DNA of 64,000 nt, from NCBI RefSeq assembly GCF_000002425.4, contig NC_037255.1:11300710-11364709 (forward strand). The letters run 5' to 3'. Positions within the stretch are counted from its first letter, which is position 1; the number at the start of each line of letters is the position of its first letter. The translations under genes and the position numbers were made by a program. Below the pieces are notes generated by a model. It was given only the letters and a program-made list of their open reading frames with translations. It had not been told where the DNA came from and ran no database searches. The DNA comes from Physcomitrium patens. Its lineage: Eukaryota; Streptophyta; Bryopsida; Funariales; Funariaceae. Shown one piece after another: positions 1-64,000 of the stretch.

Positions 1-1320
1 ACCAAAATCTTAAAAATTTCTCTAAAAATTCCTAAAAAATTCTAAATGAATTCTATATAAATTTTAAATTTTCTCATAATATTTTTATAATAATAAAATA
101 AATTTTAATCTGTACTTTCTTATCTTGATGATTTTTTGTAGTAATAGAATCAATTTAATCTACTATAAATAGCTAAGAAGATATGAGGTTCTTTCTTGTG
201 CTTTTTTTAGCTATTAACCAACATTTATAGTTTTTTTTAAATTAATATGTATAGATAGAAGGCCAATATAAATATTTACCTTAATAAATATCCCTCAATA
301 TTTAATAATAAATAAAAAATACAAAACCAACTAAGATAATTACCTCCAAGACTTATTATAACTTCAATTCTACAATTGACATTCTAATTTTTTATTTGTC
401 TAAAGATTTCTATATTATTCACCATATATTGTGGTTCTAAGCACTCTAAATATATCTTTTTAATCTAAAAAAACTAGTAAATAAATTTAATAACTCACAT
501 AAGAAGACTTATATATTGCTACTGTTGGAAACTCTACTTACTTGATATAAAAGAGAAGCTAATTAGTACATGCATGCTCTCAATCTAGGCAAGTAAATTG
601 AGTGTGGATTGAAGAAGTTCTATCAAAGAAGTTTCTTTTGTATTAGAAGCTTTCTAAGGACATAACTTTCTTGGATTCTAGCTTGTTACTTCTTTGGGTT
701 GTTTTAATAAATTTGTAATGTGTAGTTATTAGGCTAGCAGCCTAATGTATAGAGCAAGGAATTTCAAGGTGTGACAATTTAAAGTTTCAAGATTAGAGAG
801 TTTCAAGTCTAAACTTTGATGTGATTAGTTGTATATCCATGAATTAGTTGTATTTTATAGGATTTATTTGATACAGATAGCCATCTTAAGTAAAATATTG
901 AGTCACTTCATTGTGCCCTAGTTAGAACCTAGTAGTATTTTTTGATAGATTTTCATTGATGGTTTCTATTGGTCTATCTATTAAGAGCATTTACACCTAA
1001 ATTTTTATTTTTATGAATCTTTTCAAAAACAATTCAATGATAGTAGTATTTTAGTTATATTATAGAAGTAAAAAAAACTCTTCTTTAGCCTCTTGGAAAG
1101 AAGTGGTGATGTTTTAATTTCTATTAAGTAGAATTTTTGTTTGGATCTATATTTTTGTATTAGTCTTTAATTTTTCTATGGAACTATATCAATAGATTTA
1201 GTAAATTTTATTTGAATTTTGTATTATTCTTATACTATATTTATAACAATGAGTTGGCTAAATTCAAAGAGTGTATTTAAAAATATAAATTAAAAATATA
1301 ATATATTATTTTAAATCTCT
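1..1320. other. AT-rich non-coding DNA, possible LTR fragment
   Basis: No gene is visible here. The stretch is strongly AT-rich and stops interrupt every frame. Between about 525 and 780 there is LTR-like sequence: a start like TGTTGGAAACTC, an A/T-rich core promoter-like stretch (gatataaaagagaag near 545) and T-rich sequence after it. The Ty3/gypsy pol remnant follows on the same strand, so this may be that element's 5' LTR and leader. No second LTR copy was matched, so the call is tentative. Confidence 0.3.
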
Positions 1321-1329
1321 AATAGGAAC

Positions 1330-3090
1330 TTTAATCTTATTTATTAAGAAAAAAAATGAATCATTGTGGATGTATATAGATTATTGAGGACTTAATAAAA
1401 TCACCATCAAAAATATGAATCCTCTACTTTTGATATTTGAACTTCTTCATCAATTGAATTAAGAAGTAGAAGTAGCATTTGAAGCTTTGAAGATAATTTT
1501 TGTTTCTACATCAATCTTATATTGCATCAATGTTTTTAGATCATTTTTTATAATAAAAAATACATCAAACTTTACTTTGAATGTTGTATTATCACAAATG
1601 GGAGCAAATGACAAACTTCATCTAATAGATTTTTTATTCAAAAAAACTTTTAACAATTAAGATCAATTATGAGATTCATAATAAAGAGCTTCTTGCAATT
1701 ATGATTTGTTTCAAAAATGGCACTATTAACTAAAATACACTTTTAATCACCATACATACAAATCATAAGAACCTCAAGTATTTCATGTTAGTATGTATTT
1801 TAAATTATTGCCAAATTTTTTGGAGTATATCTTTGTCAAGATTCAAATTCAAGTTTACTTATTAATTAAAATAACAATAAGGTTTGTCAGATGCTTTTTT
1901 AGATGATTTTATTGTACATCAAAAAAAAGAGATGAAGCTTTTGATCAACAACGGACCATTCTCTTGAAGCTAGAGCAATTTCATCTACAAACAATGAAAT
2001 AAATATTAATAATTGATTCAAGTTTTTTTGAGCAAGTTTAATCAAGTATGTCCTTTGATTTCTTATTTGTGATGTTAAAGATAATTCTTCAAAATTTCAT
2101 GATACTTCCAAGTCTAAATTTAAAAACAATCTATTCTATTTTAAGAGATACTTACATATTTTAAAAGTTGAAGTATGATTACTTATTCTTGAAGCTCGTC
2201 ATAATTTTTTAATAGGCAAATATTTTGGATACAACAAAATTTTAGAGCTAATATCTGCAGATTTTTAATGGCTTCAAACATAAAAGGTAGTCAAAGACTT
2301 TATACAATCATGTATCATTTATTAAAGATAAAAAATTCCTTGTTATTGATCTTACAAACTTCTTCATCCATTATCCATTCTTGAAAAATCATTGGCTTTT
2401 ATTTTTCTTGGATTTTATTATACATCTTTAAGTCTCAAATTTTTATGACTCTATATTTGTGAAAGTAGATCATTTTACCAAAATAGTATATTTTATATTA
2501 TGTACAAAATTTATTATATATAAAAAATAATTCACTATCAAAGATTGCTTAAAGATATTATCTTAGATAGGAGGACTCAAAATGTATCAAGATTTTGGAG
2601 AATTTGTTTTAAGATTCTAAGAATGGATATAAAACTATCTTCAACTTTTTATCTTCAAACTGATAGACAAACAAAGAACATAAATGAAGATTTGGAGTAA
2701 TATTTGACTTGTACCATTAACATTAGCACGATTATTGGATAATTTTTTTACCATTGATAGAGTTTGCTTATAATAAGATAATATATTCTTCTATGTAATA
2801 AATATCTTTTTTACTAATTATTATTATTATCCACAACTTAATACTTTTGACTTTCAAAAATTGATAATCTTATAGCAAAATATTTGAAAAATTATTTATC
2901 TAAGCTACATACAACAATAAAGGCACAATTAATAAAAGTTCAAGAATAACAAAAGTTCAATGCAGATGCCTATTACAAGAAATAATCTCAATTTTATATT
3001 AGCAATAAGGTATAAATACTTTGTTATAATATCAAGACTATTTCTTTTTATAATTAGTTAATTAGTTAGTTAGAAAAACTCAAAGTTTAA
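1330..3090 (+). mobile_element. Decayed Ty3/gypsy LTR retrotransposon pol
   Basis: Frames are broken by many stops, but the order of pol motifs is readable by translation. A reverse transcriptase stretch of the IDYRGLNKIT...NP type lies near 1373-1440. An RNase H region (alternating V-LSQ-G and D-LH motifs) runs about 1480-1800. Integrase core motifs of the type ISDRGTQ...SRFW lie at 2560-2600, with a QTD-QT--N-DLE motif near 2650-2700. A C-terminal NIKT motif lies near 3025-3045. Nearly all damage looks like C to T or G to A, for example CGA read as TGA. This fits methylation-driven decay of an old insertion. No gag or clear LTR pair was found, and no product is expected. Confidence 0.8.
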
Positions 3091-3099
3091 TTAGTGACT

Positions 3100-3946
3100 A
3101 GAGACTTTGAATAAGAATAATACATTGATTATCAAGGAGATTTTGCATCTATAATCAAAAAAGTATCTGTTATGCTAGTAATTTTTATTGCTATGAAAAA
3201 AAATGAATCGTCAAAGACCTTAATATTAAAACTTTTTTTTGAATAGAAACTTAGATCAAAAGGTGTTTATGAAGTTATCTAAGGACCTTAAACATTTGTA
3301 TTAAGGCAAAGTAAATAATTTGGTTTGCAAACTCAAAAAGGCCATATATAATATTAAACAAGTATTAAAGATATGGTACATAAAAATAAATAGCTTTTAA
3401 AAGAATAAATATTTTTAAATAAATAACTATAATTATAATCTTTACATATTCTATAAAATTTATCTTTGTATAATTATGATTTTATATATTAATAACTTAT
3501 TTATTATTGATAGTAATAAGACTAAAATAAATGAGTTAGAAGAAAAACTGAAGAAAAAATTTGAAATCTTAAAATTAAATTTAGTCTTATATTATATTGA
3601 GATCAAATTCATTTATCTTATTAAGGAGGTTCTTCTAATTCAAAGAAATTACAATCAAAACATGTTAGAAAGATTTAATGTCATAGATTGTTTTACTATT
3701 GCTATTCCTATAGAAGAAGACATTAGACTTTGAATAACTATAGAAAAAAATAAAGCAAACACAAAATACAACCAAAATTTGATTGAAAGTCTTATCTTTC
3801 TAATAAATATATATTAAGACATTGCATTTGCCATCAGCTGTGTAAGTAGGTACATAGTTGTTTTATAGCAATCCTATCTTTATACCGCTTAAAGAATATT
3901 TACATATATAAAAAAAATAATGAATTAAAAAATTTATTTTTCATAA

Positions 3947-3982
<36 letters not shown>

Positions 3983-4550
3983 ACATCTTTTATAGATGCA
4001 AACTAAAAAAGAAATTTGAACAAAACAAATCCACTATTGAAATGTTATTAAAGACAAAAGATTCTCTATTGGATTAGAATAACAAGTTGTAACCCATAAT
4101 TGTATTATCTATTATTGAGGCCAAATACTAAATGCTTTTAAAAGAAGCAAGGAAAATCTCTTGAATAGGATTTCTCTTCAAAGAACTCAAGTTAAAGCAA
4201 GAAAAAAATACTATCTTTTTTGCAATAATAAGAAAGCCTTGAAGCTAGTTAAAGATCCAATTTATCATGCCAATACTGACATGTTCAATAAAGAGATTTG
4301 AAGATTATTTATGATTTTTTTTAGTTGGTGAACTTATAAACACCTTCATGTACAAAGTTCTATGGCAAAGAAAGTATATATGTATATGTATGTATGTATC
4401 AATATATGTATGTATATATTTATATATACATAATTCTAAAGTAGTTTTTCCAAATATTCATAAAAAAAAGTATTTGAATAATAATTGGATGCATTTTTAT
4501 TTATTTTTTTAATTTTATAAAAATCAAATGTTCATAGAAATTTGTTGTAT
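3100..4550. other. AT-rich non-coding DNA with poly(A) tract
   Basis: No convincing gene. An 85-codon open frame at 3476-3733 (+) is Lys/Ile/Asn/Leu-rich, matches no family I recognise and sits in retroelement debris. It is probably a decayed fragment or chance. A poly(A) run of about 28 nt covers roughly 3953-3980 and may mark the 3' end of another retro-inserted RNA. Short TATG/TATA simple repeats lie at 4376-4432. Confidence 0.35.
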
Positions 4551-4554
4551 TAAA

Positions 4555-5640
4555 ACAAAATCGCTTGAAATGCATCCGCATGCCAAGTGATATTTCGGTA
4601 CATATAAAGACAAAAATCAATCTTGGGAACCTTATTTAGAAACGTACAAAGATAAAGACATTACAGAAATCCAAAATAAGTCATTTTTCTTTCTGTTAAG
4701 CTGTTGAAAAGTATTAGATGCATGTGCATGAGGATTGGAAACGCCACTTTGCACGGCACTACAAATCGATCACACCAATACTTAACGATGTTGTGTCAAA
4801 GTGTGCACAATGTTTTTACTTCAGGTCATCCCTCTAACATGCTAATGAAATAACAACGTGATTTGATCTCATAAACTGTTGAAAGAGTGAAGGTGGAAAT
4901 GGCCATTGTAATACACAGACAAACATGTGATGGTACTTGTTGTTCACTTAAATGCTGGAGTGACGCATTGGATTGCGTGTACGTGGCTATGACTTCACTG
5001 GTAGAGTGTTGTAGCAGACCTGGGTTTTGATGGAACTGGCGAGCTCCTTCGGTGACTCAAATGTGTGAAGTGTGTACAAAGACTAGCACTCAATGATCAG
5101 TGCGGCTTGCCGCAGTTTATTTAGGTGGTATTACAGCGGAGTCTTAAGAGTTTTGCCCATTTCAAAAGACAAGCAATTATTGTCATTGTCATTTTCGTCA
5201 TCCACTAAAGATGTGAAGAATAATTACCATGTGAAGGCAGCCGATGTTGGCAACAAGGGCGTGATGTTGCATGAACCTGATGCCACAAGAGCTCTAGAAG
5301 CGATTAACTGAGGATAGCGCGCAAAGGATTGATTCAATTAAAACTTCCCCGCAGATCGCAAATATTTTATAAAAAATACGTTGTCAGTGACATGATCAAA
5401 ACTGTGGTGAAGGGCGAAGTCTATCTTGCTGCGAGTAATCAGGATATTCACTGCAGTATAGTTTCACAGCCCAAACGACCTCAATATTTTCCTCAACTCT
5501 ACTTCCTGGTATTGGTTGTGGCTTCACCCCCGCTGCCAAGCAAGTGCCGTAAAGAAACCATCCTGTCGGCAAGTAGTTGCGTCTGCTACTACTGCCAGTA
5601 CTGTATTCGCTCGTTATTTTAGAGAAGAAAGGAGTTGGAC
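4555..5640. other. Patch of genic-like composition, no recognised gene
   Basis: Base composition changes abruptly from the AT-rich flanks: CG dinucleotides and C/G-rich codons return. Two short open frames lie in tandem on the + strand: 5093-5311 (72 codons, ATG start) and 5329-5622 (97 codons, which opens with a non-ATG codon). Neither resembles a family I recognise and no splice structure linking them is obvious. It could be a remnant of a gene or DNA transposon, or a non-coding transcription unit. Confidence 0.25.
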
Positions 5641-5681
5641 TTCGATATCCATATGTCCAATATTCAAAGATGGATATTGCA

Positions 5682-5760
5682 CAGTTGCACTCTAAAAATT
5701 ATTTGAAATAGTAAGTTGCCATGAAACTTACTATTGCAAATAATTTTTAGAGTATAACTG
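5682..5760. repeat. 36-bp inverted repeat (hairpin)
   Basis: Arms at 5682-5717 and 5725-5760 are reverse complements with 33 of 36 positions matching. They are separated by a 7-nt loop (gccatga). It sits just outside the poly(T) tract that ends the neighbouring LINE. The small loop and short length fit a foldback element or MITE remnant better than a typical plant miRNA precursor. Confidence 0.85.
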
Positions 5761-5787
5761 ATAGCCTTAAAAGCAATAAATGCAGAT

Positions 5788-8700
5788 TTTTTTTTTTTTT
5801 TTTTTTTTTTGACACAAATAGAGATTGTTCCCTATTGCAAAAAAGTTAATTTACATAGTCCTGGTCAGGTCCAGCTAGGAACGGTTAAGTTAAATCCTAA
5901 TTATTGTTAACAAAATTACTACTAGGTCTGGTTAGTTTTCTCACTGATTTGTTGTCCTTCCATGTTGCTAGTATACTATTCATACACCATGGGTGTTGGA
6001 AATGTGCTACAATTTTTGTCTCCTTTAAAGGTATACATTTGATTTTGATTTGAATTTGGAACCACACATTTCTCCCATAATTGATTAATTGAAGCCACCT
6101 TTTGTAACATAGTTTTTTCTAGAGCCAATGTATTCCATTGAATGAGGCATTGTTCCTTTCAATCCACAATATCCATAATATGCATTTCCAAAAACAATAG
6201 ATGATTATTTCTTGTGCACCTGATAAGCACATTAGGCAGCACTTATTGATATTATCACATACTTGTCTTTGCCATGAATTCATTACAATGGTATGGTGCC
6301 ATATTAGCTACAACAATTTGACCTCTTTTTCAGCTTGTTCTTTATCTTATACATTAGTAAACTTTACTTTGTAATTAGAAGGTAAAATTTATGTCAACTT
6401 TTCTATTGCAACATTAGAAAAGACATGCATTTTTTAGAATAGTGCACAGCCAATTTGTATAGTATAATGCATGAATAGAACTTGTCTAGTCCATTAGAAG
6501 CACTTGGGATTCTGTGTGAGACAATGAATCCTATTATAATAAAAAAATTATAACTTTCTTTCTTGACCTTCTTTATATAGATATAATTCAAATTTATTTA
6601 ATGGCACCAGTGCTACATTATCATGTTATAATTCATCTACCATGTGAAAATAATGCACATATACATTTAAAATATAATTTATTATATAATGTAGTGAGAG
6701 TTATATTATTAGATTTTAGTTAGTTACAAAATGTGATTAGATTGCTACTTCAAAGTAGTTAGTTTAAAAGGGTTATTATTGAGTTTGATTTTATGTTGAT
6801 AATTATTTTTATATATTTAGATCTACCTTTATAAGATATTAGTGATTTTTAAAATCTTATTTTGTTTCTTTTATTTGATATTTAAAACACATATTATGAA
6901 AAACTTATTAAAAAAAAGATTAGAAAATAATTTTTATATAAAAAAAGAAATTAGGCCAATTATATGGATGAATGGAGATGGATGATGTAAATCATTCTTA
7001 TTATTGGCCAAAATTCATGCCCAATGGACTTTAAGGAAGCTGCTCGAGGCCCTATTAGGGATTAGGATTATTCTTCTAAAGAAATTTTAACTTAAGAGAC
7101 TAAGATCAAGAAGTTTAGATTTTTGGCTATAATTTTGGTGCAAATCTTAAGTGATTTGGAGTTTGTATGAAAGAGGTATAGGTGCTAAAAGTTAAGGTGT
7201 TGATATTATATCTACTATCACTCTTTTGGATATAATGACACTTATAAAAAGCAATAAAGAATTAGTGATTAGAATTAGAGAGAGTATTTTTTTGGCTATA
7301 TTTTTATATATTTTTTGATAAATTCTAAATTGAAATAAAGGAGATATATGAAGTTGATATCAGTACTTACAATCTAAGGGCAATAAGTGATCTGATGTAC
7401 TAGTGGTTGTGTTTTGAGGTATATCTTGAGTAATTTGATAAGATTGTAACTCAAAATTTCCAAGAATGTATATTATCATGTTATTAAGTTTTATATATAA
7501 ATTTTAAAGCATTTGGATATTAAATTTTTGAGATATGAAGAAAATAATTTTTGGATGCTTGTAAATTAGGGTTTAGAGGACATGCTAGGATTTCTAAGAT
7601 ACCAAATAATTTATAGTAGATTTATAGTTTATCTTTTCTTATGATAAAGCTTAAGAATAAATGCTATATTATTTAGAAACTTTAAAAAAAATAAGTAATT
7701 GGAGTAAGAGATATGATATTCTAAAATTCAAGGAGAAAAAATCCTTTGCATGAGAAAAATACTTTGAAAGGGTTTTACTATAATTTCGGCAATTTAAGCA
7801 AAGTAAAGAGATTTTTAGAAACCAAGACTTTATATACATGTTAAAGATAGAAATGTGGAGCTATAAAAAAATTATAATATAAAGATAGATTTTTGTAAGG
7901 AGATTATAGATTTTCTTTGGGCTTATGAAAAATCAAACTTAGTAGCAAATAGTTAGTTATGATTTGATATAGAAGCTTTAAAAAGCCTTGTATATAAATC
8001 CTCTTAAACATAAAAGGTTTTTATTAATAAAATATTTTTTATATTGTTCTATTTATTTATCTTCTATAATAAAAATAAATCACTTATTAGACCTTAGCTA
8101 ATAAATTAAAGCTAAAGTTTCTATAGCTACGTACCCAATAAATTTTTACATGGAAAATTACGCTATACAGCAATGTGTAACCAATTTGCTTTTTTCTTTC
8201 ATTCCTTGGCTAAAAAACAACTTTTGTGCACACAATATCTTGGCCATGCTACTGGTTATACTTTTGACTAAATACATTAGAATTAAAATTGGAATTAAAA
8301 ACTTAATGAAGGTTTATTTACTTGGTAGGTTGGTATAATTTACCATACTAGAATAGACATCCAATTGTCCTTTCCATCAAACAAATCCATCTATTTGCCA
8401 CTTGGGATTTTCAAATCTAAAGCAAAGAGAATTTGGTGCCAATGTTGATTAAAGGAGGTGATTAATGCTTTTTATGCTCTTGATTCGTCCATAATTAATC
8501 CAAAGTATCTTTTTATCTCTACAAGGTACAAAAAATATCAATTTTTTTATATAATTTTATATCTTTGTAACCTTATTTTATGTAATATATTTATCTATAA
8601 TTTTTAAAATCTTTTTCTAATATCAGATATGGAAAGATAATACTATATATTACAATTGATCTAATCTTCTCAATATGTTGGAGAGAGGAATATTAATTTG

Positions 8701-10154
8701 GATAGGAGGGTCTTCCATGTCATTGCTATTCTTTTCTCTACTACAAATCTTTCTTTACTATAATATTGTGGATTAGTAAAGAGAACTAAACTTAATTTCT
8801 ATTTTTTTTTTAATATTACTAGAAGAAGATAAGCTGGTGATGCAACATCAAATGTAAATTGGATTTATTAGGATTAAAAGCTTTAACTATCTATTTAACC
8901 ATCAATGCCACTATTGCATCAGCTAGATTGATAAGATTAACTCCACCCTTATGCATGGATTAATAGCACTATAGCCACCCAACTTTAGTTTGAACTCATT
9001 GTATAGTTTTCTTAACAAGGTAGTTTTCTATGGGAGCTTTGACCTTTGTTATATTCTTCTTTGTCTCTCTTTATATTGACATGAAAAAGAACATTGTAGA
9101 GAATAAGACATTGTTCACTACCATCTTTCTTCTGATAGCATTGCCTTTTTGAATATTAATATATTAGTTTTTTATTAATTTATTATTGCAAGAAGGTCTC
9201 AACATTTGTTGAGATAAATAAAAAGCCAAATGGAATGCATAGTAATTTGCTCACATGACCATCTTTAGTCCACATGACACCAAGTTTATTTGTCTAAGGT
9301 AGAAAGTTTAGTTTTTGAAGGATTTTTCAATGTCCACTTGATTTATTCCAATTTATAATAAGATTCAATTCCAAGAAAAATGCCTTAAGTAAATAAATGA
9401 TATATTATACATTTTCTTCTTCTCTTAATAGAATTAGAAATATGTCATTTGTATATTGTGCCAAAATCTATTGTCTATGATCTATTGGAAATTAAATTCT
9501 TCTAATTGAGTCAAGTTTTGCTTCCTTTACAACCATCTTATTAAGTACTTCAACTATAATAAGGAGGAGGTAAGGAGCAAGTGGATTTTTTCTCACTCTT
9601 GTGAAAGATGAAGAATCTAATTCATTGATTTTTATACAAGCCATAGCATCAATGAACAGTAATTTAATCATGTACATAAATTTAGTAAGGAGCTCCATAC
9701 TTGCCATTGTATGAAATATGAAGTTCTATTTTATTATGTCATTTGAATTTGAAAAGTCAAGCTTTAAAATAAAAAATTGATATGATTTTTTTGCTCATGC
9801 CATGGTTTCATGAGTCAATAGTAAATTGATTAATATAAATCTCATGGATAAGAAGGCAGTCTACTCTATACTAATAATATTTGTGAATACAAGTTGGAGT
9901 CTTAATTGCAAGGCTTTTGCATAAATCTTATATTCTTTATTGAAGAAGGTAATTGGTTTCTAATTACTTAGATTACATTTGATTCTTCCTTTGTAAAGTA
10001 ATGCAATCATCCTCTGTATAACCTCAGGTAGTAAGCATCCATGTGATATACTATCTTGTAGCATGATTAAATATTCTTGCCTGATTAACTTCCAAAACAC
10101 AACATAGAATTCTAAAATGATGTTGTCTGGACTTGGGGGTTTATCCTTCTGCAT
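5788..10154 (-). mobile_element. 5'-truncated L1-type LINE, decayed, with nested insertion
   Basis: On the - strand the reverse transcriptase is readable from 10154: an SPDN...EFY--FWK motif, then a GCLLPEVI--MIALLYKG block. Near 9450 an AQYTNDI motif stands where family members have an A-FADD box, with the D to N change explained by C to T decay. A thumb-like region follows to about 8.4 kb. Sequence like the C-terminal zinc-binding domain (cysteine-spaced residues, then FWKC and W-ERNN-FNG) appears at about 6.1-6.3 kb. The element ends in a poly(A) tail, seen as a T run at about 5788-5811. RT to tail is some 2 kb longer than a normal L1 ORF2, so roughly 6.6-8.2 kb is probably a later insertion. 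All frames are broken, and the endonuclease and ORF1 are missing. Confidence 0.75.
6600..8340. mobile_element. Probable nested LTR-type insertion inside the LINE
   Basis: This stretch separates the LINE reverse transcriptase from its C-terminal part and has no LINE-like translation. Its sequence is AT-rich with LTR-like traits: a promoter-like cctTGTATATAAAtcctc stretch at about 7985-8010 and a T-rich run after it. No pol domain was found and no target-site duplication was established. A 62-codon frame at 8150-8338 (+) is not recognised. Confidence 0.3.
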
Positions 10155-10159
10155 TTAAA

Positions 10160-12050
10160 AATAATAAAACAAACAAATTTATTATGAAAATAAAATAAAA
10201 GTATGTTTACTAAAATTTAGATTATCCTTTATAAAATATATTATTATTCTAAAATTCATAAGAAAATAAATAAATAAACAAAAGACAAATAAGGCTATTA
10301 AATCTTGTATTGAGTAACACAAGGACAAATTAGATGTATGTTTATTTGTCTAAGATAGTTCAAAAAAACTTGAAAGGTCTTCTGGATTTGCCTTGTAATA
10401 AAAATATTTTGCTAGAAACCTATGGATTCTATAATAATTTTGACTCAATTAGTTGTCTAATTTTTCTTCAAAAACCTAATTAATTCATTAATTTAAGTAA
10501 ATTATAATATATTAATATTTTAATTATAAATTATTTATTATTATATTTTTAGAAATTAATAAATAATAATTTATAGAATATATTTAATAAAATCCACTTA
10601 AAATTCTATATCTAATTCTTTAAAACATATAAAAAAGAAAAAAAATTGCAAGTGTGAAAAACAAGTATATGTTATGTAAATAAATATTTTATGTTTTTTT
10701 AAATATTTTAAATAAATAAATAAATTATTTTAAATAATTAATTAAAAATAGATTAATTTAATATATATATAAATAAAAAATTAATAAAAAATATACTTTA
10801 ATCCAACTTTTGGCTTTTTAATTTCATTTATTTAGTTAGTTAGTTATATTTTAGATTATCAAATCAAGTTCAAATAAAAGCTTTTAATTAAGTATAAAAA
10901 ATACATTTAGGGATTTCTTTTAAAATAATAAAGTGATTGATTTTATAAAAGATAATTGAAATTTTTTTAAATAGCATAAATTAAGTTTTCTTTCATCAAA
11001 TAATATTCAATGGAGAAAATTATTAAATCTATTTATATACTATCTAAATAAAATAAATAAAATAAAATAAAAGCTTTTAATTAAAAGTAGCTATTTAACT
11101 TTAATAAAAGAATATGTTTGTTAAAAAATTACAAAATAAATAAATAAAATGTTTTTATTTTAAAATTTTAGATTTACAAATTTTAGATTTAAAAATTAAA
11201 ATATTATAAAATAATTTTAGAATGATATAAAAATATTATTAAAAATTATTTTTAAAGATACAAAAGAAAAGAAAGCTTTTAAATAGAATTGAAAGTTGAT
11301 ATTTGTCATGAATTACAATAATGTTTTTATTCTTTTAGAAAAATATGAAGTTAGTTATAAAATATAATTAATTTTTTAATAGATACATATATAATACCTT
11401 TATAAATTAATTACAATCAATGAATATTATAAGCATGTATATCACATCTTAAAATAGAAATTAATCTCAATAAATTAAATAAAATCATCTTTGTAAATAT
11501 AATAAATAAAAGAAAATTTTAAATTGACACAAGAATTTACTAAATCAATGTACTCTTCATCATTGATTGCACATTTATCCATTTTTTCATTGATTTTTAA
11601 CCAATGCAGATTTGATAGTGAAGAATTTTTTTTAATGATTGTTAAGATAGGTGGTTTGATCTTGTAAATGCCTAAGTCAATTTAACAATTTTATAAATAA
11701 AAGATGTAGAAATCTAACACAAAAATTATATTAAAATAAAAGAATAAAAGCAATTGTTTAATCAACTCAACTATAATACATATATATTTCTTAAATAAAA
11801 AAATAAAAATCAATATTATCACATCCTTCAAATGATATGTCAAGATGTGAAACAAAAAGAAAATTACATAATTAATTTAAATAAATAAATAAATAAATAA
11901 CAAATCACCATTGCTCTATCACCAAGAATCTCTTCACATGATTTCATAATATCATATTTAAATAAGACACGAAAACACATTATCACAATTTGGAAATTTG
12001 GGAAAACTTCCCTCATAAAATTAAAACCTCAGTTTCTGAACTTGTGAACT
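10160..12050. other. AT-rich intergenic DNA
   Basis: No gene, RNA gene or recognisable element. Composition is extreme A/T with many short TAAA/TAAATA repeats, for example AAATAAAT runs near 10710-10730 and 11880-11900. Every frame is closed within a few dozen codons. Confidence 0.5.
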
Positions 12051-12066
12051 AAAAGCATTAATAATT

Positions 12067-13500
12067 ATGAGGAAAAAAACATCATCAAAGCATAAGATCC
12101 ACCAAAGATTCATTCCGCCAACCCACTCTCATCCTCCAAAGTTCATCCATCCATACATCCATCCATCACATTATCATTCTTTGTTCATTCATCCCTCCAG
12201 CCCCACTCCCCTCACTCACTCACTCCCTCACCGATCGATCAGAAGCGGAAGGAAGGCCAAAGCGAAGCGAAGATCGTCGCGTATGCTTGTCTCGTTACCT
12301 GCAACTCGCAGCACCAGCACCAGATCGCAGCATCGCAGCATCAACTCACACAATCGCACGCTCCGCGCATTCTGATTCCCTTTCTCTCTTGCGCCCCGCT
12401 TTCCGGAATGTGCCGCACGACCCTCACAATCATGCTACGACCAGGTTTAGTGTTTCTTCCGACTTGTACAGCCGCTCCGCAATGAATTCTCCGCCGGGTC
12501 CGGTGGGGTCATCATCATCTCTGCATGCAGTCCACTGAACAGGTCCCCACGGTCCACCTGTTCGTCTCGCATCCGACAAGGTATTGCGCTCATGCCGCTG
12601 ATGCTGTTGCTTCGCAACTGCTCATGCTTTAGCGGGAATGAATATGTGTATGTATGTGTATGACGTTAGTCACCTAACATTACTTGGTCGGCAAGTACTC
12701 TGCTGCCATGCATTGCTAGGCCCGCTCACCTGTGGCTGCTTCTGCGACCAGCATCATGAACCAGAGCACTAGAGCACATGGTTACAAATGCTTGCACTCG
12801 AAAGGACTGAAATAGGCTCCGAAGAGACCGTTTCATAGCTACCTCAACCATTTCTGACTTCCCTTGGGTTTTTTGGATGGGTGCATTTCATTTTAAGTAA
12901 TGGCGGCTAATGCCTTGGCGCGGAGGAGTCTGCCATGGAACAGGTCAAGTCCTCACCGATTGAGAGGAGGCTCCAGGTTTAGGAGACACGGTGAATGATA
13001 ATTAGAATCGGCAATTTGAAAGAGCACGTAGTTGGAACCGAAGATTCCAATTTGAGATACGTTCGCTTGGGCTGGAACGTCAACCGACACTCACAGGACA
13101 CCGATCACGATTTCACCGCACGCGAACAGCATTTCGGAATGAAGGTAGACTTTATCAACAATCGCCATGGGAAACAACTTTGACCATGGTTATAACATTG
13201 GAATATGCACTGGCATTACAAGTTGGTCAGTTGCAGAAGTTTGATGATGAGGCCGTTACCGCAGCATTGCGAGGTAGATTCGGGCTTGGGATAGAAAATT
13301 ACATTGAACAACGACCATAAGCGTTAACGTTGAGACAGAAACTACGCACATGTCCACTGGCAGTATGCCCATAACATTCCAGACTTCCAAGCGGTTGTCC
13401 CATTGAGCTACAGCACATGCAAGTATAACACGCAATTTCGTCTACCAGCACTTTCGAAAAGTGCGAAACATGACAGGGAGTAGCTCAGGTCAAAGAGTGC
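12067..13500 (+). other. CpG-containing orphan island with unassigned open frames
   Basis: Composition switches at about 12.1 kb to GC-balanced, CpG-containing sequence. It begins with a C/T-rich stretch (12110-12235) like a plant 5' leader. Candidate starts include ATG 12482 (18 codons), ATG 12525 (35 codons, crossing a good donor at 12580/12581) and ATG 12900 in a strong plant context, AATGGCGGCT (32 Arg-rich codons to 12998). A frame with no ATG at its opening then stays open from 13006 to 13320 (105 codons) and ends with a KFDDEAVTAAL-GRFGLG pattern. I recognise none of these. The whole could be an unannotated or broken gene on the + strand, convergent with the TTL gene, or a non-coding transcript. 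Confidence 0.3.
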
Positions 13501-13539
13501 AGAAGTTTCTTCTTGCAACGAGCACCCAATCACCCAGAG

Positions 13540-13900
13540 AAATTTTTTTTTTTTTATTTTTTTTTATTTTTGTATATTCATAAGTGTGTATATATACAAT
13601 GCCCTCCCTCAGAAGGGAGAGAAGCTGTGTTGCAAGAGCAACAGGTTGAGCGATAAAAGATAGTAGCTCCTAGAGAATGCTCTGTCTGGAGACCAAGGTC
13701 AGAGGAAGCAGAAAACTTTCGGTTTTTTTCTTGATACAGAGTGAGCCACACTGGTAGCAACACCTCATCTATACACACTTGAGGCAAAAGGTGCAAATAT
13801 AAACTTTTGCCTGTTATATCTCAATTTTCTCCTACCTAGCTTCGTCAGCACTACACCACCACTCCCTAACTTGAGAATGGTGGGTGTCCAACAGGGAAAA
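13540..13900 (-). mobile_element. Possible retro-inserted sequence with A-rich tail
   Basis: A T-rich run at 13542-13571 reads on the - strand as an A-rich tail ending a segment of about 330 nt. The segment contains LTR/SINE-like sequence (CTCAACCTGTTGCTCTTGC in - orientation, near 13645). It lies just beyond the 3' end of the TTL coding region, so it could instead be TTL 3' UTR or flank. No flanking duplication was confirmed. Confidence 0.25.
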
Positions 13901-14141
13901 AGTTAACTACCTTGCAAGAAAAATTGCGGGAGGGTAGGCCACGAAAGAAGTAGCTCAGTTGCTAAATTGCTAGACAAATATGTGGCTGACCCCTCAACGA
14001 ATAGGTTGATTCCTATTTACGTGAGGTTAATCAAGGTTTTTGGGGATGATTGATCGATGAGCGGCAATAATACCTTAGTTGCTCCAGTTTTATTTGCTGC
14101 TACTGCTGATCTGAAATATTGACTGAGGGCATCTTTGATGA

Positions 14142-17100
14142 TCATAGACTGAAATGGCTGATGGCAGTGTCCAGCGCTTGATGCGTCGGTCCAACGATAT
14201 CTTTCACCTTGAATCCATTTTTGTAGATTTTGAATGTGGGCACAAAACTGACTTGCTCGGCCTTAGCGAGATAGGGATTCTCTTCAACGTCAACCTGCAC
14301 AATTTGGAAGACACTGGTTCAGGCTTCCACTTACATTGACAAAATAGAGATGAGTGAACTGTGATGCAGTTGAGAGGGATAATCCGCGTCAGAGTATTGT
14401 TTTTCAATGTGCAATTCAGATCATACCTTCAAGAAATTTACTGAAGGATGCAACTTGCAAAGCTGGTCAACGTAGGTTGCCATTTGTCTACACTTATCAC
14501 TCCACTTGGTGTTGAACTGGACTACCGAAACACCTGATGCGACACAAACTTCGGGTCAGAAGCCAGAAAGTCGAAGAAAAAATATGTATCAAACTTTCAG
14601 TATATATCAAAATATGTTCAAATATATCTGATATTTTGATATATACTGAAAAACAGGACATGTCTATTACCTGGTTGTGAGATAGCCTCTCGAAGTCTGT
14701 CGCTGCTCGAGATGTCTTCGACTTCATCCCTAGGTTGCGACACAATAACCTGTTCACCTTTGGACTTCTTGTGAGCAACTTGTACTTGATACAACGTCTT
14801 CGCAATATCCAAATCCCCGGGCATTTCCTTCTTCAGCGTTTCATAATCCTTCACGGCTTTGTCCCACCTCTCCATCTTAACATAGCAGTTAGCACGGCGA
14901 AGAAGCGCTTTTAAGTAATTGGGTTGGGCTTCTAATGCAGACGTGCAATCCTCAACAGCCTTCTCATAATGGCCCAGCTTCAATCTGCAAGCCGCCCGAT
15001 TGCATAACAAGATAGCGTTGCTGGGATTATATTGAAGCCCCTCGCTGTACGCGACAGAGGCCTCGAGTATCTTCCCTGCTTTGTATAGATCATTGCCTAG
15101 GGTTCGAGCATTCGCTACAGCACGAGCTTGTCTCAACATGGGCGTTACGTCAGCGTTCTTAGGGTCGTAGTACGCTGCCTTCTCTGCTGCAATTACTGCT
15201 CCTTCGAATCTGTTCAAAATCATACAAGCGATTTCGTGTTAGACCAAGGGGCTTGAATGGTCTAGTATTTGCCAGAGAATCACCCACTAGAAAGAGTAAA
15301 ACGGAAAAGGATGAATAAATCGAGGCGTACCTGCCAAGAGCCATGTCAATCTGAGCTTGCACAAGGAGCGTGGTAGTATCAGCTGGCAGGCTGGTGACTC
15401 TGCGTAACATATCCTCCACCTTCTGAGCAGCTAAAAGAACAGAATCTGCATCTTCGTGTTTCTGCTGCTTCAGAAATGCCTCTGCCTTTAAGGCAAACAG
15501 CTGCACCAAAACCAAGAGGCGTAAGCACTACAAGCCACGAAGAAATTTCATTCTGGTGAAAATGACGAGAAGTTCCGTCCCCAAAAGATCATAGTATACA
15601 AACCTGAGGTGCAGAATCGGCTCCAGCAACCACGGCAGCGTCACTCTCCCTCACAACCGAATCCCAATCAGCCGCCTTCCTAGCCTCAAAGCACTTCATC
15701 ACGTGCTTCTCCACCATCTCAATCCGTTGCAGCTCAGCAGCATCGCTTCCCTGACCTGCTAATTTCACATGCTTCTTCGCCCCTTGTATGCGTCCCAGCC
15801 GCAACATCAAAGAGGCCAGTCGCTGATGAGCCCTGAAATAAGTCGGGTCAAGCTTGATTGCTTCCTCGCACTCTCTGACAGCCTCCGGAAGCTTCCCGAG
15901 GCCTGTCAATGCGGCAGCGCGATTGCTACGATACGGGGCCCTGTGCGGGGCCAGGTGAACAGCTCTATCGTACAACGTAAGCGCTTCTTGAAAATTGCCC
16001 TTCTTGTACTGGTCGTTTCCAGCTCGCTTAACCTCCTCGGGGTCGCCGCTGGAGAGCATCCTCTTGATGTGTACACCCTCACCGGCTGCGTGGATGTTCC
16101 CTCTTGGACCGGACAGTGTATCAGAGGATAGTCGTGGAGTGTCGCACTGCGCTCGTGCAGCTCCTTTGCTTACATTGCCATTCAAGGAACCTCCTCCATA
16201 CATAATATTTCCACTTCTACTGAGCGTAGATGGCGGCATAACTGGGATCGTTGTCTTAGATGAGGACAACCGAGGCGTTGATGCTCCTGCAGGGTGAATC
16301 ATTTAAAATATATTAAACGATTGTTAGAATTGTGAACTAAGGTATTAAACTGCGTCTGCCGTTAGCCAGTTGAGAAGCTATGGAAGTGAAATGACACCTG
16401 TGTTGAGACCGCCGCCAGTGTATGAGCCGCTGGATATAGCGCCAAACAAATTGCCCACATTGCAGCTGGCGCTGCGCGTGTGATAGGAGGCGTTGCTAGA
16501 CGTAGGGCTGCTGCTGGAAGCACAGCCTCCGGTGGTAAACAAATTCTCCGAGCTGCCCGTGCGAGCTACCGTGGGACTTCCCGCAGTGGAACTACCGCGA
16601 GAGCTGGTGCTGCCATTCTCGGTGCAGGAGGCTGTTTTCGTCTTCATCCCAGACGAGCCATCCTTAGAGAACTCGGCACCCAGTGAGTATCGCCTTGTCT
16701 CACGGTCCAATTTAGGGCCACTGTCGGAGCTGAAAAAATCCGCTGCCTCTCCTCGAAGAGCAGCCATGTCGGAGCTCCCCCTCCTGTGAAGCCTGGAACC
16801 ATCAGTGCTGTGACGCCTCACGGACACATCTGCGACTTCTGGAGCCAGTCGGGGTGTGTCTGCGGGTAGGTTCTTGGGGGCAAATTGCGCACTCGAAGGG
16901 GATGATGCCATTGGAGGGCTTGGCGGCTTAGCGGACGAACCGCCATGAGTAGGAGCAAAGGAAACACTTCGAGCGTGGCGAATGCGGGGAGTGCTAGAAA
17001 CTTCTGTCGTCCCTGCCCTCGGGACCTCAGAAGAGTCACTCCGCGGGACAGCTTTTGATGGTTCAGGTTTAGCTGATTGGGAGTTGCTCTTGACGTTCTC

Positions 17101-17433
17101 GGGGTGCAGAATTGGGGATCTGGAAGGGCGGGAGCTAGCACCCTTCACAGCGCTTCGGCTTTTCTTCAAAATGCCCCCAAACTGACTTTCAGAACTCTGC
17201 GGGAAGCTGAGATTCTCTTCCGCGAGGTTGTAAAGATTCTTGTAGTTAAAATTGTCCTCCTTCCCAGTGGAGAAGCTTCCGGTACGAGTGTCGCTCAATG
17301 TATTCGCATTGAACCGCGACCATCCCTGAAACCGGTCAATTTTGCCGTTCCCCGAAAGCTTGCCGACGTACATACCTCCATACATGTCGTAAGTGCTGGT
17401 GGGCACAGATTTGGTCTCCGCCTCGCAGGCCAT
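14142..17433 (-). CDS. TTL: TPR repeat-containing thioredoxin-like (TTL) protein, complete
   Basis: Six exons with GT-AG borders and consistent phase: 17433-16398, 16286-15604, 15500-15331, 15209-14671, 14533-14427 and 14294-14142, giving 895 codons plus a TGA stop. Residues 1-425 are a Ser/Gly/Pro-rich, probably disordered N-terminus. TPR motifs occupy about 428-530 and 660-765 (NDQYKKGNFQEAL, then NDLYKAGKILEA and NYLKALLRRANC types). Residues 810-895 form a thioredoxin fold ending in PTFKIYKNG. The redox motif WCGPC reads WSDKC (820-824), so one catalytic cysteine is lost, as in plant TTLs. Plant TTLs are cytosolic or membrane-recruited scaffolds in brassinosteroid, cellulose and stress signalling; that role here is inferred. 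The start is the first ATG after an in-frame TAG at 17467-17469. It is longer than the roughly 680 residues of flowering-plant TTLs, through the N-terminal region. Confidence 0.95.
14595..14651. repeat. Perfect 21-bp inverted repeat inside a TTL intron
   Basis: Arms 14595-14615 and 14631-14651 are exact reverse complements around a 15-nt spacer. They occupy nearly half of the 137-nt intron between TTL exons 4 and 5, so the pre-mRNA would fold into a hairpin between donor and acceptor. Confidence 0.9.
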
Positions 17434-18740
17434 TTTGCATTCGCCAGTCACACAGCTAATGTCTCTCTACCAGGAGTTTCACGAGAGCGAATAATGAACC
17501 GGGCACTCACTGCTAAATCATTCTCGTAAAAGATTGCCGATGATCACAGCTGCACCACTTCGCCACGCAGAAAATGATATTAGTTTCTTGACACCGAATC
17601 TACCAAACGAATTTCATTCAATAGACAAGAAATACTTTTTGTGGTCTAAAATTTGGTCGAAGTGCCGTTGATGCACAGTGCCTAAGCGCACTGGGTTCCG
17701 AATAGGCTTGCGATGGAACTCAACATGAATGTGCGAGACACACAACTGCAGAAACGGGATTCATTGCACACAACTGTCTAAAGGTAACTCCTGACACCAG
17801 CGGTATCAAGAAACAGAGACTTCGACAAAATACTCTACGCCCGGCAGATTTCCGTTTATGGCGCGTATGAAACGTCACTTCCGACCAGAGCAAGAATGCT
17901 AAGTAGAAGGAACATAGCCGAGGCGCGCCAGGTCATCAGGAGATACCAAGTTTCATGTTTCGATGGAGGACAATACACAATCAATACAAAGGACTTTCAC
18001 TCCCACAGAAGGTCAATGTAGCTAGGATGGTAAGTCGTCTGGAAGCGTGGATCCTTCACGATGACCACAATTTAGAAAGAGAGGAGATGATTCGGGGACA
18101 ATGACTCTTCAGGTCAAAAGCATGTCTAGTTCTACTCGGGGTCCACGTCTGCACGACACTGCAAAACAGAATGGCACATCAAATTGATCCAAAGTATCGC
18201 GAAGTCTTCACGCGCACCAAACTCCCGTTCTCAAATACAATGCAAAGCTTCGTACCTGCAAATGCAATCCAGTGGCAAGAACATGGACGCCAAGGTTCTT
18301 CGGCTCCACAACCTGACAGTCGCAGCTTCAATCCGCAAAATCCACAAACTGCACCTCAGAAAACGCAACTCCAACTCAAACCTACACCATCATACGCCTC
18401 CTCTTCCACACCTGAGAATTGAAGTCAATAGAAGAAGAAGAAAAAAAATCCCACTACGACTGTCTCTTGCTACGATGACGCTTGTGTCGCTTCCTCATTC
18501 ACAACAATCAATCTCCTTCTTCAAACTTCACTCAACGCATGATCAATCAGTCAAAATCCCCGCGCGATATCTGAACAACCCCTGCCGACTACCACTACTG
18601 AAGCAATCTTTCGCGTAATCGCCTACTACGCAACGGATCACCCGCCTGGGGTACCATCCAGTGACAACGCAGGCTGTGGGAGATTTTGATGTCCGGGTCT
18701 TGAGGAGATGAAGGCAGCTTCGAGAAGAGAGAGGGAGAGA
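17434..18740 (-). promoter_or_regulatory. TTL 5' leader region (inferred)
   Basis: Between the TTL start codon and the TATA-like element lie about 1.3 kb of CpG-containing, GC-balanced sequence. This is unlike the CpG-poor DNA beyond 18.85 kb. It reads as a long 5' UTR, possibly with an intron, but no single donor/acceptor pair stands out. The - strand start is C/T-rich (CTCTCTCCCTCTCTCTTCTC near 18720-18740), as in many plant leaders. An 83-codon frame on the opposite strand (18171-18422, ATG start, Gln/Pro/Ser-rich) matches nothing I know. Confidence 0.4.
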
Positions 18741-18760
18741 GAAGTAACAAGCAAGCCTGA

Positions 18761-18767
18761 CTATATA
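18761..18767 (-). promoter_or_regulatory. TATA box of the TTL gene
   Basis: On the - strand the sequence GAGTATATAGTCAGG carries a TATATAG box. Some 25-35 nt downstream begins a pyrimidine-rich stretch suitable as an initiator, placing the likely start of transcription near 18730-18740. CpG-containing sequence also begins at this point, which supports a promoter boundary. Confidence 0.5.
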
Positions 18768-18849
18768 CTCCCAAGCTGGCGAAAGATGGCGAGAGGAGAC
18801 GCGGTTGCAATGGAGATGATCAGAAGCTTAAAAGACTGCTGACGATGGA

Positions 18850-21800
18850 GAACACGGCAGCTTGTGGGGGGGGGGGGGATGAATAGCAGCTATCTCCGTT
18901 GCTGTAGCGTGGATGACTCTCACTCAGATGACCATAATAATGGAGTTTTCGCATTTCCAGGAGAGGGTTCCTGTTGGTTCTCTGCCAGTGCGGACCTCCC
19001 TCATGCATAATTTTGCTCCATTCCTTGTTACTAGGTGGAGAGTTTTGACCCACTTCAAGTTAAAAAGGTCCTAGTATAATAAGCAAGTATTATGGGGTTT
19101 GACACTTTTGCCAGCTGTGATGTGGGTGTCAAGTTTAGTCGAGTGGAGTTGTGTTATTGAGGTCAGGGATCTACTCACTGTGTACCCAATTCTACAAAGT
19201 TGCTATTGCTGTGCAAGTTGATTCTGAGGCACATGAAAAAGAAGACCTACAATATATTACTTGACCCAATACCTAAACAAAATAATGTGGAGAAATTTGA
19301 TTTTTTAATTATAAACATAGCCAAATGTAGGGGTAGGGGCTGTTTGTCATTTGGATGGCTGGTGGATGGGGAGCACTACATGGGATACTTGGTGTTGTTT
19401 GTGCTTAGCATCAATCCTACTTGCAAATCAGCCACAATGTTGCTGTCTTAATGGGTGGGTGCTTGATTAGGGTTGGACTTGGCTAATTGTGGTGGAGGAG
19501 AGTCCTGTGAAGTGGTGATTAAGGTTTTCTTTTATGAGGATTCACCCATCCTGGAAAGTAGTTCCTGCACAGGTGTCACAGGGTAATTATTTATTAATAA
19601 GTTGATCACACCACATGCTGTTTTTATGTGGACGTGGTGTCTATATGGCTCCTATGACCCTGAGAAAATTGTTGTTGATTGAACTCATTTGTACTTATGA
19701 CGAGACTGGCAACACAGCTTGGACTTTGTACCTAAACCTGAATGATTATTTTCCCACTGTGTTCTCTCTCCAGTTGGACTTGCCTGGATGTAATTGATTG
19801 CAATCAGCATTAGTCTGACCAGAAGCTAACCAAGTTATAATGAAGTCACTATGTTGGATACCACATGCAAGTCAGGTTTTTTTTTCTCCAGTTCAAAGAT
19901 GAATATGTTTATTCCATATTTCTTGTTGCTTAACAATATGGGAAATATTGACTGTTCCTGTTGTTAATGTATATATGTATAATATTCAACGTTTTGGCTT
20001 GTCATGTGAACATCCCTTGCACATGACCTCTGTTGCTTCAAATTGACTGTCAAAAGATGTTTAGAGCCAGGGTGTCATAAACAAAGAAACGTTTTTTTAT
20101 CTCAAGTTTTTCTTACTTCCTTTGTCACCCTGACTGTGAATCTGATGATTTTTATTTTTATTTTTATTTTTATTTTTTTTGGAAACTATTACATTTGGTT
20201 TCTTTGATTAAAAGACAAATTCATGCAGAATATAAAGCAAACAGGGTGAAAGATTTTAAGGTAAATATGATCCAGTATGTGAATTCCCTGTGTAAAGTGT
20301 GTTTTAATTTCTTTATAAAAGAAGACAAAAAAGTGATAATAATAATAATAATAATAATAAACAATATGTAACATTTACAGTGATTACAAAGTGAATATCA
20401 ATGACACACTGCAGAAGTATTTCAATCAGACTTGCAATGTATGTAAATAACATAATCTTCCCACAACAACCAACCACCACCAAACAATCATGCCAAACCA
20501 AAATCAAAAACTTGCTCTCAAACATGTTTTCAAACTTCAGTCATACATACACGTTACCTGAACAAATACTTTACAATTAATTAAGTATTTATACACAGTG
20601 GTAAAGTCTGTCATCCTACTGTATCCTGTGAAACAATTTTCCCATTGATCATCAATTACTTGATTCATAGCCACAACACATTCAAATGGTTCAGGAGACA
20701 GTAAAACTCTGAAGTTACTTGATTAATTGCACCAGAGCTCTTACTTATGAATTCAACTTGTTACAGCCTGTTCTTCTATGGCTGATTCTGTCAAAAATAA
20801 ATAAATAAATAAAAATAGTGAATTTGCATTGTTCTTTTAATTAAATTGCACTTATTTGCACACTTGCATAAAAACCTACTTTCTTTTAAAAGAAAATAAA
20901 AGAGTAAAGAGAATGTGCACACTCTCTCTGACAAGGTTAAGTAAAATAAACATTGATTGAGGATTATAGCATGATGAAGGTAAACATAGTTATCACCAAG
21001 ACAATTCACATCACAATTTTAGTATATGATGGTTTCAATTATTGCTGAATCAATTACATGAGCAAAGTGTGTTGTTATGTATGCTTTTATGCTTTTTAAG
21101 TAAGGAAGCATGAGTTGTGACCAGTGAGCACTATTCCAGTACATGAAAGAGAACTGTCCAAGCAATTTGGAGATAGATGTTGATATTTCAATCAATTAAT
21201 CTCCCCATATAACATCTCCTTATATCTGTCCAACTCTGCACATCCCATGACTACCACCATCAATTGAAGCTTGTGTGGGGACAGATGCCACCATATTTCT
21301 CTTATATAATTTAAAGTTCAAGGGCTTTCCTATTGTAAGAGTGATTCTCTGTCCTAAAAGAGAGCATCACAGCACTGAAAGTATGCTGACTATTTAAGAC
21401 ACTTACAAGCATCAAACAATGCTAATTTTTCTCTCACAATGGAGTTTTTACAGGGTGTGCTTGCCGAGCTGTTCCCTTCATATTCTATTGCTGAGAGCCA
21501 TTAGCTCCCTCACAGTTAAGGCAGTTGTATGGGGTAGGTGAGTTGCAGTGTGAAAAGAGCACCAGAGTCCTGACTGGCACTTGGAACACAGCTACAGGGG
21601 GTTTCAAGTCTTGTCTGCCTCGTCACCGACACCCCACAGTGTACCTTACTGTATGAATTAAATCTACAAATGTTGATGGCAAATCATCAAAGAGTTGATG
21701 TTTAGATAGCTTGGGGGTTTAGCTCCATATTGTTCCCATAAAAAAGCCGCAGTGAAAACTTGTTCCTATTCAAATTGTTATTTTGATTGCATATTAATTA

Positions 21801-24800
21801 ATGTCACCCATGTCATGATGAACCTCTTGAGCTGAAATAGCCTACTTTCCCTCTCAAATCTGCTCTGTGTAAGTTTGTTCACTGCAGACCCTGACTTGTC
21901 CACTGGTCAGGGTCCAATTGATAATGGACTTGGGGCAGAACCGTGGGTTCTACCATAATTCTGTGACTTATCTACTTCCTACTTACTGGGCTCCGTGGTA
22001 AAGGACAAATATCCAGGACTCTTCATCTCTCCAAGCATTTACTCCCTTTCATGTATATATGGGTATATGTGTGTTTGGGTGTGTACATCTATTTCTCTCA
22101 ACAGGGGGTTGTTTTAGCATGTAGCTGGCATATCCAAAAAAACGGCTCCCAGAAAGTCCTCATGCTGCTGCTGCTGCTCCTCCTGGTGATTGTAAGTAGT
22201 GATGGTAAGTTTTGACAACAGCTGTTTTGACAAATAAGGTAGAGAATTTCCAACAGGGAGACTAGTCAAGTGAGAGAGAGGCCCTCCTGTGGATTGTGTT
22301 GATTGGGTAGGTCCATTGACACCACCCTTCTTTACCAAGAGTGCTGACAACAGTCCATTCTATTTCTTTTAAATTCAAGTCCACCTCCAGCACAAGAATG
22401 ATGATTAGTTAGTGTATACATCAGTTCATGCGTCAGAAAAAGAGAAGAAAAAAGAAAATTGCTGGAGCTTGGTACATAGTGTATCAAGAATTAGATAATG
22501 CATGGGTGATGAGTGCCCATACATGATGTAGGAATGGAGTTAGTCTCCATTGTAAGATAACCCTCATTGTCTTTGTCCCAGAAATACATTTTAAATAAAT
22601 AAAAATAGCTAATGAGGAGAATAATAAATGGGTGTGCATTAATTTGAGTTTGTCTTCAATAGGTGCAACAATGGCTTTGGACAGTGTTTGATTTGACATG
22701 TTCAAAGCATACTGTTGCAAAAATATCCAATGTATCAAAAAATGTTGATCTGTGAGTAAAATGGTAATCCTCTCAGGGGTCACTTTAGCACTGTCTGGAG
22801 AATTTAATTGTCCAAAGAAGGCAACTCTTGGAATTAGACCCAAACTCTCTACCACTAATTGGCAACTGTGCCCACTTGCTCATCACAGTGAACTTGTGCA
22901 AGATAGCTGCCTGCAGCCACCCCAATTCTTATTCACCCTAGCACTTTGTTTGCCATACAGTTATGGCTGCAATTTCTTCCATTTTCTATCTAACAAGCAA
23001 CAGCCAGAACAGTGACCTAGATCGGTTTTAGTTTCCATTTGTTTTTCTTTTTTACTTTTTTTCTGAATGATGGATTAGATTTCAACAATTGTTTGCAATT
23101 GCAATGCAAAAGAAAGGACATGAGCTTTGTGAGTGGTTTGTTGAGGATGAATATGCAGACCAGTTGGTAAGGGACAAGAGGTTTGCATTTGATTTGTTTG
23201 TTATTTTGTTATTGTTTTGAAGCCATGGAGAAATGTGAGCCAGTTGTTTGGCTAATGGTGAGGGAGCCACAAGAGAGCTCATGGATTTGGCTGGAGAGCT
23301 GCCAGCTCAGGTGCCACTGTACAGGGGTCCAAAGGGTCAACCATGATGAAGCTCCTTGCCAGCTAATCCGTGTCCTGTTGCCCTTCAGGGCACAACTACT
23401 TCCACCCTGTATCATGACTTCTGGTTAGAATTGGATTGAGCCTGAACTTCACATGGAAACTGAGAACTTCCTGCTTGGGTTTGGAACCCAATCTTCACTA
23501 CTTGGAAAACACAATTCATATATATATATATATATATACAAACATTATATAATGAAGATGACTGGGTTAAAGAAGCATAGCAATTTGTTTAATGATTTTT
23601 TTCGTGATTATGAAACATGATTGTTTCAGATGTGTAAGATGTAATACACCACTGATGGTTTTAATTAATCAATCACAATCATTAAAATATCTATGTGCAT
23701 GTGCTATCAACTACAAATTGAAACATATAAAAACCACTTAAAAGTGTTATTACATTCTTGAAGATTTACTTATTTTATTTTGTATGCACATGAAATTTGC
23801 GACTGGATTATGATAAAGACAGAGTTTGACATCATTTTAGGACATACCTGGTACACTTATGTAAACAAATATGCTCTTCTCTGTTTGAAAATCTAAATCA
23901 ATTTTACACAACAAAGGGTAAAGAAAAAAGAAAAAAGAAATCATTGCAGTTTAACCACAAGCCTTGTGTAGTTAAGTCGTCATCAAACCTTGGATATCAT
24001 ACTGTGGGAGAGACACTATTTTCTTCTTCTTATTCTTCTTACTCATTTCCTTTATCTTGTTTAGTTCCTTTCTCAACAATCAGAATAATGGGTGGACAAG
24101 ATGCAAAATCAATGAACCACTTCAACAATCTTGTGGATAAAATAAATTCCGTTGACTTAATTACGACAATAAGAATAAAATGTAATAAAAAACCTGACTT
24201 TTCAATGAGACTCCCCTACTCACTTATTAGACACTGGTTGACTATGATAATAAAATATCCATATTCTGGCAATCTGACTATTACCTCATCTGCTCTAATG
24301 TCGTCATTTATTATCCACTTAGTGCAGAGAATCAACCCAGCATTGATGTTTTGACCCATAGTAATGTACCAAGGTGGGGCAGAGGCCAACAAAAATGAGT
24401 AGCTTCCTCTCCACTTCCCTCTCTGACCCAGAATGCTTAACCACAAGTGATTGATCCCATGGTACATGAAGTGTGTGCACTGCTGCCTAGAGCTGCAAAT
24501 CCCATCCTGTGAAGTCAGTTCACAGCTTTTGGTCATTAACCAGCATCATCAGTAGTTATTGACAACTTTAAAACATAGCTATAGTCTCCCTTCTTCTAGG
24601 GATCAACAGCAAACATAGAGGGTTTCCTATACACTGCAGTACTTCAAAAAACTGAAGAGCCAATGCTCAAATCTGTGGTGTTAACAGTATCTTGAATGGG
24701 TACTGGTTGTCAGCCAGCTAAAATGGTTAAAATGGCCCAGTTGCCAACCTTGCCTTCCACTTTATTTATTTATTTATTTATTTGATGAAAACAAAGTTTA

Positions 24801-27800
24801 TCCTCACCTTCCACTTTAGCAAAACAATCCACAAGCTTGTACCTTTCAATTAATGTCTCCCCTATGATGATTGCCCATGAGTGACATTGGGGTAGAATCT
24901 TTCATTTCCTTCAATATTTGAATATTTTGGGAAGAAGAGCATGAACTATGGACTGTGGTGCATGTGGTAAGTGATTCTATCATGACACATGTGAATCCCT
25001 GTTAAATTCTTGGTGCTGTTGGTGACTTCCATATTGCTTGTGTTTTTTCTAGTGCACATCAAGTGTGTATCATCAGTTTAAAAACAAAGTGTATTCATTC
25101 AACCTCATTGCCCATGGACTTGCAAACTTAGAAAGCAACATGGCATTCCGAAAGATTTTGGATTTATGCAAATTCTTGAGTTATATTAACATCCATTACA
25201 AATGCTAGAAGCTAAAAAAGAAACAATGTGTAACTCATTTTCTTGCTTCCTTTAACTTGTGATATCTGAATTTGTTAGGAGCAAGCAGTTTGTCCTCTCA
25301 CAACAGTCACAATCATGGTTGGGTTGAAGTTAGCACATAGATATCACACTTACCCAAAAAGAGAATGAGACAAGTGTCCAAGCAAGACAAAGACAAAATA
25401 TATGCTATTCTTAGACCTGTAGCTTGTTTTTAACTGGCCCATGTTTGGCCATCAGAGGCTGTGGTGTTTGTTTGACTAATGCCACTCACTCACAGTCAGC
25501 AGTGAGGATTTCATGTGTGCTACCTGTCCCTTTGACAGTATTGTGAGCAAGGAGACTTGGTATACAGACTGCAATGAGCAGGGTAATGGAAGAGGGTAAA
25601 TCTGTTTTCGGAGGGTTTTTGTTTTTGTTGCTGTTTTTAGTTTCAATATTATATTATTTCCTACCATTTTCCCTTTCCCATCCAGGCTCAGAGGGGAATG
25701 TAAAACTTAATGCCCAAGAAGATGAGACATAGTTTTTCTAACTTGTGATGTATTGTGATTGCAACCTGATGGGACATATGTGCTCTAAACCTTTTCTCCT
25801 GTTCCATCATTCACAAAGGTTGCCAAAGCATAGCTATCAGTTTTCCAAAGGCTTCACAGCTTCTTTCAAAACCATGTGTCTAAGGCTCCAATTCTGACCA
25901 AACCTGACATGCATATGTTATTCTGCAAGCTTCAGTTGGCAAGGTCACCTTTTAATCACAACATTTTCTCACCCCATTACACACTCAAATATAAACAGTA
26001 AAATAAGAATGTGCGATATTTATTATGTCTCACATCCATGCATATTCGTATAATGCACATAGTCAACTTACATATTTCATATAGTTCTTATAAACCATAG
26101 TAATAAATCTTGCTGAAAGTTAATACACCTTTGTAGCAAAGAAAGTAACTATATTATATAAGTAAGGTTCATGCATTGGTGGCATCCTTTTCTGTTGATC
26201 TCCATCACCCATTCAGCCATAAATATTTTTGATTACGTGGTAGGCAATAATTGCAGTGTTACAATCATTTATTTATTTCAAGTTTTAAAGGGCAATTGTT
26301 GTTATCTTTAGGCATTTAATTTTGGGCTCACACTACAAGCACACCACAAATTGGTATATGCACACCCAAAAAAATAGAGGCTTCTAATTGGTTGGTTTGC
26401 TAAAACAACCAGAAATTGCAAAAGGTTAGGGGGACAAAACTGGGAGTTGCACCAAGACTAAGGATAAGAGTTAGGGACAACACCAAGATGGGGATGGCAA
26501 TTGGGAATGGCACAAGAACAAGGAAGTGGGAGAGGAGGTTTAGGACTTGCGCCAGTATTAGAAAGAAGATGCCACAAAGCAGGCCTTAGGTGTGTGTATA
26601 GCAATTTGGGGTCCGTTTATAGCATGATTTTTCATTTATTTATTTATTTCTTTATTTATTTTCCTCTCTCTCTGCTTTCGTCACAAAAATATTATTTTTA
26701 GCTCAAATTTTCATATCATTTGATAGAATTTCTTGAGTTCTCAGATGGCAGCTTCCATTTAAAAAGAAAAATAAAGAGGTGTAATTAGGGTTAACACTTG
26801 TTTCTTTTATTGCATTATTATAGATGATAAGGATTTTCTTTGAAATGGTTTATGTGAGTGGCTTTGCTGCAAGTGATCTGCAAATATTTGTATACATCAC
26901 TTATCATGTCCAGTGTTAGCTAGTTAATGCACATTCAAAAATATTGTTAGAGTTTTTATTTTTTTAGTCTAAAATCTTCAACTACTTCCTATGGTATTGT
27001 ATTGTAATTTGTTTGCCTCCCTCCTTCTTTGTTCATTTATACAGTTATTTTATTTTTAGTGTCTGTGGGCATTTCTGCTACCAAACAAAGTGTGTTTGTG
27101 ATGGGCATCAATAACTCTTGGTCAGGGGCATGCGAGTGGTCAGCAGTCAATTCCTTCTGTGCCCAACAATCCATTCTTTGCAAACACCACTTGATTCTTT
27201 GGAGACTGAAGGTATATTGACGCAAGTACCAAATACAGTAGCCACAAAGAAGCCAATATTTATAATGTCTGGTGAAGAGAGTTTGAGTTGATTGGACCCT
27301 GATGTTTATCCTTGATCATGCATTAAGCTGACATGTGTACATATGTGTTGACATATATGTATATATATGTTTCCTCAGAATAGAATTGGTGTGTCATAGA
27401 CGGCTTATTAAGTGGAAAGAGCATGTAACAAAGAAGAGAAGTAGATATAAATCCTTGTGCTAGTATTAAGATAGTTGAAAGCATGAATTTTCAAAGGTGG
27501 AATGATCCAATTATAGTGCAACATGACATATAACAGCCAGAAGTCATTTGCACTATAGACCCAGAATTTGTAACTTTTGTTTGTGTGATATCTTATACAC
27601 TGGAGAAACTTGTAAAAGAAGTTCAGATTGAAAATGTGTTCAGAAATCATGGAGAAGATAGCCAACTTGACACATCCCCAACAGAAGATTCAAAACACAT
27701 TGTTTCAACATGCTATGAAGTCGCAGTTGCTGACAAGTGATCCTGTAGAATGCACAAGTATTCTCACATCAGGTTGAAATAGTTTAATGTTTAAGAAATA

Positions 27801-30300
27801 AGAAATGTGAAAACAATAAATAAGAGGCCCTAGCAAGCCCTACACTAAAAACATCCTGAAGTGTGATACAATGGAAACATATGCCCTGCACCCTAATGGA
27901 TGCCTGGAGATCTATTTCACATGTGCCAATGTTCAGAGCATGTGATTATATTCCAATGTGTTGTGTAATCTTGTCAAGGCTGACATGAACAATCTCGGAA
28001 ATAATAGCTCAGTGTTGCAGCATCATCAAAATCTACCAATTCCTCTTTCAGCATTAGTGGGGGTTGTACTGTTAAACTAGCCTCCTGATACAAATTGGAC
28101 AACTAAGACACATAACATAGAATCCTCTGTTCAAAGCCTGAACTACCATTCAACCTCTTGGGATCTTGTTTTAAGATCTCATTGTGTTATAAGCCTGCTG
28201 GTGCTCACATCACTCAATAATGATATCATTTCAGTCTTCAAAAACATACAGGTGCTTTAGAAAAAAAACAGTCACAGTCACAGTCACAGTCAATTACTTT
28301 TCTATCTTATTTTTCCCTGCATAGACCACCAGAGTGGATATTGGAACAAGACAAAAGGAAAAATGTGTATTCAGAGCAGAAGTAATCCTGCCTCTCCTAG
28401 TCATTTTGGAGAAAGCAAGACAAAGATATTACTTCAACACAAAAGAACAAAGACATGAATAGTATGATTTGCATCCTGTACTGTAAGAAAATTTAACTCG
28501 TAATGGATAACCACAGCAGACCAATTAATAACCTCCAGAAAAGTTTCCATTTGACGTAGGATTTGTTGCAGTTATTGAGGAGGTCTAAAATTCCAATGCT
28601 GTGTCCAGGATCTCCCAAATAGAAGAAACAAACAAACCAGACATGGACACATGAGCAACCCTCCAGAAGCAACACTCGTTTTCTGCACAGCCTCATCATT
28701 CCAATGCTAGTTACTCAGCACCACTTGAGGAGTTTTTACCACAAGAAGAAAACAACTGCAATGGTTGATGCTGGGAACTATGAGCACTCCCCAAGGCACC
28801 TTGGAGAAGCTCAATGGGAGTGAGAGGAACATGAGGAATAGCTCATTCGATCAAACACTGAGCAGGCCATGATCATTTCATAAACCTTTTCCAATTCTGT
28901 GACTCATAATTTCATAAATCCTACTTTTATGAAATATTATTGATGCTCACATATAATATATATAAAAAAACAAAAAAAAAAAACAAAAGCAGAAAGTGGA
29001 AAAGTGGGAAAAGCATTAAATAGTATGATCTGCAGAGTGCATTATAGTTCTCAACCTTATATTCAAAATCAAACCAGAAAACGATTTAAGCAACAATGTT
29101 CCGCTAAATATACATCTCATTCAAAAAGTTGAATACAGTCTTGAAGTATATTATTTATTCCTATTCAAAGAAAGATTTGTCACATTTATTACAATACAGT
29201 TACAACGCAAGCCATATTGAATCAAGCAAAAAACTATGTGAGGATATGCAGAAACTTTGTCTTGTATGAGACATGGAGGCATGGATTTGAGAAGAATCCA
29301 CCTTTTATGGAATGTGGTGTGTTGGAGTGTGCAAGTGATTCTAAAGCATGAACTGACAACAGTGGTGAGGGCCAGCTTGGCAGCCAAGCTGGCGTCTGCC
29401 CAACTGACACTTTTGGCAGAGATTCGTCCAGAGTCTGGTCCACCACGATTGCGCACCTGTGTGAGTTAGTGGTTTTACCCTTGAATGTCTACCAAACCCT
29501 GATGAGGCCTAGGCCCTAGAAGGGACCCAAAACAAAAAGCCCATATCTGGGATTAGGGCTCCATCAGAGTCGCACTGAATGGATTCCATTTCTAAACTTT
29601 GCCTTTCTGGTGAAAAGTTTTTTTTTTGAAAAGTTGCCTTTGCAAGTGTCATTTTTGGTATTACTACAACTTCCACTTACAAGTTTGATAAAATGGCACC
29701 CAACAGCAATCCAGTGTTGTGAGAAAGAGGGGTCTCAATTTTCAGTAACAAACACAGGAAATGAAGGATTGCTGAACTGGATGAAGCTGGGCACAAACAA
29801 AGGAGGACCATAGCTAGAAGGACAAGATTCTTTCAGCCTTGATTCTCATACATGGAGAGAGTACCATAGAACCTGTGACTTGATTTGAAAGGTTGCTGAT
29901 TGTTGTGGTACTTTTACCCATTTTGAAGAGCATAAATTTGCATGTATCTTGTGAGGTCCTTTCACTTGTGTAATTGCAGGGTAAGTGACTGGTTAATTAA
30001 CAAGTTCTTCTCTAGCAGGACAATTTTTACATCAATTAGCACCCTAAATACTTTTGGGTATTTCAATATACCCCCCACCCCACCCACACACATATATGAT
30101 TTATTACAAGATCTTGGAAAATAATTGCATTCTACATCTTTCCAGCCTCACTGTGTCAATTAGTGTGGCTTATTACAATTTTGTTTTTGTTTTGTCATGG
30201 TCTTGTGTAACAAGGTACATCAATTATCATGTCCATAAATGGTACCATTATGTATATGGTTGTGGAAGATGATCTCTATGACCACGTTTAATTTCTGATG
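18850..30300. other. CpG-poor intergenic DNA, no gene recognised
   Basis: About 11 kb of moderate-GC sequence with very few CG dinucleotides but ordinary CAG/CTG frequency. All open frames are short, not conserved in appearance and unsupported by splice context. Landmarks are a G13 run (18866-18878), an (AAT)n run near 20337-20361, a (TA)n microsatellite at 23518-23538, four CAGTCA copies at about 28269-28292 and a 10-bp palindrome with a 3-nt loop at 29371-29393. I see no tRNA, rRNA or transposon protein. Confidence 0.5.
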
Positions 30301-30385
30301 CTGCTGGACACCTTGCAAGTCTTTATTACAGGTCATTTTTAATCCTTTCTTCCAATTCTTCTCACAAGCCTTTTGTTTTGTTTTG

Positions 30386-30389
<4 letters not shown>

Positions 30390-30427
<38 letters not shown>
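30390..30427. repeat. (AT)n(AC)n microsatellite
   Basis: About 14 AT units run directly into AC units. It makes the apparent reading frame across this area low-complexity (YIYIYI), so that frame is not a gene. Confidence 0.9.
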
Positions 30428-30621
30428 TTTTATTCATTTTTTTTATATATGTAATTCTGAAAATAAGACTTATCACACACCATCTTTTAAATCTTTCATC
30501 CAAGTCTCCTCACAAGTTCTTTGCTGGATTTATTTCTTAATTTTACTATCTCTCTATAAGTCCTCCTCTGAGATTTATTACATTTTTTCAAACAAATTCC
30601 AAGTCCTTTTACAAGTCTGCC

Positions 30622-31130
30622 TTTTTCTCAAGTCTTCCTCCACCTCTTTGCCAATGTCTTCATGCAAATGTCTTCCCCTAATGTCTTGCAAGACCTCTCG
30701 TGTGACTTTCATAAGGGTTTTCCAAGACCACCTGAGTACTGGGGTGGTCATCTTGAAAATGTTGACTCATGTCCATAAAAGAAGCACAGGTTTTCCCAAG
30801 TCTCCCTCCAACTCTTTGCCAAGTTTCCATCTTAATCTCTTTCCCAAACAACTTGCAAGTCTTCTAATAGGGCTTCCATTAAGGTCTTTCAGGACTATCT
30901 TACCAATAAAGTGGGGTCATCTTGTGAGTGCTCACTCACATCCATGTTTAGGTGTAGATGTTTTTCCAAGACTCCTTCCAGCTAATATCCCAAGTCTTCA
31001 TCTAAATGTCTTCCCCAAATGACTTGCAAGTCTTCTCATGGGCCTTTCATGAAGGTTTTACAAGACCACCTTAGTACTAGAGTGTAGTCATCTTGTGAAC
31101 ATTGACTCATGTCCATGTTAAGAAGGAAAG
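30622..31130. repeat. Three diverged tandem units of about 169 bp
   Basis: Units begin at about 30622, 30791 and 30961. Each opens with TTTTYCCAAG-CT-CYTCC, continues with a TCTTC-CC-AA--ACTTGCAAG block, then GGTCATCTTG-like sequence, and closes with CTCA-(A/G)TCCATG. Spacing is 169 and 170 bp. Weaker echoes (CTTGCAAGTC, CTTCCAA--CTTCTCACAAG) at 30310-30370 and 30480-30520 suggest the array once began earlier. The 211-codon frame crossing it is an artefact of the repeat. Confidence 0.75.
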
Positions 31131-31134
31131 AGGG

Positions 31135-32597
31135 GGGAGGCCTACTGTTGTCTGGTCCAAGATTATTCTTCAGGAAGCTCATGGAGACTCAAGTGAAGGT
31201 ATCACAGCTCTTGCCAGCATAAAAACCGATCACATACGACTATGTGGAACCCGCGATAATGGGACTTGGTAGAACAAGTTCACCAATGTGTGACAAAGTT
31301 ACTAAGCAAATCTGTCATTGAATCCTCATGGTATGTGATTACAAAAATGAGGGCATAGGTATGAACTTCTGTTGTGAAGCCATTGTCGGCAACTGGAGCT
31401 TCAAATGAAAAAACAAGTAAAAAAGAAATAGGAAAGAAAGGAAAGAAAATCAACATATCCTATTCATTGTAACAATAGGAAAAGTTGTGTAGGTTTGGCC
31501 ATTTATTTACTCTCAACAATTTCATCAATTTCATGTTTGCTGCTCTTACATTGACACACATATTGCTCTAAAACTGTGAAATTCATGATCTAATTATAAC
31601 AAAGGATGTCCTTCAAGAGTTCAAGTTATATTTATATGTTTAATTATTTATTTTAAAAGAAACATACAAAATTCTAACTTCAAAATAAGAAATAGCAATC
31701 CAGGATACTTGCTGCGCTGTTATCAGATACATAGAGCCCCTTTAGCCTGAGGCAAAGACTTGTCTCCACACACAGAGTCCAATTGAGTGTGATTTGCAGT
31801 TGAATGTAATGGCCACCCTCAACAGATGCCTATCTCCACTTGTGGGTGAGAGGGAATAGAAACTGGTCCACCAGGACAGGTAGGAGAAATATATAATAAT
31901 ACATGGAATAATAATAATAAAAATATATAATGAAAAGAATAAGAGCTCCCTTATCCAACTGTGACATGATTGATGGGAGAGATAGAGAGTGTGGGTGGGT
32001 GTGGGTGTGGGTGCAGAGCAGCAGCTTAGTCTCCAGGCTTCATATAATGCACCATGCACATTGTTCTAAGGTTCCTGCACATGAAAAGTGAGGAGTCAAC
32101 CATCAGTGAGTGCATCTGTGCATGATAGATAACCAAAGAGCATAAACAAGGTGGCCCCCCAAGTAGAGAGAATAAAAATGATAGAGAGGAGATTGACATG
32201 TTGACATGACTACTTTTCCTCCTGCCCACACTTGAAGTAGCTTCCTCCTGTTGAAGCCCCCAAATAATGGCACACAAGGCCCATGCCTTACTTCTTCTCT
32301 CAAGGAAGGGCCACAAACTCAGAATAAGGGGTGGAATATTAAAAAATTTGAGAACCCGCGTGTTGAATGAAATGTCAAGGGATTGCCTCCATGTTGGCCT
32401 ATACTTCAAACCATCAGTTGAGGGTATTAGAGAGTTGTTGATATAAGTGTTGTGCATTGTGCCTCTAGTCTGTAGCATGTTAGTTTCCTTGGTGTATGCA
32501 AAAAAATGACTAGGGGTATCCTCTAAAAATTGCCCTTTGTTGTAATCTCCCACCTCCTGTTCTGTATTTGAACTTTTTACCACTTTGCAACTGATGC

Positions 32598-32631
<34 letters not shown>

Positions 32632-32772
32632 TAAAATTGTACTTTGCTTTATAATCTTTAGGCTGCAAGATATTATCTAGTTACTAGAAAATCCAAAGAA
32701 TGCCTAATGTTGTTAAATTACTTGTGCATTTTGCTTGTGAAAGTGTTTGGTTCCAATCATTTGTGTGTATGG

Positions 32773-32804
<32 letters not shown>

Positions 32805-32926
32805 AAAAAGGAGAAGAAAGTTGTTGAATGAAACAAATAATATGCTGAATACATGTTGTTGTTGTTGTTCCACACATGTTGAATACAAATAATATGCAAT
32901 GCACATTTTCCAAAACATATTCACAC

Positions 32927-32980
<54 letters not shown>

Positions 32981-34760
32981 TCATGCAAATCAGTGTGCTT
33001 TATGAATGTCTAGAGCATGTGTGGCTCATTTTTGGCAACAACATGTTTTAGCAACAACATGTTTGTGTTGTACCTATGCATATAGATTTTTACCCTTAAT
33101 TATACCAAAAAATAAATAATAATAATAAATAATAAAATAGTACCCTACCATTTTGAAGTTGTGTTAATGTAGGACATGAATTCTAATGCTACTGAATCAT
33201 GATACCTGACACATGGCTGCTCTATAGAATCCTGGTGACTAAACTCTTCAAAGCATGAAAGCTGTGGTGCACTTTGAAAAGGGTTCAGCTTCAATTCTGG
33301 TGTTGCCTAAGTTATAAATAAGATTTACTTCCGGGCATGTAATTAAAAAAAATAGGAGTTTAAATACAAAACAGACAATGTCTGTCACAATACTTGCTCA
33401 TCCTGATCTAAGCACCACAGTGCAAGAGTATTGGTATCCAAAGCTCTGGTAAAATGGGAAAACATGTCAGACCATGGCTTCCCCACACACACTCTCTATC
33501 TCTCTCTCTTTCTGCATTTGAGTTTTGCACCAAAGCCTAAACCCCAGTTAAACTGGAAACCCTAAACCTAACCCCAACCCTAACCAAATTATCAGCAAGC
33601 AAGAAAGATCTATGGACTTAACAAACAACCCAAATTTAGACTTAGATATCTTGCAATTAGAGGCGGGCAATCATAATGGGCAGCCTGAATCATTTGATGA
33701 GGAACTGGTCTTCATTGGCATTTTGGAAAGGTCTGAGGCATGAGAGGTGAACATCAAAAGAGGGGCAAGTGAGGGAAGGGGATTCTGATTATAGAACAGT
33801 CCCCCTACAATTTCTCCAAGACAATAGAGTATTATTTTCCTGAGGTGCCTGATTGATGGTAATCATCCAGAATATAGTGCTCAGCACCTCTTCATGCCTT
33901 CTTTGACCCCCCCCCCCCCAATCGACCCTCCCATGAATCTCATGAGGTTGATTGCTCCCCAATTCTAAAACAGGGGTCAAGGACCAAGTCTTTGGCTTCT
34001 CCTTTGTGAATGATGGGCAGGGCTCCTATTTCATGAGGAACTGTGCCACACTGGTTAGAAAAAAAATTAAGCAGTGCATGTCTTGTGGTGCACAGTCAAA
34101 CCCCACACTCCCCCTCCTTTTGCACCAATCACATGAGCGCACTTATTAGGTTCCTTGCTCATGCTTTTTGCTAGAACTAAAAGCTCCTCACTTTTTCTGT
34201 AACTATGTTGATGGCAGTAATATTTCTAGTACTAATTTACTTTGAAAATTGTGTAATTGCTATTCTTCTTCTGATATTGATAATGAGAATAAATGAGAAC
34301 TGTTTCATGAAAGCATAAAACACATTTAAAAAAGATTGTGTCAATTAATTGATTTAGTGCTCTATTGCAAATTGGTAAAAATATACGCCTCTTATTTTCT
34401 TATTTTCATTCAGAAACATGTGACTGTAGAGTCTTCTCAATCACATTTTAAGTGAGTTTTATCATTTTTTAAAAAATTATAAATTATTTTAGTATGTTCA
34501 ACTCAAATTCAGTGTTTCATTTACTTATCTAGCAAGTTTTAAATAGTAATGCTGTATCCAAATTCTACACGGTAAGGTAAATTAGTTGTAAGTATATTCT
34601 TCTATTTGCAAACAGTGCCGTTGTCGTTGCAGTCATGAGGATGTTCAAAAGTTTATTCATACACTTGAGCTATATATTACTGTGTGGTCAGTGTTAAAAC
34701 TAATTCTTGGGTTCAAAAGTTTGAAATAATATATTTCCAATTACACACATGGTTCTGTTC
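31135..34760. other. CpG-poor intergenic DNA with microsatellites
   Basis: No gene recognised. Holds (TA)n runs at 32603-32628 and 32773-32800, a compound (TA)n(GA)n run at 32926-32977, a short telomere-like stretch at about 33556-33586 and a C13 run at 33907-33919. Apparent proteins here are translations of simple repeats or isolated short frames. Confidence 0.5.
32926..32977. repeat. Compound (TA)n(GA)n microsatellite
   Basis: About 8 TA units pass directly into about 17 GA units. The same compound structure recurs at 48389-48424. Confidence 0.9.
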
Positions 34761-34779
34761 TTAAAAAAGGAACGAAAAA

Positions 34780-35455
34780 TAACCGCATTCCACATTCGAA
34801 TGAACGAACAAACGAGTGGGTGTATGGGTGAATGAAATGAAGCATGTGTAAAAGTTCGTTCGTTTAGAGGATGAACGACACAGAATGACTCCACCGAGCA
34901 ACGTCGGCGAAGATATCTTTCCATTCAGTGAAGCAAGTTTAAGAAATCCAGGAGCTGCGTCCAATGCCGCGAGGCGTAAAAATACGATGGGAGAAAAACT
35001 GCAACCCGACCGTCTAAAGCCACTCAAATACCCCCCCCCCCCACCCATGGATTTTTAAGGTCGTTGAACATCGGAGGCCGCAGAAGACAAGGGATTGTAG
35101 AAATTGGAGCGTGGATTCCAGGCGATTGTGTCGGATCGGTGCCAGGGAATTTAAGCAAAAGCCATCTACATAATATAGGATGCCCCCCATTCCCAGCTCA
35201 GATTTCTTCGTAGCGGTGTGGTGGTAAAATCTCTGAAAGCGCAGGAAAGACATGGATGTGTCCGGAGGGAGGTCTCATTGGGCACCGGACTTATAATATC
35301 ACGGAGCCGACCCTTTTGGGCAATCACGCCGAATCTATCGTGTGTTATTATTTTCTGGGTCTAATTAGCTGACGCGGTTTGAGCTTTGCCGCCCGTGAAC
35401 GCACCGACAGAGCGCACACCACTCGCGAGCCCGCATTTGTATTCGTACCGTGTCT
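34780..35455. other. CpG island with a short open frame, unassigned
   Basis: CG dinucleotides are dense here, while they are nearly absent for 15 kb on the left. On the + strand an ATG at 34885 opens 57 codons to a TAA at 35056-35058. The frame runs through a C12 tract (35031-35042) coding for prolines. Just upstream, a five-codon frame (ATG 34871) ends in TGA overlapping this ATG. On the - strand, frames at 35014-35253 and 34761-35048 are also open. No family is recognised. An unmethylated promoter or a small unannotated gene is possible. Confidence 0.3.
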
Positions 35456-35479
35456 CCCTTTTTGTTTTTTGTTTGTTTT

Positions 35480-38400
35480 TATAAATACCATGTCTACTAT
35501 GTGTGATGTACAAGTGGCAACTTGTAAGGGTGGGTGGAGTGGGCGTGTGCATATGTATGCTCTGCTTCCATTTGTTCTCCATAGCTGTTACGATACCCAC
35601 TTTGAGGTCTCGTTGGTTGCCACTCATGGAAAGGCTGTTTGTTTTGATCATATACCGCTTTTGATTTTGCCTATTTCATTGCATTATTTGTGCCTTTTTG
35701 AAAGGCAAAGAAGCATTCTTTTTTCTCCTGTTATTTCAAAACAGATGACATTCTTCAACTCTCCTGTGTTTGTATATGTGTGTGTACATGAATATATATA
35801 TATATATATATATATAATCGAGATGAATGAGGTTTACATGTACACACATTTCCTTGCTTGATGCAGCAAAATAGGTACCCAATTAGTACTTAATACTAGA
35901 TGAACGAAGAATTCAAATGGCTCCTCGCACCAAAACATTTTTACTATTTCTTAAATCTGTAACCCTATCTAATTGCTTATATATTAAGAAAATTCTAACC
36001 TTTACCTTTAAACCACGCATATTTTAGGAACTTTCAACAATTGGCTGCTAGTCAGAGAGCTGCTCAAAAAATTTGAAGCAGCTACTCAACATCTGTGTCT
36101 ACAAACACTTGTGATGAATGACAGATGAAGTAGAAATGTAAGAGGGCAAGCCTGGCACCTGTTTTACAAAATCAGCTTGAAACAGGGGAAGTTGTTCTGT
36201 GTACCCAATTGACTTCTGAGTCAATGAGAATCCCTAGAAAGGCCTGTTTGGAGGGGGCCACCATGGACCCCATTCAAGGGGAGGAAGTGAAGGGAAGGAA
36301 GGAATCAAAGTTGTGGTGGAATTTTATTCTTTTAGTCTCTCTCTCTTTCTCTCTCCACTTCAAGCTTGTGCTGAGCCCACAACACCACTCCACAAAATAG
36401 ACAACATTGAGCTCTTGAGGAAAGTTGATGTGAGTGTGTGCATGATTGGCAATGCCCTCATTGAGTAGTGATGGTCGTAGCTTGACCTCCTCATGGATGC
36501 TTCTAAAGCAGAGCCAATGAAAAAGAAATGGGATATTGGGTCCCAATGCTATGTGTGCCAAAATGCTCCAATGCTCATTGTTCTTGTGGCCGGCGGCATT
36601 TTTTTTCAAAAAGGTGTGAACAGAAGATTCTTGGAATGAACTGCATTATGTTGCTTGGGTTCAGTGTGGGTTGAAACATATGAAAAAAAAAATGAACCAC
36701 TGATTTGCCTCTGTTTGGTGCTGATTTAGCACATGGAAAACCTATTTCTCTTAGAATTTTTATGCTGTGAGTGGTGTCCTCAAACAGCCACAGAGACTTA
36801 AGGTTGAGAGAGCATGTGTTAGGAGGCTAAGTGGCAGCTTGTTCTTTGTTATACAAGCTTGAATATATTATACTTAACTGTAATGCATAAGGCTTTATCA
36901 CATAGTGTTTAGATGGAACCAATCTAGGATCTCCATCCATTGGCTTTTTCTTCCCATAATTGGTGACCCATTTGCAAGACGATGAAGTGAACTCTAAGCA
37001 ACACATCTCTTTGTCCCCAACTATCTCATTCATTGCAAAAAGGGGGCTCTCCACTTTGTGACTTTATTTTCAAAGTGCAAGGTTCTATCACCCCATGTCA
37101 CAACACTGTTTTGTACATTTGGCCCCATGGTGACCCCCCTTGTGGTTGGGAAATGAAATCCTTTCCCACAAAGTCTATGTTCTGGCCAAAATGATTGATG
37201 GTGGGTCACCAAAATCTTTTTGATGGCATTTCTTACCTACTTTATTTATTTATATCTTTTTAATGTCTGTTTTTTCCCCTCTTCTTTTGATATATCCATT
37301 TCAATTCAAGCAATCTTGTGCTGCATTCTTGCTTCTTCCAAAGTCTTGTGTTCATGACTTTAGAGTGAATGGCCATGTTGTACTGCAAATGAGAAACTGT
37401 GTAGGACTTGGCCACAAAGCAAAGGTATGGACCCATGCAGATCCCAATAGGAGACATCCATTATCATCCAGATATTCATCCATTCGTTCATGTTCAATAC
37501 CAAATATTGGATGAATGATTGATTGTACATGACTTGTGGTCCAGAAAGGGCGACAATGAGCACACAGTTTCATTTGACCAAGGAGGACAGCAAATTCTCA
37601 CTCATCAAAAGAGTTGTGAAGTGGAAGCCCATTTCATGTTTCAATATAGAAGCCAGGGGTGGCCCAAAAGGTCGAAAACAGATGGCATATGGATGAATGT
37701 GATATCAGGGGGGTCTCTGAACAAATGGAAGCAACTTCTAACCCCCTCCCTTTACATTGAAACATGGTAGTCTTAATCTATTTTAAGAGTCAAGTATTGA
37801 TTGTTGCAATATATTATGCTTAATGAACCATTAGTACATTAGAAAAGAAAAAAATTGAACACTGATCATAGACTTCTCAAATTATACCACCTAACCTGAA
37901 AAAAGACAACTCTCAATTGTTGGGGCTTTATCATAAAAAATTACAATGACACTACCATGCAAAATATGTTTGCAATAGTTTGAATTAAAACATCTTCTTC
38001 CTATAAGTGAACCACCTATAGTTTTACACATGGTTCCAACTCCTCACTCTTGAGTGACTTTACACATTAAAAGTCTTAACAAATTATAATAATACTATAC
38101 TCTCCAACAAATACATCACTTCTACCTCACTGTCTTATTTAAAAGGTGCTATGCCATTTTTTACACATGTGGCCATTTTTTACACATGAAAACAGACGTA
38201 AGTATGTCCTGACCAGCTTCATTTACTAAGTTAGATTTCTGTTTTCTGTTTTTGTTTTGTTTTTGTTTTTTTTTCAATTCACTATAACTTTTAGTTCAGA
38301 AACCAGGCTCAGAAGTCAACTACTGAAAACCCAACATTGGCCTTGGAGTTTATTGTTGTTCTTGTTCTCATTATTATTATGATTATTAATATTATTGGTC

Positions 38401-38697
38401 ACCAGTGCCTGCTCACTCCAAAAGTCAACTTCTTCTATGCTTTTGCTTATATTATTTAATTTGTGTCTGTATTTTGTTCACTAGGGTTGTCTGAGGGAAG
38501 ATTATAGGGGAAAGTCTTAAACCATAAAATGGATGGAAATGAGACAACAAACAAGGTTTTGTATGTAGTGAAGAGCTGATTGGGCATCAACAAGTTGGCT
38601 AACTGTTCCAACATTCTGCTGCTCTCATCAACAAACAACCAGTTTCTTTCTCTGTTTTATTTGATTTGGAGAACTAATACAATGCTTTGAAAATAAA

Positions 38698-38736
<39 letters not shown>

Positions 38737-39415
38737 AGAAAGTGCGTTTAATATTTTATGTATTTAGTATAGGTGCAATGAATTAAAACAATCTACACAA
38801 TTTGATAAAAACTTGTGCAATGATTGACCTGAATTGTGGCAAGTTCTAAAGTATAATTGGTGATAAAATGTTTTTGGCTGAAAAAATACTAGCTTTTTTG
38901 ACATTTTAGAAAACATTCCTTTTAGAAAATGTATTATGATTTATTCATCGATCCATCAAAATGCATTAAAAATAAAAAATGATAATAATAATGTTAAAAA
39001 ATAAATCTGATTAGATAATTACCACATAATTAATAGAGGTTGTTTCAAAAAGACTTATAGTATGACAGTTTATCCATTTTAACCTTAAATATACTGTTGT
39101 TGTTGTTGTTGTCGTTTGTTTGTTTGTTTGTTTTTGGGTCATCTTCAACCCAAGCCAAAAGTAAGAAAGACAGAGAGTTTTTTTTTCAATATTTGGAAAT
39201 ATTTTTCAGTCTCTCTCTCTATATATATACCCACATGTATTAATAGTTTTTATGTTTTCTTTGCCTTTTCAAAGTATATAAAATAATAATAATAGGCACC
39301 AGCAAAATTGGTCATTAATGCTCCTATGAATTAGGATAGGGGAGAGCCCACAAGGGCTCCAATGCACTGGAGCTACAATGCACTGATAACCAAAGATTAG
39401 GTAGAGCTCTCTCTG
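35480..39415. other. CpG-poor intergenic DNA
   Basis: No gene recognised. Microsatellites (TA)n at 35791-35816 and 38700-38730, and short T-rich and TTG/TTTG runs (39094-39135). Open frames of 60-160 codons lack family resemblance, and several are low-complexity. Confidence 0.5.
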
Positions 39416-39421
39416 TCCCAG

Positions 39422-39567
39422 TTTTTGAATTTCCACACTCAAATTCAATTTTCAAGGACGCTGACAAGGAATATGTGGCTTTGGGCGGACTGCTTCATAG
39501 AATTACAAATACACGCAGTGTGTGCAGAATCACTGGCAGGACCGTACAACCATGTGCACAACCAAGT
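39422..39567 (+). other. Possible lone exon
   Basis: A strong acceptor (CTCTCTCTGTCCCAG, ending at 39421) is followed by a CpG-containing stretch open in one frame. It includes the motifs FKDADKEYVALGGLLHRI and RSVCRITGRTVQPC, and the frame stays open to 39666. A possible donor GTAACA lies near 39568. Composition is genic and unlike the flanks. I recognise no family and see no partner exon, so it may be a captured or relict exon, or chance. Confidence 0.22.
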
Positions 39568-39869
39568 AACACAAAACCCTACTTTTTACTTTGTTATTGT
39601 GATCTCCTTGAATTGTGTATGTTTGTTTATTCATATCTATTTAGATTTGTTGCTTTTGGATACTAGAGGTGTCCACATGGCAGATACCACAACATTTCCA
39701 AGATCACCTCCTTCGAATACTATTATCAAGGTGGTCTGCACGACGCTCTATCCTTTCAGTCCTAAGGTGCATTTGAATCTGTCCTTGGATACTCTCACAC
39801 TTATTAACAAAGATGCAAAAGTAGTCTCAAATAGCACTAATAGTATTTGCCTCTATTAGACACCTTTTA

Positions 39870-41600
39870 GAATTGAGTTGTAGGCTTGGGTGCAAATTAA
39901 TTTAGTGGAATCTTTGGTGGAGGTTGTTAAAATCCAAATAATGTAGAGAAGTTACTTTGTTTTAACCTTTGGTAGCAAACAAGGATACAAGGAACTCTTA
40001 CAAATAAACCTTCTACAATTTAGAATGTATAAGACCTACCTTCACTTACGACTACTATAGTTTAAATAAAATTCACCAAAAGAAATTTGCATTCCATTAT
40101 AAATATGTTTTTCTAAACTAGATGACATTTATTATAGAGCACTACTATAGGTTTGCTTGAAAATAGAAGTAGTATGGACCAAAAAATAAGAGGACTATTT
40201 GCAATAATCATCTACTTATTGAATCTATGTTCTAATTACAAATGTGAATAAAATCTTATTATTAGTCAAATTTTTGGTACTTGGCAACAAGAAGGAAATA
40301 TAATTTATTCTAGAATATAAAAGAATTCCATGCTAGTGCAACCATTACTTGGAATTAGAACATGATAAGGAAAATTATTCACATAAAAGAAAATCAAAAA
40401 AAAAAAAATAGGACCTTCTATAAGAAAGCAACAAAGTTCTTTATGAAACTTGCTAAGTCCAAAATTCTAACAAATGTCTCTAATCAATCCTCAAATACCA
40501 AGAAATGTGAAGTCATCACTTGACTAATATTTTTGGATTAGAAAGTGGCACAGATTGATTTTATAGATTCAATGAATCAACCATCAAACTTAAATCTTTA
40601 TAGCACCTTATAGGAGGTGGTTGATTGGATAATTATAAGATAGAATAGAAAATCTATTAAATTTCTTATCCAAAGTATTTATAGGAAGTAGTCTTTATCC
40701 ACCAAATGATCAATTGCATCAAGTAGATTATGTAATCATATATAGTACACCATGAATTTTTAAAATATGGAAAAAAAAAGAAAGAAATAATTGCAAATGC
40801 AGCCAATAATTGACATCACTAAAACAAAAGCACAATGATATTATTTGAAGATTTTGTTTGAAAATTTCTAAGAGACTTGAATCTTCCTCTACACCAATAT
40901 CAAAGTAACATTCAAGGATCTCTGGGAATTGTGATGGAAACAACTCTCAGCTAACATGTTGCAAAACTTTGGCACAAGGAGCAAAAGCATCATTCAATTG
41001 ATTCTTTTAATTTAATTTATTCCTTTAATTGACTATCAATGGAAAAAAAAAAAAAAAAAAAAAAAAAAACCATAAATGACAAACTAATATATACATTGAA
41101 TAATGTTCATACTATAACAATAATAACTATCTTTGAAAAGGGTAGGACTACCTTTGGCATCCCTCCAATACTAAATAGAGGTATGTTAGGAAAGATATAG
41201 CTTCTTTTCTTATACTTATTGACTATCTCTCAATATAAGTAATCATAGAAATAATCAATTATATGGATTAATATAGTTTATAAAGAAATCTTCCACTAAT
41301 AGACAAATTTTATCTTTATCAAGTGAGATAAGATTGATCAAGAAAAAAACCACAACCATAATTGGACTATTTCAAAATTGCTTAAGGTAGTAATTATTGA
41401 AGAAGTCTCAATTTTAAAACTTGAAAAGGAATCAAATAATTATTCTTTATTTAAGATCTTTTATCTTAACATAAGAAAGCAAATGATCAACAATGACACA
41501 AAGACAATTGTCATGTGTATATCATAACATTTTATGAGATCGGCCATGAAGTAGCATCTTAACATCCATTTTTACAAATCACATTTATTACACAAATACA
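39870..41600. other. AT-rich retroelement debris with poly(A)28
   Basis: AT-rich sequence with no intact frame. A 28-nt poly(A) run at about 41043-41070 probably ends a separate retro-inserted fragment lying to its left. The part to its right leads into the LINE below and may include its ORF1, which I could not identify. Confidence 0.35.
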
Positions 41601-41619
41601 ACTATTTGGAGCTACTATG

Positions 41620-44600
41620 GTTGGTGATGAATTGAACATCCTCCAAATAATATCATGTCTAAAAGGCCATTGTACATAGTCTCTTAAAATATCAAGAAAA
41701 TATCCAACATTAAAATAAAAAGATAAAACAAAGCTGATTCTAATCTCACCTTACCTTAAATTAATCTTTTTTAAATTGAGGTTGATTTTTGAATAAGAAT
41801 ATAATATAAAATAAGCATTATACAACAAGGTAGAAGTATTGGAGATATGTTGAAGCAAAGCACTAGAGAATAAAGCCAAATTAAATGAAAAAATTGTGAC
41901 TACCATTGCAGCATGATAATTTTTTAAAAATTAGTAGTACAACATAGAATGTTCAATTTTGAAATACTGAACCCTTGGCATGTTTAGTGGATAATTTATA
42001 ATAATAAAAAATAGAATTCTTGAACATATATGCCTCCAATTGTAGTAGGGATAAAATCAAATTTTAAAACACAATTAGTCTAGGATTACTTTAGGCAGAT
42101 TCTTGGATAATGGCCAAAGACTTAAATATGATACAAAGTGAGATAGATTGCAATAGAAATTCTCCAAAACAACTCAATTATATAGAACATATAGCATGGA
42201 ATAACTTAATACTTAGATTGGAATTAGAAGACATTTGAATTTGTATTGACTTTGAGCTAGATGGTTACTTAAAAATTGTGCAATCTAATAAGTATAATAA
42301 GAGATTATTAGCACAACTAAATAGATTCTATATTAAAAAATAGACAAAAAAAGAGATATAAGGTCTATATTTTAAAAGAATATAATATATTTTTTGACCA
42401 ATTCCATGTCCAATTCAAAAAAAAAATGAAAAAAAAAAGCTTACAAATTTTGCTTCAATTCAAGTTTGCTAGGCAATCTAGGCTTATGCAATCAACTCCA
42501 AACAATCTAAACAAATGAAGCTTATCTTGTCATAGGCTCTCAAGCTTGACAATTGTGGATATACAAAGCCTTCAAAAGAATCAAGTTCTTTTGTCAAGAA
42601 TAAAAGACTTGTTGGACTCAAGCAAGAAGGCTTTAAAATATCCAATTACAAATTATAATGGCGGTGGCAAAGAGACTCTTATATATTCATCCTAAAGATA
42701 GCTTCTTGCAAATTTTACTTAATACATCATCATAAGAACTTATAAAATTTGAACTATGCAATATAAAAAAGACGGCTATTAGAGCCTCAACTCAATGGAT
42801 CCAATTATATGGAAAAATGGACAAAGAATAGTTTCTTGGTATCAAAGAGATCATATTTATCCCATCCATTTAATTGGTGTCAAAGTCCTTGATAGAAAAA
42901 AAAATATAGAAGAAATGTAGGGATAACAACTTATGCCACCTAATATTATTAAGTCTTATTTTCAATATAAAATACTACAACAAATAATCTTGTAGTCTAC
43001 AGGGTTGGTTAGAATTATGCTTTTTGTAAAGTCATTCTATAGATGAATTTAATATTATACTAGTCAATAAAAAAAGAAAAGAAAATATATGAAGCATTAA
43101 AAGAACTTCCTTTGAAAAAGGCTCTAAGAATATATGGAAATTTAGTTGAATTCTACCTTAAATTATAAGACACTATTGGAAAGGACCTATTTGTAACTTT
43201 AAAAATTGGAATCAAATACATTGAGCAAGGACCTTAATATTAGGCTACTATGCCTTCTATTAAAAGGTGGCTATAAATCAATGCTTCAGTATTAAAGATC
43301 CATTATCATTTTGGATATAATCGACAAAGTGATAAATAAGTTGATGACCAAAAGAATAAAATCTTGGCTTAATGATCTCATCAATTATTAATGTAAAAAA
43401 ACAAATTTGGTTTGCTTGATTTATAAAAATATATGATCAAGTAGAGTGGAGTTCTTTGAAAGAAATAATAGAGGCAATGGATTTTGACCCTCAATAGGTA
43501 GAATGGATAAAGGACTTATATAAAGATTCAATGTGCTTGGTGGACCTTGACAACCTTATTAGCAATTCTTTTAAATTAATCAATTTATCCATTGGTCTCC
43601 ATTCTTTGTTTATTCATTGTAGACTACTTGAGCTACCTATTGAAAAGTGATGAGAGAGTAACAAGTATTAGACTTCTAAATGAACACTTCTAAACAAACA
43701 CATCTAAATATCAAATCAAGAATTTGTAAATGATATTACCTTTTATTTAGCAAGTATTTGAAAGAATTTAAAAAGTACAAAACAAGATTTCAACATCTTT
43801 ATTTAAGAAGTTAACTTACAAATTAATTGTTATAAATCTATAGCCATCCAAGTTTTACTAATTCCAAAATCATTCACATGGGGATCCAAAACAAATCTAC
43901 ATTGATTGGCTCCTAGAGAAATGAAAAAAATTACTTGAGTTTATGATTGAATATAATGTCCAGCCAAAAGACCACTTCAGATTGGTATTCTAATCACTTC
44001 AAAAGAGGCTCTCATATTAGTGCATTACAAAGCTCGCTTTGACAAGCCATATAATAATTATTAATTAGGTTTTCTTAGCATTAGTTTAGTACATGGCCTC
44101 TTGCTGTTCATTTCTTCTTCTTCTTCAAAAAAAAAAAAATCAAAGTTTTAATCTAAAATTATATATGAATTGAGAAAGATTGAAAATAGAGTTGTAGAGT
44201 AAAAGATGTATAGGATTCATTCATTCAATTATACAAGTTGGGAAGGTTGCAACTTCTTCACCATAGAATATAAATACAAGATTTTTTAATTAATCTCTTT
44301 ATTTGTGGCTTGATGCTAGAGAGAGTGCTATGGAGGCTTTTTATCCAACATTGCCTCTATTCAATCATGCCTAAAAAAAGAGTCACATGATCCAACAAAA
44401 TCTATTTCATCTTCTATACTACTACCATTTATGAAGGAAGTTCAATCTTATAGAAGGCTATGTAGAAGGCATAGATGCATATCCAACATGATTTAATTTT
44501 TCAACAACCAAATGATATTGACTCTACAACTTGTCAAAATATTTTCTAGAATGGTGAAATTCTAGATCTAGACAAATGGATTCTAAGCAATACTTCTTAC

Positions 44601-45446
44601 TTTTTTGGAAGCATATCGATGAAGATAGACATCTTCAAACTTCAAAACCTATTAAAAAAACATAAAAGATATTCAAAAATTCTCAAAGAAGTGACAAATT
44701 ATAGGGACCCAAAGAATAGAATAACAAAAGATGAAAATAATATATTATGTACCAAAAAATTGAAACATGATTCAACACCCTACCTTTAAGGCCTTTAAAT
44801 GGATAGCCACATTTATCAAAAAATGGAACCATTGATTGGTTATTTGAACTACAATACTTTAAGCATAGTAGTTAGTTCCTACCAAAAGGTTTGAATTACA
44901 TTTGCCACACCACTAGTGTATACTATAAGCTTGGACTTTAGATGAGTCCAAGTAGTGAGACCAAGTAACAACTTAAGCACTATAATAATTAATATGATAT
45001 GATTTTTTAAGGAGTAATATAGATAATGATGTTTTTCAATTTCCTACCATTTGACCTCCAAGAATAGAAATAAAAATACTTGCCACCTATCTCCTATATT
45101 GATTTTTTAAATTTTTCCACAAAATTGGACTACCAAATCTTGCTTACAACAAAATCCATTAGAACTTGCTTACAAATAAAATAGAAGCAATAAAAAATTG
45201 ACTAAATTCCAACATTTTCTACAGAAAGTTAATTTGGGAGAACTACCTCCATAGAATTTGAGGGCAATTATGGACCATCCTAGCAATTGTAAGAGTTGTA
45301 ATTAAAGAATAAAGGAAACAATGGAATACTATCTCTGTAATTGTCCATTTGCACAATATATTTGGCATTTTTTTCAACTAATTTAGAAGGCCTTAGACAG
45401 ACCATCTATATCATCATAAAAAAAAATAAAAATAAAAAAAAAATAA
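41620..45446 (+). mobile_element. Decayed L1-type LINE (endonuclease and reverse transcriptase)
   Basis: Translation of broken frames shows the L1 ORF2 order. An endonuclease motif of the FLNIYA-N type lies near 42015-42045. Reverse transcriptase follows, with an EFYLKL-DTIGKDL block at 43149-43190, a KLMTKRIKSWLNDLIN-like stretch near 43340-43390, and a YDQVEW-S equivalent with GFDP near 43425-43490. The distance from the EFY motif to the A-rich tail (about 45416-45446) is about 2.3 kb, as expected for an L1 ORF2. Stops are frequent and mostly explained by C to T or G to A changes. It is non-functional. It is on the opposite strand from the LINE at 5.8-10.2 kb, and the readable RT parts differ enough to be separate insertions. 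Confidence 0.75.
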
Positions 45447-45449
45447 TGC

Positions 45450-48388
45450 TATCAGGTGTGCCACTTGGCACTGATACAAATACAATGTATATCCATGAAA
45501 ATAAGTACCTTATTCTGATAGAGGACATTCTTTGTGGCTTGTTCCTTTGGCATACTATGTGTGCTAGATGTAATGTAATATTCAATAGCACAATATACAA
45601 ATTCACTCAACTTTGCCACTTAGCCTAGCTCAATATGATCCATGCTAATATAGCTAGGAAATACCATATTTTTATTTATTTTGATAAGTATATTGAAAAA
45701 AAAAAAGAATTACTATCATATAAATTTACCAGCACCTTGTGTAAAAACAATGTTTTTTTGGACAAGCGGATTGTCTTTCCATTGCTAGAGATTCAAACCT
45801 GTTATATTCTCCGCCAAGTACCTGCTTGGAACATCAGTTTATATCTTGAATTATTAATAAATACTATTTTTTAAAAATAAAAATGATTTATTAAAAAATT
45901 AGATCTAAAGTTTATAATTAACAGATTAAAATAACTTCACAACTAGAATTAAAACTTTCTACAACCAAATTTTTAAAAAAAAATAAAAAAAAATGATAAG
46001 AAATATCTTTATAAAAACAATTAGAGTTTAGAATTTTTTAAAATTAAAATAAGAGATGTTTTAGGCTTTATTGTTTTTTATGTATCTCATTTCTTTCTTT
46101 TTAGAGAAAAATACATCCTTAATTACATAATTTAGGATATATTTACTACTTTCTAATAAGTAGAATAATTAATTAATTTTTATATTACTTGAAATTATTC
46201 CTGTTTTTTAAAAAAAATTACAGAATCTTTTTAACATATTATTTTCACAAAGGAAAAAAATTATATTCAGAAATTATAAATCTTTCATAATATTTAAAAC
46301 CACAAGACAAGATATACTTCTAGTTAAATTAGATTTTGAAATAATGTATGATAATATCTTTTGATAGTTTATATTTAAACCCCCAGAAGTACTAGGATTG
46401 GACCTTAATTAATAAAATAAAAAATTTAATTTAATAGAAATTTTACTTTGATTAGTTTGGTTTAGTATAGTTTATTTATTTAATTATTTCATATATTAAG
46501 TTGATATTTAAAGAGAGTTTAGGCAAAGATGCCTTTTTGTAATATATTTCTTCTTTATTTTAAAGAAAGTTCTAAAATAAAGTTCTTAGTTTGCAATCAA
46601 CTAAGAATTTTTTAGTCTTATTCTTTTAAAGATCAAAGACAACGAATTATCAACCAATGTGTGGATAAACTATTTATTTATTTATAAAATATATAATGTA
46701 ATATAAAATCATGTATTGATTATTTTTTGGATATTTTTTTCAAGCCCAAAAATATATTTAAAATGCTTTACAAAAATATGCTATGCAAGGAAGATAAGTC
46801 AAAAATTTATAAATAAAAAAATTAAGAAGTAGAATTATAAATATGAAAAAACATGCACGTTTATAAAATGTAATGAAAAGTTTTATTAAAATAGAAGCTT
46901 ATTTATTAGAAATTAATAAAATTTAATTAAATAAGGTAAAATATTAAAATAATATTTTAATACAAGACTTAATGTAAAACATGCAAAAATAATTTCTAGT
47001 ATGAATTATTATTATTATTATTATTTTATTGTATTTTATCACAATGTATAAAAATTATTTAAATTTAGAAATTATATTTGATTCTTTTCTATATTTTTTT
47101 AGTAGTTTGGATATAACAATAATGTAAGATCTATGGTCTTATAGGTTACTATAAATCAACATATAATTATGGATAAAAATTAATAGATATTTACATAGTA
47201 TTACGATTTCTGTTAGAAAACCATATTTTGAAGGATGCTATGCTAAAAAAATTCAACTTCACAAGGTTTTTATGATTCAAAGTACAATAGATAAAATCTA
47301 CCAAGAATAGTTTTTGGTAGTATATAGAAACTAAGTAAATGAAAAAAAATCTTAGCCAAATTTTTACCAAGGTTTAAATTTTAACAAAATCTTGCAAAAG
47401 ATTAAAAGATCTTATTAAATACTAAAAAATTGACTATCAAATTTTTTTGGTTTAATTTTAAACTATTTATATGATTCAAAGAAAAACTCTAAACTTATAA
47501 TATTATAGATTAAAATCTTTATAGTAGGAGTATTAACCAAATAAAAGACATTTGGTATCAAAGATTTTAGCATTTTTTTAGTTAAAAGGTTGCTTGAGAC
47601 AAATTTGATGTGTATAATAAATATATGTTTATTATTATTATTATTATTATACGATATTTCTTAAAAATCAATGGCTACCACTTAAACAAGGATTAATGAG
47701 ATTTTATATCACCTTATATTAATAAGATAGGGATATATCATCAAAATACCTCTTTTAAAGCCTTGTAGGAATGAAAAGAAGAAAGATCAAAACACATTTA
47801 ATATGAAAAAGATAATACCATAGATATTTATACAATAAGAGAAAATATATTTCTTTCAAAAATCTTACAATTAAACCTTTGAATTGCTCTACATAATATT
47901 CTCTCTATGAATATTATTTTCAACTACTTTATTCTTAAATGTAGACTCTATGGACAAAAATATCACCAACATCCAAAATATATCATTTTTTAAACCAATC
48001 TATAGTTTAAATTTAGATCCAGTTGAATTATCATAGGTTAGATTATTATCATAGGTACTATCGAAGGTTGGTGCAAAAAAAACATGTAATATGTTTAAAA
48101 GAAAGAAAACCTTTATGACCATGTACAAGTAGAGTGCCATGAAGAATTCGATCTTTATTTTATTAGTTTGTCACGAGTGTTGAAAAAATACAAAATGTGC
48201 ACAATTGAAAATTCACTAATATTTAAACAAATACACAAACTTGAATTGCAATAGTGTTTTATACCATGGTATAACAATTGAAATCAAATCCTCTAGCTCA
48301 AAAGATTAAAAGTAAAAATAAAAATAAAAATAAAAAATTTGACATCTAGTTTCCCATCTAGTGAAGCCTACTCTTGATAAATACTACC

Positions 48389-48424
<36 letters not shown>

Positions 48425-51400
48425 GAACAGTATGAAAAGCGTTGTGTGACGTGGAAAGATGAGTTGGCAAGTCATGTTAGCAAAAACCTTCTCCAGTGTC
48501 TGAACATAGAATTCCTTCCTTGTATATGATTTAAAACATGAATGTAAACTATGTTTAAGTGTGTATGTGTGAGAGACTGTGAGTGAGAGATATCAGAGCC
48601 TGCGAGACATAATAAATCACTGGCCTCTGCCATATGTACCCTCCTACTACTATATTTTTCATGTCAAGTATCCAGGTGGCGAGTGCTTACTGGCACATAG
48701 TCAGGAAATAAAGTTAGTTGGGATTTTTCTTAAGAAGCAGCTTTAGTTCTTTTCCCCGTCAAAGAACTATTTTTACTTTTTACTTTTTACTTCACTTATT
48801 TTATTTTATTTTATTCATCTTCCTGTCTACTAGCAATTGGCATGTACGAAGTTGTTATCTCCCTCCAGAATATGCTGTGCTAACTTATTACCTATGCCCA
48901 TGGCCTACTGAGACTCCAGTCCTTTGTATGCTTGTGTTTATTTGGTTAAGGCAGAAGCTCAGAATCCTATTTACATTTATGCTCTAGAAACCTTGATCCC
49001 TTGATACCACAGACCTGGATCCAGAAGTGTACCACATGTGAACTTCCAAGGTTTTAGAGCATTTAATTTTTGGCATTGGAGTCGATCTAGTTCCCCTACT
49101 TTTTATTTATTTATTTATTTATTTTTACCACCACACTTACAAACCTCTGGTGATTCTTGAGAACATTGATATAATACCAATATTAATATTCAAAATAAAG
49201 ATTTTGTTTTGTGGGCTGGAACAAGATCTAATGTCAACCATGAGCCAATGCTGTATAATGAATCAATAAGTAAATGAAATCACATTCAATCTGTGCAGCA
49301 TCATCCTGATTCAGGTATACAATAAATGACAAAAGTTAGTTACTCCAAAAGAACCATATTTTACATGTGCTTACATTGAAATTTGTGAAGGACAATGGGA
49401 TCATTCATAGAAGATGTGATAAATTTGACTATTTACTCTAATTAAAGATTCCTTTAAGTGTGGATGCTAGGTCAAATGGAAAAATATTGTCATATCTTGT
49501 GAGCTAGGGAAAAGAAGAAGGAGAAAAAAATTTAAAAAATAAAAGCTTGGCACTCTCATGCTTGCATCTTGGCACTATTGGAGTCATGGCTAGACAAAGT
49601 GTACACTCAGTTTACTGAAATTAGGTGATTATAATTGCTTCCTTTGACAGAAGTTATGTTTGGTCACTAATAATACAAGGCAGTTGGGGTTTGATGTGTA
49701 TGTTCACGAATATGCATACACATTTATATTGGTGTGAAATTTGTGAAGGACAGTCCACTCTTTCCATGCCTAGATTCAAATCCAATCTCAGAAGTCAATA
49801 TTATGGGTGAAAATTAATTAGAGATTGTTGCAACAAGATTAAGGAGTCTGGCCACCTAATCTTCATACTATTGTTAGTGTCAAGTCAAAGCCAAATAGTT
49901 GTTGCAAATTACAGTTGCTGGAGAGCCTGGTCATCATCCTTTTTTTTAATCTTAATTGTTCAACTTACTTCCCCCCCTTTCTCTTTTGGCTTCTTTACAT
50001 TTTATTCTATTCTATCATTTTTCTTACTGTGTTGGGTCAATGTCCACAAAGTTCTTAGTACAACCAACCAGTTTGACTTGTTGCCAGTACAAGTCCTTCT
50101 TTTGTTCATTAATTGAAGGAAAAGAGAACACTGAATTCGAGCTATTTATTTATTTATTTATTTATATTTTTACATGTGTTTGCTACAGGCTCATTAGTTT
50201 GTGAGGGTAACAACTGAGCAAGTACATGCTTGTGTTTTCATGCAATATTTCTGATGCATGTAAAGGCAGCATGCAACATGAGAGCTCAAGCTCAGCCCCA
50301 CAGGATGGGTCCCTCACATTCCTTCTTACACTTACAATTCAGCTTCCCTAGCAATGCCCAAAAAACAGAGCTGATAGAGGGTCATGTTGTTTTTCAGCTC
50401 AGAATACAAAGTAGATTTCCCTGAGCATGATTAAACTGATCAGGGTGACTTAATGCTGAATAGGATGATATTGTGTTAATTAGGGTTAATTTATGCTGAT
50501 TTAGAATGGTCAATGCCTGCATGTTTGTGTATGTGTCAGGGCTGTGGTTAGGAGTTAGAGTCCTGGCTACTCTAAATGTTCTGATTTGTTAATGAGATCT
50601 GGGCCCATGATGTTTCATTTCCACGCATTTACTGTGTATGATCCCTCAGTACTTGTGGAATTGCTTGCAAACTACTCCATTACAATCCATCCTGGAATAC
50701 CAGAAGGCCACTTGTTTGTTGCCTGGAGAGGTATCCTCATGTGGCAGAATTCAAGGTTTTGGAGCTCCTGCCACCACAACCTAGCCAGCTCAGCACATGT
50801 TGTCACAACATGAAGGGGTTGTGTGTGGGTTTGCTGATGTTGCAAATGATGTAGGAGGTATCAGCAGCCAGGCCAGCCAGCTTGTGGAGTTAAGGCTGTG
50901 GTTGATGTCATTGTTGAACTGCAACATCAGAGTGCAAAGTGACTAGATAATGTTTTGGAAAATGTGACTTCAAATGGCAAATTGTTAACAACTCTTCATT
51001 AGACCACATGGGAGAAGCATACAAAACTGGTGATGAGGGTGGGTGATATGACTTGGGCTCAACAGATAGATTAATAGGCATACAATCAAATTCACCCTGT
51101 TATCCAAATGGGAATGAAGTGGTAAAATTAGATCCAGGATGAGGTAAAGTTACACTGTAGAATGGGTAGAGAATTGAGGGTGGCCATGAAGCTGGTGCGC
51201 TTGACTGACACATGAGGATGAGGAAGTGGAGGTAGCACATGCCTCTCCTTACTGATAGGAGGGTCATTGCCAAACACAGTCACACATCATGAGCATATTG
51301 ACAGTAAGATGCTACAATTACATGTTTGGAGAGGACTATGGATAGCTATGAAAGCTAGTTCCAGAGTAGCTGGAACTTACGGCATTAAGTGCATGTCAGT

Positions 51401-51600
51401 TTCCACACAAACAGTTGGCATTGGCAAGATCCCATCTGTTCAATTTATAAAGAAGAAGTAGAAATGAAAAAGGAACAAAAAAACAGCACATCTCCTGCAA
51501 TTCTAAGACAATTGGCAAGTTCAAATTTGAATGCTGATGCAGTTCAGTATATCGGATTGAACTCCCTACTGAGAAGAGAATGAAATACAGACATTAGGTT
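45450..51600. other. AT-rich then CpG-poor intergenic DNA
   Basis: 45.5-48.4 kb is extremely AT-rich with possible LTR debris (about 46.5-46.7 kb). 48.4-51.6 kb has the CpG-poor, moderate-GC composition also seen at 19-34 kb. No gene, RNA gene or intact element is recognised. A short frame with ATG at 45341 follows the LINE tail and looks fortuitous. Confidence 0.45.
48389..48424. repeat. Compound (TA)n(GA)n microsatellite
   Basis: About 9 TA units followed by about 9 GA units, the same arrangement as at 32926-32977. Confidence 0.9.
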
Positions 51601-51764
51601 GTGAAGGTATTTGAACAAGAACAAACTCATATCCTTCCACCATCCTGCTGTCGTTTATAGATTAAACTAGGTCTACGGCAGTCTAATGGCAACATTGACT
51701 CCTTACAAAATACCGTAGCTCCAACAAACTCAGGACTTTAGCAGCTGGTACTCATTAAGAGTGC

Positions 51765-51941
51765 ATGGATCAAGCATCTACTCCAGCATTTCCGGTTATC
51801 AAGATGCTGCAGGAGGTGTTCCGTTGCAGACAAGGACCAGGCTTTCAATTGGCCATAAGGTCACGTGGACAAAGTCAAAGTGAGCAAACGCAAGAAGTGG
51901 AAATATGTTTTGCTAATGAGATAAAACAAATGAAGGTATAG
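51765..51941 (+). other. Short open frame, possible exon
   Basis: An ATG-started frame of 58 codons with balanced amino acid use ends in TAG immediately after a good donor (ATGAAG|GTATAG at 51935/51936), so it may be a first exon rather than a whole gene. It lies in a CpG-containing patch (about 51.6-52.5 kb), downstream of and convergent with the RME-8-like gene. No family resemblance or second exon was found. Confidence 0.2.
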
Positions 51942-52677
51942 GAGCTTGAAAGCTTTTTTGGAAGATTGTCACCACAAGTGAGTTCGATTCAAACAAGAAG
52001 CTAACATTGATCACCCCATTTTGGGACTCGAAAGGTGGATGCCGGAAATTATTGCATATTCTCTATGCACAAATCTCGTTATCAGTTCAGGATTGACTTG
52101 TTTCTGGGTGTAAATTTTTCACAGATGATGGTGAGGGTGTCCGTTCAACTGGACAGTCCTTAGTTGTGGCGATATTCTACAGACAAAGTACCTACTCTGA
52201 ACTAGAATGTAGACGAGTTGGGTCACATACACAAAGCTCTGTTCTGGATCTTTACACTCCATCCAAGAGTGAATGTAGTCCAGTTTGATATACACACGAT
52301 TTACCTATACGAAGGTAGAAACCGGAAGATCAAGGGATGGACTGAATTGATATTCACCTCAGTTTGCGCTATCCAGAACAAATTTGGTAGGATATTTTTC
52401 GAATAACTCAAATGAGTCCTTCACTTGAGTATGTAACCACATACTGCTGAGATGGTTTCTAAAATGGAGTCCCCTGAATGAAAGTCATATGTAAACTCTG
52501 TACTTTTAATTCTGCGTTATTAACACACAAAGGGGTTGTTAGAGTTTAAAAATGAAATTGGAATCATTTTATAGCCTACGGCAAAAAGGAATCTCCAACG
52601 AAAAGAACTATAGCTATGATTACTACAAAACACACAAGCACACCGACAAGACTCCAGTCTATGTATTTAGTTACCTC

Positions 52678-55668
52678 TCAGTTAGAGAAAATGTCACGAT
52701 TCGCGTGATCGTCATAAACACCATTGACAGCTGCCCGTGAGTTGAGGTGAGTTAAGGTGGGACTTTTTGGTGTAGATGATGCTCTGTCATTTGCAAGTTC
52801 CACCGACACGTCCGAGTTCCACCACGTCGATGGACATTGATGCTGAAGAAAATGTCGCAGAATCTCATAATCGACATCGTCATTCCAAATATTATCCGCT
52901 GGGATGTCCCAAAACCCAACACTATCAGCAGGTACGTAAGAATCCAACGCATTGGCCACCTCTTTACCTTTGCGCTTGTCATTACACATCAAGGCAAGAC
53001 ACCCTAACGCTGTCTTTGATACTTCCTTGTTTCCATCCACATTCAGAGCTATATCGGCAAGTTTTTGAAGGACAGCTGGACTTGATGTAATCTCAATGGT
53101 CGGGGGACTCAACCTTATCAACCTCAGCAGAAGCATAAGGCTACAGAGCCTGGGGTCAGTGCCAGCAAATCCAGCGAATTCTTTGGGAACAGCTAAATCC
53201 AGGAAGGACACCAGAGAGTCTATTAGGTCTTCCGAACCGATACAGACGATGATGTCTTTGTTGTTGGCAATGTAATGAGTTAAGATCATCGCTGGTTGAG
53301 CAAGCATGCGACCTTCAGCACCAGTGGAGCAAATGTAACGGCTCACGGCTAGAAAAATGTCCACGTAGGAGCGGCCAGACAACAAATACTCTCGCCCTTG
53401 GAAAAGCAACAATAAGGAGAGTATAAGCCTTCTCACGTCATCAGGATCTTCTGAACACACGCCCAAAACAATTGCCTTTTGTACTTCACGAAGGAATCGT
53501 TGTTCGAGAACCTTGCCGAAGAAGTAATCAGGTATTCGGAGGAAGTGATCCACAAAGAATCCACCCAAGTACATTTCAGGCACATATGATTCCTCCCTTG
53601 AATTCTTGTAGAGCGGCTTGCTGTCGTCATCTGATACAGTGGCCAGTATCCAGCGAGTAAAAATTGGCTGATCAAGTTCTAACGACCAAGATCCAAGCCC
53701 AGGAACCAGCTGATTCTTCACGAAGACTTGAAACTTAATAGCCTCCTTTGTAAGTGTCTGATAGACACAACGGCGAGTTTCATCGTCCCACACTAGCCTT
53801 GGAAGATACACCGTCTCCTTATATAAATCACATGCTCGTGCTGGGTTATGCGCCAGAGTAGACAGAAGCTCCAGAGGCATGAGTAACATTAAAGTTCGAA
53901 AAACAAGCGGCTTTGCCCCATGGTAGCCTGGCGCAAGCATGTCCATCAAGTCATCAACGTCAGTTGACATTACTCTGATTTTTTTGGACTCGCTAAATGG
54001 ATCCTTCGGCTCTTTGGAATCTCCAAGAAAACTGACACGATGGCTGACTCCGCAGCAACACAGCAAAAGTTGTCCAAGTATGCATGATGCCATTAGTCTC
54101 ATGTGAGGGGTAATCTTCTCGGTCTCCATGATCCCACTTCGCAGGCTGGGTAGATCAACATCACAAAAGAGGCATAACAATGGAAACAGCAGCCCGCTGC
54201 TAGAGAAATAGTTCGTAACCTCCACACTGGCTGAAATATTCTCACTCAAGAATAGTAGCGCATCCAAAGTGGCGTGAAGAACTGCTTTCATTTCTTCACC
54301 GTTGTCCTCTGTCACGGCATCCCAGAGGAATATCCCAGCTAACCCGAGAAGATTTGATTCAAGTATGGCTTCCTGTGAAATCTTATCGTGAGCCATCTCC
54401 TTGAAAACCCACATAAGTTCAGTCCAAACTTTGGGGGAACAGTGATCCATTGATGCAATGTCCAAGAAAATTTGCAGCTTGAATTTTTTCATCAGGTTGA
54501 GCTTGCCATGGGACGTTGCAAATTTTAGGCATTCCTTTAATGCAACCAGAACTTGGACATACTTCTCAAGCTCTACTGCTTGACTACGCTGCTCTTGCAT
54601 TCCTTCTGAAACTATCACGTGCTTATCTTCAAATTCCTCAGTTTCGTTCTCAACTTCCGTCAGGCTGACGACGCTTCGTTCCCTCTCAAGGTACTCCATC
54701 ATGAGGTCCAAAAAGTCAGCATTGTCCGGGAAGTCAGCTCCCTCCAACTTCCCAGACGCAATGTGGTTTACGAAAACACCACCAATTACAAACTCCTTTT
54801 GAAGACAAGCATACTTAAAATTGTGCAACCATTGCTCTTCATCCTCGTCACGCCTCGTCATCTTCTCTAGAGCCCTTCCACGAAGTTCCACTCGCACATC
54901 GGCGGTCCACATTGTAGTCGGCATTCGAATGTCTGAACCTACCATGTTGATGAACTTGCCAAGCTCCTCATCATCTTCCAAGCAAGATAGAAGCGGCTTG
55001 GGGATCAGATTCGAGAGGGAGGTAAAGTGGGCTCCATCTCCTCGCACAAAGGAGCCAAGAACATTTGCAGCAGAGATGGACAGTGTGGAAGTTGCAGATT
55101 CAGACTTGGGATCAACGCCTGCAGGTGGTACTACTAGCAACAGCAACGGGAGATGGATGCCCCTATGAATAATCCCCTGTCTGTAGTCAGAATCTCCTGC
55201 AAAGTGTTTCAGACAGTTCAATGCATGATATGAAACGGGGCTCGGACCTCTAGACGGAGTTGCAGTGGCATCGTTAACAGCGCAACTTAGAGCCCATTGC
55301 ATGCCTTCCTGCCACCTGGAGTCGCCCCACAAGTGCGTCCTCCCACCATGGTGAGAGGATATCACTTCTAACAGAGACAGAGAACCAGCGACTGCTAAGT
55401 CGAGAGTACTATTGGTGCTCCACCGAGTTCCAAGCGTGAGGATATCCAACGCGAAGTTCAAAGATGCCTGAGGTAAGTCGTCAAGCTTAGTGTTCACAGC
55501 AACAACCCTCCGCAGAACTTTGACTGTATGTTGCAGAATCTCTATACAAACTGGATCAGAGCTCTCCGTCTCAGCCAAACAAGTTTCTAGAGAGGGCGAT
55601 GCCATTGTAATAAGAAGATCCTCCGCATCACTTGGCAATGTCAGTGGGAAACGGTCGACGACGTATGC
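52678..55668 (-). other. Giant terminal exon of the RME-8-like gene
   Basis: A single uninterrupted exon of 2,991 nt (996 codons plus stop) carries IWN repeats 3 and 4 and the C-terminus. The acceptor TTGCAG lies at 55669-55674. The open frame continues upstream into the intron to 55743, but the phase from the preceding exon fixes the start. The two GGVFV and GGFFV motifs that follow IWN3 and IWN4 match the VGG-Y/F-V signature of the family repeats. Confidence 0.85.
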
Positions 55669-58600
55669 CTGCAAGACATGAAGCATGACACGTAAGGAAC
55701 AATGCAAATAATCACTATTGTTATGAAAAGCTGTGAAGAGCATTGAAAAGTGAACATACTCTTGACCAACAATATCATCAGTAAAAAAAGTGAAGTGAGG
55801 TATGAACCAGGGCTTGTAGAAGGAGCTCCGTCCGCTGTAGTATCTTCGACCGCATTGGATCTCCTGATGTCGCTAAATTCTGTAAATCCTGGAAGATGCA
55901 AAAGTTGACCATAAGGCTGTTAAAATGTTTATTAAAACCATGATGATTTCAGAGGCACTTGTACATGCGAATAATGAATGATACTAAAAGAGAAATTAAA
56001 ACTTACCAGCATGAGGCTGCTGAGAAACCCCTCAGGGTTGCTTATAGGGTAGTCGCGGAAGCGCTCCTCATCCAGGAGATTTTGTAGATAGAAAGGAGCA
56101 GAGAAGACCATGTCTGTAGCATGGAAGGATCCATCTTAAATAGCTGCTTGGTAAAAATTTCCATATGTAGAGAAAGAACCTGAGATTCATGATTGCAATC
56201 ATTTAGAAAGTGGATGACTACAATGAACTCTGAACTTACCAACCAACTCAGGGTAGAAGATGGGAGTTCGGGGTGTATGCACAAACAGTGCCATAGAATT
56301 GGTCGCTCGAGCTCTGACAAACGGCTCCAACTCATGCGTAAGATGATCTAGTAGTCGTTGCCGCATGGCTTTATTCCAGATAATATCAGGTGCATCTTGT
56401 TCGGTATCTAGCACTCCAGCAAAGACTCTATACGAGTCCATATCCTGCACCAAGTACACATAAAACATGAACGGTGTACATTGAATTCATATAGAATAAC
56501 GCGTGATTCGATTCTCCTGTATTCTAGGACAAGCAGACTCCCTAACAGGACAACTGTTTCCCCTCATACGCTTGCCAGAACGAGCCCGATCAAGATTCAA
56601 ACTAAACAGGCAGGTAAATATGGGTACATACCTCAGCCATAAGCCTTATAATGAGCCCATCAGGTAGGTACAGTCGGAGTGCACTGCCTTTGCAAGGAGA
56701 TTGGTCGCTCACGTTGATTTTGGGCATTGTGCTTTGATCCTGTCACCAAAACTTGAATAGACGTGTTACAAACTCATACACTAAGTCTGAGAGTTATAGA
56801 AACCGTGTATCTTATGATAGTGTGCCTGCACCCCAAATCCACCAATAGGATATAACTAAACCGCAATTCAAATAAAGAACTAAAACTGTGCAAAACTAAC
56901 GAAGAAGGAATAACGGCGAAGTACCTGCTGTAAATGGGATTGCAATAAGAACTTGCAGACCATGTCTTTCTCCCAGTCAACGAGATCCCCGGCAAGAAAT
57001 TTCCACAACAGAATCTCAAACGCACCTAGCGAGTGTAGCTTTGCCATAGCACTCCTATTTTCCTTAGCAATTGTCGAGACAATCTCTAAAGTCCTGATAA
57101 CAGTATTAAGTGAGTTATCAGGATTCCCAGAGGTAATGCCAGGTCGATGCAATTAAAAATAATACACGAACTAAAAAGTAACACAAACTCCTAAGCAGAA
57201 GCCTAACAAGGAATTCATCAACTCAAATGCAAGGAAAATCTATAAAGAAGAAAGTGAGGCAGGCCCAAGCAGTGCTTTGACAACCTGCACAATAAATCAA
57301 AGAACCCATATGTACCTGCCGAATTCGGGAGACTTAAGCCGCAGTAGAATTTGCACTAAGTGGCAAAGAGTCTCGTCCTTGGAAAGGCTCAAAACGGCAG
57401 CCGACGGTGGATAATGCTGTTTGAGATTGCTACTATCACCAGATACTCTGTTATTTTGAGGAGGACGAGTGAAATGAATCACGTATCAGAACCATAGCTT
57501 GCATGGACTTACATTTGAAACCTCGTCAGTATCATTACATCAAAGAACTAAAATCCAGACTGCTCTTGCTTCACATTCAAGTCACTGCAAAATTTATTGC
57601 ACTCATTGATAACAAAGTGAGAGGTACCTCAAAAGAGTTTCGAACTGATCCAAGACTAAACCCAGCTGGATTTTGGGAGGCACTTTTTTGTCTTGCCATC
57701 TAATTCCATCTTTAGCATCTAAGCTGCCATCTTGAACCGATTTACCAGACATTTCCCGAGCCATTACAGACGGAACTCGCACCAGCCTTGACATACCATC
57801 TGCGCCAGTGTAGTTGAGGATTTCAAATTGCCCCTTCTCTAAAGCGCCCTTGCTTGTCCAACCATTACATTCGAATAACGTCTTATCCTTACAACACTGG
57901 AAATAAAAAACGAGGCAGGATGTAACTTTTGAGTCCCTTAAAAGTTAGCAAAAGAAAACCATATAGCTTTATATAGACGTCTTTATATAGCTTTATTTAG
58001 CTTTATATATATGTCTTGTATGACCACCATATATTCAAACCAACATCATACACTTCACATACAACATATTTTCTACATTCACAGAGCTAGGCTATGCGAG
58101 GAAGTTACCTTCTCTGCAGATAACACCATTAAAGATGCTATAACAGAAACTCCACCTGCGTGGGTAAAGCGAACTACATTCTCTCGATCGCCATTCTCCA
58201 ATGTGGCCAAGAGAAAAATTACCAGTTTGAACACAAAAACCTCATGTTCACTGTCAATGACTTCCCGCAGCATCCCCACTACTGTCTGTAGAAAAGCATT
58301 CATACATACGTACAAAATTAGATTTTAGATGTTTCCTTTTGTTTTTGACGATTCTTAAAAACGAGGACGAAACCAGAGAGTGAGAACTTGTACGTCAATG
58401 ACCTGAACTTTGAAGCCGTGAAAAAGTACAGAATTCTAGCTTATTCTTTACATAATAGCATTTTCTCCAGAGAGCAAACAATTTAGAAACATACAAGAAG
58501 TATGATTCTTCGTGGGTTCCTCCTCAGAAACATACCTCGATGACTTTTAACGTCTCCATACAAGAGCTAACATCATCTGTGTGACGTTCGTAAATCCAAG

Positions 58601-61600
58601 TCAACACATGCACGGCTAAGCGCAGATCTATTTCAGGTAGATTATTGTTTCCAAACAATGGAGTGAAGCCCAGGAGCATAGCTTGATAGACTGACTGAAA
58701 TAAAGGTAGCGGGTCTCCAAGCTGCATCACAAATCAACAGAGACATTGAGCTTACACGTAGAACTTTTGCATTTATCATATGCTCTAGAACTTAGTTTAT
58801 AGACAACATCTTGAGAATTCCATAATAGAATAAGACCAATATAGTCTTCGCAATTAACTATTGCAAAATCATGGAGAATAAGAAAACAGCTGTTGTGAAA
58901 TTGTATTGACCTTCCAGAATATATTGTAAAGACCATGCTTAGGAGGGTGATGATCAACAAGAAGCTCGAGGTGGACGCCATTAACAACGGACCCTGCATG
59001 TCACCCAAACCATCTTTTGATGATCAAGCGTAGTTCAGATTGGCCAGAACGAATTGGGGCAAGGAAAATCAGGCTAACTGCAATGTACACCTCAATCACA
59101 CCAGTGAAGTAATCGTGAAGGAGGTAAATTCAAAATTAGAATTTGAAAAATCTACACTTGTGCATAGCAAGACTGACCTCCGCCTTCGCTCGCAGTGGAG
59201 TATATAAGCTGAACATCTGTTGAATTGTACAGTATGTCGTTACTTGCTTCTAATGCCGTGTAATACCCTTCCAACTCTTCCTTAAGAAACTGTGAACATC
59301 AGCGAAAAGTTACATTCAAGTCATCGACTGAATTCTAAAATCAATGACTTCAGACACCAATGTCCGCAAGACTGCACTAAACCGAATATTTATATTTACA
59401 CATCATGCAAACCGAACAAAACAGAAAGAAACAGCACCGCCTCATTTTATACCATGGATCATTGATGTAAATAATACCTTCTTCAACTCAGAACGCTTAA
59501 TGTCATTCCATACAAGAAGTGGCGTCTCCACACTTCCACTGTGTAGCAAATCTATGGTGTCCTTCCACGCAGAAAAATCGCTTATGACTTCTTTCTACAC
59601 ATTGCGACACAAGGTTAGCAACGTCTCAAGTGGACTCCACTTCATTAGACGGGAAATCAACGATTTAGTAATGGCAAGTATAGGCATACCTTGTCATCCA
59701 TCTCTATCACTTTATTGGTGTACAGTGTCATCACGCCCTACGCACCAAACACATTGACACTGTTAAGCAACTTAGAGGAAAATAGTCGTTGCATTGCAAT
59801 TAAAATTAGGAAAATATGTATTTTCAACAAGCTAACTGGCACAATACGTACTCGTTTCCTTACAGGAATACCTGGAAGCCAATTAAGAAGTTCCATTACC
59901 TTGGGTAATACAGACAAAAGCAGCTTCTTCGCTTCTTCATTATCGTCCATCAAAAAAAAGATCTGACTACTGCTCAGCAAGCGAAGATGCGGCTTCATCG
60001 AGAATACTGCTGTGCTCAAGTGTAATAGAAGCACGCACCGACTGAGGCAAATACTCTGAACAAGACATCCAAGGTCATACATTAGAGTCGGACCCACTAG
60101 TGGTATAATGGAATTATGTGTATTAGCTTCTTAAGGGCCTCCAGGAAGGCGTTACCAGACGACGAAATGATGAGAGTAGACGTCAGGAACGACTGATTTC
60201 TTGGAGCATCTTCTCAAATACTAGAAACAAACTATTGAAATTGGAATCTAGAGAGGACATACTTGCAGGTGTTTGCGGACAACGGGGGACATGATTGTGA
60301 GCAGTGCTTGCAGAAGGATCGAGAGTCTGTTTACATCGCACACAGGGAGGTGAAATACTGGACCATTACAAAGATCCTCTTGAGCAAAGCGAGCAAAACA
60401 TTTTGGAGGGTCATCCGAACATGGAAATGATGTGCTAAGAGTAAGAGGAAATGTATGTTATTTACCTGGTGTAAACAACATCACTGGTTAAACGGAAAAA
60501 TGTGCATAGAAGGTCTGCAGTTGACATTATAGATGCCTCATATGCCTGAAAAGCATGTGTCAAAAATATCAGGTTCGAAAGACATTAGAATGACAAAAAT
60601 GATAATGTGGTAAGTTAAAAAGAAGACATTAATAGAATACTGTCTGGGTAGGAATATACTCTGAGCCACAGACGTCCTGCATCATTATCTGTAGGTGGGG
60701 AACTAAGCGCAAACGTCAAGATGTCCAAGATACCTATCACCTGTGCAGTAATTCGTGAAGGATAAGAACCTTCATAGAGAAAGAAATGTACCAATAGTAA
60801 TAGATGAGATAATATATTTATTCTCAAAAGGTTACATTGTGCAAGCTTACTCGGCATGAAAACATGTGAACAAAAGAGAGAATCAGGGCAGCAAAAAGAG
60901 ATACAAAACCTGCAAGGAATTCTTCTTGGGGGGTGCATGCGTATGTAGTAATGCGACTAGTTGCTGTAGGTATTCTAAAGTTAGCAGCGACATTCTGTTG
61001 GTAAATTCTTGCTGCATGTACAGGAAGATATACATAAAGGGGTTTGTTACTGCAAGAACTTTGAAGTAAATATCATAAACATTCAACAGATACACCTCAG
61101 TATTTACTATAATTGCTGCTACGTTGTACGCCAAGAACTTGAAACACATCACTCCACACTCCCTTCTTTAAGCACTTGCATAGTAATCTCAAATTATTGA
61201 ATTCAGATTTTTGAAACTTTTACCTTCGATGCAACGTGTCCGGCTTCAGTGGAACCAGTTTGAACGACAAATTTGACGGCTGCACGTATGACCAGCGTGC
61301 CGTGATAAGAGATGACACTATGTTTCGAACGGACGCACTGCAATGAAGAGATGAGACAACATTGTCATTTTTGTTAACTCCTGCTTCGGACTGTGTCAGG
61401 ATCCAAAACTCCTCAGTCACATCGAAAATCTAGCACAGTACATAACAACCGGTGAAGAAAATACCTGGAAAAGGACCGATGCAATTTCGGGTATGCTTCC
61501 AATGGAGTTAAAGCAAGCTTTGGATCCCAAAAGCCTAACAAGCACCATGCAACATGTGGCAACTCGTACAGTATCTGGCTTTTGCTTCCCTAAATCACAA

Positions 61601-63956
61601 CAATTCTGAACTTTCAGTACACGGTCTCATCGGATCCCAGCTGTGTCCGTCATATCCAACTACAGTAGGGGATGCAGTAATTTCTAAGAGAGTAGTAGCA
61701 CTTAAAAGCGAGCGACGCGTGCGTATGATTGAACAGTTTATGATGCCATGCAAGTCGATCATAACTGCATATCTCAAAGTCAAAGAAAGCAAGTTATCTT
61801 ACCAATGGTTTCCTTCAGGGTGTCAACAACAGCTTGAAGAACTTTAGCGTCAGAGCATTGCGATTCTCCGATCTGCATGACTGTATGTTAGGCACTAGTA
61901 AAGCCAAAATCGAATAGGTTGACATAGCACTTCAACACATGATTGCGGGGCTGTAAATTGACACCAGAAAATCAACATTCTAGAACTTTGGTATTTCAAA
62001 ACAAAAATATGTTGATAATTGGTCGCTCGCCTTTCCATCTAAAAGCAATGATTTTACAGCACAAATCAGGAATTCATTGTCCGACTGCTAGCATATGTTG
62101 CTAGAAATATTATACAACAGACAAATTCTTAAAATCGTACAAGAATATTTGCAGCATACTCCTTCAATGGTAAATGCAATGCCCCCGCTTCTTTCGTTGA
62201 ATTGAACGCTGTCATGAAACGATTCAAGTAGAATACCTCGCACTCAACCTGAAATGTAATGCTAGCATCAGTAGAGATAGCAGACAAGATTTTCAACCAT
62301 ACGCGATTTTTATCCAAGCTTATTTCTGCGAAATCACTGAGCAGAGCGCCTGAATGTCTCAACCAAAAGTGCACACTGAACCTAATTCAGAGCGATTCAC
62401 GTGAAAATATCTATGATAGGTGTAATGTCTCGCATGTAGTATAAACAACATTCAGTGACAATGTGTAGATGGAGCTAACACCTGGTGAAGGTTACTCTGT
62501 TGCTCTGGAAACGTGCAAGAATGATATGGCTCCAAGCGGATGCTGAATGTGGAGCCCTTTTCCATGCCCATCACGTCAGCTAAGGTTGCAACGAAGTCAT
62601 CTCGGTTTTTAAGCAGGAAGTGGCAATCTTTCCACGATGTGAACTCCATGACAACCTCTTTATCATTCGTCTCACTAACTACAACACCGAGCAAGTCTTC
62701 TAGACTGTATTCAGAAATCGCCAAGGATTAGAAAGCTTCAAGCAAAAAGAAACCAACTACAGTGTGTCAAAACAGCGTCAAAACTATACGTTTACAATCA
62801 TTTTGTTCATGGGCTCCTCAACTTTAAGAGGAAAAAACACAACAGGACATGTTCTCTATCATGGAGACCGGTCTTATGGACTCCACGTGAGTTCGCAATT
62901 GAAAGTCGTAATCAAAGGGAAACAGACGAGGTGTACCTGTGAACATTTATGATGTCGCCTTCGAAACTTTCAATGAGAAGGTGCTTGGTAATGGACAAGC
63001 TATGCAACCTATCTGGATTGTGGGATCTAGATGGCTTCACAGCTTGAAATTCGTAAAGAACTGGATATTCTCGCTGCATTCAAAGAGCAACTCTAAGTCT
63101 CTGAACACAAAGGATGCTATGTACAATGGATGACATGGTACGAAGCTGGTGACATTTAGCTGCCACTAGAAACGCACATGTCGGCGGCTAGTCTCCAAAA
63201 AAGCGATTCGATTTAATACAAGAAATCAGGTTAATGCACCATTATTGAGAACAATGTAATGTCTGCTACACTGTACAGTACATTTTGTTCTCAGCTGTAC
63301 AGAAACATAACCAAGCCAAAGCTGCAACAGAATGCTCAAATACTTACAACTTTCTTGTAGTGCGTGGCTAAGAGGTCAATCATTGCATCTGATTCTATTC
63401 TCTCAATCTCCATGTCACGTTTCAAATGGACCTGCGATCAATTTTCAGAAACGGATTAAATTGTTTTTCTTATCAAATCTAAATACGAATCCGCACTCAC
63501 GCTCTTCTACTATGTACAGAAGACTAAAATCTAAGGTTAGCTAATCACATAAATTGGCAATCTAAGGGTCCTTCAGCTCAAATTCTGATTGTAAGACTGT
63601 TCAAGGAAGTATCTGGTAGCACGCCCTTTACGTGCGTTGATTTCAGAGGGGTGTGCGTGGCAAGAACCTTTAAACTCAATTAGAAGCACATTCACTTGAC
63701 CAATTGAGATGCTAACCTCAGCTAATGGCTCATCTTAACGTAATGCGACCATATCAAAAACTAATTCCGTGACTCTTTCAGGTGAGCAGGTGTATACCTT
63801 CATGTTCCTCTGAATAGCGGAAACAAAAGCCACCGAATCCTTAACTAAGAGTCGCATGGTTCGTGATTTGAGAGAGATCAGCACAACTTGCTCATCGTCA
63901 CTGAGAATTTCGAGCTTAACTATGTCCTGAAAATTAACCTTCTTCGAGGCCTTCAC
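52678..63956 (-). CDS. GRV2-like: RME-8/DNAJC13/GRV2-like protein lacking the J domain (5' end outside window)
   Basis: 27 exons, GT-AG, consistent phase, 2,143 codons here: 63956-63798, 63431-63348, 63073-62937, 62704-62482, 62248-62141, 61872-61803, 61589-61465, 61337-61224, 61011-60910, 60740-60660, 60545-60466, 60434-60263, 60055-59864, 59737-59690, 59594-59478, 59289-59178, 58993-58911, 58721-58536, 58285-58109, 57896-57628, 57447-57316, 57093-56925, 56739-56632, 56444-56240, 56113-56007, 55888-55808, 55668-52678 (TGA). Residues 1-200 here resemble the PH-like N-terminus. IWN-type repeats start at LVWNDIKRSEL (about 593), IIWNKAMRQRL (1037), MWTADVRVEL (1399) and LVWDDETRRC (1773). Helical armadillo-like sequence fills the gaps. 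RME-8/GRV2 proteins act on endosomes, with Hsc70 and retromer, in sorting. The J domain expected near residue 1120 is missing. The exon model is by eye; family assignment rests on remembered motif order. Confidence 0.88.
60435..60465 (-). other. Apparent 31-nt intron
   Basis: Between exons 60545-60466 and 60434-60263 the phase-compatible splice uses donor AG|GTAAAT and acceptor CTCTTACTCTTAG, leaving only 31 nt. Reading through is impossible because TAA follows at once. No other acceptor upstream of the conserved part of the exon restores the frame from this donor. The alternative is a donor at GAT|GTTGTT with an acceptor at CAAGAG (about 100 nt), which drops some residues. Confidence 0.4.
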
Positions 63957-64000
63957 CTGTGTGATTAAGTTCGATTACATTAAAAATACATGATACGAAG

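Follow-up and report, generated by a model that had tools for sequence, protein, structure and literature searches.

An intact RME-8/GRV2-type gene without a J domain, one of four in the moss Physcomitrium patens

The window, a 64-kb stretch of the Physcomitrium patens genome (C3:11300710-11364709), carries on its minus strand an intact RME-8-type gene that is confirmed to have no J domain at sequence level. Its reading frame is open, its J-free junction is common to four gene copies, it encodes an RME-8_N domain and four ordered IWN-like motifs, and it is under purifying selection. We favour, with moderate confidence, the view that the locus is a selectively kept J-less paralogue of RME-8/GRV2, one of four that stand beside two J-bearing genes, and that it acts as a J-independent scaffold of endosomal sorting. 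PMC9642905 and PMC12404652 describe RME-8 as a J-domain protein with mutual control of J domain and IWN repeats, which may operate from one molecule of an oligomer to another. Given the missing central J domain and HPD, we class the window protein as a J-less relative, not a true RME-8 co-chaperone.

The gene encodes a protein of 2241 aa in 29 coding exons, of which 27 (exons 3-29) fall within the window (Table 1). In agreement with the first-pass annotation the frame is open throughout, from an ATG at 64676, 676 bases past the window end, to a stop at 52678, and every intron is GT-AG. All gene models, of this gene and of its paralogues, are computed; for the window gene we started from core blocks, most of them paralogue matches, and let splice score and frame decide the exon borders. 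For exons 27 and 28 the cores were seeded from the coordinates of the first-pass annotation, which had set two exons (56113-56007 and 55888-55808) around a 118-nt intron. The 29-exon model reproduces this arrangement and, since the cores were seeded, it is the recurrence of the borders in three paralogues (C12, C2 and C1) that gives independent support. Exon 27 ends in GFLSSLML followed by GTAAGT, and exon 28 starts after CAG with DLQNLAT...LLLQAL. Elsewhere in the window, open frames with TPR-like repeats lie on the minus strand at 14618-17466, resembling a plant TTL-type gene, and scans for Rfam families and tRNAs across the window were negative.

Table 1. Features of the J-less gene, in window coordinates
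Feature	Position	Strand	Basis or remark
In-window part of gene, coding exons 3-29	52678..63956	-	29-exon model, GT-AG, near-identical exon plan in 3 paralogues
Exons 1-2 and ATG	64676-64104, outside window	-	adjoining stretch
RME-8_N region, in-window part (protein residues 24-653)	59717..63956	-	Pfam PF19432, E 5.3e-40
Exon 17, IWN1-like motif ETPLLVWNDIKRSEL	59478..59594	-	gene model and motif scan
Exon 26, IWN2 motif APDIIWNKAMRQRL	56240..56444	-	hhalign, collinear to canonical RME-8, probability 99.2, E 1.3e-19
Exon 27, end of IWN2 block (DMVFSAPFYLQNLLDEERFRDYPISNPEGFLSSLML)	56007..56113	-	gene model
Intron at J-domain junction, 118 nt	55889..56006	-	no HPD, no DnaJ
Exon 28, 27-aa linker at the place of the canonical J domain and its N-terminal flank	55808..55888	-	same borders in 4 paralogues
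Intron after exon 28, 139 nt	55669..55807	-	no J domain
Exon 29, single 996-aa exon: post-J region, IWN3, IWN4	52678..55668	-	paralogues 65%, 43%, 42% identical
IWN3-like motif PTTMWTADVRVELR	54880..54921	-	motif scan
IWN4-like motif LPRLVWDDETRRCV	53764..53805	-	Arg where canonical moss C13 has Glu

The absence of the J domain was established at several levels. At E<=10, DnaJ (PF00226) finds nothing in the assembled window protein or in those segments of the C2 (309 aa), C12 (311 aa) and C1 (324 aa) paralogues that run from IWN2 to the post-J region; as a positive control, the matching 343-aa segment of the canonical, J-bearing gene on C13 gave DnaJ at 4e-11. A six-frame DnaJ search of the whole genome (470 Mb, 101 contigs) returned 92 matches (150 of 152 candidates scored), both canonical RME-8 genes included, and none within the spans of the four J-less genes. 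The window gene span of 11,999 bases has no HPD in any of its six frames, in keeping with the first-pass annotation, and neither has the C12 gene span; two HPD triplets in the C2 span and one in the C1 span lie outside the encoded proteins, and all four J-less proteins lack HPD. That a gap in the assembly, alternative splicing or trans-splicing has hidden a J exon is scarcely credible, and we found no point in support of it. The introns at the junction, at 118 and 139 nt, are too short for a J domain and hold neither DnaJ nor HPD, the 20-kb loci examined, including the window gene span, contain no Ns, and the J-free junction recurs at three other loci. A hidden J exon and an assembly gap, both named in the first-pass annotation as refuting cases, were rejected on these grounds.

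Exon 28 measures 27, 27, 33 and 33 aa across the four J-less paralogues. From the end of the IWN2 block to the next collinear anchor they have 181, 181, 197 and 197 aa, compared to 263 aa in canonical C13 and 266 aa in a putative GRV2 sequence; relative to C13 the J-less spacing is 66-82 aa shorter. This anchor is weak: the canonical post-J segment ranks it best of 90 windows, yet with a probability of 1.5-1.7%. The first-pass claim that the exon with LLLQAL corresponds to the stretch directly behind the J domain was not upheld, the profile comparison being non-significant; the nearest collinear anchor is the one just described, about 180-190 aa further along. A related reading, in which a degenerate J domain without HPD survives as a helical hairpin in exons 28-29, draws on a global five-sequence alignment that sets these exons against the canonical J helices, a weak placement with which a forced full-length profile alignment agrees at low confidence. 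However, besides the absence of DnaJ matches described above, a sliding profile test over 90 windows gave a best probability of 1.5%, and the junction windows ranked 3, 5 and 10 at 1.2-1.4%, matching only 11 flank residues and not the J helices. On this test the reading was rejected and we hold it to be very unlikely.

What remains of the protein is recognisably of the RME-8 type. The Pfam comparison of the assembled window protein, proposed in the first-pass annotation, identified RME-8_N (PF19432) at E 5.3e-40 (137.9 bits, cut-off 25.4) and, besides it, nothing at E<=10. The RME-8_N protein scan covered the window protein; the domain is visible only once this is assembled, and when eight ORF pieces were scanned singly Pfam was uninformative. 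A genome-wide PF19432 search by single frames hit only the two canonical genes, at six places in total, and we read its failure to detect the J-less genes as a consequence of their small exons. A profile of the four J-less proteins aligns with a canonical profile (C13 plus a putative GRV2 sequence) at probability 99.2 (E 1.3e-19) along a collinear stretch that starts ahead of IWN2 and reaches IWN3, and the end of exon 26 together with exon 27 is 35.5% identical to canonical C13 across 62 residues. IWN-like motifs stand in canonical order, i.e. LVWN, IIWN, MWT and LVWD at residues ~690, 1135, 1498 and 1870, two before the J position and two after, each with its following block. The statement that all four IWN repeats are kept therefore stands for their number and order, but not to the letter, as only IWN2 is literally I-W-N; canonical C13 likewise varies (LIWN, IIWT, IIWN, LVWS). 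The YLT motif is absent from the J-less C-terminal tails and, as YLT, from canonical C13 too. A PDB search with the last exon gave two matches, both at E 1.3, which we take as chance.

The window gene is not alone. A search with its last exon led to loci at C12:3921320 (65% identity), C2:5072858 (43%) and C1:22016539 (42%), as well as stop-bearing fragments on C13 and C3, and the assembled C12, C2 and C1 paralogues encode 2264, 2800 and 2768 aa. The C3-C12 pair is 69.8% identical and the C2-C1 pair 79.1%, with ~49% across pairs and 21-24% to canonical C13. All four copies show the same J-free junction, and 27 of the 28 introns of the window gene are common to all of them in position and phase (one being offset by one alignment column in C12), the remaining one being common to C12 only. 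By contrast canonical C13 has 22 introns, and not one of the 28 comes within 4 alignment columns of them; at ~22% identity parts of the alignment are unsure, and a few common positions may have been overlooked, but in the well-aligned IWN2 block the introns of the J-less genes and C13 clearly differ. The C2 and C1 proteins carry a Ser/Pro-rich C-terminal tail of ~500 residues which the window gene and C12 lack.

A search of the genome for a second RME-8 gene with a J domain, advised in the first-pass annotation, revealed two, with HPD kept and DnaJ matches at C13:2016502-2016618 (46.7 bits) and C4:16583580-16583696 (43.9 bits). Canonical C13 is 65% identical to a putative Arabidopsis GRV2 sequence, which guided its model, and this model probably misses a short stretch near the third intron. 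DnaJ loci on C7, C11 and C1 with a split J domain were considered as canonical RME-8 and dropped, as by eye they look like what we take to be ARG1-type DnaJ proteins. No related locus was confirmed in the prokaryotic and viral contig collections. Decayed J-less fragments with several stops are also present (L039 6067-8961, with one stretch on the opposite strand, and L040 5802-7272). A third canonical-type copy, at C3:4391217-4394370 (L044 2217-5370), is decayed, with stops and frame breaks, and its IWN2 and J exons were unmatched; it illustrates what a wreck looks like in this genome.

Both J-less pairs are under purifying selection. Nei-Gojobori dN/dS is 0.165 for C3-C12 (2235 codons, dS 1.13) and 0.193 for C2-C1 (2765 codons, dS 0.60), and substitutions are in excess at third positions in 28 of 29 exons of the former and 29 of 31 of the latter. 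Exon 28 is the sole C3-C12 exon without this excess, which its C2-C1 counterpart shows, and its identity is below the protein average in both pairs (15/27 residues for C3-C12, 22/33 for C2-C1). A decaying pseudogene would be consistent with the faster protein change compared to the canonical genes (dN 0.186 for C3-C12 against 0.027 for C13-C4, at dS 1.13 and 1.12, the canonical values coming from just 380 codons, all in the conserved IWN2-J region) and with the decayed fragments of both types elsewhere in the genome. However, the decayed copies look different, having stops and lost exons, and the open 2241-aa frame, the intact GT-AG splice sites and the dN/dS of 0.16-0.19 in both pairs make this reading highly improbable; it was rejected on the dN/dS and splice sites. 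The first-pass view of a J-less paralogue and not a wreck is thus borne out by the purifying selection in both J-less pairs and by the J-bearing genes in the same genome.

The dS near 1.1 in both C3-C12 and C13-C4 indicates that one duplication, perhaps of the genome, may underlie the two pairs. The C2-C1 split, at dS 0.60, is younger than either. Over the IWN2 block (214-229 columns) the J-less proteins are 26-30% identical to plant canonical proteins and 24-27% to a putative human segment, compared to 40-42% between the plant canonical and human sequences, and this near-equal distance, below the plant-human identity, indicates that the J-less clade is either very old or fast. A tree of the IWN2 block (unrooted, seven rows, with a long-branch warning) was not relied on.

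Two further features of canonical RME-8 have gone with the J domain. PMC12404652 reports that PI(3)P binding by DNAJC13 requires K17, W20 and Y24 of its first PH-like fold, and canonical C13 has TKHSWRGRYKR with the spacing of these human residues, a correspondence by spacing and alignment only. Neither a W nor the K..W...Y pattern occurs in the first 75 residues of any of the four J-less copies. At the position equivalent to worm E1962 in IWN4, as judged from the spacing of E1962, N1966 and E1967, the J-less copies have Arg, Arg, Arg and Cys and C13 has Glu. According to PMC9642905, the J domain of C. elegans RME-8 docks on IWN3-IWN4, and E1962K or E1962R improves SNX-1 binding, E1962K being shown to weaken J docking. 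The IWN4 Glu-to-Arg change of the window gene matches this direction.

These losses bear on what the protein might do. With the PI(3)P residues gone in four copies endosomal action is not assured, and at 21-24% identity to canonical RME-8 function may have moved outside the RME-8 pathway. The faster protein change described above likewise speaks against the scaffold reading. That the J-less protein is a neofunctionalised solenoid, outside endosomal RME-8 traffic altogether, would suit this lost signature, the deep divergence with its 0/28 introns common with C13, and an IWN2 block near-equally far from plant and human. Against it, purifying selection has kept all four IWN blocks and, in the window protein, RME-8_N, and we judge it unlikely. 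The main rival to the scaffold reading is regulation of canonical RME-8 in trans, in which the J-less protein would join RME-8 oligomers and its IWN3-IWN4 would dock the J domain of the partner and hold it inactive, as a dominant-negative or competitor. Docking and autoinhibition between J and IWN3-IWN4 of different oligomer molecules is what the authors of PMC9642905 favour, J-bearing partners are encoded in the same genome, and the IWN3 and IWN4 positions are kept. The docking acid, however, is replaced by Arg in three copies and by Cys in the fourth, and its reversal weakens J binding in the worm; we consider this reading a real but minor possibility, somewhat ahead of neofunctionalisation. 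The same IWN4 residues and the lost PI(3)P signature in four copies oppose, in its simplest form, the suggestion in the first-pass annotation of a competitor or adaptor at endosomes.

According to the favoured scaffold reading, the J-less protein would serve endosomal sorting as an alpha-solenoid scaffold that works independently of J, with its solenoid and IWN surfaces kept for partners that may be sorting nexins or RME-8 itself. It would be unable to recruit or stimulate Hsc70, and without such recruitment there would be no uncoating or cycling by the HPD route. It would act by forming or tuning RME-8/SNX assemblies, possibly as an oligomer partner of canonical RME-8, and loss of the PI(3)P signature suggests it would reach membranes via these partners and not via the first PH-like fold. 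Loss of the J domain and of the IWN4 acid would then agree, as a protein without Hsc70 engagement would no longer keep the J-docking acid.

The J-less proteins resemble RME-8/DNAJC13/GRV2 (KAM2) in RME-8_N, in four ordered IWN-like motifs, in their size of ~2200-2800 aa and in the IWN2 block YPEL..YLQNL.DE.RF..YPI. They differ from it in having no J domain or HPD and no N-terminal K..W...Y, in the change of the IWN4 Glu to Arg or Cys, in their 21-24% identity, and in that no intron was found common with C13 of the same genome. The first-pass statement that the J domain recruits and activates Hsc70 in every known RME-8 may be too strong, as the Fig. 1 legend of PMC9642905 has a mark for RME-8 homologues with mutated key DNAJ residues. 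These too have the RME-8 backbone and presumably an inactive J, but the moss set lacks the entire domain in each of four copies, and J-bearing paralogues stand in the same genome. The nearest laboratory counterpart is the DNAJC13 HPD-to-alanine mutant (PMC12404652), an RME-8 likewise unable to engage Hsc70, in which the HPD mutation raises endosomal localisation in human cells, a point in favour of the scaffold reading; here by contrast the change is natural, the whole domain is absent and the first PH-like fold is without its PI(3)P residues too. Titles and abstract openings among the matches listed in our literature searches contain no report of a J-less RME-8; in PMC4488524, on Leishmania chaperones, the phrase 'lacks the J domain' refers to another protein and a table gives RME-8 with a J domain.

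It is plausible, though we put it forward only tentatively, that a lineage of RME-8 gave up Hsc70 recruitment for good, leaving four J-less genes, probably kept via whole-genome duplication, from which the J domain, the IWN4 docking acid and the PI(3)P residues have gone, and which would serve as J-independent scaffolds tuning the J-bearing RME-8 of the same cell. Such a natural J-less set beside J-bearing paralogues, in a moss in which targeted knock-outs are routine, provides a test of what the remainder of RME-8 does without its chaperone, and the coexistence of the two types allows us to ask whether J/IWN regulation works in trans.
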